Shown here piece after piece: positions 1-64,000 of a DNA stretch of 64,000 nucleotides (positions are counted from its first letter, which is position 1; every line of letters begins with the position of its first letter). The notes below the pieces were generated by a model. It was given only the letters and a program-made list of their open reading frames with translations, was not told the origin of the DNA and made no database searches. The position numbers were made by a program, and so were the translations under genes. Source of the DNA: Myxococcota bacterium (GTDB lineage: Bacteria; Myxococcota; XYA12-FULL-58-9; JALHOP01); the NCBI GenBank assembly GCA_022842935.1, contig JALHOP010000005.1, positions 275,307 to 339,306 on the forward strand, given 5' to 3'.

Positions 1-187
1 CGTGACTGACAACGGCAACGCTATCCTCGACGCGCGCTTCCCTGGTGGCATCGACGACCCCCGCGCTCTCGCCGAATCCCTAGAGGCGCGGGCGGCGGTC
101 AAGGCGCACGGGTTGTTTCTGGGTATGACCAACGTCCTCGTCGTGGCAGCGCCCGACGGAGTCCGTGTTCGCGACGTGAAACCGTGA
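1..187 (+). CDS. rpiA: Ribose-5-phosphate isomerase A, C-terminal fragment (5' end outside window)
   Basis: RpiA interconverts ribose-5-phosphate and ribulose-5-phosphate in the pentose phosphate pathway. Only the last 62 or so codons are present. The visible motifs are the conserved VTDNGN-ILD strand, the DDPRALAESLEARAAVKAHGL helix region with the typical 'gvv.hGLF' turn, and the closing VLVAAPDGVRVRD strand, which match the C-terminal end of the RpiA family. The reading frame is open at the window edge, so the start lies upstream of base 1. The stop overlaps the next gene's GTG by 4 bases, implying translational coupling with the transporter. Confidence 0.85.
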   Translation, partial: VTDNGNAILDARFPGGIDDPRALAESLEARAAVKAHGLFLGMTNVLVVAAPDGVRVRDVKP

Positions 188-1548
188 CCGAAGACGAAAA
201 GCCAAGTCCGCTCGAACGTTTCGGCATCGCCATGGCGCGGATGCTCGAGACCTGGTTCCCCGACGCGTTCGTCTTTGCTCTCATCGCAGTGCTGGTCGCG
301 CTCGCCGCGAGCCTCGCAGCCGGGGGCGAGCTCGTCGCGCTGGTCCGCTCTTACGGCAAGGGGTTCTGGAGCCTCATTCCGTTCACCATGCAGATGTCGC
401 TGCTCATCATCGGCGGCTACGTGCTGGCGACGACACCCGCGATCGCCAAGGTCATCGATGGCCTCGCGAGCGTGCGACTCTCCTCGCGGAGCGCGGTGGC
501 GTACATCGCCTTCATCAGCATGACCTCGTCGCTCTTGAGCTACGGCTTCAGTCTCATCTTCACGGGCTTGCTCGCCCGCGAGATGCTGCGGCGCTACGGT
601 CACATCGACTACCGCGCCGCAGGTGCCGCGGCGTATCTCGGCCTCGGCAGTATCTGGGCCCTGGGGCTCTCGTCATCGGCCGCGCTGCTCATGAACACGG
701 CTGCGTCTCTGCCGCCGGCGCTCGCCGATATCTCTGGAGTGATTCCGCTGTCGCGGACGTTGTTCACCTGGCAAAACGGCGTGACCATCCTGGTCATCGC
801 AGCGGTGTCGCTCGTCGTCGCTTATGTGTCCGCGCCGACGGGCGCCCGGGTGCGGACCTTGCAGCTCGAAAAGCGCGCGGAGAAGGCGCCGGAGACCTCG
901 CTCGTTACCGGTAAGCTCGAGTGGCTCGAGACGACGCCCGCGCTAACCATTCCGATTGTCGCGCTGGGCGCTTGGTACCTCGTTGACGTCCTGGCCACGC
1001 AGGGCATCCAGCAGGCGCTCGATCTCAATACCTACAACTTCGCCATCTTGATGTTGGGTCTCGCGCTCCATTGGACACCGCGTTCTCTCATCAAGGCCGT
1101 GAATGCAGCGGTTCCCTCGGTGGGCGGCGTGATCTTGCAGTTCCCGTTTTACGGTGGCGTCTTCGGCCTCATCACCGGCTCCCCACTGACGCACAAGCTC
1201 GCGGCTGCGTTCGTCGCGGCTTCGACCACCAACTCGTATCCCGTGCTCGTCGCCATCTATTCGGCGCTGCTTGGTCTGTTCATCCCATCCGGTGGCTCGA
1301 AGTGGATTATCGAGGCGCCCTATGTGCTGCAGGCCGCCAAAGATCTCGGGGTCGACCAAGGCTGGGTGGTGCAAATCTACAATGCCGCGGAGGCCCTGCC
1401 GAATCTCGTGAACCCGTTTTGGATGTTGCCGATTCTTGGCCTCTTGGCGGTGAAAGCGCGTGAGCTTGTAGGCTATGCTGTCTTGCAGCTGGTGTTCATC
1501 GCGCCTGTCGTGCTCACCTTGATGTGGCTGCTCGCGAAAACGTTCTAG
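184..1548 (+). CDS. AtoE-family short-chain fatty acid transporter
   Basis: This 454-residue integral membrane protein looks like the short-chain fatty acid transporter (AtoE, SCFA_trans) family, which takes up acetoacetate or butyrate-type acids. It opens with a short cytosolic leader (LERFGIAMARMLETWFPDAFVFA) that is characteristic of the family. About twelve hydrophobic segments follow, with family-like stretches such as GKGFWSLIPFTMQMSLLII near residue 60 and IPSGGSKWIIEAPY near residue 365. The length matches the family norm (about 440-470). The GTG start overlaps the rpiA stop by 4 bases. Substrate is inferred from family only; no thiolase or CoA-transferase genes sit nearby. Confidence 0.85.
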   Translation: MTEDEKPSPLERFGIAMARMLETWFPDAFVFALIAVLVALAASLAAGGELVALVRSYGKGFWSLIPFTMQMSLLIIGGYVLATTPAIAKVIDGLASVRLSSRSAVAYIAFISMTSSLLSYGFSLIFTGLLAREMLRRYGHIDYRAAGAAAYLGLGSIWALGLSSSAALLMNTAASLPPALADISGVIPLSRTLFTWQNGVTILVIAAVSLVVAYVSAPTGARVRTLQLEKRAEKAPETSLVTGKLEWLETTPALTIPIVALGAWYLVDVLATQGIQQALDLNTYNFAILMLGLALHWTPRSLIKAVNAAVPSVGGVILQFPFYGGVFGLITGSPLTHKLAAAFVAASTTNSYPVLVAIYSALLGLFIPSGGSKWIIEAPYVLQAAKDLGVDQGWVVQIYNAAEALPNLVNPFWMLPILGLLAVKARELVGYAVLQLVFIAPVVLTLMWLLAKTF

Positions 1549-1559
1549 TGGGGTCGAAC

Positions 1560-1964
1560 ATGCTTCGTTGCGCCTGTGTCATGGTCGTCGTGCTAACGGT
1601 CGTGGCGTGTAACGCGGACACCAAACAAGGCGCGGAGATCGAGAGCCTCGACAAGTACAAGGAGGCCGCTGCGCCCCAGCAAAGCCGCGCGCAGATCCGC
1701 TTTTACTCGGAGTCGGAGGGGACGCTGCGCCCCATCGAGAAAGACATCCAGATGTTGCACGAGCGCCAGAAGGCAGGCCTTACGCTCACGCCAGGCAAGC
1801 AGGCCGCGCTCGTTGTCGTCGAGACCGCCGTGGCGACCGCCCGCGCGAGGGTGAATGAGCTCAAGAGGGTGGGTGCCTCGGATTGGGAGGCTCTCGAGCC
1901 AGGAATCAAAGAGTCGCTGGCGCAGGTCAAGAAGTTCTACGACGAGATGAACGCCACACCCTGA
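1560..1964 (+). CDS. Small lipoprotein of unknown function
   Basis: This encodes 134 residues. I chose the ATG at 1560, 11 bases after the transporter stop, because it gives a clean lipoprotein signal: MLRCACVMVVVLTVVAC, with V-V-A-Cys as the lipobox and the mature protein beginning at Cys17. The mature part is charged and probably mostly helical (EIESLDKYKEAA, RARVNELKRV, SLAQVKKFYDEMN), suggesting a coiled helical bundle in the periplasm. No enzyme motif is visible and I do not recognise the family. Its stop TGA overlaps the next ATG by one base, so it is part of the same operon. Confidence 0.75.
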   Translation: MLRCACVMVVVLTVVACNADTKQGAEIESLDKYKEAAAPQQSRAQIRFYSESEGTLRPIEKDIQMLHERQKAGLTLTPGKQAALVVVETAVATARARVNELKRVGASDWEALEPGIKESLAQVKKFYDEMNATP

Positions 1965-2542
1965 TGCTCGAGCTGTACGTTGCTCGCCACGGCGAGACCG
2001 ATTGGAATCGTGAACGGCGCCTTCAAGGCGCGGTCGACATTCCACTCAACGCGACCGGACATGCGCAAGCCGTGGCGCTCGCCGAGAGGCTCGCGCAGGT
2101 GAGCTTCGTCCATCTCTACGTGAGCGCGCTTGAGCGCGCGCGGCAGACCGCTGCGGTATTCGCGTCGAGCTTGCCGCGCACGGTCCTTGCCGACCTCAAC
2201 GAACGTTCGCTTGGCGAGTTCGAAGGCAAGCAGGTGAGCGGCATGGACGCCAAGGCCTTCGAGATGTACCAGTCGCGCAAGTATGCGTGGGACGACGACC
2301 TCGGAGGAGGCGAGAGCTTGCGGACCCATCGCGAGCGCGTGCGCCGAGCTGTCGCGACCATTCGAGCGCGTCATGACCGTGGATCGGTGCTCATCATCGC
2401 GCATGGGGCGACCAACTCCGTCATGCTGTCCGACTTCCGTGGCCGCGAGCCCCACGATGTGGCGGACCTGCAGATCACGAATGGCTCGGTATTCCGAGCT
2501 CGTTTCGAGGGCGACGTCTGCAAAGAGCTCGTGCTGGTTTAG
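1964..2542 (+). CDS. Histidine phosphatase family protein (phosphoglycerate mutase-like)
   Basis: This is a 192-residue member of the histidine phosphatase superfamily, cofactor-independent of metals, with a phospho-histidine intermediate. The catalytic RHG motif is at residues 8-10 (YVARHGETDWN). The second catalytic His lies in the C-terminal IIAHGATNS stretch, and the mid-protein RARQTA motif binds phosphate. The ATG at 1964 overlaps the preceding lipoprotein stop and gives the standard N-terminus; the longer upstream reading frame only duplicates the lipoprotein region. The substrate cannot be read from sequence: CobC-like, broad-specificity phosphatase or phosphoserine phosphatase roles are all possible. 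A separate true GpmA lies at 57985-58728. Confidence 0.85.
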   Translation: MLELYVARHGETDWNRERRLQGAVDIPLNATGHAQAVALAERLAQVSFVHLYVSALERARQTAAVFASSLPRTVLADLNERSLGEFEGKQVSGMDAKAFEMYQSRKYAWDDDLGGGESLRTHRERVRRAVATIRARHDRGSVLIIAHGATNSVMLSDFRGREPHDVADLQITNGSVFRARFEGDVCKELVLV

Positions 2543-2575
2543 AATACATCCCATACCCATTCGGATGTGCTTTGA

Positions 2576-3013
2576 TTAGGCGAGTTCTGGCCACGTCAAA
2601 ACGCGAAGCCCTTCGCGCGTTGCCGCCTCGGCGAGGCGCCGGTCGAGGGCGACAACGGTGAGGGACGCAGGATCCGGATCGGCGACCAACAGGGCAGCAC
2701 CAAGCTGCGCCGCGTCGGCGGAGCGCAGCGCGTGTCGAGCGAGGAGCGGGATGGCGCGCATGCGGACGGCGAGGACGTCGAGCACCTCGTGGGCGTCGCT
2801 CGCGACGCGCTCCACGCGCATCAAAGCAGAGGTTCGCTCCGACGGACGCAACAGGCCTTCACGCGACCTACGTTCGATGGCCGACACGAGCTCGAGCCGC
2901 GTCAGGCCCCACACGACGATATCGGGGTCCTCCTTCAGCCAGGAGAGCGCGAGCTCCGTGCCGGCCTCCTCCACGATGAGAGGCATGACCGCCGAGGCGT
3001 CCCAGAACCTCAC
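2576..3013 (-). CDS. PIN-domain toxin, VapC-type ribonuclease
   Basis: This 145-residue PIN-domain protein is the toxin half of a type II toxin-antitoxin pair. PIN toxins cleave RNA (often tRNA or rRNA) with Mg2+ held by acidic residues. All four expected acidic positions are present: Asp5 (MRFWDASAV), Glu41 (TRLELVSA), Asp100 (RSADAAQLGAAL) and Asp124 (VALDRRL). The toxin should therefore be active. Its ATG overlaps the antitoxin stop by 4 bases, the usual antitoxin-first order. The gene ends convergently with the phosphatase gene, 33 bases away. Confidence 0.88.
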   Translation of the reverse strand: MRFWDASAVMPLIVEEAGTELALSWLKEDPDIVVWGLTRLELVSAIERRSREGLLRPSERTSALMRVERVASDAHEVLDVLAVRMRAIPLLARHALRSADAAQLGAALLVADPDPASLTVVALDRRLAEAATREGLRVLTWPELA

Positions 3014-3294
3014 AGACGGTCCGTCCGGTCGTCCTCGAGCGCCTGTGACAAGGTTGCACGTACCTTCAGAGGAGCGTCGTCGATGAGCCAGCTCACGTCG
3101 CCCACTCCGCGGCGCAGAACACCGGCCTTCGCGAGTCGATCCACGCGACCCCCATCATCCTCACGGCCTCTCAGACCAACGATTCGTGCCACTGGCACAC
3201 CGCGCTCGAGCACCTGCACTTCGCTGCCACGCCGCACCATACGCAGGTACTTCGAGAGATGGGCTTTGAGATCTGTGACTGACACGCTCTTCAT
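3010..3294 (-). CDS. Phd/YefM-type antitoxin of a vapBC-like pair
   Basis: This 94-residue protein begins with the Phd/YefM fold: MKSVSVTDLKAHLSKYLRMV is the typical DNA-binding N-terminal region, followed by SEVQVLERGVPVARIVGL. The C-terminal half is expected to wrap the PIN toxin and block its active site. Antitoxins of this type repress their own operon with toxin as corepressor, which fits the inverted repeat found just upstream (3300-3335). It overlaps the toxin start by 4 bases. Confidence 0.85.
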   Translation of the reverse strand: MKSVSVTDLKAHLSKYLRMVRRGSEVQVLERGVPVARIVGLRGREDDGGRVDRLAKAGVLRRGVGDVSWLIDDAPLKVRATLSQALEDDRTDRL

Positions 3295-3299
3295 GCTTG

Positions 3300-3335
3300 G
3301 ACTAGCATGGTCGAAAACAAAAGACCTGTCTAGTC
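3300..3335. promoter_or_regulatory. Inverted repeat upstream of antitoxin, probable autoregulatory operator
   Basis: The arms GACTAGCATGGTC (3300-3312) and GACCTGTCTAGTC (3323-3335) are inverted repeats matching at 10 of 13 positions, with perfect outer GACTAG/CTAGTC. They begin 5 bases upstream of the antitoxin ATG. Toxin-antitoxin operators of this kind bind the Phd/YefM dimer; the role here is inferred from position. Confidence 0.55.
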
Positions 3336-3482
3336 TCTTGGTTGTATCGCTTTACGCACGCTAGGCGCGAGCGCTTTCAGCCAGAAGAAGCCCTGACGAC
3401 GGTCTCTTGGCGTGGAGCAACTTCTGGCCGTCGGCGCCGATAACTCCAATAGACCGCCAGACGCTAAGTTCGAGGTGTATCC

Positions 3483-4136
3483 GTGCGTAGCGCTCCCGTC
3501 GTGTTCTCGTTGCTCTCCGCTATTGCTCCTCTCGCCATCGCGCAGGCCGCTCCGGCCCCTCGTATCGCGATTTCCGGCATTGCCGCCGCCGACGGCGCTG
3601 AGCCAACGCGCGACGCCATCGTCTCCGAGGTGCGTAGCAGCTTCGAGACCAGCGGCGTGTTTCGCGTGGTGCGCGCCGACGTCGTTCGTGCCATGCACAA
3701 TGTCAGTCCGAGCTCTGCTTGTCCGCAACAGCGGTGCGCAGGTCGTCTCGGTCGGCTGCTTCAAGTTGATTTCGTAGTGATCGGCGAGGTCGCCCAGCGC
3801 GGTGAGCTGGTCGCGGTTGCCCTGCGCATGGTCGATGTCCGCGACGGCAGCATCAGCCACCGCCTCGCCTTCGATGTTTCGCCCAAGCGCGACGAGCTCG
3901 CCCGGGACGTCGACGCCGGCGTGCGCTCGATGCTCGGCCTTGGCGTGAAGAGACCGCAAAGCTCGAACACGAGCTCCGATGAGGTAGAGGTCGCGACCAT
4001 GGTGCGCGAGCTCCGCAGTGTCATCGCTCACGAAGAGATACACGCCAAGCCGACCGCCGTCATCGCTCGCGACTACAGCGACAGTGACGCCTGGGCCATC
4101 GAGATCTGGCGCGCCCGTCACGCCGCGCTGAACTAA
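3483..4136 (+). CDS. Exported TolB/CsgG-like N-terminal domain protein
   Basis: This 217-residue protein has a GTG start preceded by GAGG at a suitable distance. A signal peptide (MRSAPVVFSLLSAIAPLAIAQA) is followed by PRIAISGIAAADG, a long helix and FRVVRADVVRAM. That is the pattern of the TolB N-terminal/CsgG-like fold common in myxobacterial secreted proteins. Two cysteines in ACPQQRCA sit where such proteins often carry a disulfide before the VDFVVIGEVAQRG strand and the RMVDVRDGSI strand. There is no catalytic motif. It probably works in the periplasm as a binding or scaffold protein. The last ~50 residues are charged and not recognisable. Confidence 0.6.
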   Translation: MRSAPVVFSLLSAIAPLAIAQAAPAPRIAISGIAAADGAEPTRDAIVSEVRSSFETSGVFRVVRADVVRAMHNVSPSSACPQQRCAGRLGRLLQVDFVVIGEVAQRGELVAVALRMVDVRDGSISHRLAFDVSPKRDELARDVDAGVRSMLGLGVKRPQSSNTSSDEVEVATMVRELRSVIAHEEIHAKPTAVIARDYSDSDAWAIEIWRARHAALN

Positions 4137-4188
4137 GTTCCCCCCGACGTCTTGCTCGGCGCTACTCGCGCGGCGATGTTAGTGCGGT

Positions 4189-5289
4189 ATGCGCGTCGTC
4201 ATGTTCGTCCAATCGTTGTTGTCCGACTGGCACAACGACGGCGCGCACTTCCTGCGTGGAGTGGTGAGCGAGCTCGCCTCGCGCGGCCACAAGGTCGTCT
4301 GTTACGAGCCGCGAACGAGTCGCAGCGTGGAAGGGCTCCTCAAGGCTGCGGGCCCTCATCCAATCGAGGCGGTGCTGCGTCTCTATCCCGCCCTCGACGT
4401 CATTCGTTACGTGCCGGCGACCCTCGATGTTGCCGTCGCGCTCAAGGGCGCTGACCTGGTCCTTGTGCATCAGTGGAACGAGCCCGAGCTCGTCGCCCGC
4501 ATTGGCCAGACCCGCAAGAACAGCCATTTCATGCGCTTGTTCTTTCACGACACGCATCACCGCGCGCTCAGCGACCCCGAGCGCATGCGCGACTTCGACC
4601 TTTCGGCATACGACGGTGTGCTCGCGACCGGTGAAGCCTTGCGCGCGGCGCATGTCAAACACGGCTGGGCGAAGGCCGCCTGGACGTGGCACGAGGCTGC
4701 TGACGTGCGGATCTTCAAGCCGCTGCTCGCGCGGACCATGACCGGCGAGATGATGAAGCGTGACCTCGTCTACGTCGGCAATTGGAGCAGCGAGCCGAAT
4801 CGAGACGCGGCCATTCATGAGCTCGTCATCGAACCCATCAAGCAACTTGGACTCGACGCGGACATCTGCGGCGCTGGCTATCCGGCCAAGCTTGCCGATG
4901 AGCTGCTCGCTGCTGATATCCGTTATCGCGGCTGGGTGCCAGGTTACGCGCTCCCGGAGTCCTACGCGCAGCACTACGCCACTGTCCACGTTCCTCCATC
5001 CCAGATGATCCCAGGTGTGCCGAAGGGTCGGCTCTTCGAGGCACTTGCGTGCGGAATACCGGTGATCAGTGGGCCGTGGGACGACATCGAGGGGCTCTTC
5101 ACGCCGGGCAAAGATTTCCTCGTCGCTGAAGATACGCGTGCCATGATGCGGCACTTGCGCGACTTGCTGTCCGATACCGAGATGGCTGGAGCTTTGGCGG
5201 CCCGCGGGCGGGCTACAGTGCTCGGGCGCCACACCTGTGCTCATCGCGTCGACCAGCTGCTCGCCATCCACGCGTCACTGCACTCCTAA
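4189..5289 (+). CDS. CgeB-like GT-B glycosyltransferase
   Basis: This 366-residue GT-B fold glycosyltransferase resembles CgeB/YkvP spore-coat enzymes. The N-terminal Rossmann half starts MRVVMFVQSLLSDWHNDGAHF. The C-terminal half contains LVYVGNWSSEPNRDAA and the donor-binding region PKGRLFEALACGIPVISGPW, followed by GKDFLVAEDTRAM, which is the usual 'glycosyl transferases group 1, type 2' ending. The protein carries no membrane segment, so it is cytosolic. Donor and acceptor are unknown. It stands alone on the plus strand, converging with the lipoprotein gene at 5358. Confidence 0.8.
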   Translation: MRVVMFVQSLLSDWHNDGAHFLRGVVSELASRGHKVVCYEPRTSRSVEGLLKAAGPHPIEAVLRLYPALDVIRYVPATLDVAVALKGADLVLVHQWNEPELVARIGQTRKNSHFMRLFFHDTHHRALSDPERMRDFDLSAYDGVLATGEALRAAHVKHGWAKAAWTWHEAADVRIFKPLLARTMTGEMMKRDLVYVGNWSSEPNRDAAIHELVIEPIKQLGLDADICGAGYPAKLADELLAADIRYRGWVPGYALPESYAQHYATVHVPPSQMIPGVPKGRLFEALACGIPVISGPWDDIEGLFTPGKDFLVAEDTRAMMRHLRDLLSDTEMAGALAARGRATVLGRHTCAHRVDQLLAIHASLHS

Positions 5290-5357
5290 TCCAGCGGCGA
5301 CTCAGCGAAGTTAACGTGGCGCATGCGGCTAGCTGCGACCCTGGCTCGCCGCAGTAC

Positions 5358-6983
5358 TCACGGCGTCTTGCGTTCGATGCCAATCACCGAGGTCGCGCCT
5401 GTCGCGTGGTGCAGATGGAAAGCGACGGGTGGAGTTGGCTTCTCGGCGCCGGGACGCGTGACCCGGGCTTCGACGACCGCGGTTGTGGACGCAAGCTCGA
5501 CGCAGGCCCTGCCGCCTGCGGAGGCTGACACCAAGGTCCACGTGCCGTCGTCGAGACGGGCTTCGTAGCGCTGCGTTTCGGCGGTGAGGCGACCCGCGGT
5601 GACCATCGCGTCTTCGAAGCACAGGCGGGCAGCGTCGACCTCTGGATTCTCGAAGGACGCCATCGGTCTCAAATAGCGGTCGACGATGCGATTGCGGCGC
5701 TCGATCAGCACCACGCGTAGCCGCTCGCGATATGCGGCCTTCGAAAGCCTTGCGGAGTCGATGAGGGCGTCGATGTGCGCGTCGGTGAAGCGGGAGATGA
5801 TCTGGGCAGCCCAGTAGGCGTCTGCGTCGTCCATACGGATGAAGGCGACGTTTTGATAGCCACCTTTCCAGTCTTCCGGCGCGAAATGCTCGTAGTCGTA
5901 GTACCCCCAGAGCTCGGCGTCGGGATCCTTCTGGAGGTCCTCCCAGACGCGCTTGCGGAAGCCGAAGGTGAAGAGATCGGAGAATACGTCGGCGAAGTCG
6001 AAATAGTAGGAGTGGCCGAAACGTCGCGACATCTCGTCCGCGTCCCACATGCTGCCGAGCGTATCTCCGAAGTCGATGGTCCAGTGCTCGACCCACCCGA
6101 GCTCGCCGTCATCTGTCTTCATGAAGGTCGACAGGGTGTTCTGCTCGCGCGCGTCGAAGTGCTGCGTCCACGCCGCCATCAAGCGCGCGCCGCGCAGGTC
6201 GCGGCGATCCTCGTGGTCGAAGGCGTCGTTTGGGTCGTCACCCCGTTTACCCTGATAGGTCCATGGACCGATGGGCTTCCCGGTCACGAACATCGACGCG
6301 GAGGCGCGCAGCTTGCCGTCGGGCATGCGGACGGCGGTCTTCATGGCGCGGTCCAGATCCTCCTGGGTAAGCGGGATCTTGTTGTTGAAGCGGTCCGTCT
6401 TGGTGGCGTCGGGAGCGAGCTGCACGACTGACGCGTCGAAGCTCACCACGAAGTTGCATGGCACACTGGCGCCGAAGGCCCAGTACAGCTTCGAGCCGAT
6501 GACGTCACCCGTGGTGGCGCGCTCGGGCTGTTTGGTGCTGTCGAACTTCAACACGTACCGCTTGTGCGTGTTTGCGTCTTCGATGACGAAGCCGGGGTTG
6601 GCGCCGTCGACCTTGCCGCTCTTGGCGAGCCAGGGACCACCCGTGAGGTAGTCGTCTTCGGCGCAGGGTCCGCGAACGAGGCGCTCGGGCGAGATGCGGG
6701 TGCGCCCGATACGGTTCGTGAACCAGCTCGAGTTCGGGACCTCGCCGTGCGCGTTGACGTTGACAGCGGGACCGCCAACGTCGACGAGCAGCGCGCGATG
6801 AATGGGCAGGAAGACCATTTGGTCGGCCCCGTCCCAGTAGAGGGACGACCAGTACTCCTCGGGCTCCTTGATGGGGTGGCGGTCGTCGTCGCGCGTCACC
6901 AGCGGCACCGGCTTGAAGCTCCCCGGGTGGCTGGCGCAGGCGGTGGTGGTGGCGAGCAGAGAGGCGATTGCGATGCGCTTCAC
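5358..6983 (-). CDS. Lipoprotein with protein-kinase-like (HipA/PI3K-type) catalytic motifs
   Basis: This is a 541-residue lipoprotein started from GTG at 6983, one base after the barrel gene's stop; the longer upstream frame only overlaps that gene. The signal is MKRIAIASLLATTTAC with acylated Cys16. I do not know a named family. The sequence carries an ordered set of kinase-fold hallmarks: YVLKF with Lys146, an acid-bearing helix ending in a Gly-Ala-Ser-Val-Pro turn (160-175) like the 'lG..VP' turn of HipA-type kinases, HFDAREQN with His275, Asp277 and Asn282 (Asn at Asp+5 as in HRDxxxxN), and IDFGD with Asp304. The C-terminal ~120 residues look like a separate domain. Kinase activity and localisation on the outer membrane or periplasmic face are inference. 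Confidence 0.6.
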   Translation of the reverse strand: MKRIAIASLLATTTACASHPGSFKPVPLVTRDDDRHPIKEPEEYWSSLYWDGADQMVFLPIHRALLVDVGGPAVNVNAHGEVPNSSWFTNRIGRTRISPERLVRGPCAEDDYLTGGPWLAKSGKVDGANPGFVIEDANTHKRYVLKFDSTKQPERATTGDVIGSKLYWAFGASVPCNFVVSFDASVVQLAPDATKTDRFNNKIPLTQEDLDRAMKTAVRMPDGKLRASASMFVTGKPIGPWTYQGKRGDDPNDAFDHEDRRDLRGARLMAAWTQHFDAREQNTLSTFMKTDDGELGWVEHWTIDFGDTLGSMWDADEMSRRFGHSYYFDFADVFSDLFTFGFRKRVWEDLQKDPDAELWGYYDYEHFAPEDWKGGYQNVAFIRMDDADAYWAAQIISRFTDAHIDALIDSARLSKAAYRERLRVVLIERRNRIVDRYLRPMASFENPEVDAARLCFEDAMVTAGRLTAETQRYEARLDDGTWTLVSASAGGRACVELASTTAVVEARVTRPGAEKPTPPVAFHLHHATGATSVIGIERKTP

Positions 6984-6984
6984 G

Positions 6985-8538
6985 TCAAAATCCCACGTTG
7001 GTGCCAGCGAAGAATCGAAACTCCTCTGGCTCGGCGGACCACGTCTTGGTGCCAACGGCGACGAGGAGCTGGAACGACGCATCCCGCGACGTGTTCGTTC
7101 GCATCGCGAGACCGTAACTGCCACGTAGCTTCCTCACGTCGAAGTTCGAGAGGTGCCGATCCCAGACGTTACCCATCTCGTAGAAGAGGTTTGCGTCGAG
7201 GAACGACCAGATCGGCCAACGGTAGTCGATGGTCGCGACGGTCGCCGAGTCTCCTTGAAAACGCGCCCGCAAAAATCCGCGCATCACCTCCGGCCCGCCG
7301 AGGTTGACGAGCTCCATGAACGGCACGTCACGTCCCCGCGCTCGCTCGAGCAGCTCCACGTAGAGGCGGGCGCCGATGACGCGACGACGGTGGCCGCTGA
7401 CATCGACGAAGGCTGCCAGCTCTCCGCCGTAACGAAAGAAGCGGACGTTGTCCGCGCGACCGCCGAGCCCTTCACCGTAGCGGCCGAACACATCGAGGCG
7501 AGCCCCGGTCGAATCGGGTCGCCCTGGGGCGCGACTGTCGACGGAGATTAACGCCTTGATGCGCATCAAGGCGTAGCCGCTCGAGAAGTATGCCGCGTCG
7601 CCGGTCCGGCCGAGAGTGAAGCGGTCGTCGGCGGTGCCCTCGACGCTGTCGTCGCCGCAGATATCGGGACGGCGCGTCGTGCAGGAGAAATTGTTGTCGG
7701 AGACCTCGAGGGAGAGACGGCCACCGAGGTGGCTCAGGGCCTGTAGTGCGAAGTCATTGGTGGCGAAATCGCCGGACGAGATCCCCCCAGAGCTTGCGCT
7801 CGCGCTCGCCGCTTTGCCGGAACCAATGGCAAGCTCGAGCTCGGCGAACGGTTTGCTGCGCTCGAAGCGCGTGCGGTCTTCTTCGCCGCGCGCTACGTCA
7901 GTTCCGATGCCATAGAAGACGAGGTCGTCGCGCCGCTGGTATGCGGCGAGCATGTTGAGCTCGGCTGCGCGGTTGAGAGTGAAGCGGTTCAACACGCTGC
8001 CGATGATGTTTCGCTGAAAATCGGTGGACACGGCGGCTCTCACGACGTGCCAATCGACGAATAGTTTGTCCGCGAACGCGGATATCCCGAACCCGGGCTG
8101 CATGCCGTTTGCGATGCTGATGGTCGGGAAGAAGCCGATTGTGTGGTCGCGGAAGGTCAGTGCTTCGCGCAGGTTCGTCGCGATGTTGTAGCGATCGATG
8201 CCGCGCGTGACGAAGCCGATGGGCTGGCGAAGACCGAACTCGGTCACCAAGAACAATGGAAAGAGCACGACGCGCGCTGGCCACACCAAAGGCGAGGGCG
8301 ACCATTCGGGCTCGCGTGCATCGTACTCTGGCACCTCGCGCCGTTCGTCGAGCGGGCCAGCGTCCGGAACACGGGCCGGTGACAAGACCTGCTCGTCGTC
8401 GAGCAGTGCGGTTTCTGTGGCCGCGTCTTGCGTGAGGTCGGGCGAGGCAACGACGGCCGAGGCGGCCTCCGTATTGGCGGACGGCGTGTCGGGGGTGGCC
8501 TGCGCGAAGAAGACGAGCAGCAGTGTTGAGGTGGTCAG
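6985..8538 (-). CDS. Omp85/D15-type outer membrane barrel protein (probable CTG start)
   Basis: The protein resembles the C-terminal barrel of BamA/TamA-family (surface antigen D15) proteins. It has alternating strands throughout, a conserved VNLGGPEVMRGF-type stretch, YEMGNVWD near the end, and a C-terminal phenylalanine (RFFAGTNVGF) as expected of a BAM recognition signal. No POTRA repeats fit in the ~90 residues before the barrel. With ATG/GTG/TTG starts only, the frame begins at a TTG at 8385 and lacks a signal peptide. Reading upstream, the frame stays open and gives LTTSTLLLVFFAQA, a signal-like segment starting at CTG 8538 with AGGGA five bases before it. That gives 517 residues. Assigned partner: the lipoprotein one base downstream. 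Confidence 0.65.
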   Translation of the reverse strand: MTTSTLLLVFFAQATPDTPSANTEAASAVVASPDLTQDAATETALLDDEQVLSPARVPDAGPLDERREVPEYDAREPEWSPSPLVWPARVVLFPLFLVTEFGLRQPIGFVTRGIDRYNIATNLREALTFRDHTIGFFPTISIANGMQPGFGISAFADKLFVDWHVVRAAVSTDFQRNIIGSVLNRFTLNRAAELNMLAAYQRRDDLVFYGIGTDVARGEEDRTRFERSKPFAELELAIGSGKAASASASSGGISSGDFATNDFALQALSHLGGRLSLEVSDNNFSCTTRRPDICGDDSVEGTADDRFTLGRTGDAAYFSSGYALMRIKALISVDSRAPGRPDSTGARLDVFGRYGEGLGGRADNVRFFRYGGELAAFVDVSGHRRRVIGARLYVELLERARGRDVPFMELVNLGGPEVMRGFLRARFQGDSATVATIDYRWPIWSFLDANLFYEMGNVWDRHLSNFDVRKLRGSYGLAMRTNTSRDASFQLLVAVGTKTWSAEPEEFRFFAGTNVGF

Positions 8539-8546
8539 GCTAGTCC

Positions 8547-10952
8547 CTATTTGCTTTCAGAGGTCTCGCTCTCGGGAGGCTCGCGGCGCTTGGATGTCTT
8601 CTTGAGGGCGGTCAAGTTCATCACGATCGAGTCGCGCGACTTGAGCAGATCCTCGATGACCTGGCGCTGGTCGCGGGTCACTTGGCCTCTTGGCTTCTTC
8701 TTGGCTTCCTCGTCGACAGCGACGAGCGTGAGCACGGGCTCGCGTAGGTCGTCGGGCAAGACGCTGTCCAGGTACTCGAGCGAGAGCCCATGCAACGACG
8801 CGTCGTCGGTATGGATGCCTTGAAACGCGATGCGTACGTGCTGAGCGTCGAGGACGAGCGACAAGAGAGTGAAGACGTGCTCGAGGCCGCGGTCGAGTCG
8901 CTCTTCGAGGACCTCGCCAAGCAATGGGGCGTCGGTGTCCGGCAGGCGATCGACGATGGTCCGGCTCGCCACGAGCCGAGAGTCGCTCGCGACCGCGGCG
9001 CGGATAGCGTCGTAGATGCGCTCCGCGCCGACCTCGATGTCGGGCGTCTTGGCATGAATGCGTGCCAATGCGTCGGCGGCTCGATAGCGGATTTCGAAGC
9101 GTTTGTCGCCGAGCGCCTGTGTGAGTCCGTCGAAGGCGCGCTGCGAGGTCGCCGCGGCCAGGATGCGCGGCACGCGCCGACGTACGGAAAACTCTTCATC
9201 TTCGTCGAGCAATGCGTCGACGAGCGTACCCACGTAACGGTTTCCGAGGGTGCGGAGTGTCGCGACGACCTGGGGCGCCACGGCGTCCCACGCGAGTAAC
9301 GGGACAGCGGTCTGCACGGGCGGGCGGTCGATGGAACCGAACGACTTCAACGCCCGCTTCACGCGCGCGGGGTCACGTGAACGAAGGTCAGCCGTGAGCG
9401 CCACCACATTGTCCGTTGCGGCGTTGTGCTCCGACCCGAGCGGCGCGCCGGGCGCCATCGATGAGGGCACCGGCACGATCGACTGCAGCGACTGCATCGA
9501 CATGTTGATGGCGCTCTTCGACGCCGCTGCGACAGCCGCGTGCGTAAGCGAGTCTTTGCGTGCCCCCCCGATGGTCAGGGGCTGCCCGCTGAGCGGGTCA
9601 ACGGCATCGAGGCCATAGGCACGGTCGACCAAGCCTTGCTCGATGGCTTGTACATAGCCGGAACGCAGCCGGCTCGTGATGATGATCGCGATAACGTACA
9701 AGAATATGGTCACGCCCACGAGGAGCATTGCCACCTGCACGCTCATGGCTGCTGACACCGCCAACAGGCCCGAGATGATGCCGCCTCCGAGGGCGTCACC
9801 TGTGCGATCCACCACGACATCGTTGACCGACTTTGCCGGTCGCTTCTCGCGCGGCGGTATCGGCGTATAGTGCTGCTCGTAGCCGGCCCGAAACAGTGAG
9901 CTGTGAAGAGCCAACTCGCCACCACGCAGTACGGTCGCGGTCCACACTCCGGGGAAAACGAAGTTCAGGACGGCGCCGATGCCCGAGATGACTGGCAGGG
10001 TCCCCATGGTCACCGCGATGCCGAAGCGGTGCAGCATGCGCGAGCCGAGCAGCGCTTGCAGCAGGAAGGTCGCAAGGGAGGAGCTGGTGTAGAAGATGGC
10101 GAAGAAGCGCTGACGCTCGGCCTTCTCGACATACTCGGCGACGACAGCCGCCTTGAACACGTAGTCGAGCAGACCCGCCGCCGTCGTGGTCAGCAAAACC
10201 ATGGCCGCGAGGTTGCGCAGGTACCTGACGCGCAGGACGATGCCTAAGCCCGAGAGCATCGACTCACCCTTGGCGTCGTCGCGGTGAGCATCGCCAGGAC
10301 GTACCGCTTGCTCGACACTATTTGCTTCGGCCTGCGGCGCGGGAGGGCCGACGGAGCGCTTGTGGTGGCGCGTGATGAACCAGGTCAGGACGGCGCAGAC
10401 CATGTGAAACGCCGCCAGCACCGGGATGACGGACGCCGCGTCGAGGACCCCCGAGAGCCGTTCGGCAATTACGCCACCAATGAGCCCACCGAGGGTCGCG
10501 CCTCCGGCGATGCGGCTTACGTACATCTTCGCGGTATGCGCGTCGAATCGCTCGTTGATGAGCGACCAGAAACCCGAGATGAGCACTGCGCCGAGCGCCG
10601 CGAAGTGCAGATACAACGCGATCGCGGTGACCTTTGGGGCTGAGTTACGAAATGTCCACTCGGCCATCAAGAGACCGGCTGAAACAACGAAGCCCGCGGG
10701 GATGACACGGGCCGGGGACAGCACCCGTATGAAGCGACCTGCGGGGATCGCGAAGGCGACCGACGCGAAGGCAGCGCCGATGACGATCGTCGGCAGCGCT
10801 GTGACCTCGAAGCTCTCGAAGAACAGAGTATCGCGGATGACCTTGCTCGCGGTCTGGAAGGCGATCATGACCAGGGCGCAGAACGCGGCCAGTGTGGCTG
10901 CGGCGCGGTTTCCTGCCTGACGCGATGCCGAGCTATCCGCGCTAGCGCTCAT
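8547..10952 (-). CDS. ATP/ADP-translocase-like MFS transporter fused to HEAT-repeat domain
   Basis: This 801-residue protein has about twelve hydrophobic segments in residues 20-450. They resemble the nucleotide transporter (NTT/Tlc) branch of the major facilitator fold: TASKVIRDTLFFESF in helix 1, FWSLINERFDAHTAKMYVSRI around residues 130-150 and DALGGGIISGLLAV late. Residues ~470-540 are a flexible linker. Residues ~545-770 form HEAT-like helical repeats (LGDKRFEIRYRAADALARIHA is one), ending in a charged Lys/Glu tail. NTT proteins exchange ATP for ADP, but some relatives move other substrates, so the cargo is inferred. The stop overlaps the barrel gene's start region, and the Ser/Thr kinase gene ends 20 bases upstream. 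Confidence 0.7.
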   Translation of the reverse strand: MSASADSSASRQAGNRAAATLAAFCALVMIAFQTASKVIRDTLFFESFEVTALPTIVIGAAFASVAFAIPAGRFIRVLSPARVIPAGFVVSAGLLMAEWTFRNSAPKVTAIALYLHFAALGAVLISGFWSLINERFDAHTAKMYVSRIAGGATLGGLIGGVIAERLSGVLDAASVIPVLAAFHMVCAVLTWFITRHHKRSVGPPAPQAEANSVEQAVRPGDAHRDDAKGESMLSGLGIVLRVRYLRNLAAMVLLTTTAAGLLDYVFKAAVVAEYVEKAERQRFFAIFYTSSSLATFLLQALLGSRMLHRFGIAVTMGTLPVISGIGAVLNFVFPGVWTATVLRGGELALHSSLFRAGYEQHYTPIPPREKRPAKSVNDVVVDRTGDALGGGIISGLLAVSAAMSVQVAMLLVGVTIFLYVIAIIITSRLRSGYVQAIEQGLVDRAYGLDAVDPLSGQPLTIGGARKDSLTHAAVAAASKSAINMSMQSLQSIVPVPSSMAPGAPLGSEHNAATDNVVALTADLRSRDPARVKRALKSFGSIDRPPVQTAVPLLAWDAVAPQVVATLRTLGNRYVGTLVDALLDEDEEFSVRRRVPRILAAATSQRAFDGLTQALGDKRFEIRYRAADALARIHAKTPDIEVGAERIYDAIRAAVASDSRLVASRTIVDRLPDTDAPLLGEVLEERLDRGLEHVFTLLSLVLDAQHVRIAFQGIHTDDASLHGLSLEYLDSVLPDDLREPVLTLVAVDEEAKKKPRGQVTRDQRQVIEDLLKSRDSIVMNLTALKKTSKRREPPESETSESK

Positions 10953-10972
10953 CGCGGCTCACCGCTTGCTGT

Positions 10973-12301
10973 TCACTTTTCACTGCTCACCGCCGCTGCT
11001 TGCGCCACGGCGTCGTTCACGGCGCGGTCACGCACGGCGCTATCAGCACCGATCGCCGAGACCGACGGCACCTCGGGGACGTGCGCTTCCCACCAACGGC
11101 GGGCGCGCGCGAAGTTCCACGGGGCAGCAACCTTCACGGACAACAGCTCGTGGATGAGCTCGTCCATGGTCTGTGGGCGCTCGTCGGGGTCTTTCGCCAA
11201 GGTTCGCAAGACGGCTTCTTCGAGACCGGCGGGCAGCTCGACCTCGACATACTCGCGGAGGGACGGAGGCTTGGCGTTGACGTGTCGCACCAGCACCTCC
11301 ATCACGGTGTCGCCCTCGAACAAATTCTTGCCGGTGAGCAGCCAGAAGGCGACACACCCGAGCGAGTAAATGTCGGCGCGTGCATCGATGTTGATTTTGC
11401 CGAGCGCGACCTCGGGCGCCATGTAAGCGGGTGTGCCAGTGATGGTGCCGTCAGTCGTGACCGTTTGAGCGGTCACGTCGCGCGTACGGTCCTTGACCAA
11501 CCCGAAGTCGAGCACCTTCACGAAGTCGTACCGCATGCCGTAACGGCAAACGAAGATGTTGGCCGGCTTGACGTCGCGGTGCACGAGCCCGGCCTGATGA
11601 GCCTCGGCGAGCGACTCGGCGGCTTGCACGATGAGGTAGATGACGCGCGCGGGGTCGACCTGACCGTAACGCTCCACCATTTGTTCCATGGTGAAGCCGT
11701 TCAACAGCTCCATGACGTAGTAGAAATCGCCCGAATCCGCGATACCGAAGTCGAACAGCTGCACGGTGTGCGGGGAGGACAGCCGGGCGATGGCCTGCGC
11801 TTCGCGCGCAAACCGCACGCGCGCGGTTCCGACATCGGCGCTCGAGCCGCTGCCGGCGCCCATGGCCTGGGCCTTGATGAGCTTCACGGCAGCTGGGCGG
11901 GCGAGCAGGCGGTGCTTGGCGCTCCAAACCTCACCCATGCCGCCTTTACCAAGGAGGCGCTCGAGCGTGTAGCTGCCCATATTGGCGGACCCGCGGATGG
12001 TCGACACCAAGAGGTAGAGGTTACGCACCGAGACTCCCACGAGCACGAGCGCCACCGTACCCGTCGCGATCGCGAGGCTATGCGTCCAGTTGAGAACCAG
12101 GCCGTGGAGGTTGAGCGTCACCAGAGCGAGAACGAGCGAGGTGACCCAAAAAAACATGCCAGCAATCGCTAGGCGCCCGATGCGCTGGCCTCGGCGGACC
12201 ATCATTTCGGGGCGAATGTCGTCGCGCACTTCCGCGTTGACGGCGTCGGTCACCGTGCCGTGCGTCGGGATGAAATGCACTTCGCGGGGATTCTGGGTCA
12301 T
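10973..12301 (-). CDS. Membrane-anchored Ser/Thr protein kinase (Hanks type)
   Basis: This is a 442-residue kinase. I chose ATG 12301 (AGAG six bases before it) over a GTG at 12343 that lacks a ribosome site. Two membrane helices lie at about 43-63 and 75-95, so both ends are cytosolic. The kinase domain covers about 111-380 and is complete: LGKGGMGEVW (117-126), Lys140, Glu167 in helix C, HRDVKPAN with Asp243, DFG Asp265 and TGTPAYMAPE. A ~60-residue tail follows. It is therefore predicted active. Having the membrane pair before the kinase domain, with no extracellular sensor, is unusual compared with PknB-type kinases. It lies at the head of the transporter-barrel-lipoprotein set. Confidence 0.88.
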   Translation of the reverse strand: MTQNPREVHFIPTHGTVTDAVNAEVRDDIRPEMMVRRGQRIGRLAIAGMFFWVTSLVLALVTLNLHGLVLNWTHSLAIATGTVALVLVGVSVRNLYLLVSTIRGSANMGSYTLERLLGKGGMGEVWSAKHRLLARPAAVKLIKAQAMGAGSGSSADVGTARVRFAREAQAIARLSSPHTVQLFDFGIADSGDFYYVMELLNGFTMEQMVERYGQVDPARVIYLIVQAAESLAEAHQAGLVHRDVKPANIFVCRYGMRYDFVKVLDFGLVKDRTRDVTAQTVTTDGTITGTPAYMAPEVALGKINIDARADIYSLGCVAFWLLTGKNLFEGDTVMEVLVRHVNAKPPSLREYVEVELPAGLEEAVLRTLAKDPDERPQTMDELIHELLSVKVAAPWNFARARRWWEAHVPEVPSVSAIGADSAVRDRAVNDAVAQAAAVSSEK

Positions 12302-12390
12302 CCGAAGCTCTAAGCCGTAACCTAAGACCGGACTTGCGGTCACGCACTAGCGATGCGCTTCGGTCCCCGCGGTGAAAGGGAAACATTGGT

Positions 12391-14256
12391 TCACCAGCCG
12401 CACTGATCGCCCTGGTTTGCCTCGTCGAGATAGGCGCGAAGCGGCGCGAAATATTCGGTAAGCGCCGATGCATCCATGGTTCGCTCCCCGGCGATGGCAA
12501 AGAGCGCGTCCGGCCACGGCTTCGATGCGCCCATTCTCAGCATCGTCGCGAGCTTTTCTCCGGCCGCGGCGTTACCGGCGATCGAGCAGGTGTGGAGCGG
12601 GCCCTGGTGCCCCGCGGCCCGACAGAGGGCCCGGTGAAACTGGAACTGCAGAATGTGCGCGAAGAAATACCGGGCATACGGCGTGTTCGCAGGCACGTGA
12701 TACTTGGCGCCGGCGTCGAAGTGCTCCTCGCCACGTGGGGAGGGCGGCGCAATGCCCTGGTACTGCGCTCGTAGCTTCCACCACGCTGCGTTGTAGCCGT
12801 CAGGCTTCACCGCGCCTGAGAACACCTGCCAGCGCCACTGGTCGATGACCTTGCCGAAGGGGAGGAAAGCGACGCGTTGTAAGGCGCGCTTCATCAACGT
12901 GTCGATGTCGGCCTTGGGATTGTTCGGAGTCTGCTGTAGCAGACCGAGACTCTTCAAGTAGGCAGGTGTCATCGAGAGCACCAGGGTGTCGCCGATGCCT
13001 TCGTGGAACCCTTCGTGCGCGCCCTGTTGGAACAGCGGCGGCAACTTTCCGTACATGAGGTAATAGTAGATGTGGCCGAGCTCGTGATGGATGGTCACCA
13101 GGTCTTCTTCCGTCGGCTCGGTGCACATCTTGATGCGTACGTCGCCCGTGAGCCCGATGTCCCAGGCGCTTGCGTGGCATACGACCTCGCGCCCCTTGGG
13201 CTTCTCGATGAGCGAGTGCTTCCAGAATGTTTCGGGAAGCGGGGGCAAACCGAGACCGGTGAAAAAGCTCTCGCCGGTGCGCATCATCTTCTCGGCGGTC
13301 CAGCGCTTCGTTTCGAGCGCCTTCGTGACATCGAGCTTGGCCTGCCCTGGGTAGGGCTCGACGAGCGGGTAGATGTTGCTCCAGTCTTGGGCCCACATGT
13401 TGCCAAGCACGTGCGCCGGGATCGGTCCGTGTTTGGGCACCCGCTCCTCGCCGTAGTGCGCTTGGAGCTTTCGACGCACGTAGCAATGAAGGGAGTCGTA
13501 GAACGGCTGCACTTGTGCCCACAGACGCTCGCTCTCCGCCTCGAGCGCCGCCGGAGGCATGTCGAACTTGGCGCGCCATAACTCACCAAGGTCTTTCCAG
13601 CCGATCGACTCGGCCCCCTTGTTTCCAAGTGTAACGAAGCGCGCGTACTTCTCGCGCATCGGTTTGGCGATGGCGTGCCAGCCGTTCCAGACGTCGAGCA
13701 GCTCGTCATAGTCGCGGCTCGTCGCGAGCACCTTCGACAGCTCTCCCAGAGTGCGACACTTCTCACCCGAGGCTGTTTGCTGGCAGTACTTTCCCGTCCC
13801 GTACATGCTGTTCATGTCGGTGGCGAGCGTCGCAAGCTCACGTCGCTCTTCGGGCGCGGGTGGTGAGGGCAGGACCGTATTGATGCGCAAGAGATGAAGC
13901 TTGCGGGCGGCTTCTTCAGAAAGCTCGACGCCTTGATAGCGCGCCGCTTGCTGGACCAGCTCCGTGGTAAGCGCCATGTCGCGCTCGGCTGCGCGTGTGG
14001 CGAGAAAGTCCGTGTCGTCGGTGATGAAGGTCTGGTTCACCCACTGAGCGTGATCGCTCTCGGCAATCTGCTCGTGCCAGCGCGTCTCGGCGTCTACGAT
14101 GAAGCGAGCCGCGCTTTCCGCGCTTGGTGCCGCTACAGCGGACGGATTCCGTGGCTCCCGCGGCGCCGAGGGTAGCGGGGTTGGTGTCTTATCGGTGGGG
14201 TCGCTGCCGCCACAGGCGATCAGTGTCGTGACGCAGAGCAGAAGAGCACGTTGCAT
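12391..14256 (-). CDS. M2-family peptidyl-dipeptidase lipoprotein (ACE-like)
   Basis: This 621-residue zinc peptidase is of the angiotensin-converting-enzyme family (M2), removing C-terminal dipeptides. The signal MQRALLLCVTTLIAC gives a lipobox (L-I-A-Cys15), so it is lipid-anchored in the periplasm or on the outer membrane. The zinc site HELGH is at residues 391-395, and the downstream EGFHEGIGDT supplies the third ligand Glu, as in ACE. The N-terminal helical 'lid' region (residues ~50-200) is present, and the length fits the single-domain bacterial enzymes. It sits 9 bases after the RND pump gene, so it is probably in the efflux operon. The natural peptide substrate is unknown. Confidence 0.88.
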   Translation of the reverse strand: MQRALLLCVTTLIACGGSDPTDKTPTPLPSAPREPRNPSAVAAPSAESAARFIVDAETRWHEQIAESDHAQWVNQTFITDDTDFLATRAAERDMALTTELVQQAARYQGVELSEEAARKLHLLRINTVLPSPPAPEERRELATLATDMNSMYGTGKYCQQTASGEKCRTLGELSKVLATSRDYDELLDVWNGWHAIAKPMREKYARFVTLGNKGAESIGWKDLGELWRAKFDMPPAALEAESERLWAQVQPFYDSLHCYVRRKLQAHYGEERVPKHGPIPAHVLGNMWAQDWSNIYPLVEPYPGQAKLDVTKALETKRWTAEKMMRTGESFFTGLGLPPLPETFWKHSLIEKPKGREVVCHASAWDIGLTGDVRIKMCTEPTEEDLVTIHHELGHIYYYLMYGKLPPLFQQGAHEGFHEGIGDTLVLSMTPAYLKSLGLLQQTPNNPKADIDTLMKRALQRVAFLPFGKVIDQWRWQVFSGAVKPDGYNAAWWKLRAQYQGIAPPSPRGEEHFDAGAKYHVPANTPYARYFFAHILQFQFHRALCRAAGHQGPLHTCSIAGNAAAGEKLATMLRMGASKPWPDALFAIAGERTMDASALTEYFAPLRAYLDEANQGDQCGW

Positions 14257-14265
14257 GGTGGCGGT

Positions 14266-17200
14266 TCATAGCGCCGGGGCGAGGAGCTTGTACATCACCG
14301 GAGTGACGAGCCGAGCGAGCAGGGTAGAACTGATGAGCCCGCCCATGATGACCAGCGCGAGCGGCGAATAAAGGCTCGAGTGCTCGAGCACCAAGGGGAT
14401 CAAGCCGCCCAAGGCGGTCAGGGTCGTCAGCAAGATTGGAAAGAAGCGCACCTCGCCCGCTTGTTCGATCGCTTCCTCCATGGCGACGCCGTCGCGACGC
14501 AGTTGATTGGTGAAATCGACGAGCAAGATCGAGTTCTTCACCTCGATACCGATGAGCGCGACGAAGCCGACGACGGCGGTGAACGAGAGGGTGTTGCCCG
14601 AGACGAACAGCGCAATGAGACCGCCGACGATACCCAGGGGGATGACTGACGCGACGATAAGCGTGCTTTTGAAGGTCTTGAACTCGAGGACGAGCACCGC
14701 GAGCACCGCGAACGCGGCAATGAGAATGGCGGTCGATAGGCCCCCGAAGCTCTCGCTGCGCGACTCGAGCTCGCCCGCGACGAGGTACCGGCTACCCTCA
14801 GGCCACCGCATGGCCTCGAGTGCCGCAATCACCTGCTTGGTGACCCGATCGGTATTGAAGCCGGTCTTGGTATACGCGGTGACCGTGACGGACCGTTGTT
14901 TCCCGTAGTGCTGGATGCTGCTGGGCGACGCTTCGAGCGCGACGGTTGCGATTTGCCGCAACGGCACGTCCGCGCCTCTGTCGCTGATGAGGCCAACGCT
15001 CTCGAGCGAGCGAATCGTCTGCCGGCCGGTGCGCGGCAGCGTCACCATGATGTCGTATTCGTCGCCTTCATCGGTCCGGTAGCGACTTGCCGGCAGCCCC
15101 GCGACCGCCATACGAACGCTACGCTCGAATGCCAGCTCGGAGACGCCCGCCATGCCGGCGCGTGCCCGATCGATGCGCACCGCGATATCCGTTTTAGCGA
15201 CTGCGAGAGGGTCGTTGACGTACGTCGTGCCAGGGACGGATTCGATGAGCGCCGCGACCTCCGCCGAGAGCTTTGCGAGCGCTGGTAAATCGTCACTCAG
15301 GATGCGGATAGCGACCGGCGCATCGATGGGTGGGCCGTTCTCGAACTCACGGACCTCGAGCTTCGCGTTGGGGTAGGCGGCGAGCTCTCTGCGCAGCTGG
15401 TCGAGCAGCAGAGGTGAGGCGACGGGGTCGAAGTGGTCGAGTTGTGCGAGCACCTCGCCGATGTTGGTGCGCTCCTCGCGCCGCGCGACGTTGTAATAGA
15501 CCTGCGGGTTGCCGCCGCCGACGTTACTCATGACGGACGCGACCTCGGGATGACCTCCAAGAGTGGTCTCGACGAAGCGCACCGCCGCGTCGGTTTCGCC
15601 GAGGCTCGACCCGTCCGGGGTTTCGACCCTGACGAGGAACTGGGGGATGCCCGCCTTCGGAAAAAGGCTGAAGCCGATAGCAGGGACGAGCCCCAGGCTC
15701 GCTACGAAGAGCAGGGCGGCTACGACCAGGGTGGCCTTGGGACGCGCCATGGCAGCTCGGAGCACACGCCGATACGAGGCCTCGATGGCCAAGTGGAAGA
15801 GCCGGTAAGCGCGATTTTCGCCTGCGTCGTGCTCGCGCAAGGTGCGGCTCGCGAGGAACGGAATGATGGTGAGGGAGACGATGAGGGACGCAAGAACCGT
15901 AAAGAGCACGGCGAGCGGCATGCTGCGGATGTATTCGCCGGCCACTCCGGGAAGAAACAAGAGTGGCAAAAACGAGAAGACCAGCGTCGCCGTGCAGCCG
16001 ATGACCGCAACACCAATCTGCTTGGTCGCCTCGACCGCTGCCTGCTTTCGGCTCTTACCCTCGCGCAGAAAGCGCGTGACGTTCTCCGTCACGACGATGG
16101 AGTCATCGACGAGAAGACCAAGCGCGATGACGAAGCCTACGATGCTGAGCTGGTTGATCGAGAACCCCGCGAAGTGAAGGAGCGTAACCCCCATCGCGAG
16201 TGACAACGGAATCGAGACCATGACGATCAGCGAGGCACGCAAGCCGAGCGGCAGGAGCGTCACCAATACGAGCAAGATGGCAATGGTGAAATCGCGCGTG
16301 AGTCCGCCTAAGCGGTGCTCGACGTTTTTTGACTGGTCGAAGCCCAGCTCTAGGCGGACCGACGCGGGCAAGGTCTTCGCGAAGGACGCGATCTCGCGTT
16401 CGAGGTCGCGGCGCACATCAAAGATGTTCTGACCGGCTTTCTGCTGAACAGTGACGAAGACGGCCCGTTGTCCGTTGAATCGAGTGATGTACGACGCGTC
16501 TTCGTAGCCCCACGCAACGCGTGCGACGTCGCCGACGCGCAAGAGGGAGTGGCCTGAGCCGGCGAGCACGGTGCCCGCGACCTCGTCGAGCGAGGCAAAG
16601 GCTCCGCTCGTCTGCACGTTGAGCTTGCGCCGACCCATGTCGACGCTGCCTCCCGGGATGGTTGCGTTAGCGCCCGCGAGCACGGACAGGACGCGCTCGA
16701 GCGGCAACTTCGTCTGCGCGAGCTTCGCCGGATCGAGCGTCACTTTGACCTGTTGTTCCGGGAAACCCCAGCTCGCGACGTCTTTGACACCGGGTACTCC
16801 GTCGAGACGGTCCTCGAGGCGCTCCGCGTGGCGTTGCAGCTCGCGGTAGGGTGCATCCGCGGAGACCAGGGCTAACTGTAGAATCGCGACGTTGGTTGTA
16901 TTGAACTTGCGGATCTCGATCGCGGCGAGGCTCTCGGGGAGATCCGGACGGGTCGCGTTCACCTCGCGGACGACTTCATCGTATTTGCGGTCGACGTCCA
17001 CCCCGACGTTGAACTCGACGTCGATGACCGCGAGACTGTCCTCGATAGCGGTCTTGATGGCCTTGACGTCATCGAGCTCGTCGAGCTTGTCCTCGAGGGG
17101 GTCGACAACCAGCTCCTCGAGCTCGCGCGGCGAGGCGCCGGGGTAAACAGCCACCACGGCAAACCGCGCGATGGGGAATTGCGGATCTTCGGCGCGCGGG

Positions 17201-17295
17201 ATCGCAAGGAAGCTCGAGACACCCAGGGCGATGAGCCCTACAAAGACGACGATGGTGAACTGGTGGCGCTCGACAGCGAGCTCAGCGATACGCAT
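14266..17295 (-). CDS. RND-family efflux permease (AcrB/HAE1-like)
   Basis: This 1009-residue inner-membrane pump of the resistance-nodulation-division family uses proton flow to export small molecules. It has the standard architecture: a first helix (FTIVVFVGLIALGVSSFLAIP), a periplasmic porter loop with YPGASPRELEELVVDPLED, helices 2-6 with GLLVDDSIVVTENVTRFL around residue 390-410, and a repeated second half with VALIGIEVKNSILLVDFTNQL near the C-terminus. Length and domain order are normal. It lies 12 bases after the adaptor gene. No TolC-type outer-membrane factor is encoded in this window, so it must share one from elsewhere. Confidence 0.92.
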   Translation of the reverse strand: MRIAELAVERHQFTIVVFVGLIALGVSSFLAIPRAEDPQFPIARFAVVAVYPGASPRELEELVVDPLEDKLDELDDVKAIKTAIEDSLAVIDVEFNVGVDVDRKYDEVVREVNATRPDLPESLAAIEIRKFNTTNVAILQLALVSADAPYRELQRHAERLEDRLDGVPGVKDVASWGFPEQQVKVTLDPAKLAQTKLPLERVLSVLAGANATIPGGSVDMGRRKLNVQTSGAFASLDEVAGTVLAGSGHSLLRVGDVARVAWGYEDASYITRFNGQRAVFVTVQQKAGQNIFDVRRDLEREIASFAKTLPASVRLELGFDQSKNVEHRLGGLTRDFTIAILLVLVTLLPLGLRASLIVMVSIPLSLAMGVTLLHFAGFSINQLSIVGFVIALGLLVDDSIVVTENVTRFLREGKSRKQAAVEATKQIGVAVIGCTATLVFSFLPLLFLPGVAGEYIRSMPLAVLFTVLASLIVSLTIIPFLASRTLREHDAGENRAYRLFHLAIEASYRRVLRAAMARPKATLVVAALLFVASLGLVPAIGFSLFPKAGIPQFLVRVETPDGSSLGETDAAVRFVETTLGGHPEVASVMSNVGGGNPQVYYNVARREERTNIGEVLAQLDHFDPVASPLLLDQLRRELAAYPNAKLEVREFENGPPIDAPVAIRILSDDLPALAKLSAEVAALIESVPGTTYVNDPLAVAKTDIAVRIDRARAGMAGVSELAFERSVRMAVAGLPASRYRTDEGDEYDIMVTLPRTGRQTIRSLESVGLISDRGADVPLRQIATVALEASPSSIQHYGKQRSVTVTAYTKTGFNTDRVTKQVIAALEAMRWPEGSRYLVAGELESRSESFGGLSTAILIAAFAVLAVLVLEFKTFKSTLIVASVIPLGIVGGLIALFVSGNTLSFTAVVGFVALIGIEVKNSILLVDFTNQLRRDGVAMEEAIEQAGEVRFFPILLTTLTALGGLIPLVLEHSSLYSPLALVIMGGLISSTLLARLVTPVMYKLLAPAL

Positions 17296-17307
17296 GTCCT
17301 TCTCCGG

Positions 17308-18393
17308 TCAGTCGGCTAGGCGCACGCGGGCGCCGTCGCGAAGGTAGTAGGCTCCATCGGTGACGACGCGCTCGACGCCGTCGAGGCCGGCGGCGATGGC
17401 GATTTGGCGATCGTCGATGAAGTCGACGCGCACCGGAACGCGGTGGACGCTGTCGCCAACGAGCGCGAAGACCGAGCCTCGGTCCGCGTCGCCCTCGAGA
17501 AAGGCTTCGACCGGTACGAATGCAAGAGGGCGTCGCGCGCTGGGCGTGATGCGGACCGCGGCGCTCATGCCCGTGAGCAGACGGGGCGCGTCGTCGCCGA
17601 TGCGGAGCTCGACATCGAAGGTGCCGACATTTTCGCGCGCGGCGCCCGCGATCTCACTCACGGTGGCAGCAAGCTCCCGGTCCGGATAGGCGGCGAGGTG
17701 GACGAACGCCGGGTCGCCTTCCGCGATGCGAACCACGTCGCGGTCAGCGATAGCGGTACGGACCACGAAGCCGCGGCGGGCCGACGCGAAGTCGAAGATG
17801 GGCATGCCAGCCTGGACCAGCTCGTCAGGGTCGTGGTGGCGCCGCAAGACCCGCCCGTCGTCTGGCGCCGTGATTGCCGAGTAGCGCCGGTTGAACTCTG
17901 CGGCGCGGAGGGTCGCCCGGGCGACGTCGCGCGAGGTCTCGGCGTCTTGCCGCGCCTGGAGGGGCAGGGCGCGCTCTTCATAGAGAGTACCGACGCGTTC
18001 GAGGTCCCGCTCCGCTTTGGCGAGTGCATCGCGCGCCTGGCTGACCTGGGCATCGATCTCGGCCGTGTCGATGGTAGCAAGTAGCTGCCCAGCCTTTACG
18101 CTCTGACCGCTGTCGACCAAGACGCGGCGAATGAGGCCGCCCACCTTGAACGCTAGTGGCAGCTCGTCTTTGGCGGCGATGAGGCCGTTCGCGTGTAGCG
18201 GCTCGGCGGCGTCGCGGCGCTCGACGCTCGCGGCACGCACGAGGATGGGCTCACCGCCCGCGTCTACTCCGTCCGCTGAAGCAGAGGAGCAAGCCATCGC
18301 CATGGCAACCCAGACGGCCACTAGCCCGAAGACAACGAGCTTTGCGACCTCGAGCAGGGTCACATCGGGGCCATTGTCGTTGATTTCATTCAT
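17308..18393 (-). CDS. RND efflux periplasmic adaptor (membrane fusion protein)
   Basis: This is a 361-residue membrane fusion protein of the HlyD/AcrA type that links the RND pump to an outer-membrane channel. I chose ATG 18393 because AGGAGAG stands directly before it. The N-terminus has a hydrophobic helix ending in AMAC, a likely lipobox. The biotinyl-lipoyl half-motifs (GGLIRRVLVDSGQSVKAGQLLATID and the later TAPDDGRVLRRHHDPDELV) flank a helical hairpin rich in Ala and Glu. The beta-barrel and C-terminal strands follow. It is transcribed after tetR and before the pump, with a TetR-type palindrome in between. Confidence 0.9.
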   Translation of the reverse strand: MNEINDNGPDVTLLEVAKLVVFGLVAVWVAMAMACSSASADGVDAGGEPILVRAASVERRDAAEPLHANGLIAAKDELPLAFKVGGLIRRVLVDSGQSVKAGQLLATIDTAEIDAQVSQARDALAKAERDLERVGTLYEERALPLQARQDAETSRDVARATLRAAEFNRRYSAITAPDDGRVLRRHHDPDELVQAGMPIFDFASARRGFVVRTAIADRDVVRIAEGDPAFVHLAAYPDRELAATVSEIAGAARENVGTFDVELRIGDDAPRLLTGMSAAVRITPSARRPLAFVPVEAFLEGDADRGSVFALVGDSVHRVPVRVDFIDDRQIAIAAGLDGVERVVTDGAYYLRDGARVRLAD

Positions 18394-18424
18394 CAAACTC
18401 TCCTCTTGAACTGCGACTAGTTGC

Positions 18425-18437
18425 TGAACGGTGTTCA
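18425..18437. promoter_or_regulatory. Palindrome upstream of efflux adaptor, likely TetR operator
   Basis: TGAACGGTGTTCA is a perfect 13-base palindrome (arms TGAAC/GTTCA). It lies between the tetR stop and the adaptor gene, 31 bases upstream of its ATG. A near copy (11 of 13 bases) sits directly before tetR itself at 19092-19104. Shared boxes at both genes suggest the encoded TetR protein binds here; this is inference. Confidence 0.55.
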
Positions 18438-18459
18438 ATGCGCGGGCAAAAAAAGGGGG

Positions 18460-19089
18460 TCAGCTCGGGCCGACCGTGGTCTTACTCTCGAGGAAGCGCA
18501 TGAAGAACTCGTACGCTTGCCGCACCAGCGCGTGGCCTTGCCCCTCGGGGATCACGGGGCAGCGGCCGCGCAACACGAGTGAGGCCGCACCATGCACGAG
18601 GGACCACATGGCGTACGTCGCGCCCTCGAGCTCTCCGTTGGGCAAGTGACCAGCCGCCATGCAATCGCGGACAATGGTGCGCAAGAAGTCGTACGTACGC
18701 AGACCTTGATCCCATGCGCACTGCTCTTCGATGATCGGCATGATGCTGCGCGAGATGAACATCAGCTCGTAGAGCTGGGGGTTCTCGAACGCGAACTGCA
18801 GATAGGTCTCGCCGCAGCGACGTAGGCGCGCGAGCGGCGGCGACTTGGGGTCGATGGTGAGCTGCAAGGCATGGAGCTTGGCGAAGCCCTCTACATGCAG
18901 TGCGTACAGCAGCTCGGCCTTGTCCTTGTAGTACGAGTAGAGCGCGCCGGGGGTGTATTCGATGGCTTCGGCGAGCCGACGCATCGACACGTTCTCGACC
19001 CCTTCGCTCGTAAAGAGCCGCATGGCCGTCTCGCGAATCAAGGCCTGCATTTCGGTTCGCTCGCGCTGGCGACGCTCGGCGCTGGTCAT
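18460..19089 (-). CDS. TetR/AcrR-family transcriptional regulator
   Basis: This 209-residue regulator has the TetR helix-turn-helix at residues ~10-55 (IRETAMRLFTSEGVENVSMRRLAEAIEYTPGALYSYYKDKAELL). A ligand-binding helical domain follows, with YLQFAFENPQLYELMF near residue 95, typical of the WHG (TetR C-terminal 33) subgroup. It is first in the efflux block, so it most likely represses itself and the adaptor-pump genes until a pump substrate binds. The gene ends 66 bases before the adaptor ATG, with an operator-like palindrome in the gap. Confidence 0.9.
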   Translation of the reverse strand: MTSAERRQRERTEMQALIRETAMRLFTSEGVENVSMRRLAEAIEYTPGALYSYYKDKAELLYALHVEGFAKLHALQLTIDPKSPPLARLRRCGETYLQFAFENPQLYELMFISRSIMPIIEEQCAWDQGLRTYDFLRTIVRDCMAAGHLPNGELEGATYAMWSLVHGAASLVLRGRCPVIPEGQGHALVRQAYEFFMRFLESKTTVGPS

Positions 19090-19091
19090 CG

Positions 19092-19128
19092 TGAACAGTG
19101 TTTAATTATTGACCGGCGTTCTGTCAAT
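19092..19128 (-). promoter_or_regulatory. tetR promoter region with operator-like repeats
   Basis: Two elements occur just upstream of the tetR ATG. The first is TGAACAGTGTTTA (19092-19104), matching the adaptor-side palindrome at 11 of 13 positions. The second is a perfect inverted repeat ATTGAC-N9-GTCAAT (19108-19128), whose right arm read on the minus strand supplies a consensus -35 box, TTGACA (19127-19122). Seventeen bases further lies TAAACA, a weak -10 that overlaps the operator. A repressor on the operator would block this promoter. Function is inferred. Confidence 0.5.
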
Positions 19129-19215
19129 GGGTCTTCAACAGGCGAATCGTTGTAGCCAACCCGCGCGTGCCCATGCTACCGCCTCCCGCACACTATTCAT
19201 CGTGTTGGAGTCCAC

Positions 19216-21576
19216 GTGGCCGCTCACCAGCTCGAGGCTGAAGGCAAGGCGTCGTCGCACCAAGACCCCTCGGGCTTCAAGCCCTTCATTGCCCCTGAAG
19301 ACAACGTCACCGAGCTGACGGTACGGGCGCTGGTCATCGGTTCGTTGCTCGGCGTGATCTTCGCGGCGTCGTCGGTCTACCTGGGCTTGAAGGTCGGGCT
19401 CACTGTTTCGGCGTCCATTCCGGTCGCGGTTTTGTCGATCACGCTATTCCGCTGGCTCGCCAAGGCCATCGGCTTGAAGCCGGCCACCATCCTCGAGAAC
19501 AACATCGTTCAGACCGCTGGCTCGGCGGGTGAGTCACTCGCTGCGGGCGTCGCCTTCACACTGCCCTCGTTGCTCATCATGGGCGGAGACCTCGAGGCGT
19601 CGCGCATCATGCTGGTCGCCATGCTCGGTGGTCTCATCGGTGTGCTCATGATGATTCCGCTGCGCCACGGACTCATCGTCAAGGAGCACGGCAAGCTTTC
19701 GTATCCCGAGGGCACCGCTTGCGCGGACGTGCTCATCGTCGGTGAGCAGGGCGGTACGCAGGCGAAGATGGTTTTCGTCGGTTTCTTCGTGGGCCTCGTC
19801 TACTCAGTGCTCAACCTCATCAACAAGTTGTGGGCCGACGTCTCCGCGTTCAGCATCACCTTCTGGGGGCGCTTGAAAGGCGGCTCGGTTGCCTTCGAGG
19901 TCTCGCCACCGATGCTCGGCGTCGGCTACATCATCGGCCCGCGGGTCGCTTCGAACATGATGGCGGGCGGCGTGCTCGCGTTCTTGGTGCTCGTGCCGCT
20001 CATCCACTTGTTCGGTGACGGCATGACAACGCCGCTTTACCCGGAAGCGACGCGCCTCATCAGCACCATGACGCCAGGCCAGATCCGCAACACGTACATC
20101 CTATACATTGGTGCCGGTGCTGTCGCGACCAGCGGCTTTATCGCATTGGCTCGCTCGCTCCCGACGATCGTTGGCGCCTTCAAGGGAGGCATCGCGAGCA
20201 TGAAGGCGGGCCGCGCCGGAGCTCCAGTCGTTGCTGCGCCAAAGCGGACAGAACGTGACCTGCCCATCATGCTCGTCGTCGGCGGCTCCGCCGTCTTGAT
20301 CTTCGCTATCTGGCTCGCGCCAGTGCTCGAGATCAACTTGGTCTCAGCCGTCCTGATCCTGCTCTTCGGCTTCTTCTTCGTCACTGTGTCGAGCCGCATT
20401 ACCGGTGAGATCGGCTCATCGTCGAACCCCATTTCGGGCATGACCGTCGCAACACTCCTCATCACCTGCGGCCTTTTCGTCCTCATCGGCTGGACGGGGG
20501 TCGACTACAAACCGATGGCATTGACCACCGCGGCGCTCGTTTGCGTCGCTGCTTCAAACGGCGGGACCATCTCGCAGGACTTGAAGACGGGCTTTCTGAT
20601 CGGGGCGACACCCAAATACCAGCAGATCGCCATCGCGGTCGGCGTCGTCGTGAGCGCCGTGGTCATCGGGTTCGTGCTCTTGCTGCTCAACCAGGGGCAT
20701 ACCACCTACAAGCCGGTGAGCATCCCCGGAGTCACCGTCGACGTGAGTCGCGACGCCATGGCCACTGGCCCAGACGGCCAGAGCTACCATGTGCACTATG
20801 TGCGCGAGGAGATGGCAGGGGTCGAGCGCGGCAAGTACCTCGCCGACGCGAGCGGTGTCCTGCAGTTCCTCGTCGACCCCGGAGTCTGCGGCACCTTCCC
20901 GTTCCGCCTCGAAGAAAAGAGTTTCGCTGGCACTGCGTTGACCGTTCCAGCGGATGCACCTGCCGAGTTGGGCATCGATCACAATAGCTACCGCGTCGTC
21001 GATCTCAAGGAAGGTGTGGGTCCTGTGCCAGCCGGCCGCTACCTGACGACCGACGCCGGCGAGGTCCGCTACGTCGCAGCCGACCTTTGGAAGTTCGATG
21101 CCCCCAAGGCGCAGCTCTTCCGCCTCATCATCGACGGAACCCTGGGCGGCAAACTGCCCTGGGGACTGGTGCTCATCGGCGTCTTCTTCGCCTTGCTCTG
21201 CGAGCTTCTTGGCCTCGGCAACGCCTCGCTCGCGTTTGCCGTGGGCCTCTATCTGCCCATCTCGACCTCAGCGGGTATCTTCGCGGGCGGCATCGTTCGC
21301 TGGCTCGTCGACCGTAAGCGCAAGGACATGTCGGCCGCTGAAGCGGAGTTCTCGCCAGGTGTGCTCATGGCCTCGGGCCTCATCGCCGGGGGCGCCATCG
21401 CGGGCGTCATCCAGTCGGTCATCACGTTCTACGAGAAGGACAACGCCTTCGACATGAGCGGTCTGCTCGGGGGCCTCGCTCGCAACCACGACTGGTGGCC
21501 GATGACCATGTTCGTGATGATGGCGGCGGCACTCTATTGGATTGGTGTGAAGAGGGAGCCCGGCGCCAAGACGTAG
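19216..21576 (+). CDS. OPT-family oligopeptide transporter with soluble insertion
   Basis: This 786-residue oligopeptide transporter (OPT family) takes up peptides or metal-peptide conjugates with protons. The GTG at 19216 has GGAG six bases before it. The OPT hallmarks are clear: SVYLGLKVGLTVSASIPVAV near residue 60, ILENNIVQTAGSAGES near 95, SYPEGTACADVL near 160 and the late LPWGLVLIGVFFALL. About sixteen hydrophobic segments are present. Residues ~497-625 are a hydrophilic insertion between membrane segments. It contains two similar stretches, RGKYLADASGVLQFLVD (from ~538) and AGRYLTTDAGEVRYVA (from ~606), that look like a duplicated beta motif. The insertion is not part of the OPT core as I know it. 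Confidence 0.85.
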   Translation: MAAHQLEAEGKASSHQDPSGFKPFIAPEDNVTELTVRALVIGSLLGVIFAASSVYLGLKVGLTVSASIPVAVLSITLFRWLAKAIGLKPATILENNIVQTAGSAGESLAAGVAFTLPSLLIMGGDLEASRIMLVAMLGGLIGVLMMIPLRHGLIVKEHGKLSYPEGTACADVLIVGEQGGTQAKMVFVGFFVGLVYSVLNLINKLWADVSAFSITFWGRLKGGSVAFEVSPPMLGVGYIIGPRVASNMMAGGVLAFLVLVPLIHLFGDGMTTPLYPEATRLISTMTPGQIRNTYILYIGAGAVATSGFIALARSLPTIVGAFKGGIASMKAGRAGAPVVAAPKRTERDLPIMLVVGGSAVLIFAIWLAPVLEINLVSAVLILLFGFFFVTVSSRITGEIGSSSNPISGMTVATLLITCGLFVLIGWTGVDYKPMALTTAALVCVAASNGGTISQDLKTGFLIGATPKYQQIAIAVGVVVSAVVIGFVLLLLNQGHTTYKPVSIPGVTVDVSRDAMATGPDGQSYHVHYVREEMAGVERGKYLADASGVLQFLVDPGVCGTFPFRLEEKSFAGTALTVPADAPAELGIDHNSYRVVDLKEGVGPVPAGRYLTTDAGEVRYVAADLWKFDAPKAQLFRLIIDGTLGGKLPWGLVLIGVFFALLCELLGLGNASLAFAVGLYLPISTSAGIFAGGIVRWLVDRKRKDMSAAEAEFSPGVLMASGLIAGGAIAGVIQSVITFYEKDNAFDMSGLLGGLARNHDWWPMTMFVMMAAALYWIGVKREPGAKT

Positions 21577-21585
21577 GTCGTTGGT

Positions 21586-23499
21586 TTACGGGCAGACGCA
21601 ATCTGGGGCAGGCGTGGCTTCGATCTCGGGTTGCGTTGTCAGGGCCGCGAGCTCTCCAGGGCTCAAGCGAGCGCCCGCGCGCCAAGCGTCGGCGCGCTTT
21701 GGGTCGTTTTGTTGCCAGGCTGCATACATGCGCGCGCGCGTCGCCTCGCGTGTCTTGGCGTCGGCGATCTGGTCGACGTACCCCATGGCCGTCTCGGGGT
21801 CCTCGTAAAGCGAGTTCTCGCCGAGCTCTTGGTAGGCCGTGTCGCGGTTCTTGCCACGTGGTAGACCACTCGCCCAGGCTGCGGCTCGTCGCGGGTCGTT
21901 TGCGGCCCATACGCTCACCACTTGGTCGAAGCTACCTTGGCCTCCTCGGCCTTGCTGCATGGCCCACTCGACCGCCGACTGCGGATCGGTCGACGCCCAG
22001 GTGAGCGCGAGGTCGCGTTTGGCGGCCTCGTCGCCGCGTGACTCCACCCAGGCTGCCGCGGCGACGGGGTCAGCATCGGCCCAGGTCGACGCGATCATGC
22101 TGGAGGCTTGCTGCTTGGCTTCGCCGTCAGGGAGACGTTCCACCCAGCGTACGGCCGCCTGCGGGTCCATCTCGGTCCATGAGCGCGCAATGTCGGCGGT
22201 TGCGCGACTCAACGTGGGCGCATCGTCGAGCTCAGTGAGGGCTTCGGCGGCCGCCATGGGATTGGTGCGGGCGAGCGAGCCGATGACGCTGGCAACGACT
22301 TCGTCTTTCTCCCTCCCCGCGGGAAGGTCTTGGGCGGAACGCCATGCAAGCTCCGGCTCGCGGTCCGCCCAAGCTGAAATTACGGTCGCCATGTTGCGGC
22401 TGCGCTGTTTGGGGTCGTCGATTGACCTGGCGAGCTCCAGCGCACTCGTCGGATCGTCGTATTGCACGCTACTAACGAGCCCCTCGAGTGCTAGGGTTCT
22501 GTCGTTGTCCTCGAGGCTCGCCGCCCAGCGTTTGGCTGCCTCGCGGTCCTGGCTCGCCCAGCGCATCGCCAGCGCGCCGATGATGCCGTCACGCTCCCTG
22601 CCGTCGTCGAGCTTCGCGATGTAGCTCGCCGCGAGGTCGGGACGCTCCGAGGCAACCGAGCCAAAAGCGGTCTGCAGCACGTCCGCCATGCCGCGCTCCG
22701 CGTTGTGCTTTACCGCCCAGTCGAGAGCGGCGGCCGGGTCGTTCTCGACCCAGCCCGACATAATCGACTCGAGGGCCTGGTTGCGGTTCTTGCCCTCGGG
22801 CATCGTCATTGCGGCTTTCAGCGCACTGTCGAGATCGTTCCGGGCCCAGGTCGCGAAGATGGCTCTCGACTCGGCTGCGGCATTGCCCGGAGGCAGCGTC
22901 GCGGCGACGCGGAGCGCGCGCTCCGGATCGACCTGCGCCGTCGCAGCTAGCACGACCGCGGCACACTGCGTGCGCAGGGGACCAGGCGAGAGGCCATCGA
23001 CGAACTTCGACGCCGCAGTGAGATCCGCATCGGCCCAAGAGTGAAACGTCGTGCCGACGCCAAGGGCTTGAACCCCGAGATCCGTAACCGATGCACTATG
23101 GCGGACGGCGGCCTCCGGGTCGCCTTCGGCCCACATGTCGAGCACCATTACGTACAGCCCTTGGATCGAGTTGTCGTGGGCGAGCGGCGCGAGCTTAGGC
23201 GCAAGCTCCGGGCCATCGGCTGGCTCGATGTGCTGCACGATTTCCATGGCGGCCTCGCGGCGTTTGGCGAGGCTCGGGATGCGCGTGAGCTCGCTGACCG
23301 CCTGCATGACGCGCTCGACGGTCCATATCTCGGGCGGCGCTTCGTTCGGAGCTCCGTCTGGGCCAATGGCGGGATGCGGGGCCCATCGACTCGCGTGGGT
23401 CGGTCTTACCTCACGGGCGCGCTTGTGCGCCGGCCAAAGGAAATGACCAGCGACGAAGCCTACCGCGAGGGCCACCGCGGCGAGGACGACGTGTTTCAT
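21586..23499 (-). CDS. Membrane-anchored alpha-solenoid protein with ~16 W..DP..A repeats
   Basis: This is a 637-residue protein. I start it at ATG 23499, where MKHVVLAAVALAVGFVAGHF forms one N-terminal membrane anchor; the upstream extension has no such feature. From about residue 110 to 620 it is built of roughly sixteen helical repeats of 28-36 residues. The core pattern is W-A-x-x-D-P-x-x-A-x-x-W-x-x-x-L-P-x-G-x-x-R, for example WTEMDPQAAVRWVERLPDG and WAANDPRRAAAWASGLPRG. This resembles TPR/Sel1-like solenoids used for protein binding. The C-terminus ends DCVCP. No catalytic motif is visible. It is divergent from the M49-like peptidase gene. Function unknown; a periplasmic scaffold is plausible. 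Confidence 0.65.
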   Translation of the reverse strand: MKHVVLAAVALAVGFVAGHFLWPAHKRAREVRPTHASRWAPHPAIGPDGAPNEAPPEIWTVERVMQAVSELTRIPSLAKRREAAMEIVQHIEPADGPELAPKLAPLAHDNSIQGLYVMVLDMWAEGDPEAAVRHSASVTDLGVQALGVGTTFHSWADADLTAASKFVDGLSPGPLRTQCAAVVLAATAQVDPERALRVAATLPPGNAAAESRAIFATWARNDLDSALKAAMTMPEGKNRNQALESIMSGWVENDPAAALDWAVKHNAERGMADVLQTAFGSVASERPDLAASYIAKLDDGRERDGIIGALAMRWASQDREAAKRWAASLEDNDRTLALEGLVSSVQYDDPTSALELARSIDDPKQRSRNMATVISAWADREPELAWRSAQDLPAGREKDEVVASVIGSLARTNPMAAAEALTELDDAPTLSRATADIARSWTEMDPQAAVRWVERLPDGEAKQQASSMIASTWADADPVAAAAWVESRGDEAAKRDLALTWASTDPQSAVEWAMQQGRGGQGSFDQVVSVWAANDPRRAAAWASGLPRGKNRDTAYQELGENSLYEDPETAMGYVDQIADAKTREATRARMYAAWQQNDPKRADAWRAGARLSPGELAALTTQPEIEATPAPDCVCP

Positions 23500-23569
23500 G
23501 TGACGAGACGATAACATGCGGACGCGCGACTTGACTCCTGTCGCGGCGGCGGCCCAGATCCGGACCGCC

Positions 23570-25216
23570 ATGATGAATATTCTCTTGCCGCTTGCGTTGC
23601 TTGGCGCGCCCGATGTCTCGGCGCTCAACAAGATGTCCGCGCGCTTCGCGCCCGTCGAGCTGAAGGTCGACGTCTCGGCCCTGCCCGCGAGCGAGAGGGC
23701 TGTGCTCGCCAAGCTCGTGCAGGCCTCGCGCATCATTGACTCTCTGTTTCTGCGGCAGGTGTGGGGAGGCAATAGCGGGTTGTTGCTCGAGCTGATGCGC
23801 GACACGTCGGCCGCCGGCAAAGCGAGGCTCGACTACTTCTTGCTCAACAAGGGCCCATGGTCGCGGCTCGACAACGAGATGGCCTTCGTGGACGGCGTCG
23901 GTGAGAAGCCGCACGCTGCGGCGTTTTATCCTGCCCGGGCCACCAAAGACGAGCTCGAGGCATGGTTCAAGGCGTTGCCAGAGGCGGAGCGCAAGAGCGC
24001 GCAAGGCTTCTTCACGACCATCCGACGTTTGCCCAACGGAAAGCTGACAAGCATTCCTTACAGCGTCGAATACCAACCCGAGCTGCACCAGGTGGCGGCG
24101 CTGCTCATGCAAGCGGCGGATCTGACGACGCAACCCTCTCTGAAGAACTACCTGACCGCGCGGGCGGCCGCCTTGCTCTCCAACGACTACTACGCAAGCG
24201 ACGTCGCCTGGATGGAGCTGGACGCCACGGTCGAGCCGACCATTGGCCCGTACGAGGTCTACGAAGATGGGTGGTTCAACGCCAAGGCCGCCTTCGAGTC
24301 GTTCGTTACTGTCCGCGATGACGCCGAGACCGCCAAGCTCGCGAAGCTCTCCGGGGAACTGCAGGGCCTCGAGAACGAGCTGCCCATCGACCCCAAGTAC
24401 CGTAACGCAAAGCTTGGGGCGCTGGCGCCGATTCGGGTGGTGAACTCCATCTTCGGGGCCGGCGACGCCAACCGGGGGGTCCAGACGGCCGCGTTCAATC
24501 TGCCCAACGACGAGCGCGTCACGAAGGAGAAGGGCGCTAAACGCGTCATGCTCAAGAACGTTCAAGAAGCGAAGTTTGCCAAGGTCCTCACCCCCATCGC
24601 GCGCATCGCTTTGTCGCCCGCAGATCGGTCGCGCGTCGCCTTCGACGCTTTCTTCACGCACATCCTGATGCATGAGCTCATGCACGGTCTCGGACCGCAC
24701 GACATCCAGGTGAACGGAAAGCCGTCGACCGTGCGCGCCGAGCTCAAGGAGCTCTACAGCCCCATCGAGGAGGCTAAAGCGGACATCTCCGGCCTGTGGG
24801 CCATGCAGAGGCTCATCGACAAAGGCGCGCTACCCAAGGATCTCGAGCGTAGCATGTATGTCACTTACCTCGCGTCGAGCTTTCGCTCGGTGCGGTTCGG
24901 CTTGAGCGAAGCGCATGGCAAGGGAGTCGCCATGCAGCTCAATGCGTTACTGGACGCGGGCGCCTTCGTCGTAAAGGGCAATGCGTTCACCGTCGACGAC
25001 ACGAAGGTGAAGGATGCGGTGCGAGACCTCACCACCAAGCTCATGACCATTCAGGCCACCGGAGACAGGGCTGCTGCGGCGTCGCTCCTCGAGAGGCAGG
25101 CCGTCATCCGTCCCGAAGTGAAGAAGGTCCTCGACCAGCTCGCCAGTGTACCTGTCGATATCGCGCCGAAGTTCGTCACCGCCGAGAAGCTCGTGCTCGA
25201 GGCTACACCGAAGTGA
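23570..25216 (+). CDS. M49 (dipeptidyl peptidase III-like) zinc peptidase
   Basis: This is a 548-residue protein if started at ATG 23570, which gives a short signal-like MMNILLPLALLGAPDVSA; an ATG at 23516 is possible. The zinc site is HELMH at residues 368-372 followed by GLGPH. The second motif EEAKAD at 400-405 supplies the third ligand, matching the EECRAD motif of dipeptidyl peptidase III. Classical DPP III has HExxGH with one extra residue; this protein has plain HExxH, as in the DPP III-like domains fused to some plant Nudix enzymes. The upstream helical domain (residues 30-300) fits the family. It is probably exported. It overlaps the amidohydrolase gene by 4 bases. Confidence 0.7.
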   Translation: MMNILLPLALLGAPDVSALNKMSARFAPVELKVDVSALPASERAVLAKLVQASRIIDSLFLRQVWGGNSGLLLELMRDTSAAGKARLDYFLLNKGPWSRLDNEMAFVDGVGEKPHAAAFYPARATKDELEAWFKALPEAERKSAQGFFTTIRRLPNGKLTSIPYSVEYQPELHQVAALLMQAADLTTQPSLKNYLTARAAALLSNDYYASDVAWMELDATVEPTIGPYEVYEDGWFNAKAAFESFVTVRDDAETAKLAKLSGELQGLENELPIDPKYRNAKLGALAPIRVVNSIFGAGDANRGVQTAAFNLPNDERVTKEKGAKRVMLKNVQEAKFAKVLTPIARIALSPADRSRVAFDAFFTHILMHELMHGLGPHDIQVNGKPSTVRAELKELYSPIEEAKADISGLWAMQRLIDKGALPKDLERSMYVTYLASSFRSVRFGLSEAHGKGVAMQLNALLDAGAFVVKGNAFTVDDTKVKDAVRDLTTKLMTIQATGDRAAAASLLERQAVIRPEVKKVLDQLASVPVDIAPKFVTAEKLVLEATPK

Positions 25217-26745
25217 TCTTTGGCAACGCGCGGTTGTGGCTCGGCGGCGGCTCCTTCGTTCCCGGCGCGCTCGACGTCGATCGTGGAGTGATTCGCGCCA
25301 TTGCCCCGCACGGGGTGCGCGCAGACGTCGACCTTGGCGGCGCGTGGGTCGTGCCTGGGCTCATCGACGCTCACTTCCATCTGCAGCAAATGGGAGCGGC
25401 GTTGCGAACGGTGCAACTCGCCGACGCTCGTACAGAGGAGGAGGCGGCGGCTCGCATCGTCGAAGCCGCGCGTGACCTGCCTCGGGATGCATGGGTGATA
25501 GGCGGCGCCTGGGACGACAACCTCTGGCCGTCGCGGCGCCTGCCGACGCTCGCGAGCGTACGCGCCATCACGCAGCCCATGATCATGACCCGCGTCGATT
25601 TCCACGCTATCTGGGTCAACGAAGCGGCGCTCGCCCGAGCGGGCATCACGCGCGATACCGGCGACCCAATCGGCGGACACATCGTTCGCGATGCCGCCGG
25701 GGCACCGACAGGCGTGCTCGTCGATGCGGCGTGTGACCTGGTAAGCAGGCATGTTCCGCCGGAGCGGACGGAGACGCTCGAGCAGGACGTGCGTCGTGCT
25801 CTGCAGTGCTGCGCTCGGGTTGGCCTCACCTGCATCCACGACATGATGATGAGTCCAGAGGTCTTGCGTATTTTGCAGCGGCTCGAGACGCGCGGCGAGC
25901 TCCCCTTGCGCGTACGCGCCTACATGCATGGCTCGACGCCCGAGGTCGACGCGGTCCTGCGTGAATCTCCGCGAAGCGACCGTTTGCGCGTCATGGGGCG
26001 CAAGCTCTTCGCTGATGGTGCGCTTGGCTCACGGGGGGCCGCTCTGCGGGCCCCTTATAGCGACGACCCGTCGACCACCGGTCTACTCATGATGAGCCAG
26101 GAGGAGCTCACTAGGGCCGCCGAGCAAACCCACGCACTGGGGCGGCAGGTCGCCATCCATGCAATCGGCGACCGCGCCGCCGAGCTCGCCACCGCCGCGA
26201 TCATCGCCGCGCAAGGGCCCGGAGTAGGGGACCGCCGTCACCGCGTTGAGCACGCGCAGACCCTGGCCCCAGGTCATTTCGCGGTGTTCGCGAAAGCGGG
26301 CATTGTCGCTAGCATGCAGCCATCGCACTGCACCTGTGATCTGGGCTGGGCGGTCGCGCGTCTTGGCCCAGAGCGCATCAAGGGTGCGTACGCGTGGCGG
26401 GCCTTCCTCGACGCTGGTGTACCGCTCGCGTTGGGTTCCGACGCCCCCATCGCTAGCGAAAACCCTTGGGATGGGATCCGTTCGGCGGTAACGCGCACAG
26501 GCGCCGGGGGCGCGACCATCACACCCGAACAACGGCTCACGCTCGAGGAAGCCCTCGTTGGCTACACGGCGGGGGCGGCCTTCGCCTCGCACGATGACCG
26601 ATTGGGTGCGCTTGCGCCTGGTCAGCTCGCCGACTTCGTCGTCATCGACCGTGACCCTTTCGCAGTGGATGCGGAGCGCTTGGCCGAGGTGCGCACTCTC
26701 CGCACGGTCGTCGGCGGTGTTACAGTGTTTGCCCAACACTCATGA
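25213..26745 (+). CDS. YtcJ-like amidohydrolase (amidohydrolase 3)
   Basis: This 510-residue metal-dependent hydrolase belongs to the amidohydrolase superfamily, YtcJ branch, which opens C-N bonds in amides or ring compounds. The beta1 metal motif DAHFH is at residues 52-56. Further signature stretches are GRKLFADGALGSRGAALRAP, HAIGDRA, RVEHAQ and the final GSDAPIASENP with the catalytic Asp. There is no signal peptide, so it is cytosolic. The GTG start overlaps the peptidase stop, and its own stop overlaps the lipase ATG, each by 4 bases, so the three are translationally coupled. Substrate unknown. Confidence 0.85.
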   Translation: MIFGNARLWLGGGSFVPGALDVDRGVIRAIAPHGVRADVDLGGAWVVPGLIDAHFHLQQMGAALRTVQLADARTEEEAAARIVEAARDLPRDAWVIGGAWDDNLWPSRRLPTLASVRAITQPMIMTRVDFHAIWVNEAALARAGITRDTGDPIGGHIVRDAAGAPTGVLVDAACDLVSRHVPPERTETLEQDVRRALQCCARVGLTCIHDMMMSPEVLRILQRLETRGELPLRVRAYMHGSTPEVDAVLRESPRSDRLRVMGRKLFADGALGSRGAALRAPYSDDPSTTGLLMMSQEELTRAAEQTHALGRQVAIHAIGDRAAELATAAIIAAQGPGVGDRRHRVEHAQTLAPGHFAVFAKAGIVASMQPSHCTCDLGWAVARLGPERIKGAYAWRAFLDAGVPLALGSDAPIASENPWDGIRSAVTRTGAGGATITPEQRLTLEEALVGYTAGAAFASHDDRLGALAPGQLADFVVIDRDPFAVDAERLAEVRTLRTVVGGVTVFAQHS

Positions 26746-27545
26746 TCCCAATCGCGCTGTTCCCTGTTGCCCTCGTGGCCACCACAGCCGCAGTCGCGGC
26801 CGCCTGGGTCGCCATCGGCTACGGAGCTCACTGGCGGGCGACCCCAATCGGTCGCCCAAACCTCGGCAACTACCTGCGCGCCTTCGTGCCCGAGTGGCTC
26901 GCGACGATTCGCACCTGGGTAAGCTATCCGACGGCGCTCATCCCGGTCGGGCCGTTCGCGCCTTTCGTGCTGGATGGTGGACCGCCCATCGCGCTCATCC
27001 ACGGATACATGATGAACCGAAGCTCGATGGCGTGGATCGGCAAGCAGCTACGCGCTCGCGGCTACGCGAACGTAACGAGCCTCGAGGCGCGGCCGCACGC
27101 CGCAACCATGGAGGTTCAAGCCTCGGCGCTCGCTCAGGACATTCGACGCTGGTCGGAGCATGCTGGTGGCGCCAGGGTGGTCATTGTCGCGCATAGCCAG
27201 GGCGGCTTGCTCACGCGCGTCGCGCTTTCGATAGACAAGGAGCTCCCGATCGCTGGCGTCGTCACCATCGGCTCGCCGCACGCGGGAACCGTGATGGCGC
27301 AAGCCGCGCGCACCGCCAACGCCAAACAGATGCGCTACGGGTCTGAGTTTCTGCGTGGTCTGCCGAAACCCGAGGTGCCCTTCGTGTCGATCTATTCGGA
27401 TCTCGACAACATCGTCTTCCCGAAGGAGACGTCGCGTTATGGTCGCTGTGTCGAGCTACCTGGCATCGGCCATCACGCGCTGTGCTTTAGCCCTGAAGTC
27501 TTGTCGGCCGTAGTCGCAGCATTCGACGACTTTCGCTTGTCGTAG
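26742..27545 (+). CDS. Membrane-anchored alpha/beta-hydrolase, lipase-like
   Basis: This 267-residue protein starts with a hydrophobic N-terminal helix (IALFPVALVATTAAVAAAWVA), a membrane anchor or uncleaved signal. The lipase motifs are ALIHGYMMNRSSM (oxyanion region), VAHSQGGLLTRVA with the nucleophilic Ser, SIYSDLDNIVFP with a likely Asp, and GIGHHALCF with the catalytic His. This matches the triacylglycerol lipase/EstA-like group. Its last 73 bases overlap, antisense, the end of the MMPL gene on the other strand; both C-termini look intact. Third gene of the peptidase-amidohydrolase-lipase operon. Confidence 0.82.
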   Translation: MIPIALFPVALVATTAAVAAAWVAIGYGAHWRATPIGRPNLGNYLRAFVPEWLATIRTWVSYPTALIPVGPFAPFVLDGGPPIALIHGYMMNRSSMAWIGKQLRARGYANVTSLEARPHAATMEVQASALAQDIRRWSEHAGGARVVIVAHSQGGLLTRVALSIDKELPIAGVVTIGSPHAGTVMAQAARTANAKQMRYGSEFLRGLPKPEVPFVSIYSDLDNIVFPKETSRYGRCVELPGIGHHALCFSPEVLSAVVAAFDDFRLS

Positions 27546-30085
27546 AGGAGCTGCAGCACTGCGGCGAGGACGGTGAACGAAACGATCAGGGTCGTCGTCA
27601 GACCCAGGCAGGCCACGAAGCCCATCGATTGCAGACCACGGTGACTCGCGACGAAGAGGGACGCGAAGCCCGCGATAGCGGTCAGGGTCGACGAGGCAAC
27701 TGCGGCCCCCACGGAGCGCAGTGCTACGATCGGCGAGACGCCCTCGAGGAAGCGATGGAGCAGGTAGAGGCCGTGGCTCACTCCGAATCCCAGCAAGATC
27801 GGGAGGATGACCACGTTCATGAAGTTGAGGTTGTGGTTCGTGAGGGAGAGTAGCCCAAGCATCATGAGTAGGCCGACGCCAAGTGGAATGACGCTGGCCG
27901 CGGCGAGCGTCACCGACCGGAAGTCGAGGTAGTGCATGAGCAAGATCCACAATGTGGCGAGGATGACCGTGAGCTTGCCGTCCCAGAGGACGATGCGTGA
28001 GAGCTTGGCGTAGAGCTGCGCCAAACCTGCCGCGCGGTATTCACCCTTGCTGGTCTGGATGACCGAGGTCTCGTCTGCAAACTTCGTGAGCAACTTGCTG
28101 TCGCGGAGATCGACCGACGGATAAACGAAGGTGAGCCAGCCTCGATTGTCGGGATGCGCGTTTGGCTGATTGCGGAACTGGCTGGCGTAGATCTCGGGCA
28201 CATCTTCGACGCTGTAGGGCTTGGCGTCGAGCATCTTGAAGAAAAGAGGCAGCTGCTTCTGCACGTCTTCGGGCATGAGGCTAGTGTCGATATCCTTGAG
28301 CTCTTCTTTCCATTCGGTGAGCACCTTGGCGTTCGCCTCGGCTCGCTCACGCGGCGGCACGAACGAGAAGATGCTCGCGACCGTATCGACCGACGGGAAC
28401 TCTGCCTTGTTCACCGACGGATAGGTCTTCTGATCGCCGGAGAGTTTTTCGAAGACGGCCCGCGCCTCTTCGAGAGTTGGCGTGTAGATGCCGATGGGAT
28501 CACTCGAGATTTGGTAGCGCTCGTTGATCTCCTCTTGCAGCAACACCGAGTTCTGCTTGGCCGGCAGGAAAGCGCGCGCGTCGTAGTCGAAGCGCACGCC
28601 GTTGCGAAGACGCTCGAACAGCGACGGCGGCCGGTCTTTCGGCAGGTCGGTCACCGACCAGGGCACCGCAAAAGCGCACACCGCGGCGACGATGACCGTA
28701 CACACAAGGAGCATGCGTCCTGGGCGCGGGATCCGCAGCTCGCCATGCGTCCCCGTGGCCTTCGGCGGATCCATGTGGCCGATGAGCTTTTCGACCAATG
28801 CAGGGTTCGCGCGGCCAACGAGCGCCAGCGCGGCAGGACAGAAGGCGAAGAGCGTGAAACCGAGGATGAGGGTGCCGCAACCGGCGAGGAATCCGAACTG
28901 CGAGAAGCCTCGGAACTCCGAGACCATCAGCACCATGAACGAGCCGCCCGTCACCACGGCGGCGATGAACGCGGGACGACCGGCGTTGACCAAGGCGTCG
29001 CGTATGGCGAGGTCGTAAGGCTTCCCCGCGCCCAGCTCGATGCGCGTGCGGAACGTGAAGTGGATGCCATAGTCGACACCGAACCCCATCAAGATGCCGC
29101 CCAGGATACTCGTGATCATATTGAGCTGGCCGACGGTTACGTAGACGAAGCCCATCGTCAGGATGGTGCCGATGGCGGTGCCGATGATGACCAGGAACGA
29201 CGGCACGATCTTGCGAAAGAAGACGAGTGTGATGATGAAGATCGACAAGAACGCGGCGATGGTTACGGGCTCGAGAGAGTCCGCGATGGCGTAGGAGTCG
29301 TCGACGCTGGTCTTGTAAGTTCCGGTGTAGCCGTACGCGATGGTTCCGCCGGTTCCGACGGTCTTGTAGTCCTCGACGAGCTTCACGCCGTGTGGGTTGT
29401 TCGCCGAATAGTCGGCGAGCATCGTATCCATCTTGACGATGAAGTCTTTGGTCTTGCCGAGCTGATTGCCGTCCCACATCGGCTTCATCAGCAGGATCAT
29501 CATCTTCTGGTCCGGCGAGATGTAGTACTCGTCGACGATGCTCTTCTTGCCGACGCTCGTGTACTTGCCGATGATGTCCGAGACGTCGAGCTTGGCTGGC
29601 TCCGTCTTGCGTAGCTCGATGTAGAAGGGGTTCGCCTTGCGGATCTGATCCTTGACGAACTTGTTGACGCGCGTCTTCACCTCGATGAGGTCGTTGGTGT
29701 CGACGAAGAGGACCATCTTCTCCTGCATGAACTCGACGGGGATGCGATAGGTCACGTTGCGAACGTTTTCGCTGTCGGCGCGCAGGAGCGCAGCGATGTC
29801 GTCGGCGACCAGCTTGAGCTTGGCGGGATCGTCACCACGCATGCCGAGCACGAGGAAGCCAACCCCGCCGATCATGTCGATCATGCGGTTGACCGCTTTC
29901 ACCTCGGGCAAGTCCTGCGAAATGAGGTCGAGCTGGTTGGAGTTGATCGTCAGCTTGGTGGTTGCCCAGGTCGCGGCGGCGCACAGCACGAGCAGCGTGA
30001 GCAGGACCGCGAGCGGGCGCTTGACGATGAAGTTAGCGTAGGCTGTTGGAATACGGGTCGCGAGACTGTCGGGGCTGTGACTCAT
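27473..30085 (-). CDS. MMPL-type RND transporter (HpnN-like)
   Basis: This is a 870-residue protein with ATG 30085 (a longer frame begins at 30151 but adds no conserved residues). It has the MMPL/RND layout: a first helix (FIVKRPLAVLLTLLVLCAA), a large periplasmic loop, five helices with IPSFLVIIGT-like and GVDYGIHFTFRTRI segments around residue 330, then a repeat of the pattern ending with GFGVSHGLYLLHRFLEG and SSTLTAIAGFASLF. Members export lipids or hopanoids to the outer membrane; HpnN is the closest role I can name, but no hopanoid genes lie here. It overlaps the lipase gene antisense by 73 bases. Confidence 0.8.
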   Translation of the reverse strand: MSHSPDSLATRIPTAYANFIVKRPLAVLLTLLVLCAAATWATTKLTINSNQLDLISQDLPEVKAVNRMIDMIGGVGFLVLGMRGDDPAKLKLVADDIAALLRADSENVRNVTYRIPVEFMQEKMVLFVDTNDLIEVKTRVNKFVKDQIRKANPFYIELRKTEPAKLDVSDIIGKYTSVGKKSIVDEYYISPDQKMMILLMKPMWDGNQLGKTKDFIVKMDTMLADYSANNPHGVKLVEDYKTVGTGGTIAYGYTGTYKTSVDDSYAIADSLEPVTIAAFLSIFIITLVFFRKIVPSFLVIIGTAIGTILTMGFVYVTVGQLNMITSILGGILMGFGVDYGIHFTFRTRIELGAGKPYDLAIRDALVNAGRPAFIAAVVTGGSFMVLMVSEFRGFSQFGFLAGCGTLILGFTLFAFCPAALALVGRANPALVEKLIGHMDPPKATGTHGELRIPRPGRMLLVCTVIVAAVCAFAVPWSVTDLPKDRPPSLFERLRNGVRFDYDARAFLPAKQNSVLLQEEINERYQISSDPIGIYTPTLEEARAVFEKLSGDQKTYPSVNKAEFPSVDTVASIFSFVPPRERAEANAKVLTEWKEELKDIDTSLMPEDVQKQLPLFFKMLDAKPYSVEDVPEIYASQFRNQPNAHPDNRGWLTFVYPSVDLRDSKLLTKFADETSVIQTSKGEYRAAGLAQLYAKLSRIVLWDGKLTVILATLWILLMHYLDFRSVTLAAASVIPLGVGLLMMLGLLSLTNHNLNFMNVVILPILLGFGVSHGLYLLHRFLEGVSPIVALRSVGAAVASSTLTAIAGFASLFVASHRGLQSMGFVACLGLTTTLIVSFTVLAAVLQLLYDKRKSSNAATTADKTSGLKHSA

Positions 30086-30121
30086 GGTTTGGCCGGGACT
30101 TAGCGCAAACCCTCCATCCGC

Positions 30122-30137
30122 GCATCTGCAAAGATGC
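30122..30137. repeat. 16-base perfect hairpin in a divergent intergenic region
   Basis: GCATCT-GCAA-AGATGC is a perfect 6-base-pair stem with a GNRA-type loop on the plus strand. It lies between the divergent MMPL (start 30085) and AHSA1-H1 (start 30214) genes. It could be an operator or an RNA stem in either leader. No function can be assigned. Confidence 0.35.
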
Positions 30138-30213
30138 TTCGCGGTCGTCAAAGCCGGCGACAGACGCCACTCACTCTTGGATCCGCGTCGCCGTCAGTGC
30201 TAGGCAGGCCGCT

Positions 30214-30915
30214 ATGACGACGAGTACTACGCGCAACGTTCGCGTTTCCTTCGTGGTTCCAGCTTCTCCTGATGATGTCTATGGCGCCTGGCTCGACAGC
30301 GCCGCGCACACCGCAATGACCGGTGGCCAGCGCGCCGAGATCGAGCCGCGAACCTTTGGCCGGCACATGGCCGGTGACGGTTACGTCGAGGGCGTCATCC
30401 TCGAGCTCGACGTTGGGCGCCGCATCGTTCAAACCTGGCGCTCCACCGAGTTTCAGAAGAGCTCACCCGACTCGCGGCTCGAGGTGCATTTCGGCCACGA
30501 CGGCGGTGGGACACGGGTCGGCATCGAGCACGAGGACGTGCCGGTCGAGCTCGCCGACGACATCGAAGCAGGCTGGAAGGAGTTCTACGCCGAGCCCATG
30601 CGCGCTTATTTTTCGCAGCAGGGCAAGCGGGTGAGCGTGAAGCCGTCGAAGCCCAAGGCAAAGGGCGCCGGTAAGACCATCAAGGCCAAAGCGACCAAAG
30701 CGGGCAAGTCGATTGCCAAGGCCGCTAAGGCGGCGGTGAAGAAGGCGAAGGGCGCCATGAAGAAGGCGCGCGGCAAAATCAAGGCAGCGGCCAAGAAGAA
30801 GTTGAGCTCCGCCCCGAAGAAGAAGGCAAAGCCAGCGCCCAAGAAAAAGGCTAAGCCAGCCACCAAAAAGAAGGCGGCAAAGAAGCCAGCCAAGAAGGTG
30901 AAGAAGCGTCGCTAG
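30214..30915 (+). CDS. AHSA1/SRPBCC-domain protein with histone H1-like Lys/Ala tail
   Basis: This is a 233-residue two-part protein. I start at ATG 30214, where the AHSA1-type SRPBCC fold begins (VRVSFVVPASPDDVYGAWLD, then GGTRVGIEHEDVP and the final helix WKEFYAEPMRAYF to ~residue 134). Residues ~138-233 contain no acidic or aromatic residue and consist of Lys, Ala, Pro and Gly in SPKK/KPAKK-like patterns. This is typical of histone H1 C-terminal tails and bacterial H1-like proteins, so the tail should bind DNA. The tail's DNA is itself repetitive, including two 24-base units (P-KKKAKPA). Combining a hydrophobic-ligand fold with a DNA-condensing tail is unusual. A ligand-responsive nucleoid protein is inference. 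Confidence 0.8.
   Translation: MTTSTTRNVRVSFVVPASPDDVYGAWLDSAAHTAMTGGQRAEIEPRTFGRHMAGDGYVEGVILELDVGRRIVQTWRSTEFQKSSPDSRLEVHFGHDGGGTRVGIEHEDVPVELADDIEAGWKEFYAEPMRAYFSQQGKRVSVKPSKPKAKGAGKTIKAKATKAGKSIAKAAKAAVKKAKGAMKKARGKIKAAAKKKLSSAPKKKAKPAPKKKAKPATKKKAAKKPAKKVKKRR
30814..30861 (+). repeat. Tandem repeat encoding P-KKKAKPA in the H1-like tail
   Basis: Two consecutive 24-base units each encode Pro-Lys-Lys-Lys-Ala-Lys-Pro-Ala, followed by a degenerate third copy. Codons differ between copies (AAG/AAA), so the units are not a very recent exact duplication. Such arrays change length readily between strains. Confidence 0.7.
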
Positions 30916-30981
30916 CGGTTCAGCAAGCGCTGTTGGGGGCGGGGACAACAGAGCGGCGGGGCGACATCCCGTTAGGGCATG

Positions 30982-33267
30982 TTAGGGCGTCACCTCGAAC
31001 TGAGCTTCGAGACCGCCCGCGCTGCTGTTTCCTACCCACAGGGTGAACGTGCCGGGCTCGACCAGAGGCACTCCATTGGCGTCGAGGATGGCGAGCTCGC
31101 GCACCGGGACGCGCAGGACGACGTCGCGCGACTGGCGCTTGGGCACATCGACGCGTGCGAAGTCCTTGAGCTCTTTTCCGGGGCGCGTGGTCGTCGCCAC
31201 ATCGTCGCGGACGTAGAGCTGAACGACTTCGATGCCGTCGCGCTCTCCGACGTTCGTGATGCGTACGTGAACCTCGAGGGTATCCGCCGGGGTGAGGGTG
31301 CTCGAGGCGAGCCTCAGGTCTCCGAGCTCGAATCGGGTGTAGGTCAGTCCGTACCCGAAGGGGTAGAGGGGCGCGTTCTTCTCGTCGATGTAGCGGGAGA
31401 AATAGCGCTCCGGGTAATCCGCGAGCAGAATCCCGCTATCGGCACCACGCAGCGGGCGTCCGCTGGGGCGCATGGAGTAATAGAGCGGCTCCTGGCCGAC
31501 GGCGCGTGGAACCGTCGCAGCGAGTTTTGCCGTGGGCGCGACGTCGCCGAAAAGGACATCGACTACCGCGTGGCCATGTTCGATGCCGAGGTGCCAGCTC
31601 TCGACGATGGCCGCGGCGCCGTCATCGAGCCACGGCAGCGCGAGGGGGCGGCCATTGACGAGCACGGTCACCAGCGGCGTGCCGGTGGTAAACACGGCGC
31701 GCAGCAGTTGCTCCTGCGCTTTGGGCAGGCCGAGCCAGGTCTTGCTTGCTGCTTCACCGCTCGACTGCTCGGTCTCGCCGACAACTGCGATGACGAGGTC
31801 CGCTGCGCGCGCGTCGTTGACCGCGCGCTCGATGGCGTTCATCGGCTCTTCATCGGCGCCCGGACGCTCGTCGATGCCGGGCGCGTAGGTGAGAGTGACC
31901 TCGTCGCGCGTCACACGCTCGGTGAGCGCCTTGAAGACCGTCACCACGTCTTCCGGGCGACCCTGGCCATGCCAGGGACCCAGCATGTCGACGCGCGAGT
32001 CGGCTAGCGGGCCGATCAGGGCGATGCGCTTCACCCGATGCTTGTCGATGGGCAAGACGCCCTCGTTCTTCAACAGCACAATCGATTTCCGTCCCGCTTC
32101 GCGCGCGAAGGAACGGTCGAGTGGCGGCGGCGTGCGTGGCGTGTAGTCGCGGTTCCAGCCATCCATCGAAAGCTTGGCGCGCAGCACACGGCGGACGGAT
32201 TCGTCGATGAGCGCCTCGGGAATCTCACCCCGCAAGACCAGCTCGGCGAGCGTCTCGGCGTACACTGCGCTCTGCATGTCGACGTCGACCGATGCTTCCA
32301 GGGCGATCTTGCCGGCCTGGACGCGATCGCGGGCAACACGGTGAGCCATGAGCTCGCCGATGGCACCGTAGTCGCTGACAATCACGCCCTTGAAGCCCCA
32401 GACCCCGCGCAAGATATCGCGGAGCATGGGCTTGTTGCAGGTCATCGGGATGCCGTTCACGTCGTTGAAGGCGACCATGATCGAATCGACGCCTGCGTCG
32501 ACTGCTGCCCGAAAGGGCGGAAAATAGGCCTCGTAGAGTCGCTCGGGTGACATGTCCACGGTCGCATAGTCACGACCCGATTCGGCTGCCCCGTACGCCA
32601 CGAAGTGCTTGGCGGTCGCCATGATGTGACTTCGGAAACCACGCACGCTCGCGGCGGACATGCGTGAGGCGAGCAGGGGGTCTTCGCCGAAGCTCTCGAC
32701 GATGCGACCCCAACGGGCGTCGCGGGAGATGTCGACCATCGGCGCATACGTCCAGTCGATGCCCGCGTAAGCGGACTCGAGAGCACCAATGCGGGCGGCC
32801 TGTTGCGCTAGACCGACGTCGAACGAGCCGGCGAGCGCGAGCGGCACGGGGTAGGTGGTGCGGTAGCCGTGAACGCTGTCGTAGCCAAACAGTAGGGGGA
32901 TGCCGAGCGGCGAATGGTCACGCGCAATACGCTGGAGCTTCTCGACGAGAGTCGCGTCCGCGACGTTGAAGATGGAGCCGACCTCGCCGCGGGCGATGAG
33001 CTCTTCGTACCCGCCGGTGAGACCCACGGCCGGGCCCGTCAGGGCGCCCCAGGTGTACTTGGTGAGCTGCCCAACCTTCTGAGCCAACGGCATTTTCCGC
33101 AGGATGGTCGCGATACAGGCGTCCACCTTGGCCGGAAGGGGCTCTCCCAAAGCGGGGACGTCGATGGTCGCGCAGGCGAGCTCGACCTCGGAATCGCGCG
33201 CCAGCGTCGCTCGAGGGAAGACGACGAGGCCCACGACAACCACCAGCGCTGCCGTCAGTTTTTGCAT
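30982..33267 (-). CDS. bglX: Glycoside hydrolase family 3 beta-glucosidase, BglX-like
   Basis: This 761-residue exported beta-glucosidase starts at ATG 33267, giving MQKLTAALVVVVGLVVFPRATLA as signal peptide. The GH3 features in order are the N-terminal TIM barrel with FGYDSVHGYRTTYP, the KHFVAYG motif and VIVSDYGAI, in which the Asp is the nucleophile of the SDW-type motif. The alpha/beta sandwich (KSIVLLKNEGVLPID) and a fibronectin-III-like C-terminal domain (TNVGERDGIEVVQLYVRD) follow. The domain layout and length match E. coli BglX. It cleaves terminal glucose from oligosaccharides in the periplasm. Transcribed alone; a nested hairpin stands in its leader. Confidence 0.92.
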   Translation of the reverse strand: MQKLTAALVVVVGLVVFPRATLARDSEVELACATIDVPALGEPLPAKVDACIATILRKMPLAQKVGQLTKYTWGALTGPAVGLTGGYEELIARGEVGSIFNVADATLVEKLQRIARDHSPLGIPLLFGYDSVHGYRTTYPVPLALAGSFDVGLAQQAARIGALESAYAGIDWTYAPMVDISRDARWGRIVESFGEDPLLASRMSAASVRGFRSHIMATAKHFVAYGAAESGRDYATVDMSPERLYEAYFPPFRAAVDAGVDSIMVAFNDVNGIPMTCNKPMLRDILRGVWGFKGVIVSDYGAIGELMAHRVARDRVQAGKIALEASVDVDMQSAVYAETLAELVLRGEIPEALIDESVRRVLRAKLSMDGWNRDYTPRTPPPLDRSFAREAGRKSIVLLKNEGVLPIDKHRVKRIALIGPLADSRVDMLGPWHGQGRPEDVVTVFKALTERVTRDEVTLTYAPGIDERPGADEEPMNAIERAVNDARAADLVIAVVGETEQSSGEAASKTWLGLPKAQEQLLRAVFTTGTPLVTVLVNGRPLALPWLDDGAAAIVESWHLGIEHGHAVVDVLFGDVAPTAKLAATVPRAVGQEPLYYSMRPSGRPLRGADSGILLADYPERYFSRYIDEKNAPLYPFGYGLTYTRFELGDLRLASSTLTPADTLEVHVRITNVGERDGIEVVQLYVRDDVATTTRPGKELKDFARVDVPKRQSRDVVLRVPVRELAILDANGVPLVEPGTFTLWVGNSSAGGLEAQFEVTP

Positions 33268-33269
33268 CC

Positions 33270-33316
33270 TGCTGGGTTGTGCGTGCCCGAGAACCGGGTG
33301 AGAGGTCAACCCAGCA
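33270..33316 (-). promoter_or_regulatory. Nested inverted repeat in the beta-glucosidase 5' leader
   Basis: TGCTGGGTTG (33270-33279) and CAACCCAGCA (33307-33316) are perfect 10-base inverted repeats. Between them is a smaller pair, CCCG (33286-33289) and CGGG (33295-33298). In the mRNA this folds as a long stem ending two bases before the ATG, which could mask the ribosome site. Alternatively it is a dimer operator. The choice cannot be made by eye. Confidence 0.5.
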
Positions 33317-33377
33317 ACGTCGCGACCGCCCTCTCAGCCGTTCTGCCGGCTTCGCGGGGCGATCGCGTCCAGTGGTG

Positions 33378-33596
33378 CTAGCCCATCGCCGAGCGAATGC
33401 AGTCGGCGAGAGCTTGAGGCCCAGCCGATTCGCTGTCGCGGATGCCGCGGCACTGCTGGGGGGTGCCAGCGTATTCATCTTTCGGCGCCGATGGGGCAGA
33501 GGGCTCGGCCGAACCGCGAACGCTGGTCATGAGCCGGCTACCCATTTCAGCCAAACGGTTGATGAAGGAGGGCGAGGTTACGGGCGCTGAAGTCAT
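33378..33596 (-). CDS. Small hypothetical protein (72 residues)
   Basis: The start ATG 33596 is preceded by AGGAG at a 7-base spacing, one of the best ribosome sites in the window, so the short frame is likely real although only 72 codons long. It begins MTSAPVTSPSFINRLAEMG, has a Ser/Pro/Ala-rich middle and ends with two cysteines in PQQCRGIRDSES and ALADCIRSAMG. There is no signal peptide or membrane helix. I do not recognise it. It is divergent from the membrane pyrophosphatase gene and ends 111 bases before the beta-glucosidase start. Confidence 0.5.
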   Translation of the reverse strand: MTSAPVTSPSFINRLAEMGSRLMTSVRGSAEPSAPSAPKDEYAGTPQQCRGIRDSESAGPQALADCIRSAMG

Positions 33597-33776
33597 TGAA
33601 TAGCTCCTGTCTCCTACATAGCTGGGATCTGGCCGGTCGGGCTTTCGGCGCATGGTGCCATGGCGTCAGTGCCCTGGGGCCGGGAGACACTGCGATCGCA
33701 CAATCTCCTTTACGAGGACAGTGTTGCGCTGGTATTGCGCGCGCGCGGAAAACCAACGAGCCGCACCAGGGACACA

Positions 33777-36224
33777 ATGCGCGACGCAATCTCGCCCAAG
33801 CTAGCCGCTTTATTCGGCTTTTTGACCACTCTAGCCATCTCGGGGCTCGCGCACGCGAGCGAGGCCGACCTCATCCTGCCCGATGTGGGTACCCAGTCGT
33901 TCATGGGCATCGATGGCCGCACCTTGTTGCTGGCCGGCTTGGTGATCTGCGTTGCTGGCATCCTCTTTGGCCTCGTCTTCTTCATGCAGCTCAAGAAGAT
34001 GCCGGTTCACAAGTCGATGCTCGAGATCTCCGAGCTCATCTACGAGACGTGCAAGACGTACCTGCAGACCCAGGGCAAGTTCATCCTCTTGCTCGAAGTC
34101 TTCATCGGCGCCGCCATCGTCTTCTACTTCGGCTTCCTGCGGCACATGGACCCGCTCAAGGTCGTTATCGTCTTGCTGTTCAGCCTGATCGGCATCGCCG
34201 GTAGCTACGGCGTCGCTTGGTTCGGCATCCGAATCAACACGTTCGCCAACTCGCGCACCGCTTTCGCGGCGCTCAAGGGCAAGCCCTTCCCGGCCTATGC
34301 CATTCCGCTCAAGGCCGGCATCTCGATTGGCATGCTGCTCATCTCGGTCGAGCTCGTCCTCATGCTCGCCATCTTGCTCTTTATCCCCTCCGACTTCGCG
34401 GGTCCGTGCTTCATCGGTTTCGCCATTGGTGAGTCGCTCGGCGCCGCCGCCCTGCGTATCGCCGGCGGCATCTTCACGAAGATCGCCGACATCGGCTCCG
34501 ACCTGATGAAGATCGTCTTCAACATCAAGGAAGACGATGCGCGTAACCCCGGCGTCATCGCCGACTGCACCGGCGACAACGCAGGCGATTCGGTCGGCCC
34601 GACCGCCGACGGTTTCGAGACCTACGGCGTCACGGGCGTCGCGCTGATCACCTTCATCCTCTTGGCAGTTCCCAACGCCGCAACGCAGGTTCAGCTTCTC
34701 GTCTGGATCTTCGTCATGCGCGTCATGATGATCGTCACGAGCGCCGTGGCCTACCTGGGCAATGAAGCCTTCGCCAAAGCGAAGTACGGCAACGCCGACA
34801 AGATGAACTTCGAGCTGCCGCTCACCTCGCTGGTGTGGGTCGCTTCGATCATCTCCATCGCGATGACGTACGGTGTGTCGATGCTGCTCATCGGCGATAT
34901 CGGCGACGGTACCCTCTGGTGGAAGCTGTCGACCATCATCAGCTGCGGCACGCTCGCTGGCGCCATCATCCCCGAAGTGGTCAAGGTCTTCACGTCGACC
35001 GAATCCGGTCACGTGAAAGAGGTCGTCACCGCCTCGCGCGAAGGCGGACCATCGCTCAACATTTTGGCTGGTCTCACGGCGGGTAACTTCAGCGCCTATT
35101 GGATGGGCATCGTCATCGTTGCCTTGATGGGTACCGGCTATCTGGTGAGCAACGCGGGGCTCGTCGAGATCATCCCGCTCGCGCCCGCGGTCTTCGCCTT
35201 CGGCCTCATCGCCTTCGGCTTCCTGGGCATGGGCCCTGTGACCATCGCGGTCGACTCGTACGGCCCCGTCACCGACAACGCGCAGTCAGTCTACGAGCTC
35301 TCGGTCATCGAGACGCTCCCGAACATCAAGGACGAGATCAAAAAGGACTTCGGCTTCGATGTGAACTTCGAGAAGGCCAAGCACTTCCTCGAGGAGAACG
35401 ACGGCGCCGGCAACACCTTCAAGGCCACTGCGAAGCCGGTTCTCATCGGTACCGCGGTCGTCGGCGCGACGACCCTGATCTTCTCGATCATCGTCGTTCT
35501 CACCGACCGCCTGACGCAGAATCTCGAGTACCTCTCGGTTCTTCACCCGCCGTTCATGCTCGGCCTCATCACCGGTGGCGCCATCATCTACTGGTTCTCG
35601 GGCGCATCGACCCAGGCCGTCTCGACGGGCGCCTACCGCGCGGTCGAGTTCATCAAAGCGAACATTCGGCTCGACTCGACGTCCGCGAAGGCCTCGGTTT
35701 CCGACTCGAAGAAGGTCGTCGAGATCTGCACCAAGTATGCGCAGAAGGGCATGTTCAACATCTTCTTCGCGGTCTTGTTGTCGACGCTCGCGTTCGCCTT
35801 CCTCGATTCGTACTTCTTCATCGGCTACCTGGTGTCGATCGCGGCCTTCGGCCTCTATCAAGCCATCTTCATGGCCAACGCTGGCGGCGCTTGGGACAAC
35901 GCCAAGAAGATCGTCGAGGTCGAGCTCAAGGAGAAGGGCACGCCACTGCACGCGGCCTCGGTCGTCGGCGACACCGTTGGCGATCCCTTCAAGGATACGT
36001 CGTCGGTCGCCATGAACCCGGTCATCAAGTTTACGACGCTGTTCGGCCTCTTGGCGGTCGAGCTGGCCGTCGAGATGGACCCGACCACGCGCGTGGTCAT
36101 CGGCGCCATCTTCTTCGCGGTCTCGACGGTGTTCGTGTGGCGCTCGTTCTACGCCATGCGTATCGGCAGCGTGGTCGAGAAGGGCACCGCTCACAGCGCT
36201 CAGGCCGCGACGGCGGCGCGCTAG
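33777..36224 (+). CDS. hppA: Membrane-bound ion-pumping pyrophosphatase
   Basis: This 815-residue membrane enzyme couples pyrophosphate hydrolysis to ion export. ATG 33777 follows AGGGA and gives an N-terminal signal-like helix. Family motifs are intact: EDDARNPGVIADCTGDNAG (Mg-PPi-binding loop), a late DTVGDPFKDTSS and SVSDSKK. In the subtype-deciding region, GNTFKAT carries Lys where K+-independent pumps have Lys and K+-dependent ones have Ala, so this is probably a K+-independent, H+-pumping type. The sequence is nevertheless diverged around the GDNAGDSVGPTADGFETYG loop, where most H+-pumps have GDNVGD. Monocistronic, ending in a clear terminator. Confidence 0.92.
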   Translation: MRDAISPKLAALFGFLTTLAISGLAHASEADLILPDVGTQSFMGIDGRTLLLAGLVICVAGILFGLVFFMQLKKMPVHKSMLEISELIYETCKTYLQTQGKFILLLEVFIGAAIVFYFGFLRHMDPLKVVIVLLFSLIGIAGSYGVAWFGIRINTFANSRTAFAALKGKPFPAYAIPLKAGISIGMLLISVELVLMLAILLFIPSDFAGPCFIGFAIGESLGAAALRIAGGIFTKIADIGSDLMKIVFNIKEDDARNPGVIADCTGDNAGDSVGPTADGFETYGVTGVALITFILLAVPNAATQVQLLVWIFVMRVMMIVTSAVAYLGNEAFAKAKYGNADKMNFELPLTSLVWVASIISIAMTYGVSMLLIGDIGDGTLWWKLSTIISCGTLAGAIIPEVVKVFTSTESGHVKEVVTASREGGPSLNILAGLTAGNFSAYWMGIVIVALMGTGYLVSNAGLVEIIPLAPAVFAFGLIAFGFLGMGPVTIAVDSYGPVTDNAQSVYELSVIETLPNIKDEIKKDFGFDVNFEKAKHFLEENDGAGNTFKATAKPVLIGTAVVGATTLIFSIIVVLTDRLTQNLEYLSVLHPPFMLGLITGGAIIYWFSGASTQAVSTGAYRAVEFIKANIRLDSTSAKASVSDSKKVVEICTKYAQKGMFNIFFAVLLSTLAFAFLDSYFFIGYLVSIAAFGLYQAIFMANAGGAWDNAKKIVEVELKEKGTPLHAASVVGDTVGDPFKDTSSVAMNPVIKFTTLFGLLAVELAVEMDPTTRVVIGAIFFAVSTVFVWRSFYAMRIGSVVEKGTAHSAQAATAAR

Positions 36225-36277
36225 GTAAACGTGTCTTTGTCCGCTGTGGCGGAGGAGAATAGAATTGTTCGGGAAGG

Positions 36278-36314
36278 CCCGCGTGAGACTCGTAAGAGCT
36301 CGCGCGGGTTTTTT
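36278..36314 (+). terminator. Rho-independent terminator after hppA
   Basis: CCCGCG (36278-36283) pairs with CGCGGG (36303-36308), with further GAG/CTC pairing inside. Six T residues (36309-36314) follow directly. It lies 53 bases after the pyrophosphatase stop and is the clearest intrinsic terminator in the window. Confidence 0.8.
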
Positions 36315-36410
36315 CGTTATGTGCCGCTGGGCGGGGGCACACGAGGTAGACGAGCGTCGATGAATTGACCGTTGGTTGCATGACGCGCTTTGCGTGCGCA
36401 GCTTCGCGTT

Positions 36411-37379
36411 ATGCGGGGGTTCGTGAAGAGGGCGTTCACGCTGGTGCGTGAAGCGGCGAACGAATGGTCTGACGACAATGCGTCGAGCCTCGCGGCGTCG
36501 GTTGCGTTTTATACGCTCGTCTCACTGGCGCCGCTTCTGCTCGTCGTGCTTGCGGTCTCCGGTTTCGTCTTCGGAGCGGAAGCGGCTCGCGGAGAGCTCT
36601 TCGGGCAGGTCGCGGGACTCATCGGCGCGGACGCCGCGAAGGTCGTCGAGGCGGCGATCGACAACGCGGGCAAAAACGAAAGAACCGGCGTCATCGCGAG
36701 CGCCATCAATATCGGGGTGCTGCTTTTCGGCGCGACTGGCGCGTTCACGGAGTTGCAGCACGCACTCAACACCATCTGGGGTGTGCAAACGAAAGCGGCC
36801 AGAGAGACGAAGGCGACGATTTGGAACTACGTGCGCAAGCGATTTTTATCGTTCGCGATGGTCCTCGTGCTTGGGTTCTTGCTTCTGGTCTCTTTGGTGC
36901 TGTCCGCGGCGCTGTCGGGGCTTACGGGTGCGTGGAAGGGTGTGGTGCCCGGCGTCAGCATCCTCTGGCAGCCCCTCAACTTTGGTGTTTCGTTCCTCGT
37001 CACCACCTTCTTGTTTGCGATGATTTACAAGGTCCTGCCCGACGCCAAGGTCCGCTGGCGCGACACCTGGGTCGGCGCGGGCATCACATCGTTGCTGTTT
37101 GGCATTGGTAAGCTCCTCATCGGTCTTTACTTGGGTAATGCGAGCTTCGGATCGACCTATGGCGCTGCCGGCGCGCTCGTCGTAACCATCGTTTGGGTCT
37201 ACTACTCGGCGCAGATTCTCTTCTTTGGCGCCGAGCTCACGCAGGTCTTTGCCCGCTTCCGCGGCGAGGAAATCGAACCGGATGAACACGCCGTGCGCGT
37301 CGAAGTCGTCAAGCGCGAGCTCCCTTTGCCCGGTGAAGACCGCCATCGTACTCGCGACCGCATGGGTGTTCGCCCCTAG
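36411..37379 (+). CDS. YihY/BrkB-family membrane protein
   Basis: This 322-residue inner-membrane protein belongs to the YihY/virulence factor BrkB family. It begins MRGFVKRAFTLVREAANEW and has the family's conserved ASSLAASVAFYTLVSLAPLLL at residues ~25-45. About six membrane helices follow, including FGATGAFTELQHALNTIW and the late GASGSTYGAAGALVVTIVWVYYSAQI-like segment that most members share. Its molecular role is unclear in the family (formerly called ribonuclease BN by mistake). The final 47 bases overlap the start of the barrel gene in another frame. Confidence 0.85.
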   Translation: MRGFVKRAFTLVREAANEWSDDNASSLAASVAFYTLVSLAPLLLVVLAVSGFVFGAEAARGELFGQVAGLIGADAAKVVEAAIDNAGKNERTGVIASAINIGVLLFGATGAFTELQHALNTIWGVQTKAARETKATIWNYVRKRFLSFAMVLVLGFLLLVSLVLSAALSGLTGAWKGVVPGVSILWQPLNFGVSFLVTTFLFAMIYKVLPDAKVRWRDTWVGAGITSLLFGIGKLLIGLYLGNASFGSTYGAAGALVVTIVWVYYSAQILFFGAELTQVFARFRGEEIEPDEHAVRVEVVKRELPLPGEDRHRTRDRMGVRP

Positions 37380-38028
37380 CCTCGCGCGCGCTCAGACACG
37401 CGTCGATGTCGGCGTGGGGACCGTAGCGCCGCTGTATCTGGGCACGCAGGTGCTCGCCGAGCTTCCTGGACGGTTTCTGGTCGGTGTCGAGGCGGGTTTC
37501 ATGCCCGCGCCCTACGCCAGCTTCATCAACGGCATCGCCCAGTCGTTCGATGCCTACAACGACGAGACCGCTCAGATCATCGAATCGGCAATCACTGGGG
37601 CGTTCGTGTTTCGGCCCAGCATTGGTTTTCGGCCATCGCGGGAGCTCGGGCTGGAAGTGCTCGCAGGCTACACGTTGCTGGTTCTCAGCGAAGACATCAC
37701 GGGCATCGACATCATCAAGGACGCGGTACGGCGGTCGTCATCCGCAATAAGCGGCGAGGAGCGGGTCGATCTGTCATCGACCATTCACGGCTTTCACCTG
37801 ACCGTCGCATACTCCTGGCAGCTTGCCGAGCACCTCGCGCTGCGCGGTTCGCTTGGCTACATGCAGGCTGTCGCGTCGTCGACCAGCATCGACGCACCGG
37901 CGATCGAGCAGCGCGAGCCGAACGAGTTTCGCATTTTGGCCGCGACACTCGATCGTTACCTGAACGACAAATACACAACCTACGTGAAGCTGCCGACGCT
38001 CGGCTTGACGCTCAACTACCGTTTCTAG
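37333..38028 (+). CDS. Small outer-membrane beta-barrel protein
   Basis: This is a 231-residue protein with GTG start 37333 inside the end of the brkB gene; the signal peptide is MKTAIVLATAWVFAPSLARA. The mature part alternates hydrophobic and polar residues in strand-sized blocks (FLVGVEAGFMPAPYASF, FVFRPSIGFRPSRELGLEVLAGY, LALRGSLGYMQAV). It ends TLGLTLNYRF with the C-terminal Phe of barrel proteins inserted by BAM. No known family is recognised. It may be a myxobacterial surface porin of 8-10 strands. The 4-base gap to murB suggests co-transcription. Confidence 0.65.
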   Translation: MKTAIVLATAWVFAPSLARAQTRVDVGVGTVAPLYLGTQVLAELPGRFLVGVEAGFMPAPYASFINGIAQSFDAYNDETAQIIESAITGAFVFRPSIGFRPSRELGLEVLAGYTLLVLSEDITGIDIIKDAVRRSSSAISGEERVDLSSTIHGFHLTVAYSWQLAEHLALRGSLGYMQAVASSTSIDAPAIEQREPNEFRILAATLDRYLNDKYTTYVKLPTLGLTLNYRF

Positions 38029-38031
38029 ACG

Positions 38032-39069
38032 ATGGCGCTCAAAGCCATGTTGCGTACCCTCGACGAGCCGTTCGCGCGTCACACCACACTCAAGCTCGGC
38101 GGTCCGGCGCGTGAATGGTGGCTGCTCGAGTCGACCGCAGAGATCGGTCAGGCTGTGGCGAGCTCCGAGGCGGACGGGGTCCCCTTCGTCATCGTTGGCG
38201 GCGGCAGCAACCTCGTGGCGAGCGATCGGGGATTCGCCGGACGCGTCTTGCAGGTCGCTAATCGCGGTATCGCTATCCGCGGTGATGAAGTCACGGTCGC
38301 GGCGGGGGAGCCATGGGATGACGTGGTGGGGCTCTGCGTGGACGAGGGCCTCGCGGGACTCGAGTGCCTGTCGGGCATTCCTGGCACCGCTGGGGCGACG
38401 CCCATCCAGAACGTCGGTGCCTACGGCCAAGAAGTCGCTGACACCATCATCGCGGTCGACGCTTTCGACCGCCGCGTGGGTCACCATGTGAAGCTCTCTC
38501 CGAAGGAGTGCGCTTTTGCGTACCGCGACAGCGCCCTCAAGCACGAGGCGCGATGGGTTGTCACAAGCGTAACCTTCGCGCTCGAACGCTCCCGCGCGGC
38601 GTCGGGCCTGACCTATCCCGAGCTGGTGAAGGCTCTTGGCCGGTCGGGTGAGGCACCCCTTGCGGACGTGCGCGCCAAAGTCATCGCCCTGCGGCGCACC
38701 AAGGGCATGGTCATCGACGCGAACGATCCGGAGTCTTGCAGCGCGGGCTCGTTCTTCACCAACCCCGTGCTTACGTTCGACGAGCTCTCCCGACTCGAGA
38801 AGCGGATCGAAACCAAACCACCATGTTACGCGCACGGCGAGAGCTGGAAGGTGCCTGCTGCGTGGCTCATCGAACGCGCGGGTTTTGGCAAAGGGTACGG
38901 GGGGCCTCGAGTCGGCGTCTCTAGGAAACACGCGCTCGCTCTCGTGCACTATGGCGGTGGAACGACGAGCGAGCTGCTCGAGCTTGCCAGAGCCATCCGC
39001 GATGGCGTACTCGCGAGAACTGGGGTGACACTTCAGAACGAGCCCGTGCTCCTCGGAGAGAGTTTGTGA
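38032..39069 (+). CDS. murB: UDP-N-acetylenolpyruvoylglucosamine reductase
   Basis: MurB (345 residues) reduces UDP-GlcNAc-enolpyruvate with NADPH and FAD in the second step of peptidoglycan precursor synthesis, in the cytosol. The FAD-binding motifs VIVGGGSNLVASDRGF and LSGIPGTAGATPIQNVGAYGQ are both present. YRDSALK, the catalytic Ser in SAGSFFTNPV and the late AWLIERAGF show the type I form, as in E. coli. The stop overlaps the dehydratase GTG by 4 bases. Other mur genes are not here. Confidence 0.93.
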   Translation: MALKAMLRTLDEPFARHTTLKLGGPAREWWLLESTAEIGQAVASSEADGVPFVIVGGGSNLVASDRGFAGRVLQVANRGIAIRGDEVTVAAGEPWDDVVGLCVDEGLAGLECLSGIPGTAGATPIQNVGAYGQEVADTIIAVDAFDRRVGHHVKLSPKECAFAYRDSALKHEARWVVTSVTFALERSRAASGLTYPELVKALGRSGEAPLADVRAKVIALRRTKGMVIDANDPESCSAGSFFTNPVLTFDELSRLEKRIETKPPCYAHGESWKVPAAWLIERAGFGKGYGGPRVGVSRKHALALVHYGGGTTSELLELARAIRDGVLARTGVTLQNEPVLLGESL

Positions 39070-39998
39070 ACCGCGACGAGATTCAGCGCGCGTTGCACCG
39101 CATACAGCGTTACGTTCGCCAAACACCCATCACCGGTCTCGAACGCGGCGACGCTCGTATCGTGCTCAAGCTCGAGAACATGCAGCGCTCTGGCTCCTTC
39201 AAGGCGCGCGGCGCTTTCAATAGTCTCCTCGCAAAGCCTGTCACTGGCCGGGGAGTCATTACCGCGAGCGGCGGCAACCACGGCGCGGCTGTCGCTTACG
39301 CAGCGCACAAGCTCGGCGTTCGTTCCGAGATCTTCGTGCCCACCATCACCTCGCCAGTGAAGCTCGCGCGCCTTCGTGAGTACGCTGCGGCCGTCACCAT
39401 CACGGGCAGCGTGTACGCTGAAGCGCACGAGGCGAGTCTGATACGCGCCAAACAGACCATGGCGCGCTACATTCATGCCTACGACCAGCCCGAGGTCATC
39501 GCGGGGCAGGGGACGGTGGCCCTCGAGCTCGAGACCCAGGCGCCCGATCTCGACACCTTGCTGGTGGCCGTGGGAGGTGGCGGGCTCCTCGCGGGGTGCC
39601 TCGCCTGGTACGAGCAAAGGGTGCGCATCGTAGCCGTCGAGCCGACCCGGGCGCCGACCCTGGCGAAGGCCATCGAGAACGGTCGTCCCGTCGACGTCGA
39701 GGTCTCGGGAATCGCTGCCGACGCGCTCGGTGCTCGTCGCGTCGGCGAGCTCATGTTCCCGTTAGCACAGCGCTTTTTGGACCGGGTTGTCCTCGTCGAG
39801 GACTCCGATATCGCCATGGCCCAAGCGCTGCTTTGGTCGAGCATGCGCCTGGTTGTCGAGCCGGGTGGGGCGGCGGCGCTAGCGGCGTTGACGGCGGGAC
39901 GCTACCGTCCGGCGGCCGGCGAGAAGGTCGGGGTCGTCGTGTGCGGCGGTAACGCCGATCTCTCCAAGTTGGCACAGCTTGCGGGTTCGCCCGGGTAA
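39066..39998 (+). CDS. PLP-dependent serine/threonine dehydratase
   Basis: This is a 310-residue fold-type II PLP enzyme. The PLP lysine is in SGSFKARGAFN (residues ~42-52). The phosphate and substrate loop SGGNHGAAVAYAAHKLG and the glycine-rich VGGGGLLAG loop follow. It lacks a C-terminal ACT regulatory domain, so it resembles catabolic or biodegradative dehydratases or serine racemase-like members rather than feedback-regulated IlvA. It turns L-Thr to 2-oxobutanoate or L-Ser to pyruvate. Its coupling to murB by a 4-base overlap has no obvious metabolic reason. Confidence 0.82.
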   Translation: MNRDEIQRALHRIQRYVRQTPITGLERGDARIVLKLENMQRSGSFKARGAFNSLLAKPVTGRGVITASGGNHGAAVAYAAHKLGVRSEIFVPTITSPVKLARLREYAAAVTITGSVYAEAHEASLIRAKQTMARYIHAYDQPEVIAGQGTVALELETQAPDLDTLLVAVGGGGLLAGCLAWYEQRVRIVAVEPTRAPTLAKAIENGRPVDVEVSGIAADALGARRVGELMFPLAQRFLDRVVLVEDSDIAMAQALLWSSMRLVVEPGGAAALAALTAGRYRPAAGEKVGVVVCGGNADLSKLAQLAGSPG

Positions 39999-40015
39999 GG
40001 CTACTTGGCTTACCC
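39993..40015. promoter_or_regulatory. Inverted repeat spanning dehydratase stop and E1 start region
   Basis: GGGTAAG (39993-39999) and CTTACCC (40009-40015) form a perfect 7-base inverted repeat with a 9-base centre. It begins over the dehydratase stop codon and ends 4 bases before the E1 ATG. It could be an operator for the E1 gene or an mRNA hairpin; there is no T-run, so it is not a classical terminator. Confidence 0.4.
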
Positions 40016-40018
40016 AGC

Positions 40019-42058
40019 ATGGCCTCTGTGAAATCCATGGAAGATGCCGAGACCCCCTCCGAACGAGCGCCGGTGCTCACGCCGCTGCGATTCGATCGTA
40101 AGGGCCTCACCAACGAGCAACTCGTCGCGATCTACGACGCCATCTTGTTGCCTCGTATGATCGAGGAGAAGTCACTGCTGCTTTTGCGGCAGGGCAAGGT
40201 CAGCAAGTGGTTCTCGGGCATCGGGCAGGAGGGCATCTCCGTCGGCCTTACCCAGGCGCTGCGCGACAGCGACTACATCCTGCCGCTGCATCGCAACCTC
40301 GGCGTGTTCACGGGCCGTGACATGCCACTCGTGAAGCTCTTCGCGCAGTGGCAAGGCAAGAAGGCTGGCTACACCAAAGGCCGCGACCGCTCATTCCACT
40401 TCGGTAGCCCAGACGACCGGGTCATCGGCATGATCTCGCATCTCGGGGCCATGCTGGGCGTGGCTGATGGTCTCGCGCTCGCCTCGAACCTCGCAAAAGA
40501 TGACTTCGTCGCCGCGGTGTTCTCTGGCGACGGTGGTGCCTCCGAGGGCGATTTCCACGAAGCCATCAACGTTGCGGCGGTGTGGAATCTCCCGGTCATT
40601 TTCGTCATCGAGAACAACGGCTACGGGCTGTCGACGCCGTCGCGTGACCAGTTCGTTTGCAAGCAGTTCATCGACAAAGCCGTCGGCTATGGCATCGAGG
40701 GGCTGCAGGTCGACGGCAACAACGTGCTCGAGGTCTACACGACCGTACGTCGCATCGCCGAGCGCATGCGCCGCGACAAGAAGCCGGTTCTGCTCGAGTG
40801 TATGACGTTCCGTATGCGTGGCCACGAAGAAGCCTCGGGCACCAAATACGTGCCACAGATTCTCTTCGACACCTGGCAAAGCAAAGACCCGGTTGCCGGC
40901 TACGAGGCGTTTCTCGTGGCGGAAGGTGTGCTGACGGCCGCTGAAACGGATCGGCGTCGGTCCGCCCTCAAGAAGTCCATCGAGCTCGCCTGGGACGAGG
41001 TGTTCGCGCTCCCGGACGTCAAGCCGAACGTCGAAGAAGAGCTCGCCGACGTCTATGCCGTGTCCACCGAAGCGGACGAGACGCGCATCGCGAGCACCGC
41101 GACCAGCTCCAAGCGCTTCGTCGATGCGCTCTCGGACGGTTTACGCCAGGCCATGCAGCGCGACGACAAGCTCGTCATCATGGGCCAGGACGTCGCTGAG
41201 TACGGCGGCGTCTTCAAGGTGACGCAAGGCTTCGTCGAGGAGTTCGGTAAGGACCGCGTGCGAAACACACCGCTGTGCGAGTCCGCCATCTTGGGGGCGG
41301 GCTTGGGCCTTGCGATCGCCGGTCGCCCTTCGGTCGTCGAGATGCAGTTCGCCGACTTCGTCAGCTGCGGCTTCAACCAGATCGTCAACAACCTCGCCAA
41401 GACGCACTATCGCTGGAACCAGCCCGTCAATGTCACGGTTCGCATGCCGACTGGCGCTGGCACCGGCGCTGGCCCGTTCCACTCGCAGTCCAACGAGGCT
41501 TGGTTCACGCACGTGCCCGGCTTGAAAGTCGTCTACCCCTCGACCCCGTACGACGCCAAGGGACTCATCGCCGCGGCGGTGCGCGACCCGAACCCCGTCA
41601 TGTTCTTCGAGCACAAGGTGCTCTACCGCAGCGCCACGGGCGAGGTGCCAGACGCCTATTACACCTTGCCCATCGGCAAGGCCCGCGTGGTCAACGAAGG
41701 CAAACGCGCCACCATCGTGACTTACGGCGCCGCCGTGCATTGGTGTCTCGAGGTGGCTGTGGAAGCGCAAGTCGAGGTCATCGACCTGATGACCCTGCTC
41801 CCGTGGGATCGGGAGACGGTTTTCTCCTCGGTTCGCAAGACGAACCGGTGCATGGTCGTGCACGAGGACACGTTGATCGGCGGCTTCGGCGGCGAGATCG
41901 CAGCGAGCATCGGCGAGGAGCTCTTCGAGCATCTCGACGCGCCCGTCATACGGGTCGCCTCGCTCGATACGCCGGTGCCCTTCAATCAAGCGCTCGAGAA
42001 ACAGTTCCTGCCGAAAAAGCGCATTACCGCAGCGCTCGTTCGCCTGCTAGCCTACTAA
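40019..42058 (+). CDS. 2-oxo-acid dehydrogenase E1 component, fused alpha and beta subunits
   Basis: This 679-residue thiamine-diphosphate enzyme carries the E1 alpha chain (~20-340) and beta chain (~365-679) in one polypeptide. The ThDP/Mg motif is SGDGGASEGDFHEAI with ENNGYGLS downstream. The beta half starts SKRFVDALSDGLRQAM and contains GQDVAEYGGVFKVTQG and AEMQFADF-like VVEMQFADFVSC. It decarboxylates pyruvate or branched-chain 2-oxo acids and passes the acyl group to E2 lipoyl domains. The GHEEASGTKYVP stretch is typical of the fused oxo-isovalerate/branched-chain group. The adjacent genes do not include E2 or E3, so those are elsewhere. Confidence 0.88.
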   Translation: MASVKSMEDAETPSERAPVLTPLRFDRKGLTNEQLVAIYDAILLPRMIEEKSLLLLRQGKVSKWFSGIGQEGISVGLTQALRDSDYILPLHRNLGVFTGRDMPLVKLFAQWQGKKAGYTKGRDRSFHFGSPDDRVIGMISHLGAMLGVADGLALASNLAKDDFVAAVFSGDGGASEGDFHEAINVAAVWNLPVIFVIENNGYGLSTPSRDQFVCKQFIDKAVGYGIEGLQVDGNNVLEVYTTVRRIAERMRRDKKPVLLECMTFRMRGHEEASGTKYVPQILFDTWQSKDPVAGYEAFLVAEGVLTAAETDRRRSALKKSIELAWDEVFALPDVKPNVEEELADVYAVSTEADETRIASTATSSKRFVDALSDGLRQAMQRDDKLVIMGQDVAEYGGVFKVTQGFVEEFGKDRVRNTPLCESAILGAGLGLAIAGRPSVVEMQFADFVSCGFNQIVNNLAKTHYRWNQPVNVTVRMPTGAGTGAGPFHSQSNEAWFTHVPGLKVVYPSTPYDAKGLIAAAVRDPNPVMFFEHKVLYRSATGEVPDAYYTLPIGKARVVNEGKRATIVTYGAAVHWCLEVAVEAQVEVIDLMTLLPWDRETVFSSVRKTNRCMVVHEDTLIGGFGGEIAASIGEELFEHLDAPVIRVASLDTPVPFNQALEKQFLPKKRITAALVRLLAY

Positions 42059-42059
42059 G

Positions 42060-42782
42060 ATGCTCGCAGTCGTTACTGGTGCTGGAGTTCGTGTAGGCCG
42101 CGCTATCGCCGTAGCCCTGGCGGATGCCGGCTACGACCTTGCCCTCCATGCCAACGACAACATCACGGCTGCAACCGACCTGGCCGCGGAGATCGCCAAG
42201 AAGGGCAGGCGGACGTCTACCCACAAGGCGGATCTCTCCGACCCTCTGCAGGTCGAGCGTCTAGTGAATGAGCTGCGCGAGCGCTACCCGAGCATCGACG
42301 TGCTGGTGAACAGCGCGTCCATCTACGTCGAAAAGCCGTTTGCCGAGATCGACGCGGCTGCGTACGCCCGCATGCAGCAAATCAACCTCGCGTCGCCTTT
42401 TTTCCTCACCCAGGGCCTGCTCGAACCGTTGAAGCGCTCGGCGAGTCCGAGCGTCATCAACATCGTGGATATCGCCGCTGAGCGTGTCGTGCCGCGTTAT
42501 GCGCACTACACCGTGTCGAAAGCGGGGCTCGCGGCGCTCACCAAAGCGCTCGCAACCGAGCTCGCGCCCACGATCCGCGTCAATGGGGTCTCACCCGGAC
42601 TTGTCGCCATGCCGGTCAACTGGAGCGAGTCCACCAAGTCGGGTGCACTTGGTCGTATTCCGCTCCAACGCAGCGGAGCACCCGAAGATGTCGCGAAGCT
42701 CGTCGTCTTTTTGGCGCGCGAAGCCACCTACATGACGGGTCAAATCGTCGCGGTCGACGGTGGCTGGAGCGCTGCTCTATGA
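42060..42782 (+). CDS. SDR-family pteridine reductase-like oxidoreductase (FolM-like)
   Basis: This 240-residue short-chain dehydrogenase has the cofactor motif TGAGVRVGRAIA, where the Arg of TGxxxRxG is the NADPH-binding form seen in pteridine reductases. The catalytic set is Asp137, Tyr150 and Lys154. Asp replaces the usual Ser and stands 13 residues before the Tyr, as in PTR1 (Asp181/Tyr194/Lys198) and E. coli FolM. NSAS-motif NSASIYVEKPF is present. It probably reduces dihydropterin or dihydrofolate to tetrahydro forms. The last 4 bases overlap the FolB-like gene, which supports a pterin role. Confidence 0.82.
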   Translation: MLAVVTGAGVRVGRAIAVALADAGYDLALHANDNITAATDLAAEIAKKGRRTSTHKADLSDPLQVERLVNELRERYPSIDVLVNSASIYVEKPFAEIDAAAYARMQQINLASPFFLTQGLLEPLKRSASPSVINIVDIAAERVVPRYAHYTVSKAGLAALTKALATELAPTIRVNGVSPGLVAMPVNWSESTKSGALGRIPLQRSGAPEDVAKLVVFLAREATYMTGQIVAVDGGWSAAL

Positions 42783-43522
42783 CGACCGCGCTCGATATCG
42801 TCGCGGTCGAAAACATCGAGATCGACACGATCATTGGCATCTATCCACCAGAGCGGACGAAGCCGCAGCGTCTGCGCTTGAACGTTGCCGCGTACCTGAC
42901 TCCGAAGCCCGCCGGAACGCCTCGCCTCACCGGCTCCATCGACTACGCGCGCCTCACGGGCGATCTGCTCTTCATTCTCGAACACGCGCACTTCGAGCTC
43001 CTCGAATCGGCGCTCGAGGCGCTGGCGACACACTGCCTGGGTGTCCCCACTGCCGATACGCCGCGTGCCCAAGTAGAGCGCGTCAAGCTCACTCTCGAGA
43101 AGCCTTTCGCGCTCGGCGGACACGGCATTCCCAAACTCACCATCGAACGCGAAGCGCGAGGGCCCTCGGCGATGCGCGATGATCTGCAAGTGGTCTTCGA
43201 AGGCGAGGGCTGCGGCATCTATCGCTTCGCCGTGGCGCCGGGAACCAAGGCCGCGACCATCGTGCCCGCAAAAGCGGTCATGCATGACTTCATGCTCGGC
43301 CCCGGACTTGTCGCGAACGGTGAGAAGCTCCGGCGCGGTGAGATGCACAGCATCGAGGCCGGGTGCGCTGTGGTCTATGACAACCCCACCTCCACGGTGC
43401 AAACGGTCCTGCGGATCAGCCGGCCCGCCGAACGCCCCAACCTGAGCGTCTCCGATACCGGGGGCGCCCCGCGGCTTCCTCCGTCCGGACGCCGCCCGTA
43501 TTATCCGAGCGCAGACTCGTGA
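42779..43522 (+). CDS. Dihydroneopterin aldolase (FolB) domain fused to a cupin-like domain
   Basis: This is a 247-residue protein. Residues ~8-122 match the dihydroneopterin aldolase fold: IIGIYPPERTKPQRL with the conserved Glu, GSIDYARLTGDL around residue 60 and the strand VKLTLEKPFAL with the catalytic Lys. FolB releases glycolaldehyde from dihydroneopterin in folate synthesis. Residues ~130-225 form a second beta-rich block (GCGIYRFAVAPGTKA, GEKLRRGEMHSIEAGCAVVYDNP) resembling a cupin roll. A Pro-rich tail ends the protein. The fusion is unusual; FolB is normally about 120 residues alone. Confidence 0.72.
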   Translation: MTTALDIVAVENIEIDTIIGIYPPERTKPQRLRLNVAAYLTPKPAGTPRLTGSIDYARLTGDLLFILEHAHFELLESALEALATHCLGVPTADTPRAQVERVKLTLEKPFALGGHGIPKLTIEREARGPSAMRDDLQVVFEGEGCGIYRFAVAPGTKAATIVPAKAVMHDFMLGPGLVANGEKLRRGEMHSIEAGCAVVYDNPTSTVQTVLRISRPAERPNLSVSDTGGAPRLPPSGRRPYYPSADS

Positions 43523-43535
43523 AGGAGCCGTAAAG

Positions 43536-44096
43536 ATGTTGCCTAGACTCTTCCGCGCGTTCGGTTTCGCAGCCGCCCTGGTTGGCGTGCCTCTCTCCGT
43601 GTTCGCAACAACGGTCCGGGTCGCAACGCTCGACGAGCTGGTGCACGAGTCGCACATGGTCGTTCGCGCGCATGTCGCTTTCGTCGACGACCGCGCGGGG
43701 GAAGAAGCGCGGAAGTTTCAGACCCGTATCGGCCTCGAGATCGCCGAGTCCGTGAAGGGCGACAGCGCCGGTGACGGGACGTACGAACTGATCCTGCCGG
43801 GGGGCAGGCTTGGTCCGTACACGATGGCCATTCCCGGAATGCCGTCGTTCGCGGCGGGTCAAGAGGTCGTGCTCCTCCTCAAACACACCGAAGGCGGTGA
43901 CACGATCACGGGTCTCGCGCAGGGCATCTTCAACGTTGACCGCACGACAGGCATTGCACGTGCACGCCGCATCGACGCCGGCGAGGTACGCATGGTCGAC
44001 ATCCAGGGCCGCGACACTCGTATCGAGCGCATCGATGCCCCGCTCGACCAGCTGATGACGCGACTGCGCGCTCTCTCGGTGGAGGTGCAGCGATGA
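43536..44096 (+). CDS. Exported protein of unknown function, paired with matrixin
   Basis: This 186-residue protein has a strong ribosome site (AAGGAG, spacing 8) and signal peptide MLPRLFRAFGFAAALVGVPLSVFA. The mature part begins VRVATLDELVHESHMVVRAHVAFVDD and continues with predicted strands (IGLEIAESVKG, TYELILPGGRLGPY, FAAGQEVVLLLKHTEGG). This resembles a small beta-barrel or immunoglobulin-like secreted module. I do not recognise a family. Its TGA overlaps the protease ATG by 4 bases, so the two products are made together; a chaperone, inhibitor or propeptide-like partner is possible. Confidence 0.65.
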   Translation: MLPRLFRAFGFAAALVGVPLSVFATTVRVATLDELVHESHMVVRAHVAFVDDRAGEEARKFQTRIGLEIAESVKGDSAGDGTYELILPGGRLGPYTMAIPGMPSFAAGQEVVLLLKHTEGGDTITGLAQGIFNVDRTTGIARARRIDAGEVRMVDIQGRDTRIERIDAPLDQLMTRLRALSVEVQR

Positions 44097-45292
44097 GTCG
44101 CCTGGTCGCCATCGCGGTGGTGCTCGCTGCTCCGGCCGCGTTCGCCTTTTCGTTGTCGCGGACCGACTCGAACCACATCATCCGATGGTACGACAACGAC
44201 AACACGATCGAGCTCGAGCTCGACGCGAACGGCCCGACGCGCCTGCGCGCCGGCGACACGTCGGGCGATGTTCGCGCCGCGATCGACAGCGCAATCGAAT
44301 CGTGGAACTCCATTTCTTGCAACGGTCTGAACCTCGTGGTCGCTGGCACGACAACGCAGACTTCCAACGTGGTTTCGGATGGTGTCGACGCGGTCGACGG
44401 CATTAATCGCGTCGTTTGGATCGAACAAGCTGCGAGCTACCCATACAGTCAGCAGGTCTTGGGGGTCACCTCGCCGGTTTTCTATCAGGACGGCACGGTT
44501 ATCGAGGCCGACATCATTATGAACGGCGTGGACAATAACTGGGCCGTTTACGAGAACGTGGCCGATATTCCCGGCGGGTCGACCAACGGCCAAGCGGTCG
44601 ACGTCGAAAGCGTCGTAGTGCATGAACTGGGTCATCTGCTCGGGCTCGGACACGTCCTCAACGGTGCGTCGATGTCTGAGCCGCCAACGATGACTCCGAC
44701 AGTGGATCCGCAATTGCGGACGCGGACCGTCGAGCTGCAGGACAGAAACGGCGCATGTTTCCTCTATTCATCGGATGGTGACACGAGGGATTCCTGTTCC
44801 GGCAACGACCAATGTCCGGAGTTCATTGATGTCGTTGGAGGCGACGAGGAGATCGTCGACCGCTCACGCTGTGTGGATAGTCAATGCACGAAGATCGAAG
44901 TCGTGTTGTGCGGTGATGGCGATCTCGGTGAACGCTGCTGTGTCGACAACTGCAAAGGCCAGCTTATTTGTCTGGCGCTCGCGGACGGCCAGACTGCCTA
45001 CTGCGCTTCACGCTGCGACCCCTCTCGGTCGAGCGCCTGTCCCGACGGATTCACATGCGCTCCGACCTCTGGGGGCAACGGTGTTTGCATCACGGATGTC
45101 GTACTTGGCTGCGACTGCGACACAAACGATACCTGTACTTCGACCTGCGCCTGCGACAGCGATTGCGACAACCCGCCGCCGGCGGACGAGGTCGACGACA
45201 ACAACTGCGCGGCCGGCGGTCATCTCGAGCTTTGGGGCCTGCTCGTGGTGCTGGGTGTGCTTTCAGGACGCCGCTTGTTTCGGCTTGCGTAG
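44093..45292 (+). CDS. Matrixin-type metalloprotease with MYXO-CTERM-like anchor
   Basis: This is a 399-residue exported protease with signal peptide [19 protein letters not shown]. The zinc motif [11 protein letters not shown] is at residues 177-187, the metzincin/matrixin signature, followed by a Met-containing turn ([10 protein letters not shown]). Residues ~225-365 are Cys-rich (more than 20 Cys) and probably hold disulfides and a binding role. The C-terminus ends [24 protein letters not shown], i.e. Cys, hydrophobic helix and Arg-Arg, matching the MYXO-CTERM sorting motif of myxobacteria, so the protein should be surface-anchored. The final 30 bases overlap the MHS gene antisense. Confidence 0.82.
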
Positions 45293-46522
45293 CAGCGCGA
45301 GGGCGCCGACGAGACCGGCTATGCCGGCGACCACGGCGCACAGTCCGGGTGAGGCTTTGTTGCCCGTCGAGTGGACGAGCTTCGTCGCGATCATCGGTGT
45401 GAAGCCTCCAAGCGTCGTCGCGAGGCTGTACGCTAGCGAGAAGCCCATGGTTCGCACCTCGGGTGGCATGACCTCCGTCAGCGTCACCACCATGGTGCCG
45501 TTGTAGCTTGCGTAAACGAAGGACAACCAGAGCTCGACCGCCATCAGACGTCCAAAGCTTGGCTCTGCCACCAAGAAGAGCATCGCGGGGTAGGCGGTCA
45601 CGATGGCGAGCGTAGTAAAGGTGACCAAAAGGGGTTTTCGCCCGACCCGATCCGAGAGGGCTCCCATGGTGGGGAGCCAGCAGAAGTTCGAGAGGCCGAC
45701 GCAGATCGTGACCACGAGCACCTCGCGCTCGGAGAACTGCAAGACCGTACGGCCAAAGGTCGGTGTGTACCCGGTGATGAGGTAGAACGTCACCGTCGAC
45801 ATCGTGACGAGGCACATCCCGCCCATCACGAGGCGCCAATTGGCGACCATCGAGCGGCCGATTTCCGCGAACGTCGGATGGTGTTTGCGTGCCGCGAAGA
45901 CCGGCGTCTCGAGCAGACTGTCGCGGATGACGAAGACGAAAGGGATGATGGCGCAGCCAACGAAAAATGGGATCCGCCATCCCCACTCCGCCATGACGGA
46001 AGGGGGCAACGCGGTCGAGAGCGCGAATCCGAGCAACGACGCGAAAACCACCGCCATCTGCTGGCTCGCCGATTGCCAACTCGTGAAGAAGCCCTCGCGG
46101 CCCGGGGTCGCAATCTCAGCGAGGTAAACGGAAACCCCACCCAGCTCGACGCCCGCCGAGAAGCCCTGCAGCAGGCGTCCGCACAGGACCAATAGGGGAG
46201 CTGCCGCGCCGATGCTCGCGTAGCTGGGAACTGCGGCCACGAGTAGTGTCCCGGCCGCCATGAGCGAAAGCGTGACCAAGAGCCCTTTGCGGCGGCCGTG
46301 GCGATCGATGTACGCGCCGAGCACGATGGCGCCGAGCGGGCGCATGAGAAACCCCGCGCCGAACACCGCGAGCGCCGCCAAGATGGAGGCAACCTCGCTG
46401 TCCGCTGGAAAGTACGCCGCTGCGATGTAGGTCGCGAAGTAGACGTAGACCATGAAGTCGTACATCTCGAGGAAGTTGCCGCTGACGACGCGAAAGACAG
46501 TGCGGGCTTGGCTCTCACTCAT
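45263..46522 (-). CDS. MFS transporter, metabolite:H+ symporter (MHS) family
   Basis: This 419-residue twelve-helix transporter belongs to the MHS group (CitA/ProP/TcuC-like), taking up citrate, tricarballylate, proline or similar solutes with protons. Signatures are [18 protein letters not shown] in helix 1, [20 protein letters not shown] between helices 2 and 3, and [15 protein letters not shown] in helix 4. The two six-helix halves are complete. It is monocistronic on the minus strand; substrate not deducible from sequence. Confidence 0.85.
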
Positions 46523-46674
46523 GGGCGCATGAGCTTGGCACAGGTGGGGAGGAGACGGACATGCTCGTCGGCGCGAAAAACGCGGATGATCGGGCCCGCG
46601 CCCAGCCTTACTGATGGCTTGGCGGATGTGATCTCGACCGACTCGTCTACGCTCTAGTCACTGCCCGTCCGGTC

Positions 46675-47745
46675 GTGCGACGAAGCGGCGTCGTGGTCGA
46701 CTACTACCGTCTGGTGTGGCCCTTGGTGCGGCAGCTCGACTCCGAGCGAGCGCACGGCCTCGCCATCACCGCGCTCAAGAATCGGCTACTTCCCATCCCC
46801 GAGCCGTTTGGGGATCCGCGGCTCGTTAGTCGGGTTTGGGGGCTCACCTTCGTGAACCCCGTCGGCCTCGCCGCGGGCTTCGACAAGAACGGCGAGGTCA
46901 TCGACCCGATTCTCGAGCAGGGCTTCGGCTTCGTCGAGGTGGGTAGCGTTACGCCCAAGGCGCAGCCAGGAAACCCCAAACCCCGCATGTTTCGTCTCGT
47001 CGACGACCGGGGCGTCATCAACCGGCTTGGCTTCAACAATCAAGGGATCGAGCGCGTCGCGGAGCGACTCGAGAGGCGTTTGTCCTCGCCAGGCCGCATG
47101 CCCGGTGTCGTCGGCCTGAATCTCGGCAAGAACAAGGACCAGTCGGATGCCATCGCGGACTATGTGGCGGGTATCGAGCGTGGCCGTGATCTCGCCGACT
47201 ACTTGGTCGTCAATGTCTCTTCACCCAACACGCCGGGTCTGCGCGCGCTCCAGGGCCGGGCCGCGCTGACGTCTCTCCTGGTCGCGGCGCGCCAAGCGGC
47301 TCGCGGCAAGACCTTGCTGGTCAAGATCGCCCCCGACCTCACCGAAGACGAGCTCCGTGACATCTGCGACGTCGTGCTCGAGCACGGCATCGATGGGATC
47401 ATTTGCGGGAACACGACGCTGTCGCGCGAGGGCCTAACGAGCCGGCATCGCGACGAGCAGGGGGGGATGTCGGGGGAGCCCTTGTTCCGGCGTTCGACCG
47501 AGGTCCTGCGCCGTGTCTACGAGCTGACCACCGGCCGCGTCCCTCTCGTTGGCGTTGGCGGCGTCGCAAGCGGTGCCCAGGCCTACGCCAAGATCCGCGC
47601 GGGTGCCTCCCTCGTCCAGCTCTACAGCGGCCTCGTCTACGGCGGCATCGGCCTCGCCCTCAGAATCAACCAGGAACTCTCTAGGATCTTGGAAAAACAG
47701 GGGTTTGCATCGATCACCGACGCCATCGGCGCCGACCACAGGTAG
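46675..47745 (+). CDS. pyrD: Dihydroorotate dehydrogenase, class 2 (quinone-linked)
   Basis: PyrD (356 residues) oxidises dihydroorotate to orotate with quinone in pyrimidine synthesis, at the inner membrane. The N-terminal amphipathic helix typical of class 2 is visible (YYRLVWPLVRQLDSERAHGL). The FMN-binding stretches FVNPVGLAAGFDKNGE, GSVTPKAQPGNP and NRLGFNNQG are followed by VNVSSPNTPGLRALQ, which contains the catalytic Ser. GTG 46675 is used; an in-frame GTG at 46693 is an alternative and begins closer to the first conserved residues. Confidence 0.92.
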   Translation: MRRSGVVVDYYRLVWPLVRQLDSERAHGLAITALKNRLLPIPEPFGDPRLVSRVWGLTFVNPVGLAAGFDKNGEVIDPILEQGFGFVEVGSVTPKAQPGNPKPRMFRLVDDRGVINRLGFNNQGIERVAERLERRLSSPGRMPGVVGLNLGKNKDQSDAIADYVAGIERGRDLADYLVVNVSSPNTPGLRALQGRAALTSLLVAARQAARGKTLLVKIAPDLTEDELRDICDVVLEHGIDGIICGNTTLSREGLTSRHRDEQGGMSGEPLFRRSTEVLRRVYELTTGRVPLVGVGGVASGAQAYAKIRAGASLVQLYSGLVYGGIGLALRINQELSRILEKQGFASITDAIGADHR

Positions 47746-47796
47746 CCCGCAAGCAAGCACCTGGAACTTTCTCGTCGACACCTACCTGACCCCATC

Positions 47797-47825
47797 TTGT
47801 CAGCGCCTAGATGTGCGATTACACT
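47797..47825 (+). promoter_or_regulatory. Sigma-70-like promoter, leaderless for the acyl-CoA dehydrogenase
   Basis: TTGTCA (47797-47802), a 17-base spacer and TACACT (47820-47825) form a good vegetative promoter. The ATG at 47833 lies only 7 bases after the -10 box, where transcription normally starts, and no ribosome-binding site precedes it. This implies a leaderless mRNA. Confidence 0.6.
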
Positions 47826-47832
47826 CTGCGTC

Positions 47833-49665
47833 ATGGCGACTTACCGCATTGACCGTCGTGACATCGATTTCGTGCTCTGGGAGCAGTTCGGCCTCGAGGC
47901 CATGCTCACGCGAGCGCCGTACAAGGACATGGGCAAGGCCGAGCTCGATGGGGTGCTCGACGCCGCGGAGACGATGGCGCACGAAGTGCTCGGGCCAACG
48001 AACGCTATTGCGGACCGCGAAGGCTGTACCTTGACCAACGGTGAGGTCAGGGTCCCGAAGGTCTACGAAGACGTCTTCAAGCAAATCGCCGAGGGTGGTT
48101 GGATCGCGCTCAATCGTCCCCAGGACCTCGGCGGTATGGGGCTTCCGGTCCCACTCGCGGCCCTCATCACAGAGATGTTCATCGGCTCGGCGAGCTCCAT
48201 CACCTTCTACTCAGGGCTTACCGTGGCCGCCGGACACCTCCTGGAGGCCTACGCCAAACCCGAGCTCAAGCAGCTCATTGTGCCCAAGCTCTACAGCGGC
48301 GAGTGGACCGGGACGATGTGCTTGACCGAGCCGCATGCGGGTACTGCGGTCGGCGACTTGAAGACCAAGGCAACACCCATCTCTGGCGATCGCTACGCCA
48401 TCAAGGGGAACAAGATCTTCATCAGCGCGGGCGACCATCAGCTCGCGAAGAACATTGTCCACCTGGTGCTCGCGCGCATCGAAGGCGACCCGCAGGGCAC
48501 CAAGGGCATTAGCCTGTTCGCGGTGCCGAAGTATCGGTTCGATGCGACCGGAAAGATCGGACAACGCAACGACGTCACGGTCGCTGGCATCGAGCACAAG
48601 ATGGGCATCAACGGGTCGGCCACGTGCTCACTTTCGTTCGGCGACAACAACGCATGTGAAGGCATTCTCATCGGCGAGCGGGCGCAGGGCATCGTCTACA
48701 TGTTCCAGATGATGAACGAGGCGCGGCTCGCATGTGGCATTCAGGGCGTCGCCATTGGCAACTATGCCTACCAGCTCGCTTTGGCGTACGCGAAGGAGCG
48801 CGTGCAGGGCGCCAAGGTTACTGACAAGTCCGCCAACGCGAAGTCCGTCGTCATCACCGAGCACCCCGACGTGCGGCGCAACCTGATGCTCGCCAAGGCT
48901 TACGGTGAAGGCATCCGCGCGTTGCTCGTGCAGACGGCTGCGCATGCCGAGCACGCCGAGACGGCCACCGATCCCTACGAGAAGCAGAAACATCGCGATC
49001 TGCTCGATCTGATGACACCGGTCGCAAAGGCCTATGCGACCGACATTGGCTTCAAGATCACCGAGCTCGCCATTCAGCTGCACGGTGGCTATGGCTACAT
49101 CAAGGAGTACGGTGTCGAGCAGTGCATGCGCGACATCAAGATCGCTTCGCTCTACGAAGGAACCAACGGTATCCAGGCGCTCGATTTGCTGGGCCGCAAG
49201 ATGCGACAGCGTGAGGGCGCGCTGCTCCTCACCTGGATGCAGGACATCAATGCCTTTGTCGACGCGCATCGTGAACACGCCGCCGTGGGCAATGAGGTCC
49301 AGGCGCTCGAGAAGGCGAAAAACGCGCTCCTCGAGACCGCCATGGGCTTTGCGGCGCAATATGCGCAGGACCCGAACCTGGCTCTGCTGGGGGCGACACC
49401 GTTCCTCGAGATGCTGGGGCATGTCGAGTGTGGCCGCTTGCTGCTTCACCAGGCGATCATCGCCCATGAGAAGCTGGCAGCCTTGAAGCCGCCTAGCGCC
49501 TCGGAGCGCTGGGTCGCGGACACGGCCGAGGGGAGCGACGCGCGCTTCTACGACAACAAGTTGCATACGGCACGCTTCTTCACCCATTCGGTGCTTCCAC
49601 ACGTCATCGCGTCGGCGAGGTCCATCAAGACGGGCGACCGTAGCGCGCTCGACGCTCACTTCTAG
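47833..49665 (+). CDS. Acyl-CoA dehydrogenase, large DmdC-type
   Basis: This 610-residue FAD flavoprotein oxidises an acyl-CoA to the 2-enoyl-CoA. It is longer than classical dehydrogenases (~380) and matches the ~600-residue DmdC/AidB-like group. Key stretches are MCLTEPHAGTAVGDLKTKA (FAD loop), KGNKIFISAGDH, the ELAIQLHGGYGYIKEYGVEQ region and YEGTNGIQALDLLGRK, where the Glu is the expected catalytic base. A C-terminal extra domain (residues ~470-610) is helical. Preceded by a leaderless-type promoter. Substrate could be 3-methylthiopropionyl-CoA or a fatty acyl-CoA; not resolvable here. Confidence 0.88.
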   Translation: MATYRIDRRDIDFVLWEQFGLEAMLTRAPYKDMGKAELDGVLDAAETMAHEVLGPTNAIADREGCTLTNGEVRVPKVYEDVFKQIAEGGWIALNRPQDLGGMGLPVPLAALITEMFIGSASSITFYSGLTVAAGHLLEAYAKPELKQLIVPKLYSGEWTGTMCLTEPHAGTAVGDLKTKATPISGDRYAIKGNKIFISAGDHQLAKNIVHLVLARIEGDPQGTKGISLFAVPKYRFDATGKIGQRNDVTVAGIEHKMGINGSATCSLSFGDNNACEGILIGERAQGIVYMFQMMNEARLACGIQGVAIGNYAYQLALAYAKERVQGAKVTDKSANAKSVVITEHPDVRRNLMLAKAYGEGIRALLVQTAAHAEHAETATDPYEKQKHRDLLDLMTPVAKAYATDIGFKITELAIQLHGGYGYIKEYGVEQCMRDIKIASLYEGTNGIQALDLLGRKMRQREGALLLTWMQDINAFVDAHREHAAVGNEVQALEKAKNALLETAMGFAAQYAQDPNLALLGATPFLEMLGHVECGRLLLHQAIIAHEKLAALKPPSASERWVADTAEGSDARFYDNKLHTARFFTHSVLPHVIASARSIKTGDRSALDAHF

Positions 49666-49681
49666 TCGTATGGCGTGCTAC

Positions 49682-49712
49682 CGCCGGTGGCCCTCTCTGC
49701 GGGCCGCCGGCG
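49682..49712 (+). other. Strong GC-rich stem-loop after acyl-CoA dehydrogenase
   Basis: Bases 49682-49693 pair with 49701-49712 (12 base pairs, one G:U), with a 7-base loop TCTCTGC. It lies 17 bases after the acyl-CoA dehydrogenase stop. There is no T-run, so it may be a rho-dependent or mRNA-stabilising hairpin, or simply a palindrome. Confidence 0.45.
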
Positions 49713-49784
49713 CGCCCATTCGCCGGCTCGGGACGCGGCCATTGCGATAGACGAGAGCGGTACGGATGCGATAGCGGTGCATCC

Positions 49785-51347
49785 GTGGCCGATATCGTCC
49801 TGACCACGTTCAACGCGAAGTACGCACATGCCTCGATGGGCCTGCGCTGCCTCTTTGCGTCGCTTGGGGATCTCCGCGACCGCGCGGTCATCGACGAAGC
49901 GATCTGCGGCGACCGACCGGTCGAGGTCGCCGAGAAGTTGCTCGCCCACGGCCCGAAGATCGTCGGCGTCGGAGTCTACGTGTGGAACGCGGCCGCCTCG
50001 CGTGAGCTCGTGACCCTGCTCAAGAAGATTGCCCCAGACGTGAAGGTCGTCATCGGTGGTCCTGAAGTAAGCCACGAGCTCGAGCTCCAGCCCATCGTTA
50101 CCGCGGCCGACTATGTGGTCATCGGGGAGGGCGAGGAAGCATTCGCGAAGCTGTGCGCGGCCGTGCTCGCCGGCGAGGCGCCGTCCGTGAAGGCGCACCG
50201 AGGCGGGTTACCCGACCTTACGCTTCTGCCATTACCCTATGAATTCTACGATGACGAAGACGTCGCGCATCGCGTCGTGTACGTCGAAGCGTCGCGTGGT
50301 TGCCCGTTTACCTGCCAGTTCTGTCTGTCGGCGCTCGACGAACGGGTTCGCAACGTGCCGCTCGAGCGTCTCTTCCCTGAGCTCGAGAAGCTCATGGCGC
50401 GCGGTGTCGACCATTTCAAGTTCATCGACCGCACCTTCAACTTGAAGCCTGCCCTGAGCAGCGCCATCCTCCGGTTCTTCCTCGAGCGCTACCGCCCCGG
50501 GGCGTTCGTCCATTTCGAGATGGTGCCGGATCGCTTGCCCGAGCAGCTCGGTGCCTTGCTTGCTCAGTTCCCGCCGGGCGCGGTGCAGCTCGAGGTGGGC
50601 GTCCAGACCTTCAACGACGAGGTCGCCGCGCGCATCGGGCGTCGACAGGACGTTGCGAAGCTCGAGGCCAATTTTCGCTTCCTGCGTCGGCAGACCGGTG
50701 TCCATCTGCACGCGGATCTCATCGCCGGTCTACCCGGAGAGACCCTCGAGAGCTTCGCGGCTGGCTTCGACCGCCTGGTCGCGCTCGACCCGCAGGAGAT
50801 CCAGGTCGGCATCCTGAAGCGACTGCGCGGCGCGCCCATCGCACAGCACACCGAAAGTCACCGCATGGTTTACGCGGACGAGGCCCCGTACGAGGTCCTA
50901 TCCACCGATGTTATCGACTTCGCGACCATGCAGCGCGTGAAGCGCTTCGCCAAGGTGTGGGATGCGATAGGCAATAGCGGACAGTTTTTGGAGAGTCGCC
51001 CGCTCTTGTGGGGTAGCGACTCACCCTTTGCGTCCATCATGCGGCTCGCTGACCGCGCTCAGGCGGAGCTTGGCCGCACTCACGCGGTTAGTCTCGATCG
51101 CTGGTTCGCTCTCGTCTTCGCGTTCCTCACCGAAGAGAGGGGTGTCGCGGCCAGTGAGGCTGGCGCGAGGCTTCACGCGGACTACACGCGCTCAGGCCGC
51201 AAGAAACTCCGCTGGCTCGCGGAGCTTGCGACCGGTGCTGCGCCGCGTGCTGCGGTCGTGCGTGACGCATCTGTCGAGGCGATTCATTCTGCTACCGGAG
51301 GAATGAAAGGGTTGCCCCGACGGCAGACCCGGCACTGGAAGAACTGA
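49785..51347 (+). CDS. B12-binding radical SAM protein
   Basis: This is a 520-residue two-domain enzyme. The N-terminal cobalamin-binding Rossmann domain (residues ~1-130) has VVIGGPEVSHE and YVVIGEGEEAF. The radical SAM core has the 4Fe-4S cysteines C173-x3-C177-x2-C180 (CPFTCQFC), a GGE-like segment and HADLIAGLPGET. The C-terminal region resembles the domain found after such enzymes (DUF4080 type). Members perform methyl transfer or carbon-skeleton steps; the substrate is not evident. The gene begins at GTG and stands alone. Confidence 0.85.
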   Translation: MADIVLTTFNAKYAHASMGLRCLFASLGDLRDRAVIDEAICGDRPVEVAEKLLAHGPKIVGVGVYVWNAAASRELVTLLKKIAPDVKVVIGGPEVSHELELQPIVTAADYVVIGEGEEAFAKLCAAVLAGEAPSVKAHRGGLPDLTLLPLPYEFYDDEDVAHRVVYVEASRGCPFTCQFCLSALDERVRNVPLERLFPELEKLMARGVDHFKFIDRTFNLKPALSSAILRFFLERYRPGAFVHFEMVPDRLPEQLGALLAQFPPGAVQLEVGVQTFNDEVAARIGRRQDVAKLEANFRFLRRQTGVHLHADLIAGLPGETLESFAAGFDRLVALDPQEIQVGILKRLRGAPIAQHTESHRMVYADEAPYEVLSTDVIDFATMQRVKRFAKVWDAIGNSGQFLESRPLLWGSDSPFASIMRLADRAQAELGRTHAVSLDRWFALVFAFLTEERGVAASEAGARLHADYTRSGRKKLRWLAELATGAAPRAAVVRDASVEAIHSATGGMKGLPRRQTRHWKN

Positions 51348-51419
51348 ATTTCAATTTTTTCCACTTTGCGGCGGACGCCATGGTAGAGACTCTGTCCAGA
51401 CAATCCGCTGTGAAATTCA
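51345..51419. promoter_or_regulatory. Two TGAANTTCA palindromic boxes upstream of the hybrid kinase gene
   Basis: TGAATTTCA (51345-51353) and TGAAATTCA (51411-51419) are inverted copies of each other, and each is also an odd-centred palindrome. They flank the AT-rich stretch (ATTTTTTCC) in a GC-rich genome and lie 66 bases apart, about six helical turns, just upstream of the kinase start. A dimeric regulator binding both and looping the promoter is possible but not proven. Confidence 0.4.
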
Positions 51420-51437
51420 TGCGCCGGAATACCAAGA

Positions 51438-52586
51438 ATGTTGGCAGAGCAGCGTGATCGCATTGGCCAGATTCTGGTCGTGGATGACAACCTGCAGAAC
51501 CGCATGCTGGTCGAGGCGCACCTCGCGGCGGCAGGCTATGCAGTAACGCTCGCGGAGGACGGTGAACAAGCCGTCGAGATGTTCGTCCGGAATATGCCCG
51601 ACGTCGTGCTCCTCGACGTGGTCATGCCGAAGATGGACGGTTTCGAGGCGTGCCGCCGCATGCGCGCCGTTCGGCACGGGGCAGAGGCTGCCATCGTCTT
51701 CCTGACCGCCCTCTCCGAGATGGGCGCGCACCAAGACGCCATGCAAGCTGGCGCGGACGACTTTCTTACCAAGCCGATTAACCGCACCGAGCTCCTGATG
51801 CGCGTCCGCTCGCTGGTGTGGATGAAGCGCCTCAAAGAGGGGCTGCGCAACGGCTATGACCTCATACGCTCGCAGCGCGAGGCCCTCTTCGTCGCGCAGC
51901 GTCAGAAGGAAGAGACGATTACGTACATCGTCCACGACTTGCAGAACCCGCTTGCAAGCATCCTTGCCAACGCTGAGTTCCTCATTGGCCAGGAGGCCCT
52001 TTCGCCAGAGCTGCGTGACGCGAGCCACGACATGCTCGAGGCTTCACGCGCCATGCAGCGCATGGTCCAGAACCTCCTCGACATCAGTCGAAGCGAAGAC
52101 GGGGCCCTGCTTCCCAGCACGCAGGCCATCGATCTCGCTGAGATGGTGAAGGCCATCGGCGTGGAGATGACCTATCGTCTCGCTGAGAAGAAGCTGAGAC
52201 TCGAGACCGCCTTCGAGGTCGATGGCATCAAGGTCAACGCGGACCCCGACCTGTTGCGCCGCTTGATCGAGAACCTTCTCGACAACGCGTTCAAATATTC
52301 GCCTCAGAACGCGGCCGTCGAGATCAGTGCGCGGCTGAGTGACGACGATGCGGTCGAGTTCCGGGTCGTCGATCACGGTATCGGCGTCCCCGAAGAGATG
52401 CGCGAGCAGGTCTTCGAGAAGTACGTGCGGCTCGAGCGCGAAACGACGCGCGGAAGGCGTGCAGGGAGGGGCTTGGGCCTCGCTTTCTGCCGGCTTGCGG
52501 TTGAGGTGCATGGTGGACGCATCTGGGTCGAGGACGCGAAGCCTTCTGGCGCTGCCTTCTGTGTGCGATTACCTCGAGCGAAGTGA
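51438..52586 (+). CDS. Hybrid receiver-histidine kinase
   Basis: This 382-residue signalling protein has an N-terminal receiver domain (Asp16-Asp17 pair, phospho-acceptor Asp60 in LLDVVMPKMDGF, Lys112 in LTKPIN). A short coiled linker follows, then a HisKA box with His166 (YIVHDLQNPLASI) and a HATPase domain (NLLDNAFKYS, DHGIGVP, GRGLGLAF). There is no membrane segment or input domain, so it is cytosolic and probably driven by phosphorylation of its own receiver by another kinase. This REC-HisKA order is frequent in myxobacteria. It is coupled to mtgA by a 4-base overlap. Confidence 0.92.
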   Translation: MLAEQRDRIGQILVVDDNLQNRMLVEAHLAAAGYAVTLAEDGEQAVEMFVRNMPDVVLLDVVMPKMDGFEACRRMRAVRHGAEAAIVFLTALSEMGAHQDAMQAGADDFLTKPINRTELLMRVRSLVWMKRLKEGLRNGYDLIRSQREALFVAQRQKEETITYIVHDLQNPLASILANAEFLIGQEALSPELRDASHDMLEASRAMQRMVQNLLDISRSEDGALLPSTQAIDLAEMVKAIGVEMTYRLAEKKLRLETAFEVDGIKVNADPDLLRRLIENLLDNAFKYSPQNAAVEISARLSDDDAVEFRVVDHGIGVPEEMREQVFEKYVRLERETTRGRRAGRGLGLAFCRLAVEVHGGRIWVEDAKPSGAAFCVRLPRAK

Positions 52587-53293
52587 AGAAGCGAAAGCGG
52601 CTCCGCGCTGTTGTTCTCGTCATGTTGATCGGCCTCGTCGCCTTCGGGGTCGTGGACTACCTGCGTCTGCCCTCCGTCACGACCCTCAAAGAGCTGGCCA
52701 AGACGCGCCCCAAGACCACCGCCCTGATGGAGCTGCGCAAGGAGGAGGCCGCGGCGCAGGGCAAGAAGTACGCGGTGCATTCCTCGTGGATCGCGCTGCG
52801 CGACATCAGCGAGCACCTGGTCCATGCCGTCATCACGACCGAAGATGGTGGCTTCTTTCAGCACGACGGCGTCGACTGGGAGGAGCTCAAGCTCGCTGTG
52901 CAGCATGATCTCGAGGAGGGTGAAGCTCCGCGCGGCGCGAGCACAATCACCCAGCAGCTCGCAAAGAACCTCTTCTTGAACCCAAGCCGTTCTCCGTTGC
53001 GCAAGCTTCGGGAGATGGTCATCGCGCATCGCCTCGAGGACGCGCTCAGCAAGTCGCGCATCCTCGAGCTTTACTTGAACCTCATCGAGTGGGGTCCTGG
53101 TGTCTACGGTTGCGAGCTCGCCGCGCAAAATGCGTTCGGCAAGTCGGCTTCCGAGCTGACCCGCGAGGAGGCAGCGGCGCTGGCTGCGGTGATTGCAAGT
53201 CCGCTAAAACATCGCGCGAACAACGCTGCCGACCGTTTCGTTACTCGCCGGACGGCGATGATCCTCGTCCGCATGGAGGGTCGCGGGTGGTGA
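52583..53293 (+). CDS. mtgA: Monofunctional biosynthetic peptidoglycan transglycosylase
   Basis: This is a 236-residue GT51 enzyme that polymerises lipid II into glycan strands at the inner membrane. One N-terminal membrane helix (residues ~8-25). The catalytic Glu87 lies in TTEDGGFFQHDG, followed by RGASTITQQLAKNLFL and YLNLIEWGPGVYG, which are the standard GT51 motifs. There is no transpeptidase domain, so it is the MtgA-type monofunctional enzyme. The GTG start overlaps the kinase stop by 4 bases, hinting that cell wall synthesis and this kinase are co-regulated. Confidence 0.9.
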   Translation: MKKRKRLRAVVLVMLIGLVAFGVVDYLRLPSVTTLKELAKTRPKTTALMELRKEEAAAQGKKYAVHSSWIALRDISEHLVHAVITTEDGGFFQHDGVDWEELKLAVQHDLEEGEAPRGASTITQQLAKNLFLNPSRSPLRKLREMVIAHRLEDALSKSRILELYLNLIEWGPGVYGCELAAQNAFGKSASELTREEAAALAAVIASPLKHRANNAADRFVTRRTAMILVRMEGRGW

Positions 53294-53330
53294 GCTCACC
53301 GGGTGAACCAAACATGCGTGCCGGGCCCGT

Positions 53331-55253
53331 TCAGCCTTCTTCCAGATAGGTGTAGCCCGCGAGCCCATCCTCGAAGCGCTTGCGGAAGAGGGCCGATTCC
53401 TGCAACTCGAGCTTGCCGGTGCGCAGGGCCTGCTCGGTGAGGTCACGCAAGCGGCGCAGCAGGTCGGGCTTCTCGTACTGCACGTAGCTCAAGACCTCGG
53501 TCACGCTATCGCCCTCGACGATCTCGACGATACGGTAGCCGTGCTGCGCATCGAGCGTCACGTGAATGGCGGTCGTGTCGCCGAAGAGGTTGTGTAGATC
53601 GCCGAGGATCTCCTGATAGGCGCCCACGAGGAACATGCCGATGTAGTAGGGCTGCCCGTTCGGCGGGTGGAGCTCGAGCACCTCTTTGACGTCGTGCAGG
53701 TCGATGAACTGGTCGACCTTACCGTCGCTGTCGCAGGTGATGTCCGCCAAAACGGCGCGCCGCGTGGGCTTTTCGCGTAGGCGGTGGATCGGCATGGTGG
53801 GGAAGAGCTGCTTGACGGCCCAGTGATCGGGCGCGGACTGGAACACGGAGAAATTGCAGTAAAACGTGTCCGCCATGGCTTTCTGGAGACCGGCCACCTC
53901 GTCCGGCACGTGCGAGTCGGCCTCGCGGACGATCTTGAGGATCTTGTCGCAGCATGCCCAGAAGTAGCGCTCGGCTTTAGCGCGGCCGGCGAGGTCGAGA
54001 TAGCCCAGCGTGAACAGGCTAACCGCCTGCTCCTTGTGGTCGACCGCGTCGTGGTACTGCTCGACGAAGTTCTTGCGCGTGATGTTGCGCCATATGTCGG
54101 CGAGGTCACGCACCGACTCGTGATCTTCGTCTGTGATGGCCGGGAGCTCGGTGGATGGCACGACCTCGTTGACGCCAAGCACGTTGAACACGAGGACCGC
54201 ATGGTGTGCAACGAGTGCGCGACCCGATTCGCTGACGATGTCAGGGTGCGGGATGTTGCGCTCGTCGCAGGCTGTTTGGATCTGGGCGACGACGTCGTTC
54301 GCATACTCTTGGAGCGAGTAGTTGATCGACGAGTGGAAGTTGGTTTGCGACCCGTCGTAGTCGACGCCGAGGCCGCCACCTACGTCGATGTACTTCATGC
54401 TGGCGCCAAGGGCAGACAGCTCGACGAAGATGCGGGTCGCTTCTTGCAGCGCGTCCTTGTGGGCACGAATGGCGGTAATCTGCGAACCGATGTGGAAGTG
54501 AAGGAGCTCGAGGCAATCGAGCATCTCGACTTCGCGAAGGCGGTGCACAGCCTGCATGAGCTCGGTTGCCGAGAGGCCAAACTTACTCCGGTCACCCGTC
54601 GACTCGACCCACTTGCCAGCGCCCTTGGTGGATAAGCGCGCCCGCACGCCAATGTGCGGCCGGATACCGAGCCGCTTCGAGACGTTGATGATCATCTCGA
54701 TTTCTTCGAAGCGGTCGACCACGATGATGGGGTTGCGGTTGAGCTTCTGTGCGAGCAGCGCCGTCTCGATGTATTCGACGTCTTTGTAGCCGTTGCAGAT
54801 GATCAACGACTCGGCGTTGTCGAGCAGCGACAGCACGACCAACAGCTCGGGTTTGCTACCGGCTTCGAGGCCGAGGCCAAGCGGCGAGCCGTAGCGGATG
54901 AGCTCCTCGACGACGTGGCGCTGCTGATTGACTTTGATGGGGTAGACGCCACGATAGCGGCCCTTATACCCGTACTCTTTGATGGCCGTATCGAACGATC
55001 CGAAGATCTGCTTCACGCGGTGATCGAGGATGTCGCTGAAGCGGAGCAAAACGGGCGCGCTATAGCCGCGCTGCTCGATGTCCTTCATGAGGTCGATGAG
55101 CGCCACCCGGAGGTTCGGGTGGTCGGTACTCTGCAACTGCAAATTGCCGTCGTCACTGATGCTGAAGTAGCCCTGGCCCCAGGGGCGGACTTGGTAAAGC
55201 TCTGCGCTGTCGGCAACGGTCCACGGACGAAGGTCCGGCTGCGAAATTTTCAT
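53331..55253 (-). CDS. speA: Biosynthetic arginine decarboxylase
   Basis: SpeA (640 residues) decarboxylates arginine to agmatine, the first step of polyamine synthesis. It is a fold-type III PLP enzyme in the cytosol. PLP lysine is Lys107 in YRGVYPIKVNQQRH. LHFHIGSQ (substrate/PLP site), the GGGLGVDYDGS phosphate loop and the late CDSDGKVDQFIDLHD match E. coli SpeA, as does the length. Speedily recognisable, with no truncation. Monocistronic, convergent with mtgA. Confidence 0.94.
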   Translation of the reverse strand: MKISQPDLRPWTVADSAELYQVRPWGQGYFSISDDGNLQLQSTDHPNLRVALIDLMKDIEQRGYSAPVLLRFSDILDHRVKQIFGSFDTAIKEYGYKGRYRGVYPIKVNQQRHVVEELIRYGSPLGLGLEAGSKPELLVVLSLLDNAESLIICNGYKDVEYIETALLAQKLNRNPIIVVDRFEEIEMIINVSKRLGIRPHIGVRARLSTKGAGKWVESTGDRSKFGLSATELMQAVHRLREVEMLDCLELLHFHIGSQITAIRAHKDALQEATRIFVELSALGASMKYIDVGGGLGVDYDGSQTNFHSSINYSLQEYANDVVAQIQTACDERNIPHPDIVSESGRALVAHHAVLVFNVLGVNEVVPSTELPAITDEDHESVRDLADIWRNITRKNFVEQYHDAVDHKEQAVSLFTLGYLDLAGRAKAERYFWACCDKILKIVREADSHVPDEVAGLQKAMADTFYCNFSVFQSAPDHWAVKQLFPTMPIHRLREKPTRRAVLADITCDSDGKVDQFIDLHDVKEVLELHPPNGQPYYIGMFLVGAYQEILGDLHNLFGDTTAIHVTLDAQHGYRIVEIVEGDSVTEVLSYVQYEKPDLLRRLRDLTEQALRTGKLELQESALFRKRFEDGLAGYTYLEEG

Positions 55254-55342
55254 GTTCGTGTGCGCCCGCTATCACAATGGGAACGCGTCGTCAGCAGGAT
55301 AGCGCGCGGTTTTTGCGAGTGCTGCGTCAGATGGCGGCCGAC

Positions 55343-55864
55343 TTAGCGAAGCGAGGTGGGTGGGACCAGTACGGCGTCGATGACGTGGATGACGCCGTTC
55401 GAGGCCATGACGTCGGGTTGCACGACGGTCGCCTCATTCACCTTCACCCCAGACGCGGTGTCGATGCTGAGCGCGGGGCCGGCCATGGTGGTCGCGCTGC
55501 TCATTCCAGCCACGTCCCGCGCGCTCACCCGTCCCGCGACGATGTGATAGGCGAGGACCTGGCGCAACTTGTCTTTGTTTTGCATGAGCGCCTTCAATTG
55601 GTCGGCCGGGAGCTTTGCGAATGCCTCGTCGGTTGGCGCGAAGACGGTGAACGGGCCCGGACCCTTGAGTGTGCTCACCAGCTCAGCGGCTTTCAGAGCC
55701 GAGACCAGTGTCGAGAACGCGCCAGCGCTCTCGGCCGTCTCGACAAGGTCCTTCTGGTTGAGAATATCGGCGGTGGTGCCGGCCTGCGCGGGCTCGGCGC
55801 TCTGTCCGCCTCCGCAGCCAATGAGGGCAACCAGGGCGAGGGAGCCAATCGCAATCTTCAGCAT
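55343..55864 (-). CDS. Fasciclin (FAS1) domain lipoprotein
   Basis: This 173-residue lipoprotein has signal MLKIAIGSLALVALIGC with Cys17 acylated, then a short Gly/Ala linker. The rest is one FAS1 domain: FSTLVSALKAAELVSTL, the family's most conserved GPFTVFAPTDEAFAKLP, YHIVAGRVSARDV and NGVIHVIDAVLVPP. FAS1 modules mediate adhesion in the envelope or matrix. GGGAG-like sequence precedes the ATG. Single gene between speA and the Sua5 gene. Confidence 0.9.
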   Translation of the reverse strand: MLKIAIGSLALVALIGCGGGQSAEPAQAGTTADILNQKDLVETAESAGAFSTLVSALKAAELVSTLKGPGPFTVFAPTDEAFAKLPADQLKALMQNKDKLRQVLAYHIVAGRVSARDVAGMSSATTMAGPALSIDTASGVKVNEATVVQPDVMASNGVIHVIDAVLVPPTSLR

Positions 55865-55973
55865 GGGCGAAGAACTCCCTCAGAATGGGGCGCAAGGAAA
55901 GACCTCCTCTGCAACGTTTTCGTCACACTGGCGGGGCCGGCCCGCACCCCTCCGGCGAGGCCTTTGGCGGCGC

Positions 55974-57056
55974 CTAAAGTGGAACCGTGGCGCGGCTCAG
56001 TCGGTCGACGATCGCGAGAAGCACGCCGGTCGCGGCTGGAAGGGGCTCGGCGACGAGGAGCGCGGCGCCCGTGCTATCGAGCAGGCGCAGGGTCCGGAAG
56101 AGGTTTCGCGCGGCCTCGTTGGGGTCGCCGGAGGGGGAGAGGCTATGCGCGAGGACGTCACGTCCGGTGAGCTCGCGTAGGTGCGTCGCCGCGGCGCGGG
56201 CATCGCCGAGCACGCAGATGAGGGCGATGGGCCCCTCGACGCCCTCCACGAGAGTTTGGAGCCTCTGAACGGCCTCGTCCGTTAAAGAAGACGTCGGGGC
56301 GGGGAGTCGCACGAAGCGCTTCCCGGGTGCGTAGTGCCGCTCCAGCATCCCGGGCGAGGCTTGTGGTTTGAGCGTCGCGTTGGGCTTGGCGATCGCCAGC
56401 GACTCGGAGAGCGTCGTCTCGAGGCTCTCTTTGGAGATGCTTCCGGGGCGGAGGATCTGCGGGGGGTCGGTCACGGAGACGACCGTGCTCTCGATGCCCA
56501 CGTGCGCGGGCCCGCCGTCGAGGATGATGTCGATGCGGCCACCGAGCTCCTCGAGGACATGCGCGGCGGTGGTCGGGCTGATGCGGCCGAAGCGGTTGGC
56601 GCTGGGAGCGGCGAGCGGGCGCTTGACGGTCGCCAGTAATTCTTGCGCCACCGGGTGCCCGGGGCAGCGGATCGCAACGGTGTCGAGGCCGCTGGTGACG
56701 AGGTCGGGAACCCGGGGACCGCGCGGGACGACCAGCGTCAACGGTCCCGGCCAGTAGGCCTTGGCGAGGGTGTTCAAGCGTTCGCGCGCCTTCGGACCAA
56801 GGAGACTGGGGTCGAGGAGACCAAGCTCTGCGAGGTGTACGTCAGCATCTCCGGGCGGTGTCGGGACGTGCACGATGAGAGGGTCGAAGGTCGGCCGCTC
56901 CTTCACCGTGAAGATGGTGGCGAGTGCGACCTCGTCGAAGGCGACCCCGGCCAGACCGTACACGGTCTCGGTTGGAATCGCGACGACACGGGAGCGCAGC
57001 AGGGCCTCGGCGGCCGTCGTGAGATTCGCAGGCGTCGGCGTCAGGATGCTGGTCAC
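55974..57056 (-). CDS. L-threonylcarbamoyladenylate synthase (Sua5)
   Basis: This 360-residue Sua5-type enzyme makes threonylcarbamoyl-AMP from Thr, bicarbonate and ATP for t6A37 of ANN-reading tRNAs. The YrdC domain (residues ~10-205) has AIPTETVYGLAG, KERPTFDPLIVHV, PGPLTLVV and SANRFGRISPTTAAHV. After LRPGSIS, a C-terminal Sua5 domain begins with SPGMLERHYAPGKRF, making this the two-domain Sua5 form instead of the short TsaC. GTG start. A promoter facing this gene is visible at 57068-57095. Confidence 0.92.
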   Translation of the reverse strand: MTSILTPTPANLTTAAEALLRSRVVAIPTETVYGLAGVAFDEVALATIFTVKERPTFDPLIVHVPTPPGDADVHLAELGLLDPSLLGPKARERLNTLAKAYWPGPLTLVVPRGPRVPDLVTSGLDTVAIRCPGHPVAQELLATVKRPLAAPSANRFGRISPTTAAHVLEELGGRIDIILDGGPAHVGIESTVVSVTDPPQILRPGSISKESLETTLSESLAIAKPNATLKPQASPGMLERHYAPGKRFVRLPAPTSSLTDEAVQRLQTLVEGVEGPIALICVLGDARAAATHLRELTGRDVLAHSLSPSGDPNEAARNLFRTLRLLDSTGAALLVAEPLPAATGVLLAIVDRLSRATVPL

Positions 57057-57067
57057 AGGGACTTCGG

Positions 57068-57117
57068 AGTCTACGCGAGGTTAGCCGCTTGGCAAGGGCC
57101 TTGCGCGGCGCTAAGGG
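57068..57117. promoter_or_regulatory. Divergent promoters of the Sua5 gene and fdhD with interlocked -35 boxes
   Basis: On the minus strand TTGCCA (57095-57090), 16 bases and TAGACT (57073-57068) face the Sua5 gene. On the plus strand TTGGCA (57089-57094), 17 bases and TAAGGG (57112-57117) face fdhD. The two -35 boxes overlap almost completely because TTGGCAA is nearly palindromic. The fdhD -10 is weak, and the AAGGG there may instead serve as its ribosome site. Confidence 0.45.
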
Positions 57118-57124
57118 CTCTGTC

Positions 57125-57934
57125 GTGAGCCCCGTCGCTACCATCGAGGTGCTACGCGTGGGCGAGGGCACGCGCATCGATCGCGTCGCGGTGGAAGAGC
57201 CCCTGGCCATCCAAGTGCAGGGACGCACCATTGCTGTCGTGATGCGTACGCCAGGGCACGATGAAGAGCTCGCCACCGGATTTCTTCGTGGCGAAGGGGT
57301 GGTTCGCTCGCGAGCCGAGATCGCTTCGGTGCACCATTGCTCTCTGCGTGACGGCGACGACGTGGTGCGGGTGTTGCTTGCCGACGGAAAGTCGATCGAC
57401 TTCGCGGCGCTCCAACGCAACGTTTACGCGACGTCGAGCTGCGGGGTGTGCGGAAAGGCGAGCATCGACGTCGCGCTCGCCTGCGCGCCTGGGTTGACGT
57501 CGCACGTCGGCTTTGACCCGCAAGTCGTAGCCCGCGCACCAGATATCCTTCGGCGGGAGCAGCAGCTCTTCGACCAATGTGGTGGCGTTCATGGCGCTGC
57601 CTTGCTTAGCCGCGACGGCGCCGTGCTCGCGGTGCGCGAAGACGTTGGCAGGCACAACGCCGTCGATAAGCTCATGGGATGGGCACTCCTTGCGCAACAG
57701 CCTCTCGACGAGACGCTCCTCGTCGTGTCGGGGCGGGTGGCCTTCGAAATTGTGCAGAAGGCTCTGGCGGCCCGGGTGCCCGCGGTCGTGGCGGTGTCGG
57801 CGCCGACCTCACTCGCGGTCGAGCTCGCGGCGCGCTCGGGCATGCTGCTCGCTGGTTTCGTGCGTGAAGGCCGGATGAACGTGTACGCCGGAGCGGAGCG
57901 TCTAAAGCCCTCGTCGAACGCGCCGACCGAATAG
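57125..57934 (+). CDS. fdhD: Formate dehydrogenase sulfurtransferase FdhD
   Basis: This is a 269-residue protein from GTG 57125 (AAGGG seven bases upstream); a TTG at 57089 is an alternative. FdhD passes sulfur from IscS to the molybdenum cofactor of formate dehydrogenase. The key CGVCG motif is at residues 106-110, with both Cys (106 and 109) present. Also visible are EEPLAIQVQG, ATGFLRGEGV, GGVHGAALL and DVGRHNAVDKLMG, the family's cofactor-binding signature. No formate dehydrogenase gene is within the window, so the client enzyme lies elsewhere. Confidence 0.92.
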   Translation: MSPVATIEVLRVGEGTRIDRVAVEEPLAIQVQGRTIAVVMRTPGHDEELATGFLRGEGVVRSRAEIASVHHCSLRDGDDVVRVLLADGKSIDFAALQRNVYATSSCGVCGKASIDVALACAPGLTSHVGFDPQVVARAPDILRREQQLFDQCGGVHGAALLSRDGAVLAVREDVGRHNAVDKLMGWALLAQQPLDETLLVVSGRVAFEIVQKALAARVPAVVAVSAPTSLAVELAARSGMLLAGFVREGRMNVYAGAERLKPSSNAPTE

Positions 57935-57984
57935 GGTTGGTGGCCCCGCGACGTTCGAACGCCATCGCCGCTGCTCGGGCGAAT

Positions 57985-58728
57985 CTACTTCGAGCCCTGC
58001 TTGGCGACCGCTGCCGCCGCCGCCGCCGCTTTCGCTGGATCGCCGAGGTAATAGTGCTTCGTTGGTCTGAGCTTGGCATCCAGCTCGTAAACCAGCGGAA
58101 TCCCGGTTGGGATGTTGAGCTCGGTGATCGCATCGTCGCTCACGTGGTCGAGATGCTTGACCAGAGCGCGGAGGCTATTGCCATGGGCGGCAATGAGCAC
58201 CCTTTGGTTCTTGTGGAGCTCGGGGACGATGGCGTCGCTCCAGAATGGCAAGAAGCGCTCGATGGTCAGCTTGAGCGACTCCGTTCGCGGCAGCAGGGCG
58301 GCGTCGACGCGGGCGTAGCGCGGGTCGTTGCCGGCGTAGCGCGCGTCGCCGTCGGGCAGAGGCGGTGGAGGCACGTCGAAGCTGCGGCGCCAGATTTTGA
58401 CCTGGTCGGGACCCGCCTTCTGCGCGAGCTCGACTTTGTTCAGGCCTTGAAGGTCTCCGTAGTGGCGCTCGTTCAAGCGCCAGCTCTTGTGGACCGGGAT
58501 CCAGGACAGGTCGAGAGCATCGAGGACGATGTTGCACGTATGGATGGCGCGCTTGAGGACCGAGGTAAACGCGATGTCGAAGGTAAAGCCGCCGTCCTCG
58601 AGCAAGCGCGCGGCCTCCGCGGCCTCCGCGCGGCCTTCGTCCGAGAGGGGCACGTCCGTCCAGCCGGTGAAGCGGTTCTCGACGTTCCATTGGCTTTGGC
58701 CGTGGCGGAGTAAAACGAGCTTGTGCAC
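57985..58728 (-). CDS. gpmA: 2,3-bisphosphoglycerate-dependent phosphoglycerate mutase
   Basis: GpmA (247 residues) interconverts 3- and 2-phosphoglycerate in glycolysis using a phospho-His. I start at GTG 58728, since AGGGGG stands upstream and the protein then begins [15 protein letters not shown] with catalytic His9; a longer frame from 58899 adds unconserved residues. [26 protein letters not shown] and [13 protein letters not shown] confirm dPGM. The C-terminus is an Ala-rich run ([15 protein letters not shown]) coded by repeated GCC codons, a possible slippage site. Confidence 0.93.
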
Positions 58729-58864
58729 CTTAAGCCCCCTGTTGCGGTGACGGCCTTCAGCACCCTCGCGCTGCGCAGGCCTTCGCGCTGTCCGGCCGTT
58801 CTGCCGCTTCTCGCGGGGTACGGCAAGTCGTGACCTGTCCGCAAGACCGTGCGATGCAGGAGAC

Positions 58865-59656
58865 GTGAAGTCTTGCGTCGTCGTCTTACCCTGTTTCAAC
58901 GAGGCCGAGCGCCTGCGACCATCGGAGTTGCTGCGTCTCGCGCGTCATCCAGCAATTCGTCTCATCTGCGTCGACGACGGGTCGACCGATGCAACGGGGG
59001 CTGTTCTCGAGGCCATCAGGGCAAAGGCGCCCGACAGCGTCAGCGTTCTGCACCGTGGTGAGAACGGCGGGCGCGGCGCGGCAGTGCGCGATGGTATGCG
59101 CAAAGCGCTCGCAGAAGGCGCGCAGATGATCGGTTTCCTCGACGCCGACCTCGCTGCCCCCGTCGAAGAGATGATGCGTCTGCATGCCGTGCTGGTGACC
59201 AGCGAGGCGCGCGCCGTGATGGGCGCCCGCGTCCGCCGGCTCGGAGCAAACATTGCGCGCACCTCGGCGCGTCGTCTGCTTGGGCGGACGTTTGCGAGTC
59301 TTGCCTCGCTCGTCATCGACGTGCCGCTCTACGACACACAGTGCGGTGCGAAGCTGTTTCGGGCTGGTTCCGAGCTCGAAGCGGCCCTTGCCCAGCCGTT
59401 TGTTGCTAGGTGGACCTTCGACGTCGAGCTCATTGCACGTCTCTATCATGGCGGACCAGGAGCGCCGGCGCTCGGCCCTGGGGCCTTCATCGAAGTGCCG
59501 CTCGAGCGCTGGCACGACGTTGCGGGGTCGAAGCTGACCGGGCGTGATGCGCTGCGCGCCCTCGTCGACCTCGCGATCGTGGGGCTGCAAACGCGGACAC
59601 GGCGCAAGCGAGCGCCTGCGCGAGAAGTGCGTAGCCGGCGGTCCGCGGCGGCCTGA
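58865..59656 (+). CDS. Family 2 glycosyltransferase, polyprenyl-phosphate hexose synthase-like
   Basis: This is a 263-residue GT2 enzyme with GTG start and AGGAG upstream. [13 protein letters not shown] and [10 protein letters not shown] are the nucleotide-sugar motifs; DAD at 93-95 in [10 protein letters not shown] is the DXD metal motif. [10 protein letters not shown] and [10 protein letters not shown] match dolichyl-phosphate beta-glucosyltransferase and DPM1-like enzymes, which transfer glucose or mannose to a lipid phosphate. It lacks C-terminal membrane helices, unlike GtrB, so it may associate peripherally. The gene is 2 bases upstream of gluQ. Confidence 0.85.
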
Positions 59657-59658
59657 AC

Positions 59659-60573
59659 ATGGGCGTTGGTCGCTTCGCGCCGTCACCGACTGGCGATGCG
59701 CATCCCGGTACGTTGCTCGCTGGACTGCTCGTCTGGCTCGACGCCAAGTCGCGGGGTGATACGGTGCTCTTGCGTCTCGAAGACCTCGACACGACCCGGG
59801 CTCAGGGCAGTCACGTCGACGCCATCCTCGACGCAGTCGGAGCGCTTGGCCTCCGCTTCGATACCGTTCACACACAGAGCCTCGACAAGGCACGCCACCA
59901 CCTCGCACTGGACAACCTCGCCGCTGCGGGGCTCTTGTACCCGTGCGCCTGCTCGCGCAGTCGCGTGAAGGCGCTAGGCAGAAAGGCCCCGGACGGAGGC
60001 TTTGCGTACGACAACGTCTGTCGGGGCCGGCCGCTCCCTGAGGGGGGGTGGCGAGCCTGCGGAGAGAATGTCCGGGCGCGACTGCCCGACGAGGCTCTGC
60101 GTCTCTACGACGAGAGTGGGCTCGACCTATCGCAGACACCGGCGGCCGCGATGGGCGATCCCATCGTGCTCCGCAGAGACGGTGTCGTCGCGTATCAGCT
60201 CGCGGTCGTTGTCGATGACGCCGCGCAGGGTGTCACGCGCGTCGTTCGTGGACGTGACATCGCGCCGAGCACCGCCACGCAGGTGATGCTGCAACGCCTG
60301 CTGGGCCTACCGACGCCCGTCTATCGCCACCACTTTCTGCTGCTCGAACCGCGCGGGGACAAGCTCGCGAAGCTCCACGGCTCGGTCGGGTGGCGTGAGC
60401 TATCGCGAAAGTACGATGGTGCAAAGCTCTGCGGCTGGTTGGCCCACGTCGCGGGGCTCACCCAGGCGCCGACGCCGACGACGCCCGACGCCCTCGTCGA
60501 TGCTTTCGATTGGTCTCGCGTTCGCGGCGATGACGTGACCGTCCGCTGGAACGGTCACGCCCTCGAGCCCTGA
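59659..60573 (+). CDS. gluQ: Glutamyl-Q tRNA(Asp) synthetase
   Basis: GluQ-RS (304 residues) attaches glutamate to the queuine base of tRNA-Asp and lacks the anticodon-binding domain of GluRS. The catalytic signatures are RFAPSPTGDAHPGTL (HIGH-like) and DKLAKLHGS (KMSKS-like). The zinc ligands Cys96, Cys98, Tyr117 and Cys121 (CAC...YDNVC) match E. coli YadB. The length agrees with the family. This implies queuosine modification occurs in the host. Co-transcribed with the GT2 gene. Confidence 0.92.
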   Translation: MGVGRFAPSPTGDAHPGTLLAGLLVWLDAKSRGDTVLLRLEDLDTTRAQGSHVDAILDAVGALGLRFDTVHTQSLDKARHHLALDNLAAAGLLYPCACSRSRVKALGRKAPDGGFAYDNVCRGRPLPEGGWRACGENVRARLPDEALRLYDESGLDLSQTPAAAMGDPIVLRRDGVVAYQLAVVVDDAAQGVTRVVRGRDIAPSTATQVMLQRLLGLPTPVYRHHFLLLEPRGDKLAKLHGSVGWRELSRKYDGAKLCGWLAHVAGLTQAPTPTTPDALVDAFDWSRVRGDDVTVRWNGHALEP

Positions 60574-60582
60574 AGCCCGTCC

Positions 60583-62925
60583 TTACGCGACGCGCGAGGG
60601 CTTTCCCTTCAACAGTTTTGCAGCATGGGCGCTCGCGTTCATCTCGTTGAGAGCAAAGGCGATCTCGTCCGCGGTCTGGTCGATCAACTTGCGTACCGGT
60701 TTGCCGGCGCCATGTCCGGTGTCTTCGTAAGACCGGAGCAACGTTGGTGCACGACCTGCCTGCGCCGCCTGCAGAGCCGCTGCGACTTTATAGCTGTGGC
60801 TCGGCTCGACACGGTCATCCGCCGTGCCTGTCGTGACGAGCAGGCCGGGGAAGCGTACGCCGTGGCGGACGTTGTGCACGGGTGAATACGCGTGGAGAAA
60901 CGGAAACTGCTTGGGGTCGCTCGACACGCCGTATTCGGGGATCCAACCGGGCCCCCAGGTCCAGCGGTGGTAGCGCAACATGTCGTGAACACCGACGCCG
61001 ACGAGTCCGGCCGCCGCAATCGACGGATCTTGAATGACGGTTGCCGCAACCAGAAGACCGCCGTTCGAGCCGCCGGCGAGGGTGAGCCGGTCATGCCGGG
61101 TGTAGCGTTGCTCGACCAGGTGGCGGGCACACGCCTTGAAGTCCTCGAAGACGTTCTGCTTGCGGCCGAGGGATCCTCCCTTGTGCCAGTTCTCGCCGAA
61201 CTCGCGGCCGCCACGAAGCTGCGGCACAGCCAGGACGCCGCCAAGCTCGAGCCAAGCGTGGAAGCGGCGTGAATAGGTTGGCGTGATGTTGATGCGGAAG
61301 CCGCCATACGCGTACTGCAACGTCGGTGCGCTGCCGTCGCGTGGCGTGTCGCGACGTTGTGTGATGAACACCGGGACGAGCGTGCCGTCGGTGCTCTTGA
61401 AGAAACTCTCCGTCGTTACGTAGTCGGCGGGGTCGACGCCGATGGGAGACGGCCGGGTGATGCGGCGCTTTCCCGTCTCGGTGTCGACAGCGTATTCGAT
61501 CTCGGGCGTGTAGTGGTTTTGGAAGGTGAACGAGACCTTCTTGCCTTCGGGGTCGCCCCAGAACGCCGCCACCGTGCCTCTGTCGGGAAGATCGATTGTC
61601 CGCTCGAGCGAGCCCTTGTGGAACACACGCAGCGCCGAGGTGCCGTTTTGCAAGTAGCGCGCGTAGATGCGTTCGCCGACGACCGTGGCGCCATAGAGAG
61701 TCAGCTGTGGGTCCTGCGGCAACAGCTCGCGGACCACTGGCTTGTCTTCGGCGACGTCGATCGCCACCAATCGGGCGTTTGGTGCTTCGGCGTCGGTGAG
61801 CAAGTAGATGACACTGCCGCTGCCTCCGATCACCTGATACTCCGCGTCGCTCGCCTCGAGAACCGTGCGGAACGGAGCGTTCATGGCGTCGAGCGGACGC
61901 ACTGCGATGCGCGACGTGCCCGTGCGCAGGTCGCCGCTGCTGACGATGAGCCACTTCTCGTCGTCGGAGAGAGAGGGCTCGTGCAGCATATCGGGCGTCT
62001 CGGGGGTCGCCATCAAGACGATGTCGGCGCTCTGCGGCGTGCCGATCTTGTGCAGGCGTGCCGTCTGGTCATGCACGACCTCCTGCAACTCTTTGCCCGC
62101 TTCAGGGGCCTGTAGTCCGCTATAGAGGAATCCAGAGCTGTCGGGAAGCCACTCGACGGTGCCGGTCTTCGTCCAGGTGATGACCTCGGGCAACTTTTGG
62201 CCGCTCACCGCATCGAAGATGTGCCAGGTTGACCAGTCCGAACCGTTATCGTTGAGCGCGTAAGCTACCTTCGTGCCGTCAGGGCTCACGTGCCAGGCGC
62301 TGACATGCATAGTGCCGGTGGGGTCGAGCGCGACCGGGTTTACCACCTGGCGGACCGCGCCGTGCTTGTCCTTCACGTAAAGCGAGGCCTGGTCTTCTCC
62401 GCTTTTTCGTTCGGTGAAGTAGGTGTGGTCCTTCACCTTGCGCTCGCGCGACTTCTCTCCGACCGCGAAGCTCTGCTCGAGCCAATCGGCGACGAGCTTG
62501 CGGGCCGGTAGCCGCTCCATGTGGGCGCGCGTAAAGGCGTTCTGCTCGTTCACCCACGCATCACGTTTGGCTCCGGCGGTCTCGAGCCACCGGTAAGGGT
62601 CCATGACCTTCACGCCATGGTAGTCGTCCACCACATCACCACGCTCCGTCTTCGGGTAGCTCCCCTCGAGAGCGACCTGAGCTCCCAGCTGGGCGAGCAG
62701 CACCTTGCGATCGAGGGCGGCAGCTGCCCCGGTGAACCCAGCGCCCATACGCTGCTGATGTTTCACCTTCTTGTTCTTGCCGTGCTTCTTGCCAGGGACC
62801 TCGACGCTATCGTGGGGGCGGAGCAGACGCGCACCCTTGGTCCGGGAAGTCTCGATACGCGCGGCGGTGGACGGAAAAGAGCGTAGAGCGGGGTATGACC
62901 CCGACGAGCGGCGTGTGGATTGCAT
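60583..62925 (-). CDS. Prolyl oligopeptidase (S9A) with basic N-terminal extension
   Basis: This 780-residue serine peptidase cuts after Pro in small peptides. The seven-bladed propeller region follows from YPKTERGDVVDDYHG and DPYRWLE. The catalytic domain has Ser620 in GGSNGG, Asp in GTADDRVEPSHS and His in DTGHGAGK, all intact. The ~85 residues before YPKTERG are basic (KKHGKNKKVKHQQR) and not in the usual enzyme; an in-frame ATG at 62748 shortens it to start MGAGFTGAA. The start at 62925 has AAGG seven bases upstream. It converges with gluQ by 9 bases. Confidence 0.9.
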   Translation of the reverse strand: MQSTRRSSGSYPALRSFPSTAARIETSRTKGARLLRPHDSVEVPGKKHGKNKKVKHQQRMGAGFTGAAAALDRKVLLAQLGAQVALEGSYPKTERGDVVDDYHGVKVMDPYRWLETAGAKRDAWVNEQNAFTRAHMERLPARKLVADWLEQSFAVGEKSRERKVKDHTYFTERKSGEDQASLYVKDKHGAVRQVVNPVALDPTGTMHVSAWHVSPDGTKVAYALNDNGSDWSTWHIFDAVSGQKLPEVITWTKTGTVEWLPDSSGFLYSGLQAPEAGKELQEVVHDQTARLHKIGTPQSADIVLMATPETPDMLHEPSLSDDEKWLIVSSGDLRTGTSRIAVRPLDAMNAPFRTVLEASDAEYQVIGGSGSVIYLLTDAEAPNARLVAIDVAEDKPVVRELLPQDPQLTLYGATVVGERIYARYLQNGTSALRVFHKGSLERTIDLPDRGTVAAFWGDPEGKKVSFTFQNHYTPEIEYAVDTETGKRRITRPSPIGVDPADYVTTESFFKSTDGTLVPVFITQRRDTPRDGSAPTLQYAYGGFRINITPTYSRRFHAWLELGGVLAVPQLRGGREFGENWHKGGSLGRKQNVFEDFKACARHLVEQRYTRHDRLTLAGGSNGGLLVAATVIQDPSIAAAGLVGVGVHDMLRYHRWTWGPGWIPEYGVSSDPKQFPFLHAYSPVHNVRHGVRFPGLLVTTGTADDRVEPSHSYKVAAALQAAQAGRAPTLLRSYEDTGHGAGKPVRKLIDQTADEIAFALNEMNASAHAAKLLKGKPSRVA

Positions 62926-63016
62926 GACGACCTTGGTGGGATTGCCCGGTGGAAATCGGGCGGTCGAGGTTATCGACGCCGTTCGCCAGGTGTTTCGCGC
63001 ACGGGTGTCAGCGCGA

Positions 63017-64000
63017 TCAAACGTTGAAGCGGAAGTGCATCACGTCGCCGTCCCGCACCACGTACTCCTTGCCCTCGACGCGCATCTTGCCGGCGCTCTT
63101 GACGGCCGCTTCGGTCTTGAGCTCGACGAGGTCTTCCCAGCGCATGACCTCGGCCTTGATGAAGCCGCGCTCGAAGTCGGTGTGAATGACGCCGGCGGCG
63201 CCGGGTGCCTTTGTGCCCTCGCGGATGGTCCACGCTCGGGTCTCTTGGGGACCGGCCGTCAGGTACGTGATGAGGCCAAGCACGCGGTAGCCCTCGCGAA
63301 TAATCTTGTGCAGGCCCGGCTCGGTGAGACCCATCGACCCGAGGTATTCGGCGCGGTCGGCGTCGGGGAGCTGCGAGACCTCGGCCTCGATGGCGGCGCT
63401 GATGGGAATGACGGGCGCGCCCTCGGCCTTGGCGAGCTCGGTGAGCTTTTGGAAGTAGGGCACGGTCTCGGGCTTGGTGACCGTGCTCTCGGAGAGATTG
63501 GCGACGTAGATGATGGGCTTGCCGGTGAGCAGGAAGAGCTCGCGGACGAGCTTTTTGCCCTCGTCGTCGATGGCGAGACCACGCGCGGCCGCGCCAGTGT
63601 TCAAGTGTTTCTGGAGCGCCTCGAGCCGCGCCATCTCGGAGCGAGCCTCGTCACCTTGTTTGCCGCCGGCCTTCACCAATTTGTTGGTGCGCTCCATGCG
63701 CTTTTCGACGGTGGCGAGGTCCGCCAAGGCGAGCTCGGTGTTGATGGTCTGGACGTCTCGGATGGGGTCGATGGATCCATCGACGTGAACGATGTTGGTG
63801 TCGTCAAAGCAGCGCACGACGTGCGCTATCGCGTCCACCTGACGGATGTGCGACAGGAACTGGTTGCCAAGACCTTCGCCCTTCGATGCGCCCTTTACGA
63901 GCCCGGCTATATCGACGAACTCGAGGCTCGTCGGCACGAGCTTCACCGACTTGTAGATCACGGAGAGCTTGGCCAAGCGCTCGTCGGGGACGGGCACCAC
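63017..64000 (-). CDS. ychF: Redox-regulated ribosome-binding ATPase YchF (5' end outside window)
   Basis: YchF is a universal OBG-type P-loop protein that hydrolyses ATP and binds ribosomes. The visible 327 residues start after the first GTPase motif, at [18 protein letters not shown]. They carry [21 protein letters not shown] (switch/G3), the coiled helical domain, [17 protein letters not shown] and a C-terminal TGS domain ([19 protein letters not shown] in the form [12 protein letters not shown]), ending VMHFRFNV. The ~38 missing N-terminal residues, including the P-loop, lie beyond base 64000. Confidence 0.94.

Follow-up and report, generated by a model that had tools for sequence, protein, structure and literature searches.

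An exported kinase-fold lipoprotein with Omp85, NTT-type and Hanks kinase partners points to an undescribed envelope-modifying system in two bacterial phyla

The window, by which we mean the whole 64,000-nucleotide stretch of Myxococcota DNA that was analysed, carries on its minus strand four packed genes in the order Hanks kinase, NTT-HEAT carrier, Omp85 barrel and lipoprotein. The gaps are 20 bases between kinase and carrier, about 8 between carrier and barrel and 1 between barrel and lipoprotein, in agreement with a preliminary description of this DNA that had given 20, -9 to +8 and 1 bases; its range for the second gap is fair, because a CTG at 8538 gives +8. The open frame of the barrel gene (window 6985-8556, minus strand) has no ATG, GTG or TTG before 8385, and a signal-peptide-like start is expected near 8538; judged by sequence, the gene probably starts at the CTG at 8538, which would open the signal peptide LTTSTLLLVFFAQA. 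The features are as follows, in window coordinates.

5358 to 6983, minus strand: exported kinase-fold lipoprotein, 541 aa, with a GTG start and lipobox Cys16
5649 to 6659, minus strand: predicted kinase-fold domain, residues about 109-445 (VIA-align to CtkA over model residues 109-447), with the Gly127/Gly131 loop, Lys146, Asp277, Asn282 and Asp304
6192 to 6239, minus strand: family signature DDPND..H..RR.LR, residues 249-264, in 95 of 95 relatives
6138 to 6155, minus strand: catalytic loop from Asp277 to Asn282, within HFDAREQN (D277 in 87 and N282 in 91 of 95)
6072 to 6074, minus strand: metal-binding type Asp304, within DFGD (92 of 95)
5361 to 5663, minus strand: C-terminal beta-sandwich, residues 441-541 (model strands 444-538)
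6985 to 8538, minus strand: POTRA-less Omp85 barrel with 16 predicted strands and an MRGF (L6-type) motif, from PF01103 and the model; putative start codon
8547 to 10952, minus strand: NTT-type MFS carrier with a C-terminal HEAT tail, 801 aa (PF03219, PF07690, HEAT_2)
10973 to 12301, minus strand: membrane-anchored Hanks-type Ser/Thr kinase (PF00069, 5.9e-39), with N-terminal hydrophobic segments followed by the kinase domain at 111-384

Upstream of the Hanks kinase, at a distance of 90 bases, lies the gene of an M2 peptidase of the angiotensin-converting-enzyme type whose start resembles a lipobox (window 12391-14256, minus strand); it was considered as a fifth cassette member and rejected, since it does not recur at other loci. 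The same strand encodes, at 21586-23820, a protein with many degenerate WAxxDPxAAxxWxxxL repeats behind an N-terminal hydrophobic segment. A role in anti-phage defence was also set aside: PADLOC matched neither the kinase-fold protein nor the barrel, and its hits to the Hanks kinase reflect generic kinase similarity.

The lipoprotein has a signal peptide with the lipobox LLATTTACAS, and in a Myxococcota-rich alignment Cys16 is conserved at a level of at least 90%. Export signals are general among its relatives, taking the form of a lipobox in Myxococcota and of an ordinary signal peptide without a lipobox in most Acidobacteriota. The protein belongs to no Pfam family and to no meaningful NCBIfam family. 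When 18 family members were compared with the Pfam HipA models, only HipA_2 (0.054) and HipA_C (0.23) appeared, in one member each; the Pfam models of Fam20-type kinases gave no sequence match from the family, and a PDB profile search returned armadillo-repeat matches, no single stretch of which was significant, and a weak match to the CtkA tail (0.13).

An AlphaFold2 model built from 18 sequences (mean pLDDT 86.5, pTM 0.87) has a two-lobe kinase fold. Comparison with solved structures gave Z 13.3 for CtkA (rmsd 4.4 over 238 residues), 12.6 for Fam20C1, 12.5 for PI4KII-alpha and 9-11 for HipT/HipA, and Foldseek ranked Fam20C at the top (4kqa, E 1.9e-4), with CtkA in third place at a probability of 1.00. 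In the model, Lys146 ends the third strand of the N-lobe (142-147), Asp277 lies between helix 261-272 and strand 283-289, and Asp304 directly follows strand 296-302, a placement that gives the kinase order. The preliminary description had read kinase signatures in Lys146, HFDAREQN (Asp277, Asn282) and DFGD (Asp304) and had proposed that structure prediction be used to check the fold; the residues lie where it had put them and are conserved in relatives, and the predicted fold agrees. From the model we conclude with confidence that the lipoprotein is a kinase-fold protein. Its beta-sandwich at 441-541 gave FnIII/CBM56-like matches with Z of about 7, too weak for naming.

Searching with the protein revealed another copy in the genome to which the window belongs; of 195 Myxococcota genomes, 7 contain relatives, this genome included. 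A profile made from the Myxococcota relatives retrieved full-length relatives from 59 of 396 Acidobacteriota genomes, often two or three from each. The 98 kinase-fold genes collected from the two phyla include 95 whose products align well. The proteins of Myxococcota and Acidobacteriota separate in the tree with a local support of 97, so recent horizontal transfer between the phyla is not seen. The second copy in the window's genome (G000:C13:29729-32226, L032) is again an Omp85 and kinase-fold lipoprotein pair, with no NTT gene nearby, and one locus of Acidobacteria AH-259-O06 (L111) is a tandem duplicate array, Omp85-kinase-Omp85-kinase. Three smaller exported proteins of Acidobacteriota (L172 625-1605, L173 583-1650 and L176 84-2294), with WDLKxxNN-type and DVG motifs and no Pfam match, are by their sequences relatives, and point to a larger clan of exported proteins with this fold in the phylum.

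The signature DDxND..H...R..R is present in all 95 aligned members, with D249, D250, N252, D253, H257, R261 and R264 invariant. K146 is kept in 74 of the 95, D277 in 87, N282 in 91 and D304 in 92; Asp277, Asn282 and Asp304 (D-N-D) are intact together in 85, and together with Lys146 in 71. In both phyla most members have D-N-D intact, and the catalytic residues claimed for the window protein are thus retained in its homologues. Because 24 of the 95 members miss one of the four residues, the main rival to an active enzyme is a pseudokinase, an exported protein that carries out no phosphotransfer but senses a nucleotide or serves as a scaffold, regulating or docking on the Omp85 barrel. Lys146 is replaced in 21 members and one of Asp/Asn/Asp is missing in 10, and the signature is more conserved than the catalytic residues, all of which such a protein would accommodate. 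The same holds for six Acidobacteriota copies in which some 480-670 further residues are fused at the C-terminus (L118 6706-10203, L131 7474-10905, L133, L134, L135 and L138; no Pfam match in the two regions scanned), five of which have lost Asp277 and therefore look like pseudokinases. However, a pure scaffold would not need the D-N-D residues that most members of both phyla keep, and we regard the pseudokinase explanation as unlikely.

To describe the neighbourhoods, all adjacent open frames at 59 loci were clustered with no prior choice of family, frames antisense to recurrent families being left aside. Only four families recurred: the kinase-fold protein (59 loci), Omp85 (52), NTT (22) and the Hanks kinase (13). 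After these, the most frequent real family was a histidine kinase, at 8 of the 59. Among the 98 kinase-fold genes, 84 have enough upstream sequence to show the adjacent gene, which in 82 of these is an Omp85 gene in the same orientation. An NTT-family gene was found within 5 kb in 23 of the 45 loci for which 5 kb are available to either side, as against a chance expectation of about 1-2% per locus (binomial p < 1e-25 even at a generous background); roughly half of the loci lack an NTT neighbour. These two frequencies reject chance adjacency. The NTT linkage is scattered over the tree and needs at least 17 changes, which argues that it is not one inherited accident. Co-occurrence at the level of genomes follows the same direction: NTT genes are present in 54 of 59 Acidobacteriota genomes with a kinase-fold gene and in 70 of 337 without (p 5e-26), and in 7 of 7 against 82 of 188 in Myxococcota (p 0.004), kinship being ignored in both p values; the search found none in 5 of the 59 kinase-fold-positive Acidobacteriota genomes.

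The window Hanks kinase, with its motifs VHRDVKPAN (HRD) and LDFG (DFG), has close relatives at 13 further loci that are 42-52% identical and have a hydrophobic N-terminus. At 9 of these 13 the relative stands immediately before an NTT-HEAT gene on the same strand whose product has a tail of 330-390 residues, and the four-gene cassette recurs at ten loci in all, the window counted. The full cassette is present, for instance, at L120 and L122, in single-contig Acidobacteriota genomes of 6.47 and 7.48 Mb. A plain enrichment of Hanks kinases was rejected as an argument: the remaining Hanks kinases in these neighbourhoods share just 26-35% identity and could be background, and the 42-52% set alone was counted. 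With the Omp85 pairing, the NTT linkage and the ten four-gene loci, the conserved adjacency, which the preliminary description had suggested looking for in other Myxococcota, is borne out in other genomes.

The barrel matches PF01103 (7.8e-13), and its model (38 sequences, pLDDT 71.9) has 16 strands preceded by a low-confidence linker and helices with no POTRA fold. It had been described as a POTRA-less Omp85 protein, and with nothing but linker and helices ahead of the barrel it is at most a barrel-only member of the family, for which a BAM role is unlikely. The model matches the BamA barrel (E 1.8e-13), with 6t1w, the complex of BamA and the lipoprotein RcsF, second in the list, and the L6-type RGF motif is conserved (R in 36 and G in 34 of 38). 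The barrel might thus be an exit route or a holder that places the kinase-fold protein outside, as BamA holds RcsF, with the enzyme acting extracellularly. The near-obligate pairing, which holds even where the NTT and Hanks kinase genes are missing, the BamA-like barrel with its RGF motif and the absence of POTRA domains are all consistent with such surface display, but the barrel could equally be a substrate or an unrelated pore, and the BamA-RcsF complex is a fitting comparison for a barrel and a lipoprotein, no more. We give surface display tentative credence as a real possibility; it is compatible with an envelope system and does not compete with it.

The window carrier matches PF03219 TLC (1.3e-12, 47.7 bits against a cut-off of 21) and also PF07690, and a profile of the linked carriers matches two NTT structures, 9j3n at 8.5e-42 and that of Arabidopsis NTT1 (9j3j) at 9.1e-36; by these matches the linked carriers are true NTT homologues. 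The HEAT tail that had been proposed for the window protein is present C-terminally as HEAT_2 at 577-655 (E 1.4e-5), slightly below the Pfam cut-off, which the carriers of L101, L108, L026 and L095 exceed. Work on AtNTT1 connects K155 with the binding of ADP, K527 with that of ATP and E245 with translocation; in its K155 and K527 mutants, ADP or ATP binding is lost or weakened (PMC3306366). The corresponding residues were mapped through a multiple alignment that shows K-E-E-K in each of the two control sequences; a numbering offset of 84 was adopted because it sets all four residues correctly at once. At K155, E245, E385 and K527 the window carrier has V, A, D and D, an acidic residue being kept only at E385. 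Without equivalents of K155, E245 and K527, ATP/ADP exchange by this carrier is doubtful. The earlier term 'nucleotide exchanger' thus stands as to the family, which backs a link to nucleotide transport, and is weakened as to the activity, since three of the four charged residues of ATP/ADP exchange are missing.

Kinases outside the cytoplasm face little or no ATP. On a strict analogy with Fam20 kinases, the NTT-family carrier would swap ATP out for ADP and this ATP would be the donor for the exported kinase. Such a supply would account for the linkage and co-occurrence of the NTT genes with the kinase-fold gene, agrees with the strong NTT homology, and is suited to the four of 49 linked carriers, all beside kinase-fold genes, that keep all four charges as K-D-D-K (L010 138-1439, L101, L146 and L157). 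Against it stand the residues of the window carrier, the loss of at least two of the four charges in 45 of the 49 linked NTTs and the binding defects of the AtNTT1 mutants, and we consider it rather unlikely. Alternatively, the carrier may move a different substrate, such as a glycan or lipid building block, which the exported enzyme phosphorylates or uses. The site of K527 is Asp in 30 of the 49 linked carriers, a charge swap that goes beyond mere loss, and the C-terminal beta-sandwich of the lipoprotein has a weak likeness to FnIII and carbohydrate-binding domains. However, the genes that recur in the 59 clustered neighbourhoods include none for substrate synthesis, and we find a non-nucleotide substrate improbable.

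Taken together, these data suggest, with somewhat better than even confidence on our part, a conserved envelope system built around the exported kinase-fold enzyme, with the barrel, the NTT carriers and the membrane Hanks kinase in the same pathway. The four-gene set is likely to be an extracytoplasmic phosphotransfer system, and its recurrence in two phyla points to an undescribed envelope-modifying system. We propose that the kinase-fold protein leaves the cytoplasm by way of its lipobox in Myxococcota, or mostly an ordinary signal peptide in Acidobacteriota, and would act at or near the outer membrane with its operon partner, the POTRA-less Omp85 barrel. There it would most likely move a phosphate or nucleotide group onto a protein or glycan of the envelope. 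Inner-membrane proteins may serve the enzyme: NTT-family carriers, joined in one version of the cassette by the membrane Hanks kinase. The carriers would bring the donor or a related substrate across the inner membrane, and the Hanks kinase probably regulates the adjoining NTT-HEAT carrier. The extracytoplasmic kinase pathway with a nucleotide supply that the preliminary description had put forward therefore keeps its first part, an exported kinase-fold system well supported by fold, residues and linkage, and its second part, ATP from the window carrier, is doubtful. A dedicated bacterial form of extracytoplasmic phosphorylation, in which an outer-membrane kinase with its Omp85 barrel is fed donor by NTT carriers of its own under control of a membrane Hanks kinase from the cytoplasm, is a speculative proposal that we would sooner doubt than accept; if true, it would give the NTT-HEAT proteins of free-living bacteria their first role. 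A widespread operon that joins an exported kinase-fold protein and barrel to NTT-type carriers makes the question of ATP supply directly testable in bacteria.

The lipoprotein has the overall kinase fold of CtkA of Helicobacter pylori and of HipA/HipT in common, with the order P-loop, Lys, D-x4-N, D. Unlike the lipoprotein, those proteins are cytoplasmic or, as with CtkA (PMC5536186), dependent on type IV secretion, and have no barrel or NTT partner. The secretory-pathway kinases Fam20C and Fam20A are similar in placing a kinase fold outside the cytosol and provide the top Foldseek match (4kqa), whereas the lipoprotein is bacterial, has a lipobox and an Omp85 partner, gives no sequence match at the Pfam level and has a donor supply that is only proposed. 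The family lacks a Pfam or NCBIfam model, and the comparison did not extend by sequence to catalogues of kinase-like proteins such as KINtaro (PMC10870513). The window barrel shares the 16-strand barrel and RGF motif of the Omp85 superfamily members BamA and TamA and differs in having no POTRA domains and a dedicated pairing with one exported protein. The window Hanks kinase has the domain of PknB-type membrane Ser/Thr kinases, with HRDVKPAN and DFG, but N-terminal hydrophobic segments, no PASTA domains and an NTT-HEAT partner. Fusions of an NTT domain to C-terminal HEAT repeats have been described in free-living bacteria with function unknown (Major et al. 2017, PMC5381601); the window-type carriers differ from these in their association with an exported kinase-fold protein and with a membrane Hanks kinase and, in most linked carriers, in the loss of the canonical charged residues, and the cassette is a first functional context for the NTT and NTT-HEAT proteins of such bacteria. 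No description of this combination turned up in the open literature; the kinase fold is of a known kind, as are three of the four partners, and the system as a whole may prove new.
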